DNA of 35,060 nucleotides from a virus, in IMG/VR virus record IMGVR_UViG_3300025759_000030, positions 1 to 35,060 of that record; one strand, 5' to 3'. Every line of letters starts with the position of its first letter. Within the stretch, counting starts at the first letter, position 1. The notes beneath the pieces are model-generated. The model was not told the origin of the DNA. It was given only the letters and a program-made list of their open reading frames with translations, and searched no databases. Positions 1 to 35,060 of this stretch are shown here, one piece after another. Both the position numbers and the translations under genes were made by a program.

Positions 1-127
1 GACCAACGTGCCAAGTGACCACCGTTATAAGATACGGTTGTTCCTGATACGCTGATTGAGCCTTCAAGTGCGCTGTCTTGTGCAATATAAATGACGATGC
101 CATCATTTGTTTTGCGGTTGAAAATGC
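1..127. repeat. terminal direct repeat marking the circular join (left copy)
   Basis: Bases 1-127 are identical to bases 34934-35060. The repeat lies inside the tail-fibre gene and the reading frame continues correctly when the copies are merged, which fits a circular assembly of 34,933 bp. The length is exactly 127, a common maximum k-mer size of short-read assemblers. It is therefore more likely an assembly overlap than a biological terminal repeat. Confidence 0.93.
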
Positions 128-2072
128 TTGTGTATTGCCCTGCTACTGTAAAAAATGACCGCCCTGTAGCATAATCAAACTCAATACCAGTGTTGGTATA
201 TGATGGAGTAGTTTTTGCGAACATAAAATCGCCGTCACTATTGATGCGCATGCGTTCTGTGGCGGCAGTGTAAAACTCAACTGTGTTGCCGCCTAGCCCA
301 AGGCCAACTTCTCCTCCGCTATCGTTAACACCAACTATTGCATTGCTACCATAAGCAGAGCTGCCACTTACAACAATATGCTCATTAGTTGCATTTTTTA
401 CATCTAAAATAGCTATAGGCGAACTCGTGCCGATGCCGACATTACCGCTGCTGTCGATACGCATTGATTCAGATGAACCGTTGTTTCGAGAAAATATCAT
501 ATTTCCCGTGTTGTTTTGGAAAATTAAATTTGCGCTGCCGCCAGTATAAATTGTGCGGTTTGATGCGCCGAGATAAATGTTACCCTCTACATGCAATTTG
601 TCTGCTGGCGAAGACGTGCCGATGCCGACATTCCCACTGCTGTCGATGCGCATACGTTCTGTGTTGTTTGTTGCAAGTAACAAATTAGCGTTTGCTTGGT
701 TGTTTATAGACGCATCACCGCTAGAATTAAATTGTCCAATCTGAAAACCGTTAGACGCTCCAGTGTATTGTTGTCTAATTTGTGATGAACCTACTACATC
801 CAGTCTTGCATTTGGCGAACTCGTGCCAATGCCGACGTTGCCCGAACTGTCGATACGCATGCGTTCTGTGGCGTTAGTCTGGAATATAGTACTATATGCT
901 CCAGTGTTCTGTATGTAATAGTTACCGCCTACCAGAGCGTGTGTAGCAGTTGAAACACCGTCTGTTAAGCCTATGGTACCTGAAACGGAAAGTCTATAGG
1001 CAGGACTACTCGTGTTAATGCCTACATTCCCACTGCTGTTGATGCGGAGGCGTTCTGAGCCATTAACTGTTGCAGCTAAATGAGAACTACCAGCGTTTAT
1101 GCTTATACTTGAGCCTGAATAAGCTGATATTGCATCAGTATAAAAAGTGCCACTTTGAACGTAAGAATTACCAACAACATGCAGTGGTGCAGATGGCGAA
1201 CTCGTGCCAATACCAACGTTCCCGCTGCTGTCGATACGCATAGCTTCTGTGCCAGAACCAAGATGCCAAGAAATATACGAACCTGAAGCATTTCCCATAA
1301 AATGCTTCATTGCACCAGCGGCACTTGCGTGGTCATTTCCGTGATACTGCACAATGCTACCACGACCAGTGCTAGTAGCGTTGCCGCCGCCACCTATAGA
1401 TAAACGAGATGTATCGGAAGCATCTGATGTGTCAGTTGAAATTGTAGGTGTTGCTCCACCAAAAGTTAAATCAGACGTAGGCGAACTCGTCCCAATGCCT
1501 ACAAAATTCTCGTCTGCACCTTTGCCCCCAATATAAACTGCTGGCGTTTCTGATGCTTCAAGACCATCTCTGTTGGTGTAAAAGAAAAGGCTGCCATCGC
1601 CAAACGCATCATCTGCTTTTGCAATAATCCCAAACTTATGCGGAGGTGAACCACTGCTATCACTATTTTGGAAAATAAGACCGCCAAGTAAATCTCCGTC
1701 AGCCACAGTTGTGTTGGTGCTGGAAAGAGTAATGACTGGGTTGCTTGCCCCCTCAACAGTCAGCCCATCAGCCGTGACTGTGCCATCTACATTTAAGCTC
1801 GTGTTGAACTGACCAGTCGTAAACGTGCCAGCCGCAGGGGTCGTGCCGCCGATGGTCGTGCCGTCGATAGTGCCGCCGTTGATGTCTACAGAAGTAAATG
1901 CAGGACTGGTCAGGGACACAGTACCGTCATTCATGTCAGCCAAGTCAGCCATAATCTCACGAATGGCGTTGTTAATGCCGCTGGGAAGACAGCCCTCCGC
2001 TATGTCAACCGACTGAATGTCCGTGTTTGACGCGGCTGTTTTGCTGTAATCTGTAATACTGTTCTTTGCCAT
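1..2072 (-). CDS. tail fibre protein, N-terminal and central part (gene crosses the circular join)
   Basis: This encodes a long host-recognition fibre. Reading starts at ATG 2072 (MAKNSITDYSKTAASN) behind a GAGG Shine-Dalgarno sequence and stays open to base 1. Joined with 34492-34933 it gives 837 residues. The central part carries five copies, plus a shortened sixth, of a motif ending MRIDSSGNVGIGTSSP, at about 418, 605, 813, 1002, 1195 and 1480, roughly 63 residues apart, separated by variable segments. Such motifs are typical of trimeric beta-rich tail fibres in marine phages. An N-terminal stretch rich in GTIDGTTIGGTTPAAGTF-type residues resembles the shaft or attachment region of other fibres. 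The gene lies directly after the large internal-virion genes, as expected for the last tail gene. The fibre role is inferred from repeats and position. Confidence 0.85.
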   Translation of the reverse strand, partial: MAKNSITDYSKTAASNTDIQSVDIAEGCLPSGINNAIREIMADLADMNDGTVSLTSPAFTSVDINGGTIDGTTIGGTTPAAGTFTTGQFNTSLNVDGTVTADGLTVEGASNPVITLSSTNTTVADGDLLGGLIFQNSDSSGSPPHKFGIIAKADDAFGDGSLFFYTNRDGLEASETPAVYIGGKGADENFVGIGTSSPTSDLTFGGATPTISTDTSDASDTSRLSIGGGGNATSTGRGSIVQYHGNDHASAAGAMKHFMGNASGSYISWHLGSGTEAMRIDSSGNVGIGTSSPSAPLHVVGNSYVQSGTFYTDAISAYSGSSISINAGSSHLAATVNGSERLRINSSGNVGINTSSPAYRLSVSGTIGLTDGVSTATHALVGGNYYIQNTGAYSTIFQTNATERMRIDSSGNVGIGTSSPNARLDVVGSSQIRQQYTGASNGFQIGQFNSSGDASINNQANANLLLATNNTERMRIDSSGNVGIGTSSPADKLHVEGNIYLGASNRTIYTGGSANLIFQNNTGNMIFSRNNGSSESMRIDSSGNVGIGTSSPIAILDVKNATNEHIVVSGSSAYGSNAIVGVNDSGGEVGLGLGGNTVEFYTAATERMRINSDGDFMFAKTTPSYTNTGIEFDYATGRSFFTVAGQYTSIFNRKTNDGIVIYIAQDSALEGSISVSGTTVSYNGGHLARW

Positions 2073-2075
2073 GAT

Positions 2076-4823
2076 TTATTCCTCTTCGCCGTCTTCTATA
2101 ATGGCGCTTCTAAGAAGATATGCTTCAATTCTTTGATTGCTCTTTTGACGCAACTTCAATGTAACACGTTTTTTCAAAAGCTCTGCCATAAACTTAGGGT
2201 CAAACACAGCCTGAATAAGCACATCTTTAACATTTTTAGCTGGCAATTTTAACATAAGTTTTTGAGCCGTTCTTACACCAGCGCCAGCCATTACCAACGG
2301 TGCGCCAGTCGCTTGACCAGCAGCAGTCATGCTGCCAAGATTTGCACCAATAACTCTAGTAAACAAGTCAAATATAGCGCTCTCGTTTTCGAGAAGCCCT
2401 TCTACAGTGCTTGTTTCGGCTATTGCATCCTCAAATCTTTTTGCCTCTTTCATTATGCTATTAAGATTATCGGATTGAGCTTTTGTCAAAGCGCCAGACG
2501 AAATCAATTCTTGCTTCATTGTTCGTCCAGTAGCAGGAATTTTTCTATTCAAAAAACCTTGCAACTGAGCAGAAGATATACCGCCAGTTTGTTTCGAAGT
2601 GGCTGTATTCAAAACACTTTCAAATATTGCAGACCTTAACCCCTCAAGGGCTTCACCACTTTTATCTGTCTTGGCTAACCTAACCATAGATAAAAAATCT
2701 TTAGATGGTGTATCTGACTGCAAAGCACGGGCCACAACCTTGCTAGGGTCTTCTGTTTTCAGAAACTTAGCCGCAACTTTTCTTTTGTCAAAAAATGCAC
2801 TAGCCTGTTTCTTTGTTTTGTTTGCCCTTTCGGCAAATTGCTGTGCCGATTTGATGTCAGAAAGCTGGTCTGTCAAACCAATCTCATCAATTATCTGCTG
2901 GTTGTTTCTAAGGAAACGAGACAGGCTGCTGACATTTATTTCGTCTGTTACTGGATTCCTTCCCACTTGATTTGTCATAGCAAGAATAAAATCTCTTTGA
3001 GCCTCAAGCATGTCAGGCTGTCGTGATATAGCTTCCTCTGTGTATGGCCCTACGGAAAGAGGCTCAGCAGCTTCTCTAAGCTCCCTCATCTCTCCAGTCT
3101 TTGCTTTGCTTAAAACATCTTCAGCGCGTATTGACTGACCGCCAGTGCGAGTAGTTCCTAAGACCCTTCCAGCAAAGGTGTTTGTAATTTTTTCATTTAA
3201 CTTACGAGAAAAAGCACGGGCTATGTTGGCCTCAATACCCTGAACTGTTTGCAAGTCTTCCAAAGAAGCGTCAGCAATATCTTTCATCAATCTTGCATCA
3301 TCAAACTTACCGTCTGCTCTAAGCGCTCTAGCTTGTTTTAGGGCAACAGAACGAACCCTCAACATATCACCGCTTGTTACAATGCTTCCATTTCCCGTAG
3401 CTTTAGGAGTTGTCGCTCCAAAAACACGAGCAATAAGCTCATCTGCATTTTCTGACGGAGCATCATCAACAGCACGAAAAACTCTTTTAGAAAACTTCTC
3501 AATAGGCGCAGGTAAATTTTCTTCCTGCAAAAGCTCTGCACGAGCCTTAGATATTGCATTGGCAGTTGCATTAGGCTCAATACTCAAGTCTTTATCAAGA
3601 GATTCCCAAAGGCGCGTCTCAGTTGCGCGAGCATCTTTCATCGCATCTTCAATAATCAACTTTGCCCTAGAGCTTGCATCTTCAACATCTGTCGGCCCTA
3701 ACCCCTCAACAGAGCGCATAGCATCCATTGCCTTTTGTTCCGCTCTGACAATGCGATTGTCCAACAACCCTTCAAGATAATCTTTTCTAATTTGAGCAGC
3801 CACAACAATTTTGTCTGGGTCGCCAGTCTGCAACAATTCCTTATACTGCTTGTTAAAGGAGGCAATAGTTTCTTCTGCTTGTTTTTTATATCTTGCGCCT
3901 ACGTTTCCGCCCTCACTAATCAATGTTCTTTCGAGAGAAGATATATACTGGCTATCACCAACCTGCGCCGCAGTTAAAGACTCGACATCAAGGTCGCGGG
4001 ACAAAACATTATCAGCATACTCAATAGGGTCTATACCTTCCGCAAGAACACCCTCTTGCAAGATTCTGGCGGCTTCATTTTTGTTGCCGTCTGGCAATTT
4101 ATCTTCCACAGCAAGCCGCATTTTGTTAATCAACTGCGGCGCAAAACGAGAAACAATCATTGTCGGCGTGAATGTTGCGGCAACCTCACCTACAATTCTT
4201 GCAGAGGGAGATGATGGAGCAAGTGATTCAGCAACGGCTGCTCCAAGCCCAGCCGCCGCACCAAGACCTGTTTCAGTAGCAAATGTTGCTACTGGTGTTC
4301 GTCTTGCTGTTTCCATTATTTCACGACCAGCGCCCCTGAGAACACCAACGGGTTTTTGAAGGTCGCGCGCAGCCATTAAGGTTTTTGGCGCAGACCTCAA
4401 GGCCGCCGCACCAAGACCAGCGCCACCAGTAATTGTCGCTCCTAAGGTTTCCCCAGCAACAGCAGCGGGGCGAAACCTTTCTGGAACATCTTCAATTGAC
4501 TCATAACCGAATCCAACATCCGAAAGTTTTTCTCTTAAAAAAGCACCACCACCTATAGGTTTTTCTGCTGTAGGAATACCTAAGAATTTTGTAACCCCAG
4601 AGGCCACGTCAACAGGCAAGCCCAACAAACCAGCTGCGCCAGTATATAATCCACGCAAACCATACTCGGCAACATTAGTGCCAAATGACTTTGGCGACCC
4701 TAAATCATCACTTTGATTTTTTAATAAATTACTTATATCGCCTGCAATAGCTTTAGCTGCATCAACGTCACCAGCAGCATCAGCCCTTAAGAGTGCGCCC
4801 TCTAATTCTTTAATCGTTGGCAT
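2076..4823 (-). CDS. large putative internal virion / DNA-ejection protein (915 aa)
   Basis: A 915-residue protein with a start at 4823 behind a good AGGTGG ribosome site. Residues 1-35 form a helical segment (LEGALLRADAAGDVDAAKAI). About residues 120-240 are rich in Gly and Ala with hydrophobic, amphipathic stretches. The remaining ~650 residues look largely helical, with many charged coiled-coil-like segments. No enzyme motif was recognised. Its size, its place just before the tail fibre, and the two Ala/Gln-rich proteins upstream match the set of proteins that podoviruses store in the capsid and inject with their DNA. That role is inferred from position and composition, not from a recognised domain. 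Confidence 0.6.
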   Translation of the reverse strand: MPTIKELEGALLRADAAGDVDAAKAIAGDISNLLKNQSDDLGSPKSFGTNVAEYGLRGLYTGAAGLLGLPVDVASGVTKFLGIPTAEKPIGGGAFLREKLSDVGFGYESIEDVPERFRPAAVAGETLGATITGGAGLGAAALRSAPKTLMAARDLQKPVGVLRGAGREIMETARRTPVATFATETGLGAAAGLGAAVAESLAPSSPSARIVGEVAATFTPTMIVSRFAPQLINKMRLAVEDKLPDGNKNEAARILQEGVLAEGIDPIEYADNVLSRDLDVESLTAAQVGDSQYISSLERTLISEGGNVGARYKKQAEETIASFNKQYKELLQTGDPDKIVVAAQIRKDYLEGLLDNRIVRAEQKAMDAMRSVEGLGPTDVEDASSRAKLIIEDAMKDARATETRLWESLDKDLSIEPNATANAISKARAELLQEENLPAPIEKFSKRVFRAVDDAPSENADELIARVFGATTPKATGNGSIVTSGDMLRVRSVALKQARALRADGKFDDARLMKDIADASLEDLQTVQGIEANIARAFSRKLNEKITNTFAGRVLGTTRTGGQSIRAEDVLSKAKTGEMRELREAAEPLSVGPYTEEAISRQPDMLEAQRDFILAMTNQVGRNPVTDEINVSSLSRFLRNNQQIIDEIGLTDQLSDIKSAQQFAERANKTKKQASAFFDKRKVAAKFLKTEDPSKVVARALQSDTPSKDFLSMVRLAKTDKSGEALEGLRSAIFESVLNTATSKQTGGISSAQLQGFLNRKIPATGRTMKQELISSGALTKAQSDNLNSIMKEAKRFEDAIAETSTVEGLLENESAIFDLFTRVIGANLGSMTAAGQATGAPLVMAGAGVRTAQKLMLKLPAKNVKDVLIQAVFDPKFMAELLKKRVTLKLRQKSNQRIEAYLLRSAIIEDGEEE

Positions 4824-4831
4824 CGCACCAC

Positions 4832-5815
4832 CTATTTGTACATTTCGTAAGCTGCCCGCCCCTCAGGAGACAGGCTGCTTGCATTGCGATTTCTACTTTC
4901 CAAACGCCGTTGCGCTCCACGAGCAGAGCCTCTTGAATCAATACTTTCCGTTTCAAGTCGACGAGTTTTTTGCAACATAATTTCATACGGAGCTTTTACA
5001 GCGTTAAGTTCCCTTATAGATTGCTGTAGTTCTTTTTGTTTTTTCGCAGATGTTGTTGCGCTTAGCTCGCTTTGCAACAAAGACTTTTCACGTTCAATTT
5101 TGTTAATAAGGGCTTCTGTTTTTGCTTTAGCAACAACATCGCTATCAGTTGTTTGCGGTAGATTTTTTTCAACAACATCTTTAACAGCTTTTGTGTACCT
5201 AGAGCCTAAGGCCTTTGTTAAGCCAATTTGGGTTTCTGTATTCATGCTATTTAATTGAGCTTTTGCTTCAGCTGTTTCCTTAAAAGCCTCAAAACCCAAA
5301 GCGCGAGGAACAGCACCTATAACACTCTTCCCAAAACCATAAACGTCACCACCTGCCGCTGTTGCTATATCGGGAACATCTTGCTCAGTAACCTCAGGCA
5401 AATCTGGTGTCAACGATGGAGCTATAGAAGTTGAAGCAAATGGGTCTATCTTTTCTTTAGTAACAGGGTCAAATAAAACTTCACGACCATCCTCATCTTT
5501 TATTTTTATATAGTCAGGTTTTCCTAACGCTTTTATTGCAGCGGCCTGCTGAAGCTGGCTACCCAAACTTTTCTGATATGCTTGCTGTGCGCCAAGAAGC
5601 CCCTGCCCCAAAGAAGCAGATGTGCGAATAGGTGTCCGTGATGGGCCTTGACTTAAAAGCCCCATACCCAACTGAGTAATAGCTTGCTTCTGAGCCTGTC
5701 TGCGAACATCTTCACCAAGTAGTTTTTCGAGTTGAGTACCACCACCAAAAAGATTACCAGAACGATAACTCTGCTGAACAGGAGAAACAAACCTATCAAA
5801 TAATCCTTTAATCAT
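4832..5815 (-). CDS. putative internal virion protein (327 aa)
   Basis: A helical protein beginning MIKGLFDRFVSPVQQSYRSG. Residues 45-100 are Gln/Ala/Gly-rich, and a short KIKDEDGREVLFDPVTKEKI segment lies near 105-125. A long charged coiled-coil-like stretch covers about 180-300. Its ATG overlaps the stop of the upstream gene by one base (TAATG), so the two are probably translationally coupled. The gene sits in a three-gene set (6627 to 2076) that resembles the ejection-protein cassette of podoviruses. No catalytic motif was seen. It could instead be another minor structural protein. Confidence 0.5.
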   Translation of the reverse strand: MIKGLFDRFVSPVQQSYRSGNLFGGGTQLEKLLGEDVRRQAQKQAITQLGMGLLSQGPSRTPIRTSASLGQGLLGAQQAYQKSLGSQLQQAAAIKALGKPDYIKIKDEDGREVLFDPVTKEKIDPFASTSIAPSLTPDLPEVTEQDVPDIATAAGGDVYGFGKSVIGAVPRALGFEAFKETAEAKAQLNSMNTETQIGLTKALGSRYTKAVKDVVEKNLPQTTDSDVVAKAKTEALINKIEREKSLLQSELSATTSAKKQKELQQSIRELNAVKAPYEIMLQKTRRLETESIDSRGSARGAQRRLESRNRNASSLSPEGRAAYEMYK

Positions 5816-6627
5816 TATGACCTCCCTAGCAATCCGCCAATCAACGCACCAGTAAGCGGGTCTTGCTCGTATATTTGAGAGCCAATCAATGCACCACCCA
5901 AGAACTGCTGCCCACTGCTAGGCTCATAATATGGCGTAATCTGCGTTGAAACCTTACCCATTGGGAAGCCAGCAATAATGTTCTGGTAACGAGACAACTG
6001 CTCCATCGGAGATGTCTGCTCATACTGATAACGCTGCATAGCTTCTTCAATGCCACGTTGCGCTTGAGCTTCACGAGCAGCACCGACTTGTTGCAGGCGG
6101 GCAATGTCAGAATAGTCAGCAGAGGCCATCGCTGGGGCCATCTGTGCAGCTTGCAGGCCAAGACCGCGCTGTGTGGCAAAGTCACGATAGGCTACATCAG
6201 CAGCTACATCACCCAATGCACGGGCTGTAACGTCAGCAGCAGCGCCAGAACCCAAACGACCACGCTGAGCTAGTTGGCTCTGCACACGGGCTTGTACGGG
6301 GTCTAGCGCACGTTGTATAGCGCCAGTAAGCAGACCAGACTGTGCAGGCGGTACATACTGACCTTCAGGGCCAGTACCACCAAGAAACGAACCAACAGTT
6401 GCCTGTGCCTGCTGTGTCAGTGGACTACCAGCTACGGCGCGTTGTTCCTGCATACGCAGTGCTTGCTCTGTCTGTGGTGTAAAGCCAGCATAAGTTTGAC
6501 CTTGAAAAAACTGCGGCGCACCAGCTTGATACTGGCGCAATGCCTCAGACATACCATACTGCAAGAAGGGTTGAGCAAAGGCATCAACACCTGTCTGGGT
6601 TACTGTTTCTGTAGTTCCATCTGCCAT
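5815..6627 (-). CDS. putative internal virion protein, Ala/Gln-rich (270 aa)
   Basis: A 270-residue protein very rich in Ala, Gln and Gly. It starts MADGTTETVTQTGVDAFAQP and ends in a small-residue, Gly-rich segment (GGALIGSQIYEQ...LIGGLLGRS) that could insert into or lie against a membrane. The middle (about 100-200) should be mostly helical. Composition and place fit the first member of a podovirus ejection-protein set. No enzyme signature is visible. The downstream gene overlaps it at TAATG. A candidate promoter with a palindrome lies just upstream (6649-6675). Confidence 0.5.
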   Translation of the reverse strand: MADGTTETVTQTGVDAFAQPFLQYGMSEALRQYQAGAPQFFQGQTYAGFTPQTEQALRMQEQRAVAGSPLTQQAQATVGSFLGGTGPEGQYVPPAQSGLLTGAIQRALDPVQARVQSQLAQRGRLGSGAAADVTARALGDVAADVAYRDFATQRGLGLQAAQMAPAMASADYSDIARLQQVGAAREAQAQRGIEEAMQRYQYEQTSPMEQLSRYQNIIAGFPMGKVSTQITPYYEPSSGQQFLGGALIGSQIYEQDPLTGALIGGLLGRS

Positions 6628-6648
6628 TTTATTTACCTCTGGCCTTAA

Positions 6649-6675
6649 TTTATACGGTTATCCACCGTTTGTAAA
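6649..6675 (-). promoter_or_regulatory. possible internal late promoter with palindrome
   Basis: On the minus strand a TTTACA box (6670-6675) and a TATAAA box (6649-6654) are separated by 15 bp, shorter than ideal. The spacer contains the perfect inverted repeat ACGGT-GGATA-ACCGT (6654-6668). Its plus-strand reading TTATCCACC (6658-6666) is one base from the DnaA box TTATCCACA. It lies in the 50-bp gap before the internal-virion genes. Function is a guess. Confidence 0.3.
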
Positions 6676-6677
6676 CG

Positions 6678-6995
6678 CTATCCTAGAACAGCGTAATGAA
6701 AAAGAATGTCATCTGTATTTGCGTTGCTACGATGTGTAAGCGTGAAGGTTTGCTTGCCCACGCTACTAATATAGAGATGAGATAGCTCTTGGGCTGCATT
6801 AGACGATTTAGGTGTCCAAAGAATCACACTGTTAGGGTTTACGCGCAAATCACTAACTGTTGTGGTTGTAGAGCTTGCAGTCAACTGAAACGCGCCAGTA
6901 GAGTTTATCTTACCCTCCACAAGGTTGTTCACCACCTCCGCAACCTCACGAGGCGTACCACCCATATTCGGAAGTCTGCGGTATTGGTTAGCCAT
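6678..6995 (-). CDS. small putative virion protein (105 aa)
   Basis: A 105-residue protein of two parts. The helical N-terminus (MANQYRRLPNMGGTPREVAE to about 30) is followed by a beta-rich C-terminus (STTTTVSDLRVNPNSVILWT onward) resembling small jelly-roll or fibre-tip domains of phage virion proteins. Its ATG overlaps the stop of the gp10-like gene by one base (TAATG), tying it to the tail-assembly genes. The general pattern is common in marine phage tail regions. A collar, fibre-attachment or decoration role is possible but not shown. Confidence 0.5.
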   Translation of the reverse strand: MANQYRRLPNMGGTPREVAEVVNNLVEGKINSTGAFQLTASSTTTTVSDLRVNPNSVILWTPKSSNAAQELSHLYISSVGKQTFTLTHRSNANTDDILFHYAVLG

Positions 6996-8467
6996 TACCT
7001 GCGTCCTATCGTGTTGGCATCAACGTCAATGCCCTGCGCCTTCTTCCACTCGCCACTCAAGTTCAAACGCACCCGATGGTAGCGTCCGTTAGAGCGTACA
7101 GGACAGAAGTTGTCATTGTTCAACGTAGATGCGCCACCAAATGTAAACGTATCAACCTGACGATTACGAGATGCAACTTGCGCCGTCACTGTGCCAGTAG
7201 AGTTTTCACGCAAGCTAACATATGGAATGACGTTGTTCAGCAGTGAGTGAGAACCCTTACGCACCTCAAACTCAGCAGTCTCTACTGTTGCGCTCAATGT
7301 GCTTCCTGTGAAGGTTTGGATTTTTTTGTCTTTGGAAGCGGCAAATAGAAACTCGCCGCCGCGATAGACAGCACCATCGAGAGAAGCAGGTAGAACGTCA
7401 AGATTACCAAAAGCAGCATCAAGAGCTTCAAGAGTGTAGCCAGCGGTATAAATAGGTGCAACCATATCCACAGCAACAGATGCGGTACTCCACTTATCAA
7501 GCGCATAGTTATAGATAATAAGTTTGTCAGGTGAACCATTCGTAGCCGCCGTACTCGCATAAGACCAAACAATAATCTGGCGCAGAGGGTCAGCAGAGGC
7601 AGTCATATTCTTAGCATATGCGCCGTCCCAATCCTCCAAGAAGAAGCGGTTTACCTTCTCTGCACCGATGGCGCGAGAACGCTCACCATCAAACATATAG
7701 AAGCCGTCATCAGCCAGATAGAAGACACTGTGACCAACATTACAAACGCTGCCAGCAACCTTACAACCACGCACTGTCTCCACCTTGTCAAATTGGAATA
7801 TCAGTGGCGCACCGATGTAGCTACCGCGCACAATGCCTTTCTCCATAAGAATAGTGGCATACTCACCGCCGACAAGTCCAGTCACATCGCCCATATCCTG
7901 AATGTCTTGGAAGTCAGCTTGAGTCGTAGCAGACACAGCCCAGCTTGTGTAATCACCCAGCGCAGACCAGCGCACACGGTATGGCTTGTTGCCATCTGTT
8001 GAATCATGCGTAAAGCCAGTCATTACAAAGTCACGCACAACAGCAAGATACTTAGCCTTCGGAGCATCAGCAGAAAGGTCAGCAAATGGGCCAGCACTTG
8101 CAGCAGTAGTTGTTTGAATCGGGTCAGCAAAGTTTGTGCTGATTACAGCCTCACCAAACTGAACAAAACGAGGGCGGTCTTCTGCACCCGTGCTGTAGCC
8201 GCCAGCCTTGCTAATGTCATCTAACGAACCATCAGTCGTATCAAACTTGTAAATCTTTGTACGGTCAGCAGCATACAAACCGACATTGCCATCATCATCG
8301 GCAGCAGCAAACATGCCTACAATTACCTCATCGGCAACGCCACTAATGGGAGAGATGTTCTGCATGCTCTCATAGCCAGCAGCAGCAGGAATAACATTGT
8401 TAGCTACCGTGACACCTGCATTACCAAAATCTGATTGGTCAGGTAAAAATTCCCCAAAGCTAATCAT
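6995..8467 (-). CDS. P22 gp10-like packaged-DNA stabilisation / tail hub protein
   Basis: A 490-residue beta-rich protein resembling the podovirus tail accessory factors that plug the portal after packaging (P22 gp10-like, usually about 470 residues). It opens with FGEFLPDQSDFGNAGVTVAN and contains repeated short blade-like strands such as GLYAADRTKIYKFD, FYLADDGFYMFDGERS and LIIYNYALDKWSTA. It ends with RYHRVRLNLSGEWKKAQGID, the kind of C-terminal strand seen in this group. The ATG overlaps the upstream stop by four bases (ATGA). Position between the adaptor and the ejection-type proteins supports the role. The assignment rests on pattern and context and was not confirmed by a search. Confidence 0.62.
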   Translation of the reverse strand: MISFGEFLPDQSDFGNAGVTVANNVIPAAAGYESMQNISPISGVADEVIVGMFAAADDDGNVGLYAADRTKIYKFDTTDGSLDDISKAGGYSTGAEDRPRFVQFGEAVISTNFADPIQTTTAASAGPFADLSADAPKAKYLAVVRDFVMTGFTHDSTDGNKPYRVRWSALGDYTSWAVSATTQADFQDIQDMGDVTGLVGGEYATILMEKGIVRGSYIGAPLIFQFDKVETVRGCKVAGSVCNVGHSVFYLADDGFYMFDGERSRAIGAEKVNRFFLEDWDGAYAKNMTASADPLRQIIVWSYASTAATNGSPDKLIIYNYALDKWSTASVAVDMVAPIYTAGYTLEALDAAFGNLDVLPASLDGAVYRGGEFLFAASKDKKIQTFTGSTLSATVETAEFEVRKGSHSLLNNVIPYVSLRENSTGTVTAQVASRNRQVDTFTFGGASTLNNDNFCPVRSNGRYHRVRLNLSGEWKKAQGIDVDANTIGRR

Positions 8468-9345
8468 TGCGAACTCCAGCTTTCATTTCCAGCAGACACG
8501 TTTGTCCAAGTATCAGAACTAGCAGCAATCGGTGTCCAGCTCTCACCTTCAGCAGACACCACAGTCCAGCTCTCACCTTCATCTGCTACCTCAGACCATA
8601 CCTCACCTTCGGCTGCAATAATACCCCACAATTCGCCTAGTTTTTCAGCTTCTACGGCTATTGTAGCGACAGGCTGCGGGTTAGCTGTGGCGAACACTTC
8701 AAAGTTAGCAGTGACATCTGGGATGGTAGCAAAGGTTTGCAGGCTAGATGTAGCGATAGCAAGCAGGCCACCCTCTGCATTGACAGACGCAGATGTAGAT
8801 GCAGAGCTATCGCCAACTCGCACACGGATGCCAGCAGAGCTAACACTTGCAGAGGAAGAGATAGATGATGCACCAATTTGGATGCGAATACCGTCGGCAG
8901 ATACGGAGACATTTGCAGACGGTGACGATGCACCAATGACAACCCTAATAGCTTCCGCTGTCGCTATAGCCGATACAGATGGTTGGGCAGCGCCGACAAC
9001 AATACGCACACCCTCTGCCGACATTGTGGACGGCCCAGCAAGTGCAGACGCGCCGAACTGGATACGGATACCATCAGCGGCGACAGTGCTGGTAACATTT
9101 ATGTTACTCGCGCCAAGCTGGATGCGTATGCCTTCAGAGGTTACGGTAGATGATGTAGATGCTGCGGCAGCACCGTCAAAGATACCAAAGCCAACAGCGG
9201 CTACAGATGCAGATGTGGATGGGGTGGATTCACCCTCACGCAGGGCAGCAGTCAGCCAGATAGAACTATCTAGTGAATACGGGAGACTGTCTAAGTCACC
9301 CCAGTTATCTAACTGCTCAAGTGTTGGCCCTACGATGTCAGCCAT
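8464..9345 (-). CDS. repeat-built virion protein: seven clear 20-residue units plus Trp decapeptide tail
   Basis: A 293-residue protein that is mostly tandem repeat. From residue 52 to 191 seven consecutive units of exactly 20 residues follow the pattern G-[IV]-R-[IV]-x-[ILFV]-G-A-S then a Ser/Ala/Val-rich half; the first unit is degenerate, and two weaker units continue to about 231. From about 236 to the end Trp recurs every ten residues (240, 250, 260, 270, 280, 290) in GESWTVVSAE-like units. A strict 20-residue period suggests a beta-solenoid or stacked beta-sandwich. The N-terminus (MADIVGPTLEQLDNWGDLDS) also contains Trp repeats. It lies among tail genes, two bases after the downstream-numbered 129-aa gene. 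An extended fibre, spike or surface-adhesion role is inferred. Confidence 0.6.
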   Translation of the reverse strand: MADIVGPTLEQLDNWGDLDSLPYSLDSSIWLTAALREGESTPSTSASVAAVGFGIFDGAAAASTSSTVTSEGIRIQLGASNINVTSTVAADGIRIQFGASALAGPSTMSAEGVRIVVGAAQPSVSAIATAEAIRVVIGASSPSANVSVSADGIRIQIGASSISSSASVSSAGIRVRVGDSSASTSASVNAEGGLLAIATSSLQTFATIPDVTANFEVFATANPQPVATIAVEAEKLGELWGIIAAEGEVWSEVADEGESWTVVSAEGESWTPIAASSDTWTNVSAGNESWSSQ

Positions 9346-9347
9346 GA

Positions 9348-9737
9348 CTAGGCCGCCGTAATGTCAACGCCTGAAGCTGCTACCTTAAAGATGTCGCCAT
9401 CGTTAATTGTCTTGGAAGCCGTCAATGCTGCGTGGAACAGCAGGTTGCCAGAGGACGAAGCATCGTAAATACCGATGTGTGTAATCGTACCCCAGTTACC
9501 ACCAGAGGCAGCAGGGAACTCAACAGCACCGCTATTAGAGGCAGTGCCAGATGATGACGCACCAAACGCCATAGCCTGACGTGCATAGCCGTTGCCGCTT
9601 ACTTCAGCGCCAGTGCCAGCATCAGTCGGGTCAGCAGTGTGCAGCCCAATATAAACAGCGGCAGGAGCAGAGGTGCTGCTTGTGCCTAAGAAGTGGTCAA
9701 GGAAGGCATCTTCCAAATAATCGCTCATTGCGCTCAT
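9348..9737 (-). CDS. small phage tail/virion protein (129 aa)
   Basis: A 129-residue beta-rich protein with a short helical start (MSAMSDYLEDAFLDHFLGTS). It continues with AAVYIGLHTADPTDAGTGAE, a pattern widespread among small phage structural proteins, then a GITHIGIYDASSSGNLLFHA-like strand pair (seen here as TITHIGIYDASSSGNLLFHA). Position next to the adaptor and the repeat protein supports a tail or fibre-associated role. It may begin at the second Met, four codons in. Precise function is unknown. Confidence 0.55.
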   Translation of the reverse strand: MSAMSDYLEDAFLDHFLGTSSTSAPAAVYIGLHTADPTDAGTGAEVSGNGYARQAMAFGASSSGTASNSGAVEFPAASGGNWGTITHIGIYDASSSGNLLFHAALTASKTINDGDIFKVAASGVDITAA

Positions 9738-9739
9738 GT

Positions 9740-10363
9740 CTATTCTCCGTAATCAGATTTCATTTGAAGAGCAGAACCAGCAAACTGACTCTCAGCTTCT
9801 TCACGTTTAATCTCTGTAATTGCGCGTGTAAACAACTGCTCATACAAAGCAGTCTTCTGGTCATCCATCAAATATACACCAGCAGCGCCCAAAGAGCCAT
9901 ATAGATATGCGTCAGGATGACGAGTTAAGATTGTATTGCTAGTGTTACTGTCAGACAACTCATCTACACCCTCACCGTAAATAAGCTCTGCCGTGTAGGC
10001 GCTATCAGGTGTAGGTGCAAACTTAATCTCGCTGCCAAAGATTGTATAGGCGCGAGGCTTGCCTGTTGCATTAGATGTGTAGTGGCTGTCAAGCGCCATA
10101 GGCGTGTAATACTCAAGCACTTCAGCAGGTGTTGTATTTAGCTTTACAGAGCGAATAGAACGCAAATCAGTTGGCAGAGAGACAAACGCATCGCCAGCAG
10201 ACAGTGTAGCGTTAGCACGTTTTGTCTGAGAGCGTGTACCAAGCTCACGGCTCATACGCGCCTCTGCAAGAGAGATAAACTCAGGGATACGGTCAGTTAA
10301 ATCATCACGAGCTAAGAAGTTCGCAATCGCCGTTTTAAGTTCTGCGTAAGTTCCGATTGCCAT
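9740..10363 (-). CDS. head-tail adaptor protein (SU10/P22 gp4-like)
   Basis: A 207-residue protein that begins with a helical segment (TYAELKTAIANFLARDDLTD, then IPEFISLAEARMSRELGTR). This is the pattern of the phage adaptor family that docks on the portal and starts the tail. The middle is beta-rich (FVSLPTDLRSIRSVKLN, ELIYGEGVDELSD) and the end is helical, with PDAYLYGSLGAAGVYLMDDQ followed by an acidic/basic tail. The length fits the SU10-type adaptor. It follows the capsid gene and precedes the tail proteins, the usual place. The ATG overlaps the upstream stop (TAATG). Family named from pattern. Confidence 0.7.
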   Translation of the reverse strand: MAIGTYAELKTAIANFLARDDLTDRIPEFISLAEARMSRELGTRSQTKRANATLSAGDAFVSLPTDLRSIRSVKLNTTPAEVLEYYTPMALDSHYTSNATGKPRAYTIFGSEIKFAPTPDSAYTAELIYGEGVDELSDSNTSNTILTRHPDAYLYGSLGAAGVYLMDDQKTALYEQLFTRAITEIKREEAESQFAGSALQMKSDYGE

Positions 10364-10689
10364 TATACTCTACCGCCACTTGTTCTAAAGAACCTGTTAT
10401 CATAGTCATTGAGCCATTTCTTCCAGCCTTTAGGGTTATCTTTGGGCTGTCCTAGCTCTTGAATTAGCTGATGATACAATGCTGTGGGTATTTCCGCAAC
10501 CTTCTGTTGATGTCGCTGCGTATTACCTTGCAGGCTACCAGAGCGGTATTCATTGCGTTCATCTCGGTTATTAGCAAGAAGAGCGTCAACATTCTGACTG
10601 CTCTCAAAAATCATTTTACCGTCTTCGTCAAAATGCGCCCACGTCTCTTTCCCTGTGACCGCATCTTTTTGTAAAAGTCTCTTCTTCAT
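10363..10689 (-). CDS. conserved small head-region protein of unknown function (108 aa)
   Basis: A 108-residue basic, hydrophilic protein. The N-terminus (MKKRLLQKDAVTGKETWAHF) may form a short beta hairpin and the rest is helical, ending GWKKWLNDYDNRFFRTSGGR. A strong AGGGGAGA ribosome site lies in the leader, just after the UUCG hairpin that follows the capsid gene. It is coupled to the adaptor gene by a one-base TAATG overlap. No domain was recognised. Its place between capsid and adaptor suggests a head-completion or assembly role, which is only inferred. Confidence 0.5.
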   Translation of the reverse strand: MKKRLLQKDAVTGKETWAHFDEDGKMIFESSQNVDALLANNRDERNEYRSGSLQGNTQRHQQKVAEIPTALYHQLIQELGQPKDNPKGWKKWLNDYDNRFFRTSGGRV

Positions 10690-10709
10690 CTTTCTCCCCT
10701 AAAGTGAAC

Positions 10710-10731
10710 GGGGGTAGCCGAAGCTACCCCC
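10710..10731 (-). terminator. UUCG-capped hairpin after the capsid gene (attenuator or mRNA stabiliser)
   Basis: In the minus-strand RNA the sequence forms a perfect 9-bp stem, GGGGGUAGC-UUCG-GCUACCCCC, closed by a C(UUCG)G tetraloop, one of the most stable RNA loops. It lies between the capsid stop (10739) and the next start (10689). No run of U follows, so it is not a textbook terminator. It may be a partial terminator or a 3' block that protects capsid mRNA. Confidence 0.65.
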
Positions 10732-10738
10732 TCAACAC

Positions 10739-11677
10739 TTACGACAGGTCGTAAACAGCCGCGTGGGCTTTCGGTGCTGAAACTTTGAGTGTCCATTCAG
10801 TGATGATTTGGAACTTCTCAGAGTCACCCGTCTTCGCCATTTCTTGAACGGTGAAGTTACGGTTAGGCAGTGTGCAGACAGAAGCGTAATCGCTGTCCAA
10901 AAGATACACACGGTCATCCGAAGCAAAACGGTCGATTACAACGTCAAGCTGGCCGAAGTCGCTCAGATAAAGCGAAACTGACCCAACGATAGCTGCTTCA
11001 CGAGGAGCAGTATAGTTGATTTGGTTGGTTGCAACTGAACCGCTGTTCAAGTCGCTGAAAGCGGCTTTCTTAGCAGGAGAAACAACCAGCATGTTAGGCT
11101 GACCACCATCGGTGTAAGCAGCTTGCATTGCAGTGTCGATTTGAGCCAGAGTCAAAGCGCGGTTCGTGCCTGACATATCAGGAACATCCGTGCCGTCACC
11201 AGTAGCAGCAGAAGTGCCAGAAGCATCATCTACGTTGGTAATCCAGCTTGACAAAGTACCAGCTTTACGCGGGTCAGAAGCAGAACGTGCAGTATCAGAG
11301 TGCAGATACTTTTCGATGTCACGACGCAGCTCAAGACCTTTCAAAACTTTTTGATAGGCAACTTCTTTGTCGCGGCCTGCTTTATCAACAGCGTCCAGAG
11401 TACCAGAAACTTGTGCATCTTTTTGCGAGATTTGCATGTAGTTGCCCAAGCGAGTAGTGGCAGTCGGCGTATCATAAGTAGCGTCAGCACCTTCGTTCTG
11501 GTAGTTGGTTGCTGAAGCAGCAGCCAGTTCTTGTACTTGCCATTCGACAAATACGCCATTTCCTGTCTCTTTTTTCAGAGCAGAAAAGATGGGGGTTTCA
11601 TCAGGGTCGATGCGAGTGATTACGTCACTCAGGTCTTCCCGTTCACCAATAGCATTGGCAGTAGTAAATTGAGCCAT
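10739..11677 (-). CDS. major capsid protein (SU10-type, HK97 fold)
   Basis: A 312-residue major head protein. The N-terminus (NAIGEREDLSDVITRIDPDE followed by TPIFSALKKE) and the QMxSQKDAQVSGT-like segment (here MQISQKDAQVSGTLDAVD) match the SU10 family of major capsid proteins. So do LELRRDIEKYLHSDTA, the MLVVSPAKKAAFSDLN strand, and a C-terminal IITEWTLKV strand. The length is normal for the family, and no separate protease or decoration domain is fused. It follows the scaffold gene directly (one base apart from stop to start) and is followed by a stable hairpin, which fits high expression. Confidence 0.85.
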   Translation of the reverse strand: MAQFTTANAIGEREDLSDVITRIDPDETPIFSALKKETGNGVFVEWQVQELAAASATNYQNEGADATYDTPTATTRLGNYMQISQKDAQVSGTLDAVDKAGRDKEVAYQKVLKGLELRRDIEKYLHSDTARSASDPRKAGTLSSWITNVDDASGTSAATGDGTDVPDMSGTNRALTLAQIDTAMQAAYTDGGQPNMLVVSPAKKAAFSDLNSGSVATNQINYTAPREAAIVGSVSLYLSDFGQLDVVIDRFASDDRVYLLDSDYASVCTLPNRNFTVQEMAKTGDSEKFQIITEWTLKVSAPKAHAAVYDLS

Positions 11678-11678
11678 T

Positions 11679-12734
11679 TTAAGACCTCATTCTCTCTAAT
11701 ATTAAGTCCACAGCAGCATCTTTGCTGCCAGTTTTATTTAGGCGTTCAAGTGCCTGTTTGTCACGATTAGCTCTGACTTGCTTCTTGGACTTTGGAGTAC
11801 CAGACTTAACTGCTTTTGGTGCTTTGCGAACCTTCTTCTGAGCAGCAGGCTTCTTAGCCATAAGCTCATCGTAGAGGTGCGCCTTGCGTAAGACTTCGAT
11901 TGCACGAGAGTCACTAGCCGTCGCCAGTTCTTCTTCACTGTAACCGATGCGCTGTGCATAAGAGATAACATTTTGCTTCTCTCGCATAGCCACTTCGTCA
12001 TCACGCCATTCAGGAATACGTTCAAGCAACTGCTTCTGTTGCTCTGCAAGATACGCTTGGTGCTGTTGCGCCATTTGCTCTTGATTCTCTCGTTCTACCC
12101 TTGCACGTTCTGCTTGTACCTTTGCCACATTTTCTTTGCGGTCACGGAAAGCATCACGTTGCTTGGCCCATTCGAGAGGGTCTTCCTGATAGAGCTTATC
12201 CCAATATTCTTTGGGTTGCTCTGGCACTGAGTTAAGCTGGGCTTCAATAGCTTCCAAAGCTCGCCCATACTTCTCGCGTTGCTGCGCTAAAGCTGCCGAT
12301 TCTGCCTCAGAAGTCTTGCGAAGTTCTGCGGCTTCTTGCATACGCTTTTGCGCGGCTTGTTCTAGCTGATATGATTTGACAAGCTCCTCAGAGGTTACTT
12401 GTATTTCCTCACCATCAACTTTTACGGTATGAAGTTCTTCCTCAACGTACTCTACGTCTTCGGGGTCAACGTCATACTCTTCATCATCAAATTCCTCTTC
12501 CGACTCAGATAGCTCTTCAGCGTCATCGTCTTCCAGTTCCTCTTCAGATGTGGCTTCAACTTCTTCAGCATCTTCAAGAATCTCTTCTTGCTCTACTGCT
12601 TCTGTTTCAGCTACAGGCTCTTGAATATCGCCGCTTGCCTCTTCAGGGGCGTTGGTATTCAAGAGAAGGTCAACAGCTTGACCTTTGTTTAGAGATTCAC
12701 CAGCTCCTAACAGGGTACTAGGTTCGTCACTCAT
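11679..12734 (-). CDS. capsid scaffolding protein
   Basis: A 351-residue protein with the usual design of a phage scaffold. An extremely acidic N-terminal third (about 30-110, long Glu/Asp runs) leads to a long charged coiled coil (about 115-270) rich in Gln, Glu, Ala and Arg. A strongly basic C-terminus (about 280-351, with KKPAAQKKVRKAPKAVKSG) probably binds the capsid protein. It lies immediately upstream of the capsid gene, the standard order. No protease motif is seen, so it would be expelled or degraded by other means. The assignment rests on composition and position. Confidence 0.78.
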   Translation of the reverse strand: MSDEPSTLLGAGESLNKGQAVDLLLNTNAPEEASGDIQEPVAETEAVEQEEILEDAEEVEATSEEELEDDDAEELSESEEEFDDEEYDVDPEDVEYVEEELHTVKVDGEEIQVTSEELVKSYQLEQAAQKRMQEAAELRKTSEAESAALAQQREKYGRALEAIEAQLNSVPEQPKEYWDKLYQEDPLEWAKQRDAFRDRKENVAKVQAERARVERENQEQMAQQHQAYLAEQQKQLLERIPEWRDDEVAMREKQNVISYAQRIGYSEEELATASDSRAIEVLRKAHLYDELMAKKPAAQKKVRKAPKAVKSGTPKSKKQVRANRDKQALERLNKTGSKDAAVDLILERMRS

Positions 12735-12757
12735 TTTTAATCTCCTCTACGGATTCT

Positions 12758-13009
12758 TTAGGAGTTTAACTCCAGTTTCGCTAAGTCACCTGTCTCGATG
12801 ACTTCTGACAAATGGCCTCGCACCACCATTAGTGCTTGGTACATTTGAAAGAGCGTTTCTCGTTCATCTTGCGATGACGAGGAATCTTTCAGTGCGTTCA
12901 TGTACTTCTCCTCAAGCACATTAAACGCTTCAACAATCAAAGGGTCGCGTATCAATGCTTTGGCGCGTTCACCCCTGTTTTGTTCTTCCCTTCTTTTCCC
13001 TTCATTCAT
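12758..13009 (-). CDS. small helical protein of unknown function (83 aa)
   Basis: An 83-residue, highly charged, all-helical protein (MNEGKRREEQNRGERAKALI, then a helix around EAFNVLEEKYMNALKD and another around MYQALMVVRGHLSEVIETG). It is encoded 23 bases before the scaffold start, in the portal-to-capsid interval. Small helical proteins in this place occur in many podoviruses and may help head assembly. No recognised domain. Its own start is preceded by an AGGAGACTGCCG-like ribosome site. Confidence 0.5.
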   Translation of the reverse strand: MNEGKRREEQNRGERAKALIRDPLIVEAFNVLEEKYMNALKDSSSSQDERETLFQMYQALMVVRGHLSEVIETGDLAKLELNS

Positions 13010-13067
13010 CGGCAGTCTCCTCTACTGTTGCAAAGTAGCAACACAATGCTTTTTAGGCAATAGGCAA

Positions 13068-15440
13068 TCAGAAAAGACCGCCAAGATTAATATTGGTAAA
13101 ATCAATACCCTTAAACAAATTTTTAAAATAATCGTCTAAATCAGGCACAGCAGAAGCTGCGGGAGTAGGCTCTGGCTTTGGCTTGGTTGCCTCAGCATAT
13201 TCTGAGTCAGATATTCTTTCGGAGCTAGTTGTTTTTTCCAACTCATAGCGCGTTTTATCACCGACCTCGACAGGCACTAGACTATAGCTGGTCGTGGTTC
13301 TATGTGGCTTATCTCTGTATCCCCTACCAATCTTAACAGCCTTCTTGCCATATGTTTCCTTAAAGTTATCATCAGCCCAAGACTGAGCAGCTTCTTGAGT
13401 TGCAAAACTCGCTCTGCTTGTCACCGTTCTTTTTCTTGTTCTTGTTCCCCCAGTTATCATTTCCTCGCCTGTACCATCTGTCATGTCATACATTTTGGCT
13501 GCATACTCATCTCTGCCCTTATCAAGGTGGTCAGTCACAAATGAAGCAAAGGCTTCATTCGAAGTAAGGATTTCAGACGGTGTATTTTCTGTTGGTTTAA
13601 GAACGCCATTTTGCAGCAGTTTAACAACAAAATCTTCTGAGCCAACAGACGCACCCTTCATGTTGCGAGCAAGATAATAACCACTTGTTTGTAGCTTCAT
13701 AATATTTTCTGGCGCAGCGTTAAGGGCTTGCTCATCAATCTCAAAACCATAATTATCTACAAGGCTGTTAGCCATAGACACGCCAGAGTTCATTGTTTCT
13801 TGTGCAAATTTATCGCCCACACCACGATATGTGTCTGCTGCGCGTACACCGCCACCAACGGCAAACCTACCGTCTTTGAGGTCAAAATCCCCCTGAATAC
13901 GCGCATAAGTTCCAGCAGCGCCGCCCTTTAGAGCGGATGTTATTGGCTTAACAAGAGATGCCGCCGTAAAGAACGTCCCAAGCCCCGCAGGCAAAAACCC
14001 CGAAGCTGGCGCGCCAGACGCAGATGCTGTTGTTACACCCGCTAGGCTTGCGATTTCATTCGCTGCACTGATGACATTAACTGCCTCTGCTGGAGTTTCG
14101 ATGCCACCCTCAAGGTCCTCAAGCCCTGTCAGGATTGTTCCTATGCTTGCAATCTTATCGCCAGCAGGTAGGCCACTTGGCTCTAGAGGCCCTGTTTCTT
14201 TGTAAGTTGTAACAAGGTCATTAGCGGCAGAGTAAGCATTTGTTAGGCTTTCTGCATCTGGATTCTCAAAAGCATCGACAATAGAATCAATATCAGCAAT
14301 AGTAGCAAGCGTCTCACCGACTACTGGGGGAACGATTGGAGCGCCTTCGTCAATTTTTTCAACAATTTCTGGGAAGTTTTTATTAATAACCTCACTACCG
14401 ACAATAAATTCTTTGGCATCAAAACCAATGTCGTTAATCGCAGTTATGGCCTTGTCAACATTTACTGACGACGGATTTTCAATCATGTTTTCTACATCAG
14501 CATACGCGCCAACAAGATTGGCTGTTGTTTCAGGCAATGAGTCTAAGAATGACTTAGCATCATCTTCGAAACTTTTTACAATCTCTGGTGTGTCTATTGC
14601 TTCGTCTAAGCTCTCTGAGATTTTAGACAAAACACTTTCAGAGCCTTCTTCGCTTGGCTGGTTTATATATTCACCAATAGCCTTCAAAGGAATTTTTGCT
14701 ACGTCTTCAATCGGGTCAAGCACAGCTTGCTGTATAACTTCTTCCACAGGGTCAAGTATGATTTTAGCCACATCTTCTGTGGGATCTAACGCATACTGCT
14801 GCACGAACTCTTCCACTGGGTCAGCAACAGCTTTGAAGGCATCCTCTGTAGGGTCGAGCATCTTCTGCTGGACAAACTCTTCAGTGGGGTCAATCACGCC
14901 ACGCTTAATAGCTTCCTCAACTTCACCAAGAGGCTCTTGGGCAATCGGATAAATCTGACGCAAAGCCTCTGTTGCTGCAAGAGAACCAGCCAAGTCAAAT
15001 GGCTCATCCTCTGGTGCACTAGGCAATGTCTGCATAGGCATATATAAACCGCCACGATACATGTCACCAAACATAGTCGGGTCTAATGCAATGCTCTCCT
15101 GAAAGGCTCTTTCAAGGTCAGCATACTCGTCAACATATTGTTGCGGCATTAATGGCTGTATTGTGTCAACCTCTGGGGCTTGACCAAATACACCCTGACT
15201 TGGCGCAAACAGTGTGGGGCTAATCTGCTCAAAGTCTTTCATAAACTCTGGCAGATTCTCTGGGCTATATGCTTGCGTAAAAGACGGGCGGTCTATGTAT
15301 GCAATAGACGAGCCAGCGGTCTGCGGTGTGGCAAGCATAGGGGGTGCAGCCGTAATGCTAGGCGCAGAAATGCCAGTGGGTGCAGCGACATTCAAAATGT
15401 CCTGCAAGTCCTCAAAAGATAATGTTTGAGGAACGGCCAT
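13068..15440 (-). CDS. large repeat-containing protein of unknown function between portal and scaffold (790 aa)
   Basis: A 790-residue, mostly acidic protein starting two bases after the portal stop. Residues 1-180 are Pro/Ala-rich and low in structure. Residues 184-252 contain three back-to-back 23-residue units, alternating DP[TV]EEFVQQ and DP[TI]ED[VA][AF]K[AI] helices. Residues about 255-520 are acidic helical segments. A Gly/Ala-rich part (480-540, including GLGTFFTAASLVKPI) is hydrophobic and could touch a membrane. Near 660-760 a beta-rich basic segment (RTRKRTVTSRASF to RTTTSYSLVPVEVGDKTRYE) is followed by an unstructured Pro-rich tail. No enzyme motif was found. An injected or internal virion protein is possible, but its place beside the portal is unusual for that. 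Confidence 0.5.
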   Translation of the reverse strand: MAVPQTLSFEDLQDILNVAAPTGISAPSITAAPPMLATPQTAGSSIAYIDRPSFTQAYSPENLPEFMKDFEQISPTLFAPSQGVFGQAPEVDTIQPLMPQQYVDEYADLERAFQESIALDPTMFGDMYRGGLYMPMQTLPSAPEDEPFDLAGSLAATEALRQIYPIAQEPLGEVEEAIKRGVIDPTEEFVQQKMLDPTEDAFKAVADPVEEFVQQYALDPTEDVAKIILDPVEEVIQQAVLDPIEDVAKIPLKAIGEYINQPSEEGSESVLSKISESLDEAIDTPEIVKSFEDDAKSFLDSLPETTANLVGAYADVENMIENPSSVNVDKAITAINDIGFDAKEFIVGSEVINKNFPEIVEKIDEGAPIVPPVVGETLATIADIDSIVDAFENPDAESLTNAYSAANDLVTTYKETGPLEPSGLPAGDKIASIGTILTGLEDLEGGIETPAEAVNVISAANEIASLAGVTTASASGAPASGFLPAGLGTFFTAASLVKPITSALKGGAAGTYARIQGDFDLKDGRFAVGGGVRAADTYRGVGDKFAQETMNSGVSMANSLVDNYGFEIDEQALNAAPENIMKLQTSGYYLARNMKGASVGSEDFVVKLLQNGVLKPTENTPSEILTSNEAFASFVTDHLDKGRDEYAAKMYDMTDGTGEEMITGGTRTRKRTVTSRASFATQEAAQSWADDNFKETYGKKAVKIGRGYRDKPHRTTTSYSLVPVEVGDKTRYELEKTTSSERISDSEYAEATKPKPEPTPAASAVPDLDDYFKNLFKGIDFTNINLGGLF

Positions 15441-15442
15441 GA

Positions 15443-17443
15443 TTAGACCCTCGGCAGATTAACAGATGTCTCAATATCTGAGCGCAGCTTCTCCAAACGT
15501 AACTGACGCTCAAACTCCAATTCCTGACGGCGCAAGTCCAACTCAGCAGCCATCTTCTCACGCTCAAACTGCAACTCAAGTTGCATCTTCTCACGCTTGA
15601 GAGCCAGTTCATTTTCAGCCTTAGCCATCTCCATTTGCATTTGTGGATTCGGGCCTTGCTGTTGTGGTGGCGCAGGCGGTGCATTACGCGGGTCTTGGAA
15701 GAACTCGCTGGCATCTTTGAAGCCAGAAAGCTCTGCAATCTTAGACAGCGTATTGCGATATTGGATAGGCGTAACAATCGGATTATTTGGCCCCATTGTC
15801 GCCATTATTCCTTCTTGCTTCGCAGCAATCTGGAACAGGGTAGCAAGCTGCTGCTCACGCTGACCAGTGCCAAGACCTACGTTAATCTGCACGTCGTACA
15901 TGTTGTCCCACTGACGCGGGTCCATTGTCACGAAGTTATTACGCAGGCGAATAATCTTCTCTTTGTTTTGATACTTCGTAACCAAGTGCAAGATGCCACG
16001 GAACAATGCGCGTACACCTGTCTCAGCAAACACACGAGCAATCATCTCAATCTTGCCTTGCGAAGCAGCTTGCATAGCAGCCACAGCAGTCGCGGTAGTG
16101 GACTGCAATGCGTCTGCATCCAAGCCCATTGACTGCTTGCTAATGCCAGTACGCTGCTCACGCACACTGTCCATATAGTTCAGTGCAGGGAAGACAGAAG
16201 AAGAAACTTCAGGAACTTGCAGGGGCTGAACCGCCCCAGCGGTACGAGTACGCACGATGCCGCCGGGGCGGTTCGTCAACAAGTCATCGAGGTTTACTTG
16301 GCCTTCAACGGCAACAACACGAGCATTGTTAGTGTTGTAGATGTTGTCGAGCAACTGACGCATCAGGGTAGATTTGATAAGCTGCACATCCATCACAAGC
16401 TCTGCAACCGAGCGACCAATCGCACGGTGCGGCATCAGGATAGGTGACAGGATAGCAAATGGAAGCTGGTCACACTCTTCGTTTTCAAGAACGTGGTAGC
16501 CGTTGCCTACTGTGAGAACACGACGAAACTCAGCCACCCCGTCCCCATCATAGTCAGAACGAATATAACATTCCGTAACGAGAACATCTCGCATGGTCGG
16601 GTCAAGGCTGTCGTAAGGAGCGCCTCCTTCAAGGTCTTCAAACCTGCTGGTTCTTTCTTCTGACGTTTCAACATCTGAGACTCCTGCATATTTTTCTATC
16701 TCATCTCTGCTGTAACCCATCTGCACAAGGTCACTGACAGACATTGACGAGCGATGCGCTACAAAGTCAGCATCCTCAAGCGACTTCGCACGACTGGTAA
16801 TTAAAAACTCTTCTGGCGGCACATTCTCAATGCAGACCTTACCGTCTGTCTTGGTGCGCTTAACTTTGATGTCATAGAGAACGGGAGCAGGAATCATCAT
16901 ACCGTCGGGGGTAATCATGTCCTCACCGAGGGTACGCTCGTCTTGCTCAACAATCTCGACTTCTGGGTCTGCAAGAATGACAGTCAGTTCTTCATCATTG
17001 AGGTCAGCATATTCTTCTGTCTCAATATCTGTCTTCTCATCCCAGTAAAACTTAACGACACCGTTTTTCAGAATCAAAGCATCTTTGAACCAGTTGTGCA
17101 TGATTTCAAAACCACGGTTATCATTGTTGATAACCCAGTTGCAGTAATCACTAGCTTGTTCAGCTACAGCTACATCTTCTGGCCCGTGAGGTGCGAAACG
17201 CACATACTCTTCAGACTGCGTAAAGATACGCATTAAGGACGGCATGATATGTTCGATGGTATCAGATACCTCAGTGCTAACAACTTGAGAGCGGTCTGGC
17301 TGTTCATTGCCAAACGGTTCACCCAAGTAGTAGTCCATCGCGTCGATACGGTCTTGCGAGTACTCCGTATCGTAGTGACCTAGCGCCTGTTCAATCTCAT
17401 TGCGAACAATGCCTTGAAACTCAATGTCGTCCATTTTAGCCAT
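15443..17443 (-). CDS. portal protein (P22-like)
   Basis: A 666-residue portal, the dodecameric ring at the packaging vertex. The N-terminus (EFQGIVRNEIEQALGHYD, then RIDAMDYYLGEPFGNE) and the VVSTEVSDTIEHIMPSLMRI stretch match the P22-type portals of marine podoviruses. Also matching are LPFAILSPILMPHRAIGRSV, a crown-like central part, and a C-terminal helical barrel (about 590-660) rich in Gln, Glu, Leu and Arg. The gene lies downstream of the terminase genes and starts just after a run of tiny genes. Length is within the usual range for portals with a C-terminal barrel. Confidence is high for the role and moderate for the subfamily. Confidence 0.85.
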   Translation of the reverse strand: MAKMDDIEFQGIVRNEIEQALGHYDTEYSQDRIDAMDYYLGEPFGNEQPDRSQVVSTEVSDTIEHIMPSLMRIFTQSEEYVRFAPHGPEDVAVAEQASDYCNWVINNDNRGFEIMHNWFKDALILKNGVVKFYWDEKTDIETEEYADLNDEELTVILADPEVEIVEQDERTLGEDMITPDGMMIPAPVLYDIKVKRTKTDGKVCIENVPPEEFLITSRAKSLEDADFVAHRSSMSVSDLVQMGYSRDEIEKYAGVSDVETSEERTSRFEDLEGGAPYDSLDPTMRDVLVTECYIRSDYDGDGVAEFRRVLTVGNGYHVLENEECDQLPFAILSPILMPHRAIGRSVAELVMDVQLIKSTLMRQLLDNIYNTNNARVVAVEGQVNLDDLLTNRPGGIVRTRTAGAVQPLQVPEVSSSVFPALNYMDSVREQRTGISKQSMGLDADALQSTTATAVAAMQAASQGKIEMIARVFAETGVRALFRGILHLVTKYQNKEKIIRLRNNFVTMDPRQWDNMYDVQINVGLGTGQREQQLATLFQIAAKQEGIMATMGPNNPIVTPIQYRNTLSKIAELSGFKDASEFFQDPRNAPPAPPQQQGPNPQMQMEMAKAENELALKREKMQLELQFEREKMAAELDLRRQELEFERQLRLEKLRSDIETSVNLPRV

Positions 17444-17445
17444 GA

Positions 17446-17598
17446 CTATGCTTTCTTAGATGCTTTAGCCTTTTTAGCTACTTTAGCTACTTTGGGCTTT
17501 TCCTTAACAACAGGAGCTTCACTTAGCGGCTTGCGACAGCCTTTGCAACGCTCTGTATAACCATTTGGATTGGGGTATCCGCAGTGTGGGCAAATCAT
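17446..17598 (-). CDS. tiny zinc-ribbon protein with Lys-rich tail (50 aa)
   Basis: A 50-residue protein starting ATG 17598 with a GAGG ribosome site. The first half is a four-Cys zinc ribbon, CPHCGYPNP followed by CKGCRK, and the second half is basic and low-complexity (KPKVAKVAKKAKASKKA). It overlaps the upstream 42-aa gene by four bases (ATGA) and ends two bases before the portal start. The last of a chain of tiny basic genes between terminase and portal. Nucleic-acid binding is suggested by the fold and charge but is not shown. Confidence 0.65.
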   Translation of the reverse strand: MICPHCGYPNPNGYTERCKGCRKPLSEAPVVKEKPKVAKVAKKAKASKKA

Positions 17599-17723
17599 TT
17601 CTCTGTCCTCTGTTTGCGTGGGCGACCACGTTTCTTGGGTGCAGCCTTCTTAGCTGCCTTCTCCGCCTCCAGTGCCGCTGCTTTCTCGGCAGCACGGTTG
17701 CGTGTGTAAACAGTAACATACAT
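17595..17723 (-). CDS. tiny AT-hook-like basic protein (42 aa)
   Basis: A 42-residue protein. An Ala/Lys/Glu-rich helix (RNRAAEKAAALEAEKAAKKA) leads to PKKRGRPRKQ, which contains the GRPRK core of an AT-hook, a minor-groove DNA-binding motif. It overlaps both neighbours: the upstream gene's TAA by one base (TAATG) and the zinc-ribbon gene by four (ATGA). Coupled translation supports that this very short frame is real. DNA binding is inferred from the motif. Confidence 0.65.
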   Translation of the reverse strand: MYVTVYTRNRAAEKAAALEAEKAAKKAAPKKRGRPRKQRTEK

Positions 17724-17845
17724 TATTTTTTCTTCTTAGTAGCTTTTTTCTTGACTACCTTTTTGCCCATCTTACTTGCGTAAGATTTCGCTGCTGTTTT
17801 GCCCTTCTTAGTATAAGGGAACTTTTTTCCTGCTACGCTTGGCAT
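17723..17845 (-). CDS. tiny Lys-rich protein (40 aa)
   Basis: A 40-residue protein with about 15 lysines, beginning MPSVAGKKFPYTKKGKTAAK and ending in a run of Lys with few other residues. It overlaps the next start by one base (TAATG). Similar short, very basic peptides beginning with a GKKFPYTKKGK-like sequence occur in many marine phage genomes next to the portal. Function unknown. The charge suggests binding to DNA or RNA. Confidence 0.6.
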   Translation of the reverse strand: MPSVAGKKFPYTKKGKTAAKSYASKMGKKVVKKKATKKKK

Positions 17846-17854
17846 ATCTAACTC

Positions 17855-18130
17855 CTACCACTTAACTTTATGTGACCAGTATTTTGCAGACAACTTACTT
17901 GTCGGCTTACCTTGTGCATTGTGACGTGCATAATAAGAACGCTTACGCGCCTTGTCTTTTGCAGTCTTTGGATTTTTGCCAGCACCACGCACACCTTGCT
18001 GACCAAAACGAATGAGGCGAATCTTGTCACCTTCTTTTGCTAGAACCGCGTGGCTCTTCTTCGGATGCTTGGGGGTGCGCTTCGGTTTGTTGTAACCAGC
18101 AAAGCGCTCACCACGATAGACGATAGCCAT
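17855..18130 (-). CDS. conserved basic protein of unknown function (91 aa)
   Basis: A 91-residue protein rich in Lys and Arg, beginning MAIVYRGERFAGYNKPKRTP. It contains KSHAVLAKEGDKIRLIRFGQ, a beta-rich core, and ends YYARHNAQGKPTSKLSAKYW. This whole pattern is familiar from many marine phages and is well conserved, but no function is known to me. It starts at a TAATG overlap with the 39-aa gene upstream. Length is full for the family. Nucleic-acid contact is possible given the charge. Confidence 0.7.
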   Translation of the reverse strand: MAIVYRGERFAGYNKPKRTPKHPKKSHAVLAKEGDKIRLIRFGQQGVRGAGKNPKTAKDKARKRSYYARHNAQGKPTSKLSAKYWSHKVKW

Positions 18131-18249
18131 TAGCGAATCCTCATATTGCTTTTCGGGCCGAGCTTCTTACGAATGTGCAGACCACGTTTTTTATGACGGC
18201 GACGCACTGGTGTTCGCACCTCAAACGTAGTTACAACTTTCTTAGCCAT
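18130..18249 (-). CDS. tiny basic protein (39 aa)
   Basis: A 39-residue protein (MAKKVVTTFEVRTPVRRRHK, then KRGLHIRKKLGPKSNMRIR) with about 15 Arg/Lys. It is coupled on both sides: its ATG overlaps the upstream TGA (TGATG) and its TAA overlaps the next ATG (TAATG). No domain recognised. The tight coupling on both sides makes a chance frame unlikely. Confidence 0.6.
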   Translation of the reverse strand: MAKKVVTTFEVRTPVRRRHKKRGLHIRKKLGPKSNMRIR

Positions 18250-18470
18250 CAAGCCTCTCCGTAAATGCCATCTTCCGTAACGCGGATGGACGAAATAATC
18301 TCCATGTATTCGTCAGGCGAAATCTCCGCCATTTGACCACAATACGCAGACGCAAGCAAGGTCAAGTTCAACAGGTCGTCCCAGTCAGTGCCGAGACCAT
18401 TTAGGCCATCAAGGGTGGCAACCAAGATGTCAAAGTCATCTGTGTCTTCTTCAAACTCAATATAAGCCAT
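18249..18470 (-). CDS. small acidic protein of unknown function (73 aa)
   Basis: A 73-residue acidic protein (MAYIEFEEDTDDFDILVATL onward), with a helical end (SPDEYMEIISSIRVTE). Its ATG overlaps the terminase stop by one base (TGATG). It is the only acidic member of the small-gene chain between terminase and portal, and could pair with one of the very basic neighbours. That pairing is only a suggestion. Function unknown. Confidence 0.5.
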   Translation of the reverse strand: MAYIEFEEDTDDFDILVATLDGLNGLGTDWDDLLNLTLLASAYCGQMAEISPDEYMEIISSIRVTEDGIYGEA

Positions 18471-19870
18471 CAGACGACCCAGTTCGCTTTCTCATAATTT
18501 ATTGACCTGTTCCATTTGTGGCGCGAGCCGTCTTTGCCGATGCTGGCGCGACCAGCAAAGGTCAGGCAGAAGGAGTCGGCAAGGTCAGGTGAGTTGAGGC
18601 CACGACGTTTCATCTCGTCCTTGCTCTCAACCTTGAGCTTACCATTGGAGGTAAACTTAAAGCGCGGCTTGGACAGGTCGTCTATTAGCTCCTCTTGCGG
18701 CGGAATGGTGCAGTCCCGCGACTCGAACCATTCTTTTGCGAGAAACCACAACTCATCTCGTAAACGCCCATATCTGTCGCCCATTGCAGGTGACTCCGCG
18801 ACGTTGATACCGCGCACAGGAAGGTCAAGTTCCATGAGACGGTCAACAACGCCAGCACCAAGACCGATACTATCAACCAGTATTTCAGCAGGACGGTCGC
18901 CCCATCGAGTCGTTTCGTATTCATTGAGTATAATCCCACAGACCTCCATGAGGTCTTTGTTGCGCCAAGTTTTGATAGGCTCTGTTACAACATTACCCTT
19001 GCGTTTGCATAGAGCTGTTTTGTCCGTACCGAAACGTGCCACGTCAAGACCCCATACAACGGGGGTGGTTTCTGCTGCTTGCTGCTCTCGCGTGGATGCT
19101 GCCTGCAAGAGATGCAGTGGTACAACCACGTCGTCGTCGGCTTCAGGCCACTCTCCAAGAACACGAACTCGGTAGATGTTGCTGTCTTCGCCATACTTGA
19201 GTTTCATATCCTCCATGAAGGTTTTACTCACCTGAGTACTATCAGATGATGCGACCTTCATTGTAAAGAACCTATCTCTCATTTTATTGAAGGCTTCATA
19301 GAAGTAGCCAGACGTGCGAGTCGGGTTGCCCGTCATCACAGTCTTCGCACCCTCAGTGGACATAGCACCCTCTCCGACCTCGAAGATGATGTCGTCCACA
19401 CCAGATGCCTCATCAATCAAGAACAGCATATTGGGTGAGTGGAAACCTTGCAGCGCCTCTGGAGTTTCACGACGTGCAGTTCGGGCGACAGCAAAACTGT
19501 CCTGCCCCGTAAGCTCAACTTTGTCAGACTTCACTTCAATTAGTTCTTTCAGGCCCTCTGGCATACGACGATGCCACTTTGCGACCTCTGCCCATAAAAT
19601 GTCTGACAACTGACTAGCAGTGTTGGCAGTACATGCTATCCGACTGGGAGAGCGTGTCAATACCCACCAGAGAATCAACCAAGAAAGAAATGCAGTCTTG
19701 CCGATACCGTGACCAGAGCGGATGGCTACGCGGTCATTATCCCGCACAGCATACAAAGCATTACGCTGCCACTCCTCTGGACTGGCCTGCAAGATAGACT
19801 CAACGAATAATACTGGGTCGAGAGCAATGGCAAGCAATAGCTCCTCAACAGACATGTTTTCTTTTTCCAT
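18470..19870 (-). CDS. terL: terminase large subunit (ATPase and nuclease)
   Basis: The DNA-packaging motor. The start at 19870 (MEKENMSVEELLL, 466 aa) is preferred: an AAGGAG ribosome site lies seven bases upstream, and the open frame further up to 20074 runs through the repeat region without family-like sequence. Visible motifs are Walker A GHGIGKT (53-59), Walker B LFLIDEA (149-155), a coupling MTGNPTR (179-185), and nuclease acidic residues in GLDVARFGTDK (D276), ILVDSIG (D333) and SPDLADSF (D429, D432). Length is normal. It lies downstream of a putative small subunit, after a 415-bp gap that holds the repeat cluster. Confidence 0.93.
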   Translation of the reverse strand: MEKENMSVEELLLAIALDPVLFVESILQASPEEWQRNALYAVRDNDRVAIRSGHGIGKTAFLSWLILWWVLTRSPSRIACTANTASQLSDILWAEVAKWHRRMPEGLKELIEVKSDKVELTGQDSFAVARTARRETPEALQGFHSPNMLFLIDEASGVDDIIFEVGEGAMSTEGAKTVMTGNPTRTSGYFYEAFNKMRDRFFTMKVASSDSTQVSKTFMEDMKLKYGEDSNIYRVRVLGEWPEADDDVVVPLHLLQAASTREQQAAETTPVVWGLDVARFGTDKTALCKRKGNVVTEPIKTWRNKDLMEVCGIILNEYETTRWGDRPAEILVDSIGLGAGVVDRLMELDLPVRGINVAESPAMGDRYGRLRDELWFLAKEWFESRDCTIPPQEELIDDLSKPRFKFTSNGKLKVESKDEMKRRGLNSPDLADSFCLTFAGRASIGKDGSRHKWNRSINYEKANWVV

Positions 19871-20285
19871 CTCTCTCTCCTTGTTATGATGGGGCGAGCC
19901 GAAAGGGAAAGAAGCCCGCCCCACCGTCGGGAGCGTCAAGGAGGAGAAACGCTCAACCGATTTTGTTATCTCCTCTGTTGCAAATATGACACAGGGCGGA
20001 GCGGTCTGCAAGGGGTGACAATCTGACATGGGGGGTACGGCACACTGCCACCCTCCCCTACGGCACACTGCCACCCTAATATATCAGAAAGAATATATCA
20101 TTTAATCTTATTTACTACGGCACAGTGCCACCCCTAAATGAGAGGAAGAAAAAAGAAGAAAAAAATTTTTATGGGGGTAGTTACTTACGAGCTGTGGAGA
20201 ACAGGGGGGGTGTTGTAAAAAGGTCACAGTGTTGGTTTATATATATACGTATAACGCACCCCCGCCGCTCAAATCAAAGGGGGGT
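19871..20285. other. 415-bp non-coding gap with repeat cluster, candidate origin or packaging region
   Basis: No gene with a ribosome site was found here. Contents from left to right: a possible hairpin (GGGGCGAGC / GCCCGCCCC, one mismatch) just upstream of the terminase start (about 19891-19922), the three 19-bp elements with their AT-rich spacer (20036-20134), a purine-rich run (about 20140-20163), TGTGGAGAA (20193-20201, one base from the inverted DnaA box TGTGGATAA), a G run, and an AT-rich TATATATATACGTATA stretch (about 20239-20255). A replication origin or a packaging start site are the main possibilities. Confidence 0.5.
20036..20134 (+). repeat. composite iteron-like site, copy 1 (three 19-bp elements with AT-rich spacer)
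   Basis: Elements at 20036-20054 and 20059-20077 are identical (TACGGCACACTGCCACCCT). The third, 20116-20134, is TACGGCACAGTGCCACCCC. Each contains an inverted repeat (GGCA...TGCC). A 38-bp AT-rich spacer between elements 2 and 3 carries AATATATCA twice. The same arrangement recurs on the minus strand at 24049-24157. Protein-binding iterons around an unwinding element are the likeliest reading. Confidence 0.75.
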
Positions 20286-20657
20286 CTAATCGCTCTTATC
20301 GTTCTCGCTCTGTTCTTCGCTAAATTCTGCCTCTATAACTTGCGCTTTCTCACTACGTTGTAATTCCAATGCGCTTTGCACATTAGATAGAGCAGCCGTT
20401 AGGCTATCGCTTGGCGATATCTCAGCATTAAGGTTGATGTTCTTAGGCATAAGCGTTGCCAATAGGCGCAAGGCTTCAATAGGCCGCTCATCTATTTCAC
20501 TAGCAATAGTCTGAGCCAGCGCATCTTGCCCGCCGTGCTTCTCTATTGCCTTGTCAAATACATTTGCAAGCTGACTTGATAGCCGTTGCCAGCCCCCACC
20601 ATGCCCACCATTCTTATAAGGTTTACGCCCGCGTGTTTCTTTAACTGAATTAGTCAT
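20286..20657 (-). CDS. putative terminase small subunit (123 aa)
   Basis: A 123-residue protein whose start (20657) is preceded by an AGGA site ten bases away. The N-terminus is basic and Gly-rich (RGRKPYKNGGHGGGW), the middle is helical (ANVFDKAIEKHGGQDALAQT), and a PIEALRLLATLMPKNINLN segment lies near 75-93. A helical acidic tail (residues 95-123) would be the oligomer- or large-subunit-contact part. The LRLLATLMPK-type segment is common in small proteins encoded just before phage terminases. It is the first gene of the late block. No helix-turn-helix was identified with certainty, so the role rests on position and pattern. Confidence 0.5.
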   Translation of the reverse strand: MTNSVKETRGRKPYKNGGHGGGWQRLSSQLANVFDKAIEKHGGQDALAQTIASEIDERPIEALRLLATLMPKNINLNAEISPSDSLTAALSNVQSALELQRSEKAQVIEAEFSEEQSENDKSD

Positions 20658-20690
20658 ACTTTATATTCCTATCCACCTTGTTTACGCTTA

Positions 20691-20718
20691 ATATTATCAG
20701 TCCAAAAAAATAATGCAA
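20691..20718 (-). promoter_or_regulatory. possible late (leftward) promoter
   Basis: On the minus strand TTGCAT (20713-20718) and TAATAT (20691-20696) are separated by 16 bp, about 30 bp upstream of the putative terminase small-subunit gene. The -35 box is weak (three of six). It is the best candidate for starting the long late transcript within the divergent gap 20658-20800, but is uncertain. Confidence 0.35.
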
Positions 20719-20725
20719 TAAGGTG

Positions 20726-20754
20726 TTGACGTGATGCTATAGGCGCATTATATA
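20726..20754 (+). promoter_or_regulatory. sigma70-type early promoter (TTGACG-17-TATATA)
   Basis: TTGACG (20726-20731) and TATATA (20749-20754) are separated by 17 bp, close to the consensus. Start of transcription would be near 20761, about 40 bases before the first gene of the plus-strand block at 20801. A palindrome follows immediately (20768-20780), so control by a repressor is plausible. Confidence 0.7.
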
Positions 20755-20767
20755 TAAACACATAAGC

Positions 20768-20780
20768 CCGCATATTGCGG
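20768..20780. promoter_or_regulatory. palindrome at the start of the early transcript
   Basis: CCGCATATTGCGG is a perfect inverted repeat (CCGCA/TGCGG around TAT) beginning about seven bases after the expected transcription start. It may be an operator or a short 5' hairpin. Confidence 0.4.
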
Positions 20781-20800
20781 CAAGTAAAGGGAAGTAAAAC

Positions 20801-21541
20801 ATGACTAACAAACAAGCCAAGTCTGGCATTATATACCAAGGCGCAAGCCTTATTGACGGGAAGCCTATCGTAGTTATTGCTACATATTCAAACCGAAACA
20901 CAAAAACGGGCGCAATGGTTCAAACCTATATCTTGCGTTCTGATATCGACCCGCGCGACGCTAACAAAAGCGGCGAAGATTATTCTATTTGCGGCGGTTG
21001 CCTGCATCGCGGCACGCCGACAAATGACCCCGCCAAAAAGCTGGCGGATAATCGTTCATGCTATGTAGTTATTGGGCAAGGCGTTCTTATCACTTACAAA
21101 GCATTTGAACGCGGCGTTTATGCCGATATGCAAGGCCATGACAAAACCGCCGAATTAGGGCGCGGGCGCATGGTTCGGCTTGGCACATATGGCGACCCCG
21201 CCGCCGTGCCTAGTTATGTTTGGGATAGCCTACTATCAGAAAGCAAAGGGCATACGGCATATAGTCACCAAAGCGGCGTAAAGGGCGCACAATTCCGCCC
21301 CGATATCATGATGCAAAGCGCGGATAATGAAACACAAGCGCGGGCGGCGTGGGATATCGGCGCGCGCACGTTTCGAATTGTTTCGGATGCATCGGAAATA
21401 GTAGCAGGGCAGGAAATACATTGCCCCGCTCAAACCAAATCGATTGAATGCCAAGCTTGCGGCCTATGCATGGGTGCAAGTAAAGCCAAATCAATAGCGG
21501 TAATTAAACACGGAAACGGCGCAAAGTATATCGCCGCATAA
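20801..21541 (+). CDS. conserved Cys-rich early protein of unknown function (246 aa)
   Basis: A 246-residue protein, first of the early plus-strand block, with an AAAGGGAAG ribosome site. Conserved-looking features: an N-terminal beta segment (YQGASLIDGKPIVVIATYSN), CGGCLHRG (residues 67-74), a CYVVIGQGVL strand, and a GRGRMVRLGTYGDPAAVPSY motif. The C-terminus has a second Cys cluster, CPAQ then CQACGLCMG. The pattern with its two Cys clusters matches a family seen in alphaproteobacterial phages and plasmids, but no function is known to me. The cysteines could bind zinc or an iron-sulphur cluster. Its base composition is notably rich in GCGC compared with the structural genes. Confidence 0.6.
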   Translation: MTNKQAKSGIIYQGASLIDGKPIVVIATYSNRNTKTGAMVQTYILRSDIDPRDANKSGEDYSICGGCLHRGTPTNDPAKKLADNRSCYVVIGQGVLITYKAFERGVYADMQGHDKTAELGRGRMVRLGTYGDPAAVPSYVWDSLLSESKGHTAYSHQSGVKGAQFRPDIMMQSADNETQARAAWDIGARTFRIVSDASEIVAGQEIHCPAQTKSIECQACGLCMGASKAKSIAVIKHGNGAKYIAA

Positions 21542-21552
21542 AGGGGAATATC

Positions 21553-21921
21553 ATGAAAATGAAAATGACTAAATCACAAGCCTTGCAAATTCACTTTGAA
21601 GCAAAAACGGCGGCACGGGAAGCGGCGGCGTTCAAGTCCAATGCATACCGCCGCGATAATCCAAACTGCCCTTATGGCGAGCCTATAGCACAATGCGGCT
21701 TTGCATGGGTTTGGATTGAAAGCGGGCGCGGCACGTTTGCCAAGTCCCTAAGAGAAGCGGGCGAAGCTTCAAAGCATTATAGCGGGCGCGGTTTGCATGT
21801 TCATAGCCCCGCCGAATATCGCGGCCAATGTGTAGATATGCATGGCGCGGGCGCAATGGCTTATGCCAATGTGCTAAACCAATACGGCATAAATGCGCGC
21901 GCGCAATATCGCATGGATTAG
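21553..21921 (+). CDS. early protein of unknown function (122 aa)
   Basis: A 122-residue basic protein, eleven bases after the Cys-rich gene with an AAGGGGA ribosome site. The N-terminus is helical (KSQALQIHFEAKTAAREAAA), and the rest holds Gly, His, Tyr and Cys in short turns (GFAWVWIESGRGTFAKSLRE, GLHVHSPAEYRGQCVDMHG). No domain recognised. GCGC-rich coding as in the preceding gene. A strong hairpin follows it (21935-21960). Confidence 0.5.
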   Translation: MKMKMTKSQALQIHFEAKTAAREAAAFKSNAYRRDNPNCPYGEPIAQCGFAWVWIESGRGTFAKSLREAGEASKHYSGRGLHVHSPAEYRGQCVDMHGAGAMAYANVLNQYGINARAQYRMD

Positions 21922-21934
21922 AATTATCAGCGCG

Positions 21935-21960
21935 AATGGGCGGCGCATTTGTCGCCCATT
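21935..21960 (+). other. intercistronic hairpin
   Basis: AATGGGCG (21935-21942) pairs perfectly with CGCCCATT (21953-21960) around a ten-base loop. No U run follows, so it is more likely an mRNA-processing or stability element, or an attenuator, than a full terminator. It separates two early genes in a 76-bp gap. Confidence 0.45.
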
Positions 21961-21997
21961 GTCGCGGTTAATTGTGACCGATTAGAAAGGGAAGATT

Positions 21998-22195
21998 ATG
22001 ATTGAAGCTATCAAAAGGGATTTTTTGCGGTTTGGGTTTTTGCGCTCGCCGCTTTCAAACGATGAATTGGAAACGCTGGAAAGCATGGGCTTTTCTGCTG
22101 ATGATATTTTTGAAATTGGGTGCGATATGCAAGCAAATCAATTCACCACAATAGAAGAAGCCGCCGAATGGTATGAGATAAAGAAGGGAGACTAA
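21998..22195 (+). CDS. small early protein of unknown function (65 aa)
   Basis: A 65-residue acidic helical protein (MIEAIKRDFLRFGFLRSPLS, then a NDELETLESMGFSADDIFEI segment resembling a short UBA-like or helical hairpin pattern). It has an AAAGGGAAG ribosome site six bases from the start. It is followed by four more small genes with gaps of three bases or a four-base overlap. Function unknown. Confidence 0.45.
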   Translation: MIEAIKRDFLRFGFLRSPLSNDELETLESMGFSADDIFEIGCDMQANQFTTIEEAAEWYEIKKGD

Positions 22196-22198
22196 ACC

Positions 22199-22411
22199 AT
22201 GCACCCGATTTTATTAAAATTGAAATATCAAAACCCGCGCCGCTTTGAAAATTTAAGCCGTGATGCAAATGTTTACGAAGATGATAGGCCGTTTGCAATG
22301 TGCTGGTCTGTTATTCTTTCCGATGAAAAAGGCCATTCATGGATTGAAACGAAATTCGCCACAAGGCAAGCGGCAGAACACCGCAAACAAATTTTCATGA
22401 AGGGAAACTAA
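22199..22411 (+). CDS. small early protein of unknown function (70 aa)
   Basis: A 70-residue protein (MHPILLKLKYQNPRRFENLS to RKQIFMKGN) beginning three bases after the preceding stop, with a GGGAGACTAAACC leader acting as ribosome site. Beta-strand-like centre (FAMCWSVILSDEKGHSWIET) and a basic helical end. No family recognised. Its place in a tightly spaced series of small genes suggests host-takeover roles, which is only inferred. Confidence 0.45.
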   Translation: MHPILLKLKYQNPRRFENLSRDANVYEDDRPFAMCWSVILSDEKGHSWIETKFATRQAAEHRKQIFMKGN

Positions 22412-22414
22412 ACC

Positions 22415-22609
22415 ATGACAATCACATTTTTATACGGCTTTATCAGCGTTGTTTTCGCCCTAGCAGCTTGGGTTATTATTGAGGACGTATTAGAGCGCAG
22501 GCGGCGCGACAAGGTTCGCGTTATTGTAAACGCCCGTCCGCCGTGGCTTTATGATGAGCAGCACATTGACCGCCCTGCTTATGAGCGGCGCAAGAAAGAG
22601 GAGGAATAA
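22415..22609 (+). CDS. small single-pass membrane protein (64 aa)
   Basis: A 64-residue protein. Residues 5-22 (FLYGFISVVFALAAWVII) form one membrane helix, followed by a strongly charged cytoplasmic part (LERRRRDKVRVIV and ERRKKEEE). Positive charges directly after the helix suggest the N-terminus faces outward. Encoded three bases after the preceding gene. A membrane role early in infection, such as superinfection exclusion, is possible but not shown. Confidence 0.5.
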   Translation: MTITFLYGFISVVFALAAWVIIEDVLERRRRDKVRVIVNARPPWLYDEQHIDRPAYERRKKEEE

Positions 22610-22612
22610 ACC

Positions 22613-22846
22613 ATGACTGAAAGCGAATTTTTAGACATAGCAAGCGGGGAATTTTTAACAGAAAATTACCCAAGCGAGGCCGTGCTTTGGGACAAACAAA
22701 GCCGCGCTGAGTATTGTGAGCAATTTTGTTTTGAAGATTATGAAGAATTTTCAGGCTGGCAGATTGCACAAAACATTGAAGATATGGCGGAGCAATTAAA
22801 GGCCGTATATCTTCAAGGCTTGCAAGATGGAAGGAATAAATCATGA
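22613..22846 (+). CDS. small acidic early protein of unknown function (77 aa)
   Basis: A 77-residue acidic protein with helical N- and C-terminal parts (SEFLDIASGEFLTENYPSEA; AQNIEDMAEQLKAVYLQGLQ) and two cysteines. It begins three bases after the membrane-protein gene and overlaps the next by four bases (ATGA). Small acidic early proteins often bind host enzymes, but nothing here shows a target. Confidence 0.45.
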   Translation: MTESEFLDIASGEFLTENYPSEAVLWDKQSRAEYCEQFCFEDYEEFSGWQIAQNIEDMAEQLKAVYLQGLQDGRNKS

Positions 22847-23010
22847 CTTGCGAAGTATGCAACGGCACGGGCTGGCTTGAAGCTGATGGGCGGCTAGGCC
22901 ATGAAATACAACACTGTCAGACGTGCGGCGGGTGTAAATCCGATAAAGAGGCCTACGAAAAAGCAAGCCTTGTTATGGACACATCACAAATGAAACACGA
23001 CACTTTTTAA
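22843..23010 (+). CDS. tiny DnaJ-type zinc-finger protein (55 aa)
   Basis: A 55-residue protein starting in an ATGA overlap. It carries CEVCNGTGW and CQTCGGC, the paired CxxCxG motifs of the DnaJ zinc centre, in the first 31 residues, then a helical end. It is the last gene before the terminator at 23035. Zinc binding is very likely and function is unknown. A second, longer protein of the same type is encoded at 28511. Confidence 0.6.
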   Translation: MTCEVCNGTGWLEADGRLGHEIQHCQTCGGCKSDKEAYEKASLVMDTSQMKHDTF

Positions 23011-23034
23011 GCCGTTTTTCCCTTCGGCTTAGTA

Positions 23035-23063
23035 GGGCGGTGCTGAGAGGCATCGCCCTTTTT
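23035..23063 (+). terminator. rho-independent terminator of the early plus-strand block
   Basis: GGGCGGTGC pairs with GCATCGCCC (nine pairs, one G-U) around a six-base loop and is followed by TTTTT. It lies 25 bases after the last gene and before the convergent minus-strand genes. A smaller inverted repeat (AAGCCG/CGGCTT) precedes it at about 23009-23030. Confidence 0.85.
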
Positions 23064-23120
23064 CATGGGGTATACCACCTAACACCACCCAAACGCCTCT
23101 CTATGGGCTTCTATGAGCCG

Positions 23121-23837
23121 TTAAAGGCTATCTAAGCTAGGCACTGTGGGTCTAAGGTTATCTGGCAGGTCATCATGTGCCAAATCAAACGGGTCAAACT
23201 TCGGCGCAGTATGCCCCGCCTTAATCAAATCCATGTTAATCTTGCCGCTATCATCTGGCAGATGTTCGGCTGGCGTTGCCTGTTTAGCTGGCGGAGCAAT
23301 GTCTGCATTACCGCCCAGCCGTTCAATCGCTTTGAGTGGTATCTTGCGGAGAATTTCACCCATGCCGCGCCCTAACTCACCGCTTGCGATTTGCCTGTCG
23401 GTTTCGGCTAGTGCCTTTCTCGCGCCTTCCAGCGTCCAGCCTTCGCCTTTCTTTCTGGTTTCGTCTGCCCCTGCCTGTCCACTGAATACCCGCGCCTCTT
23501 TCTTTGTGCCGTGTTTAGCTTCCCATGCCCGATTGGCTTGGTTGGTTGCGCTGATAATGTCGGCAAGGTTAAACCAAAAACGAGAACGCGCCTTTGACGT
23601 GCAGCCTCGCCAGATAGTGCGGAGCAAGTCCTTATAGCTGTCATTGTTCGGCACATCGGCACTGATGCGACTGTTGATAGCTTCCGCGACCTCTTGCATG
23701 TAAATGCCTGCCCCGTCGCCTTCTTTCAAATGCGTGTGCGGCTGATACAAAAGCCCCATCTGTTTGCAAAAGTTTTCTCTTACAAGTGCGATGCGCGACT
23801 CGTAAGTCATGGTATCTTTCTTTTCAAATTCTTTCAT
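23121..23837 (-). CDS. protein of unknown function in the replication region (238 aa)
   Basis: A 238-residue hydrophilic protein with an AAAGGGACTAAG ribosome site. The N-terminal 100 residues look folded and helical (TYESRIALVRENFCKQMGLL; YKDLLRTIWRGCTSKARSRF), then a basic linker and a Pro/Asp-rich C-terminal tail (TAPKFDPFDLAHDDLPDNL). It is last in the leftward set that includes the winged-helix gene, the place held by gene P (helicase loader) in lambda. No helicase-loader motif was seen, so this is only a positional hint. Confidence 0.45.
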   Translation of the reverse strand: MKEFEKKDTMTYESRIALVRENFCKQMGLLYQPHTHLKEGDGAGIYMQEVAEAINSRISADVPNNDSYKDLLRTIWRGCTSKARSRFWFNLADIISATNQANRAWEAKHGTKKEARVFSGQAGADETRKKGEGWTLEGARKALAETDRQIASGELGRGMGEILRKIPLKAIERLGGNADIAPPAKQATPAEHLPDDSGKINMDLIKAGHTAPKFDPFDLAHDDLPDNLRPTVPSLDSL

Positions 23838-23849
23838 CTTAGTCCCTTT

Positions 23850-23981
23850 CTAATAATCTAAGCGTCTGGCTTCCAATACCTGACGCGCTTGGTTAATCCA
23901 TTCTTGCACTGTTTGATTGTCCTGATAGTCCTCTCTATCAGAAAAATTATCAATCACCCATTTTGCTGTCATCTCGTCCAT
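23850..23981 (-). CDS. tiny acidic protein (43 aa) overlapping the winged-helix gene
   Basis: A 43-residue acidic, helical protein (MDEMTAKWVIDNFSDREDYQ, then WINQARQVLEARRLDY). It overlaps the end of the winged-helix gene by 32 bases in another frame and ends 12 bases before the 238-aa gene. Its start has a GGTAAGAGCA leader of modest quality. It fills a gap that otherwise would be empty, supporting that it is real, but it could be a chance frame. Confidence 0.45.
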   Translation of the reverse strand: MDEMTAKWVIDNFSDREDYQDNQTVQEWINQARQVLEARRLDY

Positions 23982-24426
23982 TGCTCTTACCTAATATCTG
24001 ATTAGCGAAATCTGTCCAATCTGTTTCTTTCTCATCTTCTTCTTTCGAGGGGTGGCGTTCTGCCGTAGTAATAGAAGAAGATATATTATCTGATTTATTA
24101 GTTGATATATTAATGGGGCGGCACGTTGCCGTAGCTGGCGCGGCACTCTGCCGCCCCTCATTCGGCTTGTGTATCGTGTAGAGATTGCTCGTTTGTCTGC
24201 CGCCATTGTTGCGGCGAGAGACAAAAAGATACCCCTGTTTCTTTAGTGCCGCCACCTTCCTTTGCACTGTTCTGCTGTCCAGCCCCGTTAGCTTGGCAAT
24301 ACGCGCCGCGCTGGGAAAGCACTGCCATTGCTCATCAGCATGTTTGGCAATCATAAGCAGCACAAACTTAGCCGTAGGGTCGGCTATCGGCTGCTCACAA
24401 ACCCAGTCCATCGCCTTGTAACTCAT
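23950..24426 (-). CDS. winged-helix replication-initiator-like protein carrying internal iterons (158 aa)
   Basis: A 158-residue protein. Residues 1-85 form a winged helix of the HTH_36/initiator type: KAMDWVCEQPIADPTAKFVL, CFPSAARIAKLTGLDSRTVQ (recognition part), KVAALKKQGYLFVSRRNNGG (wing). Residues about 90-130 are a low-complexity Asn/Ser/Thr/Ala linker, and the DNA encoding it is the repeat cluster 24049-24157. The C-terminus is acidic. Gene and repeats together copy the plan of lambda O, whose iterons lie within its own linker region. It overlaps the upstream gene by four bases (ATGA). Replication initiation is inferred; a transcription-regulator role is also possible. Confidence 0.6.
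   Translation of the reverse strand: MSYKAMDWVCEQPIADPTAKFVLLMIAKHADEQWQCFPSAARIAKLTGLDSRTVQRKVAALKKQGYLFVSRRNNGGRQTSNLYTIHKPNEGRQSAAPATATCRPINISTNKSDNISSSITTAERHPSKEEDEKETDWTDFANQILGKSNGRDDSKMGD
24049..24157 (-). repeat. composite iteron-like site, copy 2, inside the winged-helix gene
   Basis: On the minus strand 24133-24115 reads TACGGCAACGTGCCGCCCC and 24067-24049 reads TACGGCAGAACGCCACCCC. On the plus strand 24139-24157 reads CGCGGCACTCTGCCGCCCC. The 47-bp spacer between the first two is AT-rich and holds AATATATCA once, plus near copies. Order, spacing style and the spacer motif repeat those at 20036-20134. Confidence 0.75.
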
Positions 24427-24872
24427 GCTTGCCCGTCCCAGAGGTTGATAAAGTTTGCCACTGGCAGATTGACAACTGGCTCTGTGTCATACTTGTCCCG
24501 CATATTATTGCGCCCCCCGATAGTGATTTCAGGCAGCGGCGAGGCGAGTTTGATGTAACCGCACTTGTCCGTCCACTGAACGACAAACAGAGCGGGTAGC
24601 CCTGTAAACTCTGACATCTCCAGAAGGTTTCTGGCTTTGTTCAGGCTGATGAATACGCTATCAAAGACCCCGAAGCGATGGCTACGGCAGCGTATCTCGC
24701 ACATTGCCTTTGCCATTACCCGCTTGCTGTCGCCTGCCTCTGTCAGAAAGAAGTCGGTATAATATTCGTGGGGCATCTTGACAGCACCACAGTTCCACTT
24801 CTTCTTGATGCGCTCGACAATCCGAAGCTCACCATCTAGGTCTGATTGGCTTTCATATTTTTCTCTTCTCAT
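24423..24872 (-). CDS. putative PD-(D/E)XK-type nuclease (149 aa)
   Basis: The start at 24872 (MRREKYESQSD) is preferred because it overlaps the upstream stop in ATGA with GGAG eight bases before it; the open frame extends nine codons further. The likely core runs through PHEYYTDFFLTEAGDSKRVM, then KAMCEIRCRSHRFGVFDSVF (an E-x-R in place of the usual E-x-K), ISLNKARNLLEMSEFTGLPA, and LFVVQWTDKCGYIKL. This alternation is that of PD-(D/E)XK nucleases. Position next to a resolvase-like gene supports a DNA-processing role. The family assignment is tentative. Confidence 0.45.
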   Translation of the reverse strand: MRREKYESQSDLDGELRIVERIKKKWNCGAVKMPHEYYTDFFLTEAGDSKRVMAKAMCEIRCRSHRFGVFDSVFISLNKARNLLEMSEFTGLPALFVVQWTDKCGYIKLASPLPEITIGGRNNMRDKYDTEPVVNLPVANFINLWDGQA

Positions 24873-25309
24873 ACCAGCCACTCCCGCATGACACTGCAAG
24901 CGTCCTCAAGCGTGGTGAATGTGACGGGCAACATTGCATTGCCCTCTGTAGGCCAGCTATATTGGTCTGATTGCCCGACAGCCCACTCAGAATTTACCGC
25001 ATAAATCGGCATCGTCACCCGAATGGGAAGCCTGTCATATTTCCAGATAAGCACGGGTATCATGTTTAGCCTCGCGGCGGCACGATTGACCTGCTCTATC
25101 CAATCCTTCTGATACCAGCTACCCTTTGCATAACGCTTGCACTCAATGGCAAACGGCTCAAGCTCTATGTCACATAAATCAACATCTTGATATTGTGACA
25201 AGTTGCGCCGCAAATCTTGCGGAATAACCATGTCACCCATGATTAGCCGCAACTCTGATATTACCTTGCGCTCAAAATTTAAACCCTTGTTTCTCGCCAT
25301 CTTTGACAT
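24869..25309 (-). CDS. Holliday-junction-resolvase-like nuclease (146 aa)
   Basis: The start at 25309 (MSKMARNKGLNFERKV) has an AAAGGG site eight bases upstream; a longer frame to 25414 lies wholly over the upstream gene and looks spurious. The nuclease core shows E13 in GLNFERKVISEL, then D44/D47 in QDVDLCDIELEP, and E56-x-K58 in FAIECKRYAKGSWYQKDW, the PD-(D/E)XK pattern of resolvase-like phage nucleases. It would cut branched DNA made during replication and recombination, easing packaging. It overlaps the next gene by four bases (ATGA). Confidence 0.6.
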   Translation of the reverse strand: MSKMARNKGLNFERKVISELRLIMGDMVIPQDLRRNLSQYQDVDLCDIELEPFAIECKRYAKGSWYQKDWIEQVNRAAARLNMIPVLIWKYDRLPIRVTMPIYAVNSEWAVGQSDQYSWPTEGNAMLPVTFTTLEDACSVMREWLV

Positions 25310-25457
25310 AAAAACACCCTTTCGAAAAATAATGTTCTGGCAACTCTCTCTTTGCCTCTTCACACATTTGCGCGGTTGGGAATGGCGGCGAGTATTTAAT
25401 GGAACGCTCGTCACCCCAAGCCAATATCCAACCCGTTATTGCGACGACCTCAATCAA
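25272..25457 (-). CDS. small protein of unknown function (61 aa)
   Basis: A 61-residue protein with a hydrophobic N-terminus (IEVVAITGWILAWG) that could be a signal anchor or a beta strand, followed by FPTAQMCEEAKRELPEHYF and a Cys-containing basic end. The FPTAQMCEEA-like segment occurs in many small phage proteins of this type. It overlaps the repressor gene by eight bases and the nuclease gene by 38. Function unknown. Confidence 0.45.
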   Translation of the reverse strand: MIEVVAITGWILAWGDERSIKYSPPFPTAQMCEEAKRELPEHYFSKGCFYVKDGEKQGFKF

Positions 25458-25659
25458 TGGTCGGCACGAAATCTAAGGCAGTGACTTTGCCTTTGGTTGC
25501 CTTCGTAATGTATGGCACTGTCGTCCAATCGGGACGCTGCTTGTCGGCACACCAACGCCAGACGACTGACTGATTTACAGGTCGCCCGACCTCCGCCATC
25601 ATTCGTGCAAACCCGTATGTTGAAATGCCTTCAATAGTAATAAATTCTTTTATGTGCAT
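25450..25659 (-). CDS. Cro/CI-like repressor (69 aa)
   Basis: A 69-residue helix-turn-helix protein of Cro type. The core is YGFARMMAEVGRPVNQSVVW followed by RWCADKQRPDWTTVPYI, with conserved residues of the HTH (A-x-x-x-G then S-x-x-x-W-R). An AAAGGAG ribosome site precedes the start at 25659. It faces a plus-strand promoter with a palindromic spacer (25737-25765), so it likely controls the divergent early transcripts, including its own. No integrase was found with it. An antitoxin-like or YdaS-like identity is an alternative. Confidence 0.65.
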   Translation of the reverse strand: MHIKEFITIEGISTYGFARMMAEVGRPVNQSVVWRWCADKQRPDWTTVPYITKATKGKVTALDFVPTID

Positions 25660-25736
25660 TGAGTTTCTCCTTTGTCAATTCGCAAAGAGTATCATGCTTC
25701 ACGGGATTTGCAAGAGAAAAAAATAAAAAATAATAC

Positions 25737-25765
25737 TTGACAAGCATTAACACTAATGCTATAGT
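25737..25765 (+). promoter_or_regulatory. strong early promoter with palindromic operator in the spacer
   Basis: TTGACA (25737-25742) and TATAGT (25760-25765) have a 17-bp spacer. AGCATTA-ACAC-TAATGCT, a perfect seven-base inverted repeat, covers the spacer and the first two bases of the -10 box (about 25743-25761). A repressor there would block polymerase directly. The Cro-like protein encoded opposite is the likely binder. Confidence 0.8.
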
Positions 25766-25811
25766 GGTATCAAGAAGTCGGAAAGGCCATGCTGTTTGAC
25801 ATCATAAATAT

Positions 25812-25836
25812 AGGAGGGCGACCCCGAAAGGGGCGC
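25812..25836 (+). promoter_or_regulatory. structured ribosome-binding region with GAAA hairpin
   Basis: AGGAGG (25812-25817) is a near-perfect Shine-Dalgarno sequence but lies 25 bases from ATG 25843. Between them, 25818-25836 folds as GCG-A-CCCC-GAAA-GGGG-CGC (seven pairs with one bulged A). Folding it would leave six bases between Shine-Dalgarno and ATG. Confidence 0.5.
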
Positions 25837-25842
25837 TGTGTA

Positions 25843-26430
25843 ATGATGAGTAACGGAACTGTTCGCTCCAAACAGGAGCAGGAGCGCCTTTGGGGTTATG
25901 TTAATAATCAATGGAAGGCGCATCCAAATCACAAAACACCACCCACGGCAGAAGAAGCGGCAAAGGGATTTAAGATTCTTTATCGCACTGCTTCTGGCAG
26001 GCCATTCAGAGGGAAGGTGGTCATAACAAGTGGCAACCGCCACACATGGGTTAGGGACGGCGTTTGGTATGTCAACCCTGACGAGCCTCGATGGGATGGC
26101 TTAGGGGGCTGGGCTGAAATCGTCCACTCCATGAGCCATTATTTTCACTCCAGAAACAACCCTACACTTGCACCGCATCACGCAAAGCAAGCGTATTTGG
26201 AGCGTAAGCTAACTGAAACGGCTCTGCGGCGAGGCTTTCTTGATGGAAAGCTCAAGCCAAAACCCAAAGCCCCAAAGCCACCAGTAGATAAGCTGGCTGT
26301 GGCTATGGAGCGACTCGAAGCGAGGGAGAAGGCTTGGGCAACCAAGCTGAAACGGGCTAACACCGCAATCGCTAAGATGAAGAAGGAGAGGCGGTCTTTG
26401 GAAAGAAAGGTTGCCAAGCAGAACTCATAA
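25843..26430 (+). CDS. early protein with His-rich motif and basic coiled-coil tail (195 aa)
   Basis: The start at 25843 (MMSNGTVRSKQE) is preferred over an in-frame ATG at 25789, because a strong Shine-Dalgarno sequence is brought near by a hairpin; the longer form (213 aa) remains possible. The central part (about 40-100) includes VVITSGNRHTWVRDGVWYVN and GGWAEIVHSMSHYFHSRNNP; the HSMSHYFH resembles a metallopeptidase HExxH but lacks the Glu. An HHAKQAYLERKLTETALRRG helix follows. The C-terminal 60 residues are a basic coiled coil after a Lys/Pro linker. Related marine-phage proteins share the H-x3-H pattern, but function is unknown. It is transcribed from the promoter at 25737 and ends at a strong terminator. 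Confidence 0.5.
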   Translation: MMSNGTVRSKQEQERLWGYVNNQWKAHPNHKTPPTAEEAAKGFKILYRTASGRPFRGKVVITSGNRHTWVRDGVWYVNPDEPRWDGLGGWAEIVHSMSHYFHSRNNPTLAPHHAKQAYLERKLTETALRRGFLDGKLKPKPKAPKPPVDKLAVAMERLEAREKAWATKLKRANTAIAKMKKERRSLERKVAKQNS

Positions 26431-26435
26431 CAAAG

Positions 26436-26469
26436 GCGGGGGCGAGAAATCGCCCCTGCTATTTTTTTT
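26436..26469 (+). terminator. rho-independent terminator with GAAA tetraloop
   Basis: GCGGGGGCGA and TCGCCCCTGC form a ten-pair stem (one G-U) around GAAA, followed by TA then eight T. It ends the transcript of the gene at 25843, before a fresh promoter at 26491. Confidence 0.88.
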
Positions 26470-26490
26470 ATCTTTAATCCCAGAAAAGTA

Positions 26491-26519
26491 TTGACAGCCC
26501 AGATTGACTTGGGCATTAT
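26491..26519 (+). promoter_or_regulatory. early promoter for the recombination genes, with spacer palindrome
   Basis: TTGACA (26491-26496) and CATTAT (26514-26519) are separated by 17 bp. GCCCA...TGGGC, a five-base inverted repeat, spans 26497-26514 in the same place as the palindrome of the 25737 promoter, though with another sequence. The nuclease gene starts 24 bases downstream. Confidence 0.6.
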
Positions 26520-26542
26520 GGGCATAACGAAAGGGACTTCGT

Positions 26543-27382
26543 ATGAAACAACTACCACAAGAATGGGCAGAGCAGGGCATTACCTACATGTCCCACAGCC
26601 AGCTAGAGAAGCCAGCTTGCTTGCGTCTATTTGAGTATCGCTACCTGAAAGATGAGCGGCGTGACATTCCTGTCGGTGTGCCTGCCATCGCTGGTGGCGC
26701 AGCGCATGACGCCATTCAGCTTGTTGTTTGTGACGGCATGAGTGTCGAAGAGGCAACAATCACCGCGCTCAATCGCGTCAACTCGCACGAACCTATCGAC
26801 GAGCTGGACGAGCTAAAGACGCGCCAGTATGTCGATGACATTGAGTTGATTATTGAGAATGGCGTTCAAGCCCTGTCCCGTTATGAGGGGATTCAATTTA
26901 CACCAGAAGAGCGCATTAGCTTGCAGCACTCAGAGTTGGCGCAAGAGATTATGGGCTTTGTGGATTTAACATCAGACAACATGATTGTCGAAATCAAAAC
27001 CAAATGGAACGCTTTCGGGCCGCCAAAGAAGGACGGCACACGCAGTCCACGGCAAGCCAAGATTGACACCATTACACCCAGCCATGTGCGTCAGGTTGCT
27101 ATCTACTGGGCAGCGACGGGCAAGATGCCCACGCTGATGTATGTGACCACAAAGGAAGCTCTTATCTTTGACAAGGACAATACAGCATTGCTGCAAGCCC
27201 CGTCACTGGAATATCACTTCAATCAAATACTGCACAACGCAATCGTGTGGGAAAACCTGCTGTCAATCAGCACCGACCCGCATGTTCTGAAGTATTGGAT
27301 TCAACCAAACTGGGACGACTTCCGCTGGAGGTTCATGCCCAATAACTATCTCAATCAAGCAAAGGAGCTATGGAAGATATGA
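26543..27382 (+). CDS. RecB/Cas4-like PD-(D/E)XK exonuclease
   Basis: A 279-residue nuclease with an AAAGGGA ribosome site. Motifs seen in order: GGAAHDAI (51-58, motif I His), GFVDLTSDNMIVEIKTKW (D141, E150, K152, the catalytic triad) and HVRQVAIYWA (Q184 in the QxxxY motif). These define the RecB/Cas4-type nuclease fold. It would process double-strand ends to give single strands for the ERF protein encoded next but one. The length suits a stand-alone phage exonuclease. Iron-sulphur cysteines of Cas4 proper are not evident, so a lambda-Exo-like partner role is preferred. Confidence 0.8.
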   Translation: MKQLPQEWAEQGITYMSHSQLEKPACLRLFEYRYLKDERRDIPVGVPAIAGGAAHDAIQLVVCDGMSVEEATITALNRVNSHEPIDELDELKTRQYVDDIELIIENGVQALSRYEGIQFTPEERISLQHSELAQEIMGFVDLTSDNMIVEIKTKWNAFGPPKKDGTRSPRQAKIDTITPSHVRQVAIYWAATGKMPTLMYVTTKEALIFDKDNTALLQAPSLEYHFNQILHNAIVWENLLSISTDPHVLKYWIQPNWDDFRWRFMPNNYLNQAKELWKI

Positions 27383-27600
27383 AAGAGGAACATATGAAAG
27401 AATTGGCTGAAGAATGGGATGCCGCTCTTGCCCTCGGAAGGTTTAGGGAGAGACAGTCTATGGCCTGCCAGATGATGACACCTTGTCAGAGAGACACAAT
27501 ATCAGATGCTCTACATCACTGCGATGACCAAAAGACAATAAATCGTTTGTACGCCAATTTTAAGGATATTATTTCACCAGAAGGAGCGCCGAAATTTTAA
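27379..27600 (+). CDS. small protein of unknown function between exonuclease and annealing protein (73 aa)
   Basis: A 73-residue, charged, helical protein (MKEEHMKELAEEWDAALALG). The start at 27379 is chosen because it overlaps the nuclease stop in ATGA; a start at 27370 is possible. It overlaps the ERF start at TAATG. Coupling on both sides ties it to the recombination genes. No domain recognised. Confidence 0.5.
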   Translation: MKEEHMKELAEEWDAALALGRFRERQSMACQMMTPCQRDTISDALHHCDDQKTINRLYANFKDIISPEGAPKF

Positions 27601-28229
27601 TGGAACAACTAGCAAAAGCACTTAGCGCAGCCCAAGCAGAGTTTGGAACTGTGCCGCAGTCGGGAATGAACCCGTTTCACAAATCGAAATACAGCACGAT
27701 TGAAGACTATGTAAATGCAGCCAAGCCAATCTTGGCAAAGCATGGCCTGTCTATCTCTCAAGCACCGAACCTGATGGACGGACAGTTTGTGCTGACAACT
27801 ATCTTGATGCACGAGAGCGGTGAGCATCTTGCATCTAACCAACCAATCTTTGCCACCAAGCAGGACGCGCAGTCTATGGGCAGCGCAATTACCTACGCTC
27901 GTCGCTACGCCTATGGCTCAGTGCTGGGCATGGCATCTGGTGACTTTGATGATGACGGCAATGCAGCCGCAGCGAAACCCACAAAGCAGGCTAGTCCTCC
28001 CAAAACACAGAAGCCTGCTGCGTCCCCTGCTCCCGCAACTCCCTCACAAGGTGAGCGGGGGACAACCAATTCAACCATCGAGGAGCGTGTAAGCGCAGTG
28101 CCTCATCTCGGTGGATTGACAGCCCTCTACGATGGATTGAAGGGGGAAATCGAGGCAATGGACGAGGCCAAGCGCAATGAAGTGCTTGCTCTCTTTAGCA
28201 AACGTAAAACAGAACTCACGAAAGGATAA
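27600..28229 (+). CDS. erf: ERF-family single-strand annealing protein
   Basis: A 209-residue recombinase of the ERF type, which anneals complementary single strands. The core shows FHKSKYSTIEDYVNAAKPIL (26-45), then a beta-rich segment (GQFVLTTILMHESGEHL), and the hallmark MGSAITYARRYAYGSVLGMA (93-112) followed by a DFDDDGN acidic end. Residues about 122-165 are a Pro/Ala linker leading to a small helical C-terminal domain. It works with the RecB-like exonuclease upstream and possibly the SSB-like protein downstream. Confidence 0.88.
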   Translation: MEQLAKALSAAQAEFGTVPQSGMNPFHKSKYSTIEDYVNAAKPILAKHGLSISQAPNLMDGQFVLTTILMHESGEHLASNQPIFATKQDAQSMGSAITYARRYAYGSVLGMASGDFDDDGNAAAAKPTKQASPPKTQKPAASPAPATPSQGERGTTNSTIEERVSAVPHLGGLTALYDGLKGEIEAMDEAKRNEVLALFSKRKTELTKG

Positions 28230-28234
28230 TTGAT

Positions 28235-28498
28235 ATGAGTCAGAGTTACGATAACACAGGAACAGCCGCTCTCTGGAGCAATGAAAAGTATGAAGCTGGT
28301 GGCTCACACCCACGCCTCAAAGGTAGCTTCTACGCACACCGCGACATCAAGCAAGGTGAGCAAGTTGACATTGCGCTTTGGGACGGCAATAGCGAGAACC
28401 CGAAAGCACCAGCCCTCAAGGGTAAGGTGTCAGACAAGTTCACACCTGAAGCATCCGCACCTGCTGGCACTCAAGCCTCAGACAGCGTACCGTTTTAA
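28235..28498 (+). CDS. possible small SSB-like protein (87 aa)
   Basis: An 87-residue protein starting DNTGTAALWSNEKYEAGG after MSQSY. The first 65 residues are beta-rich (KGSFYAHRDIKQGEQVDIAL) as in a short OB fold, and the end is an unstructured tail finishing ASDSVPF, close to the acidic-x-P-F tip of bacterial SSB. It directly follows the ERF gene, where many phages encode an SSB. The OB fold is not certain; other small beta proteins are possible. Confidence 0.42.
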   Translation: MSQSYDNTGTAALWSNEKYEAGGSHPRLKGSFYAHRDIKQGEQVDIALWDGNSENPKAPALKGKVSDKFTPEASAPAGTQASDSVPF

Positions 28499-28510
28499 GG
28501 AGATAATAAG

Positions 28511-28849
28511 ATGAGCGGAACAGCCTACAAATGCGGTCAATGCAATGGGCAGGGTGTTCTGCTCATCAATATTTCATCAGATGGAGAAGGCGGCAGCTTC
28601 ATGGAGAAGCCCTGTCCGACCTGTGGGGGAAGAGGATTGATTACAAAAGCAGAGCTAATGACGTGTGCAGCAGATGCCACGTTTGAACCAAATGAAATGA
28701 TTGCCATACCTATGACAGGCGCAATGCGTGTCTATGTGGACGGCGAAGTATTCCAACGCAAGATGTCATCGCGTCAGCTATACAAGCTGGCACACTATGC
28801 GCTAGGCGTGGCGATGGAGACAGAAGCATATGAAAAGGAAAACAAATGA
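28511..28849 (+). CDS. DnaJ-type zinc-finger protein (112 aa)
   Basis: A 112-residue protein with two DnaJ-type CxxCxGxG motifs near the start: CGQCNGQG (8-15) and CPTCGGRG (35-42), which together bind zinc. The rest is mixed, with a beta strand (MTGAMRVYVDGEVFQRK) and a C-terminal helix (MSSRQLYKLAHYALGVAM). No J domain is present. It overlaps the DnaA-like gene by four bases (ATGA). Possible roles are replication-complex assembly or host control. Compare the shorter one at 22843. Confidence 0.6.
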   Translation: MSGTAYKCGQCNGQGVLLINISSDGEGGSFMEKPCPTCGGRGLITKAELMTCAADATFEPNEMIAIPMTGAMRVYVDGEVFQRKMSSRQLYKLAHYALGVAMETEAYEKENK

Positions 28850-29319
28850 AGGTAGATGTTCAAGTTACCCTGAAAGATGAAGCCGAAAATGTTGAGGAGT
28901 TTACTATCGGCAGTGCATTGAAAGCAGTCTCAGAGGTTTTTGGCGTAAGGAAAGATGACCTACTTAGCTCACGCAGGGCTAGGTATATAACTACGCCACG
29001 ATTCGCTTTGATGTATCTTGGTTACTACATGACGCACAATAGCACTACCACAGTCGGCAGGTTTTTAGACCGTGACCACACGACAATCATTCATGGCTGT
29101 CGCCGTGCTATCGAACTCAAGCGCAGCAACAAAGCGTTTGCAAAGAAACTAGAGGAAGCAACACAGTTGGCGATTAAATATGACAGACAACGCAGAAAAA
29201 AGATTGAAGCCTTCAAGCGGGAAGTCGAAGAGCGAATGGAAAGCGCTTGCAAAGGAGTGGCGCTTGAGGGCTACATTAGCGGAGAGAAGGTTGTCTTTGA
29301 TAGCGTCTATACCGAATGA
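28846..29319 (+). CDS. free-standing DnaA domain IV-like protein (157 aa)
   Basis: A 157-residue protein whose residues about 24-92 match the DNA-binding domain IV of DnaA. ALKAVSEVFGVRKDDLLSSR, then RARYITTPRFALMYLGYYMT and VGRFLDRDHTTIIHGCRRAI follow the DnaA pattern, including the signature DHTTIIHG that reads DnaA boxes. There is no AAA+ ATPase domain, so it can bind DNA but not open it alone. The C-terminal 60 residues are a charged helix and a short beta end. It may block or redirect host DnaA, or recruit the host replisome to the phage origin. Confidence 0.82.
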   Translation: MKVDVQVTLKDEAENVEEFTIGSALKAVSEVFGVRKDDLLSSRRARYITTPRFALMYLGYYMTHNSTTTVGRFLDRDHTTIIHGCRRAIELKRSNKAFAKKLEEATQLAIKYDRQRRKKIEAFKREVEERMESACKGVALEGYISGEKVVFDSVYTE

Positions 29320-29401
29320 CAGTTGGGGATGGCGCAGCCTGAGAAGAAGCGAAGCAAGGAAGGCGCTAAGAGACCTACTCGATGAAGTAGGGGAAGAGTA
29401 G
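29180..29401 (+). CDS. small basic helical protein, overlapping gene (73 aa)
   Basis: A 73-residue protein in another frame that overlaps the last 140 bases of the DnaA-like gene. It is basic and helical (SEWKALAKEWRLRATLAERR; LRRSEARKALRDLLDEVGEE). The unshared part (29320-29401) continues the same helical style, and ten bases separate it from the next gene. That supports it, but no clear ribosome site was found, so a chance frame is not excluded. Confidence 0.45.
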   Translation: MTDNAEKRLKPSSGKSKSEWKALAKEWRLRATLAERRLSLIASIPNDSWGWRSLRRSEARKALRDLLDEVGEE

Positions 29402-29410
29402 GAGATTATA

Positions 29411-29641
29411 ATGGATGTTATAACAGATAGAGAGACAGAGATTAAGGAGCTTACAGAACGCCTCAAGGAAGTGCGTGGACGCATAGAGGACATTGAGGAG
29501 AACACAGGACGATACTGTGAGCTTGGTGAGTGGCGCATTGATGGCTACGACTCAGAAGCAGCGCATGATGAGCTACACGAGATTAAAGAGGCCATCATAG
29601 AGAGGCTAGACAGATTAGAGGAGCAAGGCTGGGATGAGTGA
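29411..29641 (+). CDS. small coiled-coil protein (76 aa)
   Basis: A 76-residue, strongly charged helical protein with heptad-like Leu/Ile spacing (EIKELTERLKEVRGRIEDIE; IKEAIIERLDRLEEQGWDE) around a loop with one Cys. It has an AGGAG ribosome site. It overlaps the next gene by eight bases. A dimerising accessory protein seems likely; no function known. Confidence 0.45.
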   Translation: MDVITDRETEIKELTERLKEVRGRIEDIEENTGRYCELGEWRIDGYDSEAAHDELHEIKEAIIERLDRLEEQGWDE

Positions 29642-29855
29642 TGAGATTGAATATGAGCCAGTGACACTGGCATATCTGAGAGCGTCAGCGGATAAGGATT
29701 GGGCAGCAGAGCTAGTCGTGAAGGACAAGGATAACTATTACACAGTCATCTCTATGTCTGACAGGGCTTTGCTGAACATGGCAAGGGACGCTACCAAGCT
29801 GGTAGCACAGAGAGGATTTTTCAAACTAGAGGAGAATGAAGATGGACTTGATTAA
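29634..29855 (+). CDS. small acidic protein of unknown function (73 aa)
   Basis: A 73-residue protein with an acidic start (MSDEIEYEPVTLAYLRASAD), a beta-hairpin-like centre (WAAELVVKDKDNYYTVISM), and a helix (SDRALLNMARDATKLVAQRG). It overlaps the upstream gene by eight bases and the downstream gene by about 14. No family was recognised. Confidence 0.45.
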   Translation: MSDEIEYEPVTLAYLRASADKDWAAELVVKDKDNYYTVISMSDRALLNMARDATKLVAQRGFFKLEENEDGLD

Positions 29856-30078
29856 GATTGTTGAGCAGCACACTGAGACTGCACTAAGAGAAGCGGAAGA
29901 GATAAAGAGGGTATCGGAAACCATGAGCGGCTTTGCTGCCATGCAGAACGATAGAATTAAAGCCCTGCTGGATGATACCAGTTCTCTTCTTTATCAGGTG
30001 GCGCAGTCGCTAGACGATGCACAAGATGAAGATAAACCTACTAAGATTATTCGCCCTGACCCAGAGGCTTGGCGTTAG
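29842..30078 (+). CDS. small helical protein of unknown function (78 aa)
   Basis: A 78-residue helical, acidic protein. The start at 29842 (MDLIKIVEQHTE) is favoured because GAGGAG lies eight bases upstream; an ATG six bases earlier is too close to it. The body is helical (AMQNDRIKALLDDTSSLLYQ), with a short Pro-containing end. It is the last gene of the plus-strand block. Its stop overlaps the convergent minus-strand gene's stop by four bases. Confidence 0.45.
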   Translation: MDLIKIVEQHTETALREAEEIKRVSETMSGFAAMQNDRIKALLDDTSSLLYQVAQSLDDAQDEDKPTKIIRPDPEAWR

Positions 30079-30491
30079 GACTTCTTACGCAGGCGAGCCG
30101 TTTTCTTTGCAATCTTCTTGGGCTGTTTAGAGAACTGTTTGCCTGCCTTAGTATCGCGCCGCTTCTTGGCAGATGTCGCTAGATACTCCGCAGCAGATAG
30201 CTTCTCTCGTGTCCTCTTGGGCAGATACCGCTCACCAGTAGCCTTCTTACCTTGCGTAGATGGCTTGCCAGACTTCGTTCCCCATTCTTCTTTTGTCCAT
30301 TTGGAGAGACTCTTTTGTTTCTTACCCTTGCCACCGCGATAGCCACCGCCTGCTTTCTTGTAGGCAGCAGCAAGCATCTGAGCCTTACGAGCAGACCACT
30401 GACCTGCCTTGCCGCCCTTACTGCCAGCCATAATGCGGTTTTTAATCCGCTCACGCAGTTTAGGCTTGGTATATTTACTCTTCTCTGCCAT
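30075..30491 (-). CDS. conserved basic protein (DUF5872-like, 138 aa)
   Basis: A 138-residue, very basic protein. It begins KYTKPKLRERIKNRIMAGSK and has GGYRGGKGKKQKSLSKWTKE then EWGTKSGKPSTQGKKATGER. It continues with RYLPKRTREKLSAAEYLATS and ends GKQFSKQPKKIAKKTARL. This run of segments matches the DUF5872-type proteins found in phages and large DNA viruses; the number is recalled, not searched. Function is not known, but the charge suggests nucleic-acid binding. Last gene of the late transcript, meeting the early genes tail to tail. Confidence 0.65.
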   Translation of the reverse strand: MAEKSKYTKPKLRERIKNRIMAGSKGGKAGQWSARKAQMLAAAYKKAGGGYRGGKGKKQKSLSKWTKEEWGTKSGKPSTQGKKATGERYLPKRTREKLSAAEYLATSAKKRRDTKAGKQFSKQPKKIAKKTARLRKKS

Positions 30492-30579
30492 TCATCTTTC
30501 TCCAAAGCCAACTCTGAAACCTTGAAAGCCTTTGAGTGAACCTAAACATGAACTTACTACGCCAAAAATTACGCTTCAT
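30475..30579 (-). CDS. tiny basic amphipathic peptide in the lysis region (34 aa)
   Basis: A 34-residue peptide, MKRNFWRSKFMFRFTQRLSR then FQSWLWRKMNGREE, rich in Arg, Lys, Phe and Trp, which would form a strongly amphipathic helix. It overlaps the endolysin end by 11 bases and the next gene by 17, so it fills the only gap. Very similar peptides occur near lysis genes of other marine phages. A membrane-active or holin-helper role is possible. Confidence 0.55.
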   Translation of the reverse strand: MKRNFWRSKFMFRFTQRLSRFQSWLWRKMNGREE

Positions 30580-31039
30580 CCAATCCCGATACATAGCGTT
30601 TCCCATCATAGCTCAAGCATTGCTTGCGATTATTGCCGTCAGCACGATAGCTGACATGCACCCAACCACTGTTCGGGTCGATACCATCATAGAACTCTAG
30701 GATAAGCTGGTCAAACTCCAGATTGTCCCGAATCCACTTAGCCAAGTCGATGTTGGCAACGGTGCGAATCTCGAAGTCAGCAGCCTCACCTTTGGCGTGT
30801 TGGCTCTTGGCAGAGCTACCGATGGCCTTACACAGCGCCTTGCTACGGAAGCCAGATGACGGCACGAAGGCGCGCTTGAAATGCTTTCTACAAGGCTCTA
30901 GCACGTTCTCGCATAGCGCCTTGAGCGACTTGACCTGCTCTGCATTGGGCGTGTTGTCAATGCTTAAACGCAGCGCCGTCTGGCTCTTTGTCATCTCCTG
31001 TAAGGTGAAGTGCGGTGAAAGGCGCATATCGGACGGCAT
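30569..31039 (-). CDS. endolysin, peptidase M15 family
   Basis: A 156-residue cell-wall peptidase. The core runs from LSPHFTLQEMTKSQTALRLS to VLEPCRKHF, then FVPSSGFRSKALCKAIG, KSQHAKGEAADFEI (H81 and D88, zinc ligands) and SGWVHVSYRAD (H128). This is the zinc D-Ala-D-Ala/L-Ala-D-Glu peptidase pattern of phage M15 endolysins. No signal peptide is present, so it depends on a holin. The start at 31039 has no strong ribosome site; 31027 is an alternative. It lies beside the holin gene. Confidence 0.85.
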   Translation of the reverse strand: MPSDMRLSPHFTLQEMTKSQTALRLSIDNTPNAEQVKSLKALCENVLEPCRKHFKRAFVPSSGFRSKALCKAIGSSAKSQHAKGEAADFEIRTVANIDLAKWIRDNLEFDQLILEFYDGIDPNSGWVHVSYRADGNNRKQCLSYDGKRYVSGLDEA

Positions 31040-31056
31040 CTGCTTTACAGGAGTTG

Positions 31057-31449
31057 TTACTTTTTTCCGCGTAAGTTCATCAGCTTGTCAGCACCCTTGA
31101 TGCCGAAGCTGCTAGATACCGCGATAAAGAGAAGATATTGATACCAGTCTGGCAGGGTGTTCAGCACCTCAAAGCCAGCTTTAACATGCTCTGTCAAGGA
31201 AGGAATAAAGACTAATATAGACGGGAGGAGCAGCACCACGAGAGCAAACTCATCTTTCCACGAGTCCTTAGTAGCGTCAGCCATGTTGGCTTCCCAGTCG
31301 ATTTCGCCTGTAGCAACTCGCTTTTGAACTTCAGCATCCGCCTTTGCCTTCTCTACCTTGACTGCCGCTTTCGCTTTGGTTTCTTCTACCTTACCGTCAA
31401 CCCAGTTGCCAGCAATATTTGCGACTGGCCCCAATAACATCTTTAACAT
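31057..31449 (-). CDS. holin, three-segment GTA-type
   Basis: A 130-residue membrane protein of the phage/GTA holin type. An amphipathic N-terminus (LKMLLGPVANIAGNWVDG) leads to a charged helical linker. The conserved WKDEFALVVLLLPSILVFIP (64-83, first membrane helix) and TLPDWYQYLLFIAVSSSFGI (98-117, second helix) follow. It would form the lesions that release the M15 endolysin encoded next. It overlaps the nuclease gene upstream by seven bases. Confidence 0.75.
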   Translation of the reverse strand: MLKMLLGPVANIAGNWVDGKVEETKAKAAVKVEKAKADAEVQKRVATGEIDWEANMADATKDSWKDEFALVVLLLPSILVFIPSLTEHVKAGFEVLNTLPDWYQYLLFIAVSSSFGIKGADKLMNLRGKK

Positions 31450-31865
31450 CGTCTTTTCCTAACCTTGCACAAGGCTTCGTTTATCATTGAAGACTCTTGC
31501 CGCTCAAACTCTGATGTCTTAACGGTTGTCTTCTTCCTAGAAATTGTACTTGTGCATCTTATCACACAGCGGCGAATATCTAAAGCAACATAGCAGATGA
31601 TGTCTGCGTCTGATGTCGTCATCATGCGCTTGGTCTTGCTACCGCGACTGGTCATAAACTGGTATCGGTGGTTGTATCCGTCCCTAACGGAACACGCCTT
31701 GACTTCGACGCGGTAGTTCTCACCTTCATCGTCAAAGATAATTAAGTCAAAGCCCTCGTGGTTTACACGAGCTGTCTTGTAGCCATTTTCCTCAAAGACC
31801 GCCTGAGCCAGTAGCTCACCGATTCTTCCAATCTGGACTGCATTACGCACAGTCGAAAAGGCCAT
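31443..31865 (-). CDS. PD-(D/E)XK endonuclease-like protein (140 aa)
   Basis: A 140-residue nuclease-like protein. Visible elements: E17 in IGRIGELLAQAVFEENGYKT, D40 in EGFDLIIFDDEGEN, and E54-x-K56 in YRVEVKACS, which is the PD-(D/E)XK catalytic pattern, then DADIICYVALDIRRC. The basic C-terminus may hold DNA. It sits between the holin and a membrane coiled-coil gene, an odd place for a nuclease. It might degrade host DNA late in infection or resemble an orphan restriction-type enzyme. Confidence 0.6.
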   Translation of the reverse strand: MAFSTVRNAVQIGRIGELLAQAVFEENGYKTARVNHEGFDLIIFDDEGENYRVEVKACSVRDGYNHRYQFMTSRGSKTKRMMTTSDADIICYVALDIRRCVIRCTSTISRKKTTVKTSEFERQESSMINEALCKVRKRRC

Positions 31866-31866
31866 A

Positions 31867-32274
31867 TTATTTTAATGGATTACTCGCTGCGTCTAACCCG
31901 CGCCACAAGTCATCTATCTCCCTGTTTATCTTTCCAAATCTACTATCGATTGATTTAACCTTCTCGTCAAACTGTTTAACCAAAATGTCGTTAGCAGTTG
32001 TGGTATTCTCTACCTCTGCGATGCGGTCACGCAGGTCTAGCAACTGCTTCTGGTTCTCCATTATGGTTTCGAGATTCGTGCCAAGCACAGTGAGCTTCTC
32101 TGCTGTGTCGCCATTGCCAGAGACAGCCGACTCTACAGCCTCGATGCGTCCGTAGAACTCTGCCACTGCCCAGATGCCGCCAGCCATAGTCGTGGCGATA
32201 GACAGCACAATGGCTATCCATACGCCGCGCAGCTTAGTGCCACCGATTGTAAGTTCAGTATCTTCTAAGCTCAT
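31867..32274 (-). CDS. single-pass membrane coiled-coil protein (135 aa)
   Basis: A 135-residue protein. Residues 18-40 (WIAIVLSIATTMAGGIWAVA) form one membrane helix. A long soluble helix (45-125) with heptad-like repeats then runs through ENQKQLLDLRDRIAEVENTT. The coiled coil probably lies in the periplasm, as in spanins, though the charge pattern does not settle the topology. It overlaps the secreted-protein gene by four bases (ATGA). A spanin or lysis-control role is inferred from place and shape. Confidence 0.5.
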   Translation of the reverse strand: MSLEDTELTIGGTKLRGVWIAIVLSIATTMAGGIWAVAEFYGRIEAVESAVSGNGDTAEKLTVLGTNLETIMENQKQLLDLRDRIAEVENTTTANDILVKQFDEKVKSIDSRFGKINREIDDLWRGLDAASNPLK

Positions 32275-33068
32275 TGGTACATATACGCTTGCTGGTCGCT
32301 GTAGATAGCTTCACCCTGACCCAGCACATCTTCCGCGCTAACATAATCGCCAGTCAGGAATTGATGAAAGGAGATGTTGCCAATGTTGGTAGCCCACTCA
32401 ATGCTCAGTGCGTCACTGGTAGCAGAGTAGGAGATAGAGGCTTCAGCCATTGACTGACCATAATCCTGCGCGTGTTGGTCTGAGATGCTTGTCAAGCTCT
32501 CGCTCTTTGACGCAGCCAAGAAAGCGCCAGCGTCACGCGCATTGACTGCAATGTCTTCAATCGACTGATTGTATTCAACGACAGTATCATTATTGATGCT
32601 AACGTCATTCTGTTCGACATACTCTTGCACGGCAATCTGGTCTTCTACTGCGTTTGTTTCCTGAGCAACTTCAGCTTTCTCAGCGACCTCCTCGACGACG
32701 CTCAGTTGCACCGAAGCCACAATAAAGTTATCTACGGCCTCAGATACCTTAACCATTGACTCTTCATATTTCTCTTCCAGAGCCATCTTAGTGGTGAAAT
32801 ACAAAGCGCTCTGTACTCCTGCAAGAGCTTCATTGTAGGCAGTTATGTCGCCATCATTGATGATGTATTGCTCGTCATCCACTGCACTATAGTCGATGAT
32901 GCCGCCGACTGAGGCGTAGTGTTCTGCGCCATAGACTGCATAACGCCCCTGCTCCAACTTGGCTGCAATCGTGCGGCTGGCATTGACTAGGTTATCAATC
33001 GTCGTCTCTGCTTGTGCTGCGGAAACGCTCAGAAATACTGAGGTTAGAATTGCTATCTTCTTCATCAT
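32271..33068 (-). CDS. secreted helical protein of unknown function (265 aa)
   Basis: The start at 33068 (MMKKIAILTSVFLSVSAAQA) gives a Sec signal peptide with likely cleavage after AQA; GGTG lies six bases upstream. The open frame runs 17 codons further to 33119, giving a poor signal peptide. The mature part is acidic and helical with Val/Ala/Glu repeats (VEEVAEKAEVAQETN; VQEYVEQNDVSINND), and may form coiled coils. Its start overlaps the preceding secreted protein's gene by about 74 bases in another frame. A periplasmic role late in infection is inferred. No known family. Confidence 0.5.
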   Translation of the reverse strand: MMKKIAILTSVFLSVSAAQAETTIDNLVNASRTIAAKLEQGRYAVYGAEHYASVGGIIDYSAVDDEQYIINDGDITAYNEALAGVQSALYFTTKMALEEKYEESMVKVSEAVDNFIVASVQLSVVEEVAEKAEVAQETNAVEDQIAVQEYVEQNDVSINNDTVVEYNQSIEDIAVNARDAGAFLAASKSESLTSISDQHAQDYGQSMAEASISYSATSDALSIEWATNIGNISFHQFLTGDYVSAEDVLGQGEAIYSDQQAYMYQ

Positions 33069-33624
33069 CGCTTTCACCAATTCGTAGGATTTTGTCATAG
33101 TATGATTTACGGTCTTCATAATCAGGTATGAAAGTCAGGGGGTCGCGCTTCATAAGAAGTGTAGCCGCTCGACCCACAACGAGCTTGCCATTCACTGATA
33201 TTGGGCAGGGTGTTGCACTGGCAAACATCGCCTTCCAAGTCTCCAGAGATTGACACAGCCTAGCCACAGATGCAATAGACATGCCCTGCTCTTTCAAGGC
33301 TTTTGCGTCTCTGCGCCTGTTGCACTCTGCATCCTGCTTATAACCGCCCATAGACAAGCCAAGCACGTTGACCTGCACACCCATTCCACGCCCTATCAGG
33401 CAGCTTTCAGAGCCACCAGACGGTGCGCTAGGGGATACAGCGGTAGGCGGTGGCGTTACATTAGATGCAGCACCAGCGCCATTGTAATTGTTTGTGGTAG
33501 ATTCCGAGGGGTTGTTGCTGCTGACAGTGCTGTTGATGTTGCTCGTGTTCAGGTCGCCAGTCTGCTCATTCTGGGCGTATGCTGCGGTCAGGCACAGCAA
33601 AGAAACTAGCAGGACACGGCGCAT
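32995..33624 (-). CDS. secreted protein of unknown function (209 aa)
   Basis: A 209-residue protein with a Sec signal peptide (MRRVLLVSLLCLTAAYAQ). An Asn/Ser/Thr/Pro-rich linker (about 20-75) leads to a compact Cys-containing domain: CLIGRGMGVQVNVLGLSMGG, DAECNRRRDAKALKEQGMSI, LCQSLETWKAMFASATPCPI. The four cysteines probably pair in the periplasm. Similar proteins are frequent in marine phages beside lysis genes. The C-terminal 70 residues are charged and may be disordered, where the reading frame overlaps the next gene. Confidence 0.6.
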   Translation of the reverse strand: MRRVLLVSLLCLTAAYAQNEQTGDLNTSNINSTVSSNNPSESTTNNYNGAGAASNVTPPPTAVSPSAPSGGSESCLIGRGMGVQVNVLGLSMGGYKQDAECNRRRDAKALKEQGMSIASVARLCQSLETWKAMFASATPCPISVNGKLVVGRAATLLMKRDPLTFIPDYEDRKSYYDKILRIGESDDEEDSNSNLSISERFRSTSRDDD

Positions 33625-33630
33625 CTCATC

Positions 33631-33804
33631 TTAAATCTTTTGGGAAAGCAGAGACAGGAGCAATGTGATTATTGCCCCTGCACTCGTCATTATAATAATC
33701 TCAAGTCGCTTGACACGGTTGATAGTCTCCAACCACCGTTCAGCGCATACAGCTTCATGCGTGTCAATCTGTGCTTTGACCTCGTGAACGGTGATGCGAG
33801 ACAT
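33631..33804 (-). CDS. small holin-like membrane protein (57 aa)
   Basis: The start at 33804 (MSRITVHEVKAQIDTHEAVC) has an AAGGAG site; the frame runs 23 codons further upstream with no support. A short coiled coil (ERWLETINRVKRLE) precedes one C-terminal membrane helix (IIIMTSAGAIITLLLSLL) and a basic end. This pattern resembles XhlA-type holin/hemolysin proteins, but the match is by shape only. It lies among other membrane genes of the lysis block. Confidence 0.5.
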   Translation of the reverse strand: MSRITVHEVKAQIDTHEAVCAERWLETINRVKRLEIIIMTSAGAIITLLLSLLSQKI

Positions 33805-33805
33805 A

Positions 33806-33955
33806 TTATTTCTCCTTGCGAAGATTAAGGGCGAGCTTCTGAATGAAGTCGTCAATCTTGGCGAGAATCTCATTGTCGCGCATAGACGGAGTTACGTTAG
33901 CAATCACCGATGCGGCTGCTACAATAGCTGTAATCCAAGTAATCAGAGTTTCCAT
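33806..33955 (-). CDS. small membrane protein, holin-like (49 aa)
   Basis: A 49-residue protein, METLITWITAIVAAASVIAN, with one N-terminal membrane helix, then a Pro-containing turn and an amphipathic helix (ILAKIDDFIQKLALNLRKEK). The start overlaps the upstream stop in TAATG. Similar short proteins in marine phages end in a K-[IM]-x-x-F-[IL]-x-K-[LV]-A pattern. A pinholin or holin-accessory role is plausible. One base separates its stop from the next start. Confidence 0.55.
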   Translation of the reverse strand: METLITWITAIVAAASVIANVTPSMRDNEILAKIDDFIQKLALNLRKEK

Positions 33956-34164
33956 TATTCCGTCTCTTCTTCTAGTGAGGCTTCAAGCAAAGACATAAAT
34001 GCCTTACGTCCGACCTGAAGCTGGTCTAGGTTAAACTGGGTAGAGCCAATCTTGCGGTCAAGGTCAGTGATATGGTTAATCAAAACCTTCTGGTCGTCTG
34101 TGAGTTGCTCTTCAGTGTATTCTTTGTCGTTGATAGTAATGACGTTTGGTTTTTTCTCGGTCAT
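33955..34164 (-). CDS. conserved small protein (DUF6447-like, 69 aa)
   Basis: A 69-residue protein: a short beta hairpin (NVITINDKEYTEEQLTDDQK) followed by a helical hairpin (VLINHITDLDRKIGSTQFNL; LQVGRKAFMSLLEASLEEE). It matches the small two-part phage proteins I recall as DUF6447, found near tail-fibre and lysis genes. Function unknown. The stop overlaps the next start (TAATG). Confidence 0.55.
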   Translation of the reverse strand: MTEKKPNVITINDKEYTEEQLTDDQKVLINHITDLDRKIGSTQFNLDQLQVGRKAFMSLLEASLEEETE

Positions 34165-34185
34165 TAGTCTCTCCTTTGATTTACG

Positions 34186-34479
34186 TTACCACGGCACTCC
34201 GTCAGTAGTAACAGGGGTTTTCTGCCCAGCAATATCAGCAGCCAGAGCAGCTTCGGTTTCGGCTTGGTCAACTTCTTCATATACCCAGCCAAGCACATTA
34301 GCTTCGGTCAGGGCATCAAAAGCGATAAAGCCATCAGCACTTGCGTCAGGCATAAAGCCTACAGTGCCGTAAGAAGAAGCGGTGTATTCACCATCTTCTG
34401 CTGTGCAACGCCAGTGAGCGACGACTACGCCGCCGTCATCAGTGTTGCGTTCTAAGTTTGCGATAGTCCAAGTTGCCAT
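34186..34479 (-). CDS. small conserved tail-associated protein (97 aa)
   Basis: A 97-residue acidic, beta-rich protein: MATWTIANLERNTDDGGVVV, then AHWRCTAEDGEYTASSYGTV, a helix (EANVLGWVYEEVDQAETEAA) and an end KTPVTTDGVPW. This WxVxxL...VHWRC...SSYG...PW pattern is frequent in marine phages, directly after the tail fibre, as here. It may be a chaperone for or part of the fibre. No known function. It begins 12 bases after the tail-fibre stop. Confidence 0.55.
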   Translation of the reverse strand: MATWTIANLERNTDDGGVVVAHWRCTAEDGEYTASSYGTVGFMPDASADGFIAFDALTEANVLGWVYEEVDQAETEAALAADIAGQKTPVTTDGVPW

Positions 34480-34491
34480 TTTAGTTCTCCG

Positions 34492-35060
34492 TTAACAGGC
34501 CATTAATACGCACGGCACACAATAAGAACCATCGTCATATGTGTGCGATACATTAGTTGAAGTTACTTTTGCGATTGTTTTGCTGCGAACAATGTCGTCA
34601 CCCTGTGGCTTTGCAGTGCCGTCACCAGCAGACATTAACAGGTCGCCACGAGTAACAGTCGTGTCTTGTGCAATGCGAATGACCATATCACCTGTCATCG
34701 CAATGTTCATATCGTTAAACTGGTCATCGTCATTATCCCAGTTGACAAACACGCCAGCAACATTTGGGTCGCCCTCAACAGACGAAACAGCCATACAGTT
34801 AAGCTGCTCATTATCTTCTGTGTAAGCGTCTTGCGCTTCGGAAGCATCGTGTGACCAAACAGCCATCTGGTCTAGGTTGGTCATCACCGTTCCCTTGACG
34901 ATTGCTTCATCTTTTGTGCCATCAGTAAGCTGCGACCAACGTGCCAAGTGACCACCGTTATAAGATACGGTTGTTCCTGATACGCTGATTGAGCCTTCAA
35001 GTGCGCTGTCTTGTGCAATATAAATGACGATGCCATCATTTGTTTTGCGGTTGAAAATGC
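34492..35060 (-). CDS. tail fibre protein, C-terminal part (joins 1-2072)
   Basis: The same reading frame as the gene at 1-2072; bases 34934-35060 repeat 1-127. The C-terminal ~150 residues (ARWSQLTDGTKDEAIVKGTV, then NCMAVSSVEGDPNVAGVFVN and GDLLMSAGDGTAKPQGDDIV to SHTYDDGSYCVPCVLMAC) form a compact domain with terminal Cys pairs. It is strongly conserved across marine phage fibres and lies after HL in the full gene. An apparent TTG start at 34947 is only an internal codon. It may be an autoprocessing chaperone or a tip domain; which is not known. Confidence 0.85.
   Translation of the reverse strand, partial: IFNRKTNDGIVIYIAQDSALEGSISVSGTTVSYNGGHLARWSQLTDGTKDEAIVKGTVMTNLDQMAVWSHDASEAQDAYTEDNEQLNCMAVSSVEGDPNVAGVFVNWDNDDDQFNDMNIAMTGDMVIRIAQDTTVTRGDLLMSAGDGTAKPQGDDIVRSKTIAKVTSTNVSHTYDDGSYCVPCVLMAC
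34934..35060. repeat. terminal direct repeat marking the circular join (right copy)
   Basis: Identical to bases 1-127. Removing one copy gives a circular unit of 34,933 bp in which the tail fibre reads through without interruption. Confidence 0.93.

Follow-up and report, generated by a model that had tools for sequence, protein, structure and literature searches.

In phage lambda the replication origin is located within the gene for its own initiator (PMC4488673, PMC7466680). The Bacillus phage SPP1 has two origin sites: gene 38 contains oriL, and oriR is found between genes of the late region. They share a similar organization of repeats plus an AT-rich DUE and are both bound by gp38 (PMC6316719). 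It has been proposed that forks stall at gp38 bound to oriR and that this sets off concatemer replication (PMC3485210). Dual initiator arrays are thus already known from SPP1.

The DNA that we analyzed is an IMG/VR virus record of 35,060 bases from a marine phage, and we refer to this entire stretch as the window. As in SPP1 (gp38/G38P), one array of repeats with an AT-rich tract is found inside an initiator gene and a second one in an intergenic position among late genes, and the initiator gene is followed by a loader gene, which here is a candidate (PMC6316719, PMC3485210). Compared with SPP1 by its published description, the window belongs to another phage group and has other sequences, its arrays are separated by about 4 kb (12-13 kb in SPP1), and here they change type jointly among close relatives. 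The initiator is an O-like winged-helix protein, which recalls lambda O and ori-lambda, whose iterons are annotated in J02459; the O gene of the window has three iterons versus four in lambda, and the iteron sequence differs.

Organization of the two arrays

The features of both arrays and of the neighboring genes are collected in Table 1. The O-like initiator matches the PHROG replication initiation O-like family (6.6e-19) and the Pfam HTH_36 winged helix (3.3e-15). The AlphaFold2 model of the protein is confident for a winged helix at residues 1-85 followed by a short C-terminal helix at 138-144, and its PDB matches are MarR-like winged-helix structures. Residues from about 91 to 130 are a disordered linker in the model, and this linker is encoded by the internal array. 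The cluster at 24049-24157 has the layout of a lambda-type origin: an O-like winged-helix initiator is encoded at the site, and repeated dyad iterons lie beside an AT-rich tract within the linker-coding part of the gene. For the gene adjoining O, neither a family in profile searches nor a fold match was found, and profile searches returned no family for the putative small terminase (TerS).

Table 1. Positions in the window of the two arrays and the genes around them
Feature	Position	Strand	Remarks
Large terminase (terL)	18470..19867	-	profile match; start 19867 after AAGGAG, conserved in relatives
Weak inverted fourth element	20012..20030	-	CATGTCAGATTGTCACCCC; weaker than T1-T3
Iteron T1	20036..20054	+	TACGGCACACTGCCACCCT, dyad GGCA-N3-TGCC
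Iteron T2	20059..20077	+	same sequence as T1, spacing 23 bp
AT-rich spacer, terminase array	20078..20115	none	holds AATATATCA twice
Iteron T3	20116..20134	+	TACGGCACAGTGCCACCCC
A-rich tract and box adjoining the array	20135..20210	none	beside T3
Putative small terminase (TerS)	20286..20657	-	position only
Gene adjoining O	23121..23837	-	candidate helicase loader (P-like), position only
O-like replication initiator, 158 aa	23950..24426	-	PHROG O-like, Pfam HTH_36, AlphaFold2 model
Iteron O1, inside O gene	24049..24067	-	TACGGCAGAACGCCACCCC
AT-rich spacer inside O gene	24068..24114	none	least stable 45-bp window of the record
Iteron O2	24115..24133	-	TACGGCAACGTGCCGCCCC
Iteron O3	24139..24157	+	CGCGGCACTCTGCCGCCCC, 2 mismatches to TACGGCA-N3-YGCCRCCCY

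The terminase-side array (20012-20134) is non-coding and is located between the putative small terminase gene and the large terminase gene. A preliminary description of the window had presented it as a second copy of the cluster in the O gene, and the details on which it relied were borne out by re-reading the sequence: T1 and T2 are identical, T3 matches the minus strand of O1 in 16 of 19 bases, the 38-bp spacer contains its nine-mer twice, this nine-mer recurs in the spacer of the O-gene cluster, and TTAC stands at the end of each spacer, directly before TACGGCA. The fourth element, also given as GGGGTGACAATCTGACATG, is outside the three elements named in that description, and an inverted element at the same end of the array was seen in several relatives. 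A search for TACGGCA-N3-YGCCRCCCY allowing up to 2 mismatches returned 6 matches in 35 kb, 3 in each cluster and none elsewhere, where 0.08 are expected and the maximum in 100 shuffles was 3; many unclustered matches, named beforehand as an outcome that would speak against the pairing, were looked for in the genome and did not occur. The exact form TACGGCA-N3-TGCCACCC is present three times per contig in 9 of 2.9 million viral contigs, all of them from this phage group and with the matches at the terminase array. Another 25 contigs have it once each, in unrelated contexts that led us to dismiss the single matches as chance-like.

The AT-rich spacers of the O gene and of the terminase array rank 1 and 2 in instability among all 45-bp windows of the 35 kb. 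The terminase-array spacer also ranks 2 at 35 bp, and with 60-bp windows the two spacers rank 2 and 11, respectively. In six relatives the AT-rich spacers rank 1-4 within the locus examined. By the same measure the AT tract of lambda ranks 39 in its own genome and, unlike the spacers here, is not exceptionally unstable, so exceptional instability is not a general property of origins.

Several features surround the terminase-side array. On the minus strand at 20238-20263, GGGGG is followed by a TATA-rich box that is also present in relatives that have no array and is a possible late promoter. The box at 20150-20199 is 98-100% identical in the compared relatives whose array type has switched. 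The terL leader (19868-19965, minus strand) contains two hairpins whose stems vary between relatives with the pairing kept; the first stem is found as GAGCGT/ACGCTC, GAGCGC/GCGCTC, GTGCGCT/AGCGCAC and GAACGC/GCGTTC (pairs read by eye and uncounted). The hairpins surround a loop whose sequence, CTCCTCC, does not vary and is complementary both to AGAGGAG upstream and to the AAGGAG before terL.

Joint change of the arrays and the O gene

We gathered many marine phage contigs from IMG/VR through terminase and initiator searches. The absence of both clusters in close relatives, which the preliminary description would have counted against the pairing, was looked for and is not what we found, as most close relatives have an array of like layout at this place upstream of terL: a single iteron, an AT-rich stretch and then 2-3 iterons in the terminase orientation. 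The types, which were assigned by reading the sequences, are GGCA-N3-TGCC (the window, L006, L007 and L008), one related to GGTGGGCA (L009 and L022/L023/L093), TGACA-N3-TGTCA (L010/L017), TAGTCA-N3-TGACTA (L076 and L037), GTCTC/GAGAC (L025, L027 and L095) and GACA-N3-TGTC in other contexts (L033 and L040). Upstream of terL in L014 and L021 there is a further type with TGACA/TGTCA elements mixed, the contig stretch examined being without an O gene. Extra sequence, apparently a gene, is located between array and terL in L022 (about 8160-8630) and L023 (about 8440-8920). In C72C1, the nearest named phage, and in L086, the O-gene iterons are present and a second array was looked for and not found.

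The terminase array behaves as a cassette of ~130 bp whose type changes while both flanks stay about 96-100% identical. In L017/L010 and L076, identity to the window is about 96-100% on either side of the array but falls to 33-70% across 20000-20149, while their O proteins are 49% (L017/L010) and 39% (L076) identical to the window's and their putative TerS proteins 98% and 94% identical, respectively. Because the arrays are swapped inside near-identical flanks, the co-variation with O described below is not mere linkage.

In the phages that have the O gene on the same contig, the type of the O-gene array equals that of the terminase array, with one exception. We scored this co-variation by the 8-mers common to the O gene (from codon 76) and the terminase-side region. 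For 8 phages the true pairing of O genes and arrays was the single best of 40,320 permutations (k = 7, 8 and 9), and for 10 phages it was optimal among all assignments, 0 of 200,000 permutations doing as well. Because some of the phages are interrelated, this figure should not be taken as a strict probability, yet the swaps are between otherwise nearly identical genomes. We had read the arrays of L037 and L040 before retrieving their O genes, in which the matching iterons were found as predicted. The architecture that the preliminary description saw as shared by coding and non-coding DNA therefore holds beyond the window, as both clusters consist of iterons and an AT-rich tract and change together with O in 10 phages. 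A scan with O-gene 9-mers alone singles out the array in most relatives, but other O-type phages give background maxima of 6-13, which makes the scan weak if taken by itself, and in the window it scores the phage's own array no better than background; the same scan found no second O array in lambda, which has one origin, the scan background being high. An alignment of the O recognition helix gave no clean residue-to-base rule, the types being too few.

Array similarity correlates with the O N-terminal domain at 0.47 (0.62 without the exceptional contig) and with the protein adjoining O at 0.60 (0.56 without it). That neighboring protein is 92% identical between L010 and L076, which have 0 array 8-mers in common, and 90% identical between L007 and L010, which have almost none, and this argues against it as the determinant. 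From these sequence comparisons we conclude that array type tracks the O gene and neither the putative TerS nor the gene adjoining O. The exception is contig 3300025098_000333 (L019), whose O gene is of type C and whose terminase array is of type A. On both sides of O it resembles the type A phage L006, with 95.6% identity along the 502 bp that precede the gene and 99.4% along the 4.9 kb that follow it; its downstream junction falls within ~85 bp of sequence in which the types hardly differ. Either true recombination or chimeric assembly may have produced this contig; in the former case, a mismatched array would be tolerated.

Possible roles of the terminase-side array

Because the two arrays change together, almost always with O, the initiator probably binds both sites, and we infer that its binding either unwinds the DNA or blocks forks. 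We consider it probable that the terminase-side array is a second origin-type binding site for the phage's own O-like initiator. A second origin was among the roles suggested in the preliminary description, and it is supported by the iteron and AT-rich architecture together with the co-variation with O in 10 phages; as in SPP1, the second array of like repeats with an AT-rich tract is intergenic and among late genes, here upstream of terL. According to this proposal the dyad iterons of both arrays, in the O gene and at 20012-20134, would be occupied by O dimers. The arms of these dyads, such as GGCA...TGCC, stand three bases apart, and CA-N3-TG forms the core of most of them; the AT-rich tract alongside is predicted to serve as the unwinding element. 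In this scheme the array in the O gene would act as an ordinary lambda-type origin and the terminase array as a second origin or, with bound initiator, a fork-stalling site as proposed for SPP1 oriR, and forks stalled there could start concatemer-producing replication near the packaging genes. The phage encodes an Erf-like annealing protein and PDDEXK nucleases, which are compatible with recombination-dependent replication without being evidence for it. GC skew along the record tracks gene direction and locates no origin, and an Rfam search gave only a sub-threshold match. A host DnaA box near the array was considered and rejected, the window having fewer matches than shuffles give. The protein at 28846-29316 has the C-terminal DNA-binding domain of DnaA (Pfam Bac_DnaA_C, 4.5e-18).

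Two other readings also have O bind the array. It could be only a fork barrier or an initiator-titrating decoy at which replication never initiates, for which there are precedents in the stalling proposed for SPP1 gp38 at oriR (PMC3485210) and in the block to lambda replication caused by extra copies of the lambda origin in the host (PMC4488673). We find this unlikely, as iterons alone would be enough for such a role, whereas the full origin layout with its unstable spacer is kept in every type. Regulation of terL by O sitting between the leader region upstream and the gene, as repressor or activator, would tie late expression to replication, a link also suggested in the preliminary description, and is quite unlikely in our estimation. 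The position of the array in the non-coding terL leader, downstream of the GGGGG/TATA-rich box, is in its favor, and the co-variation with O suits any O-binding role; however, an operator has no need of a highly unstable AT-rich spacer which in each type looks like its counterpart in the O gene, a scan of the array region for sigma70-type promoters found none, and the phages that have no array retain the same leader and terminase.

Roles that do not depend on O fare worse. A packaging start (a pac or cos element) recognized by the small terminase had been suggested in the preliminary description, and the array does adjoin terL, but array type is unrelated to the sequence of the putative TerS (Spearman -0.09, P 0.52): relative to the window, this protein is 94-98% identical in L076 and L017, whose arrays are wholly different, and 29-48% identical in L006 and L007, which have the same array type. 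We regard this role as very improbable. Most improbable of all is that the array serves as operator to a different DNA-binding protein of the phage, for example the YdaS-like HTH protein at 25450-25659; dyad sites are typical of repressors, but the counterparts of that protein in L006 (type A) and L114 (type C) are each 84% identical to the window's copy, and the same iterons sit inside the O gene and follow O.

Implications for phage replication

Very few phages are known to have SPP1-type dual origins, and the function assigned to the second site comes from a model. Our literature search, which covered few subscription papers, found no co-varying array pair of this sort. Because this group offers many natural pairs with different specificity in near-identical genomes, both the recognition of sites by the initiator and the role of the second site are directly testable. 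Non-coding initiator sites of uncultured phages can also be found simply, by searching for arrays that vary in step with the gene for the initiator. We tentatively suggest that origin specificity in these phages may be a fast-changing two-site trait, in which the second site would be a working origin or switch that couples the replication mode to packaging, and in which near-identical genomes would replace the DNA-binding part of O, the internal origin and the terminase cassette together, perhaps pressed by elements that exploit or decoy the origin.

Follow-up and report, generated by a model that had tools for sequence, protein, structure and literature searches.

To our knowledge, very few cases are known of phage initiator systems with two sites, SPP1 being the foremost, and the reason for a second site in phages is unsettled. 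Phage P4 has two iteron sites, ori and crr, about 4 kb apart and served by one initiator; P4 alpha is a primase-helicase, and the P4 sites are not placed inside its own gene in the manner described below. In lambda and the Stx phages the O protein has a linker just after its winged helix, and dyad iterons with 20-24 bp spacing (20, 24 and 23 bp in lambda) are accompanied by an AT-rich tract, which in lambda lies beside the iterons; the lambda stretches searched showed no second array. The length of the linker varies with iteron number in lambda and Stx phage O proteins (PMC7466680). In the Bacillus phage SPP1 the initiator gp38 binds at oriL, inside gene 38, and at a distant, non-coding oriR, with a fork-stalling role having been proposed for oriR (PMC6316719).

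The DNA analyzed here, hereafter the window, is the whole of a 35,060-base virus record from a phage that we describe as marine, and its nearest named relative is Phage C72C1. The window carries one array of dyad elements inside the gene for an O-like protein (array 1) and another in non-coding DNA (array 2), as presented in Table 1. By comparison with described systems, the mode appears to resemble the in-gene origin of lambda, and the arrays as a pair point to SPP1 oriL and oriR. As in SPP1, an initiator gene with internal repeats and an AT-rich region is joined by a second, similarly organized site elsewhere (PMC6316719), here array 2; this is a likeness of layout. The two sites are about 13 kb apart in SPP1 but about 4 kb apart in the window, the second site lies upstream of the large terminase gene (TerL) unlike in SPP1, and SPP1 encodes its own DnaB-type helicase whereas none was recognized in the window. 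With phage P4 the window shares two iteron sites about 4 kb apart and one binder, which is here a predicted one.

Table 1. Positions of the arrays, their elements and neighboring genes in the window
Feature	Position	Strand	Description
Array 1, in-gene origin candidate	24049..24157	-	three dyad elements around AT-rich spacer
Element A	24139..24157	+	CGCGGCACTCTGCCGCCCC, perfect dyad CGGCA-N3-TGCCG
Element B	24115..24133	-	TACGGCAACGTGCCGCCCC, perfect dyad
Element C	24049..24067	-	TACGGCAGAACGCCACCCC, imperfect dyad
AT-rich spacer, array 1	24068..24114		47 bp, 83% A+T, AATATATC repeats
Array 2	20012..20134	+	non-coding second array upstream of TerL gene; absent from first-pass annotation
Array 2 outer element	20012..20029	+	GGGGTGACAATCTGACAT, TGACA-type half-site
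Array 2 element 1	20036..20054	+	TACGGCACACTGCCACCCT
Array 2 element 2	20059..20077	+	TACGGCACACTGCCACCCT
AT-rich spacer, array 2	20078..20115		84% A+T over 20079-20115; AATATATCA twice
Array 2 element 3	20116..20134	+	TACGGCACAGTGCCACCCC
Large terminase (TerL)	18470..19870	-	alignment with phage C72C1 puts the true start near 19870
TerS-position gene	20286..20657	-	so named by position only; AT-hook-like start; no family match
Initiator "O", 158 aa	23950..24426	-	HTH_36 winged helix, Asn/Ser/Thr linker, acidic C-terminal tail
238-aa protein	23121..23837	-	just downstream of initiator; no Pfam, PHROG or phage match

The initiator gene and its internal array

Residues 17-67 of the 158-aa protein form an HTH_36 winged helix (Pfam PF13730, E 3e-15). 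The Asn/Ser/Thr linker, whose coding DNA carries array 1, follows directly on the C-terminal side, and the acidic tail at the C-terminus (KEEDEKETDWTDFANQILG) is common to most relatives. The protein matched PHROGs 1032, 270 (replication initiation), 391, 678 and 8540 (O-like) with E values of 1e-16 to 5e-21, and for the O-like initiator PHROGs 391, 678, 8540 and 1032 the profile match spanned both winged helix and linker. No match was obtained to the lambda O family PF04492, which lambda O itself does match with the same Pfam library. These profiles place the 158-aa protein among the O-type replication initiators, with an HTH_36 domain and outside the Pfam family of lambda O. No relative of it was confirmed in the cellular genome collection. 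The phage had been described in the first-pass annotation as having no polymerase of its own, and indeed no polymerase or helicase family was recognized among the larger ORFs and proteins scanned, so that host replication enzymes are likely used. Directly upstream of the initiator gene, at 24423-25414 (minus strand), two adjacent genes encode different predicted PD-(D/E)XK nucleases and are kept at this place in most relatives.

Three 19-bp elements around a 47-bp AT-rich spacer had been reported within the linker-coding stretch of this gene, and we found them exactly there, just past the HTH domain. The dyad CGGCA-N3-TGCCG, 11-13 bp long, occurs in every element, with perfect symmetry in A and B but not in C. 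Dyad centers are 22 bp apart from B to A and 66 bp apart across the spacer, and the two outer dyads together make up a strong inverted repeat. Few 47-mers of the window match the spacer in AT content (9 of 35,014 are as AT-rich, the spacer itself among them), and it is probably an unwinding element. In the relative L004 this place is taken by three copies of AATATATC at a spacing of 12 bp. When linker codons 79-130 were recoded synonymously with the window's own codon usage, three equally good elements arose in none of 20,000 recodings.

The linker dyad iterons of lambda-type origins thus have their counterpart in the window (22 bp spacing, B to A), as does the adjoining AT-rich region (83% A+T). 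The earlier proposal, a lambda O-like origin to which the product of its own gene binds, is strengthened by homology to O-like and replication-initiation PHROGs and by the iteron and AT-tract anatomy. This anatomy persists in relatives with only 40-58% identity in the protein, and the sequence of the elements varies together with the winged-helix domain, which adds to the support. The parallel with lambda is loosened by the Pfam family, PF13730 in place of PF04492, and by the AT tract, which lies between the elements rather than beside them. From these sequence features, a lambda-like in-gene origin at array 1 is well supported. The core idea of the first-pass annotation is right in kind, but its coordinates cover half of the system: it had missed another array of the same quality at a distance of 4 kb, so the origin cannot be assigned to 24049-24157 alone.

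Similar initiators with G-flanked dyads in the linker were found in mEp044, Pae_U7, Pam5, JBD68 and C72C1, with HTH_36 tested directly in mEp044 and C72C1, and Pae_U7 and JBD68 identified by tblastn similarity. Neither these five phages nor lambda showed a second array where their sequences were searched, some records being covered partly; for C72C1, a distant relative, this counts against the two-site reading given below. In-gene iterons look general for HTH_36-like initiators, on a reading of about eight linkers rather than a systematic count. A pattern scan of viral contigs gave many single hits besides, which were taken as chance. No O-like gene is listed in the annotation of the terminase relatives MW202879 and phiM5.

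A second array upstream of the large terminase gene

Array 2 was reached in two ways, by a pattern derived from the in-gene elements and by a matrix built from the three array 1 elements alone. With the matrix run over the whole 35 kb, the next best sites were at 20116 (25.4 bits) and at 20059 and 20036 (21.4 bits each), with nothing above 13.8 bits outside both arrays; three such sites occurred in none of 200 random genomes. The linker DNA scored 53 against array 2 and at most 26 elsewhere in the window. Array 2 consists of an element, 4 bp, an element, an AT-rich spacer with AATATATCA, and a further element, which matches the order met in array 1 when the initiator gene is followed along its coding strand. 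It lies outside genes, about 165-265 bp upstream of the TerL start and short of the next gene, and in L004 the counterpart of its outer element is a perfect dyad, TGACATTCTGTCA. A near DnaA-box match beside array 2 (TTCTCCACA) was set aside, as it is missing in L004. The TerS-position gene has several divergent alleles in relatives, at 29-34% identity.

Change of both arrays with initiator type

The relatives compared were metagenomic contigs, few in number and partly related to each other. The initiator was found in L001-L006, L009-L012 and L086, with identities ranging from 97% to about 40-44%, and array 2 is present on several of these contigs. Relatives that keep the protein while losing the elements would have spoken against the in-gene origin, and none was seen. 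Five initiator types were distinguished (the window with L001-L003; L004; G007-G009; G010; L086), and in each the linker elements surround AT-rich DNA and are matched in type by the array 2 that their own contig carries. The linker scored higher against its own array 2 than elsewhere in G010 (72 versus 24), L086 (55 versus 22), L004 (49 versus 23), L001 (59 versus 20) and G008 (34 versus 26), although the G008 linker scored 39 against array 2 of L004. The own pairing of arrays was the best of 120 permutations of the five types, and with G006 included 4 of 720 permutations were equally good; this is support and not proof, the test being small and the types few and partly related (L004 resembles G007-G009).

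Comparison of individual genomes bears on what the arrays follow, the window and G010 being the most informative pair. G010 and the window have TerL and TerS-position proteins that are 98% identical and nearly identical flanks of the gap, yet their initiators are only 49% identical, and in G010 both arrays are GTGACAG-type with the spacers switched too. Conversely, the TerS-position protein of L001 is only 29% identical to that of the window, whereas its initiator is 96% identical and its array 2 is window-type. Initiators with a VRRK helix (L004, G007-G009) go with GGGCA-type elements in both arrays. Spacer sequence also tracks initiator type, and not the 238-aa protein or a DnaA-domain protein encoded elsewhere in the window. 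A one-residue code, in which the recognition-helix residue preceding RK (Q, R or H) would specify CGGCA, GGGCA or TGACA, was dropped, since C72C1 has VRRK and TGACA-type elements.

Array 2 of L086 was located by its flank alone and read before the initiator gene of this contig was looked at. It contained TATAGTCA...TGAC elements and a AAGAGATA spacer. A strict search of the L086 initiator gene for the dyad of its array 2 found none; the linker carries TATAGTCA...TGACCATAAGAGATA, together with GTGACCATAAGAGATA and an AT-rich run. The prediction from array 2 to in-gene elements was confirmed in kind, not to the letter. In L086 (8048-8085) and L082 (7468-7505), the array 2 spacer is made of three AAGAGATATT repeats, 14 bp apart, where the window has AATATATCA.

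Both arrays track initiator type with the exception of G006, a point which bears on a single binder of the SPP1 type. G006 (L072) has a TGACA-type, G010-like initiator with matching in-gene elements, yet its array 2 is window-type. Between positions of about 1389 and 6195 (~4.8 kb, array 2 included) it matches L001 at 99-100% identity, but it diverges across the initiator gene, so it is either a recombinant or an assembly chimera. If it is a true recombinant, array 2 need not match the initiator. The exchanged initiator gene lies at 892-1389 of L072, which would be a recombination hotspot or the joint of a chimera.

The distance between the arrays stays at about 3.7-4.6 kb. In the window, G010 and L086 the arrays face in opposite directions, and in G007-G009 they face in the same direction. 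Compared with the window, G007 (L073), G008 (L075) and L009 carry the initiator/nuclease block flipped with respect to the terminase.

Proposed mechanism and alternative explanations

We favor the reading, to which we give a probability of roughly two in three (0.68), that the 158-aa protein binds both arrays and that at least one of them is a replication origin, in a manner like SPP1 oriL and oriR. The initiator would bind the short elements, with a class consensus of CGGCA-N3-TGCC, at array 1 and array 2, probably as one dimer per dyad. The AT-rich tract flanked by the elements at each site would then open, and a loader would bring the host DnaB helicase to the site that fires. This loader is perhaps the 238-aa protein, a candidate by position only, whose gene stays downstream of O in relatives.

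An unlikely but serious alternative is that one array alone is the origin and the other a control site, acting in initiator autoregulation, in looping or handcuffing, or as a fork-stalling block that starts concatemers near the packaging genes. The fork-stalling model for SPP1 oriR (PMC6316719), the position of array 2 next to the terminase gene and the strong inverted repeat of array 1 would all suit such a role. Both arrays, however, keep an AT-rich spacer between elements, for which an operator or road block pure and simple would have no use, and the spacer sequence tracks initiator type as well. We regard it as improbable that array 2 serves the terminase operon as a transcriptional operator or as a site for packaging (pac/cos), its likeness to array 1 being a relic of duplication. 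Its place between the TerS-position gene and TerL would suit this explanation, but array 2 is independent of the TerS-position protein, being unchanged in L001 and switched in G010, renewed matching in five types is not what a relic would show, and a scan of 19800-20320 for sigma-70-like promoters, the one type covered, found none.

The phage encodes further DNA-binding domains, and binding by the O-like protein is itself a prediction, so the arrays might be bound by another of its proteins, such as the 238-aa, the DnaA-domain or a repressor-like protein. This appears more improbable still, as the arrays change with the O-like protein alone. They remain window-type in L001, where identity of the 238-aa protein has fallen to 63%, and in L003, where that of the DnaA-domain protein has fallen to 46%. 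Such linkers have repetitive protein sequences, which might have made the repeats a chance or coding by-product of low complexity. That explanation is refuted by the synonymous recodings, by the non-coding second copy and by L003, in which the dyad is preserved despite amino-acid changes.

A stronger form of the favored two-site reading, which we advance only tentatively, is that the initiator evolves together with both origins, in-gene and distant, as a single unit of specificity in which the two sites are required, the distant array being kept matched to the in-gene one when phages swap initiator alleles. It is likewise possible, at odds well short of even, that between the window and G010 a non-coding site of 100-130 bp was replaced within nearly identical DNA on this account, perhaps by copying from the in-gene array. 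The natural allele swaps cover at least four to five initiator specificities among genomes that are related and in part nearly identical, the two sites having changed accordingly, so that the need for a second site and the amino-acid/base code of HTH_36 initiators become directly testable. They also suggest a rule for finding origins in uncultured phages, which is to look for repeats in the linker of an O-like gene and then for their copy.

With respect to other origin signals, GC skew tracked gene strand with no clear minimum at either array, and the DnaA box TTWTNCACA occurred once in the window, away from both arrays. A 157-aa protein encoded at 28846-29319 (plus strand) has DnaA domain IV (Bac_DnaA_C, E 5e-18) without the ATPase part. 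The ends of the window and of G010 each adjoin or lie near one another in the other genome, and these two therefore appear to behave as complete, circularly permuted genomes; the genome is about 35 kb. The genes at 10742-11677 and 9743-10363 (minus strand) encode SU10-type major capsid and adaptor proteins.
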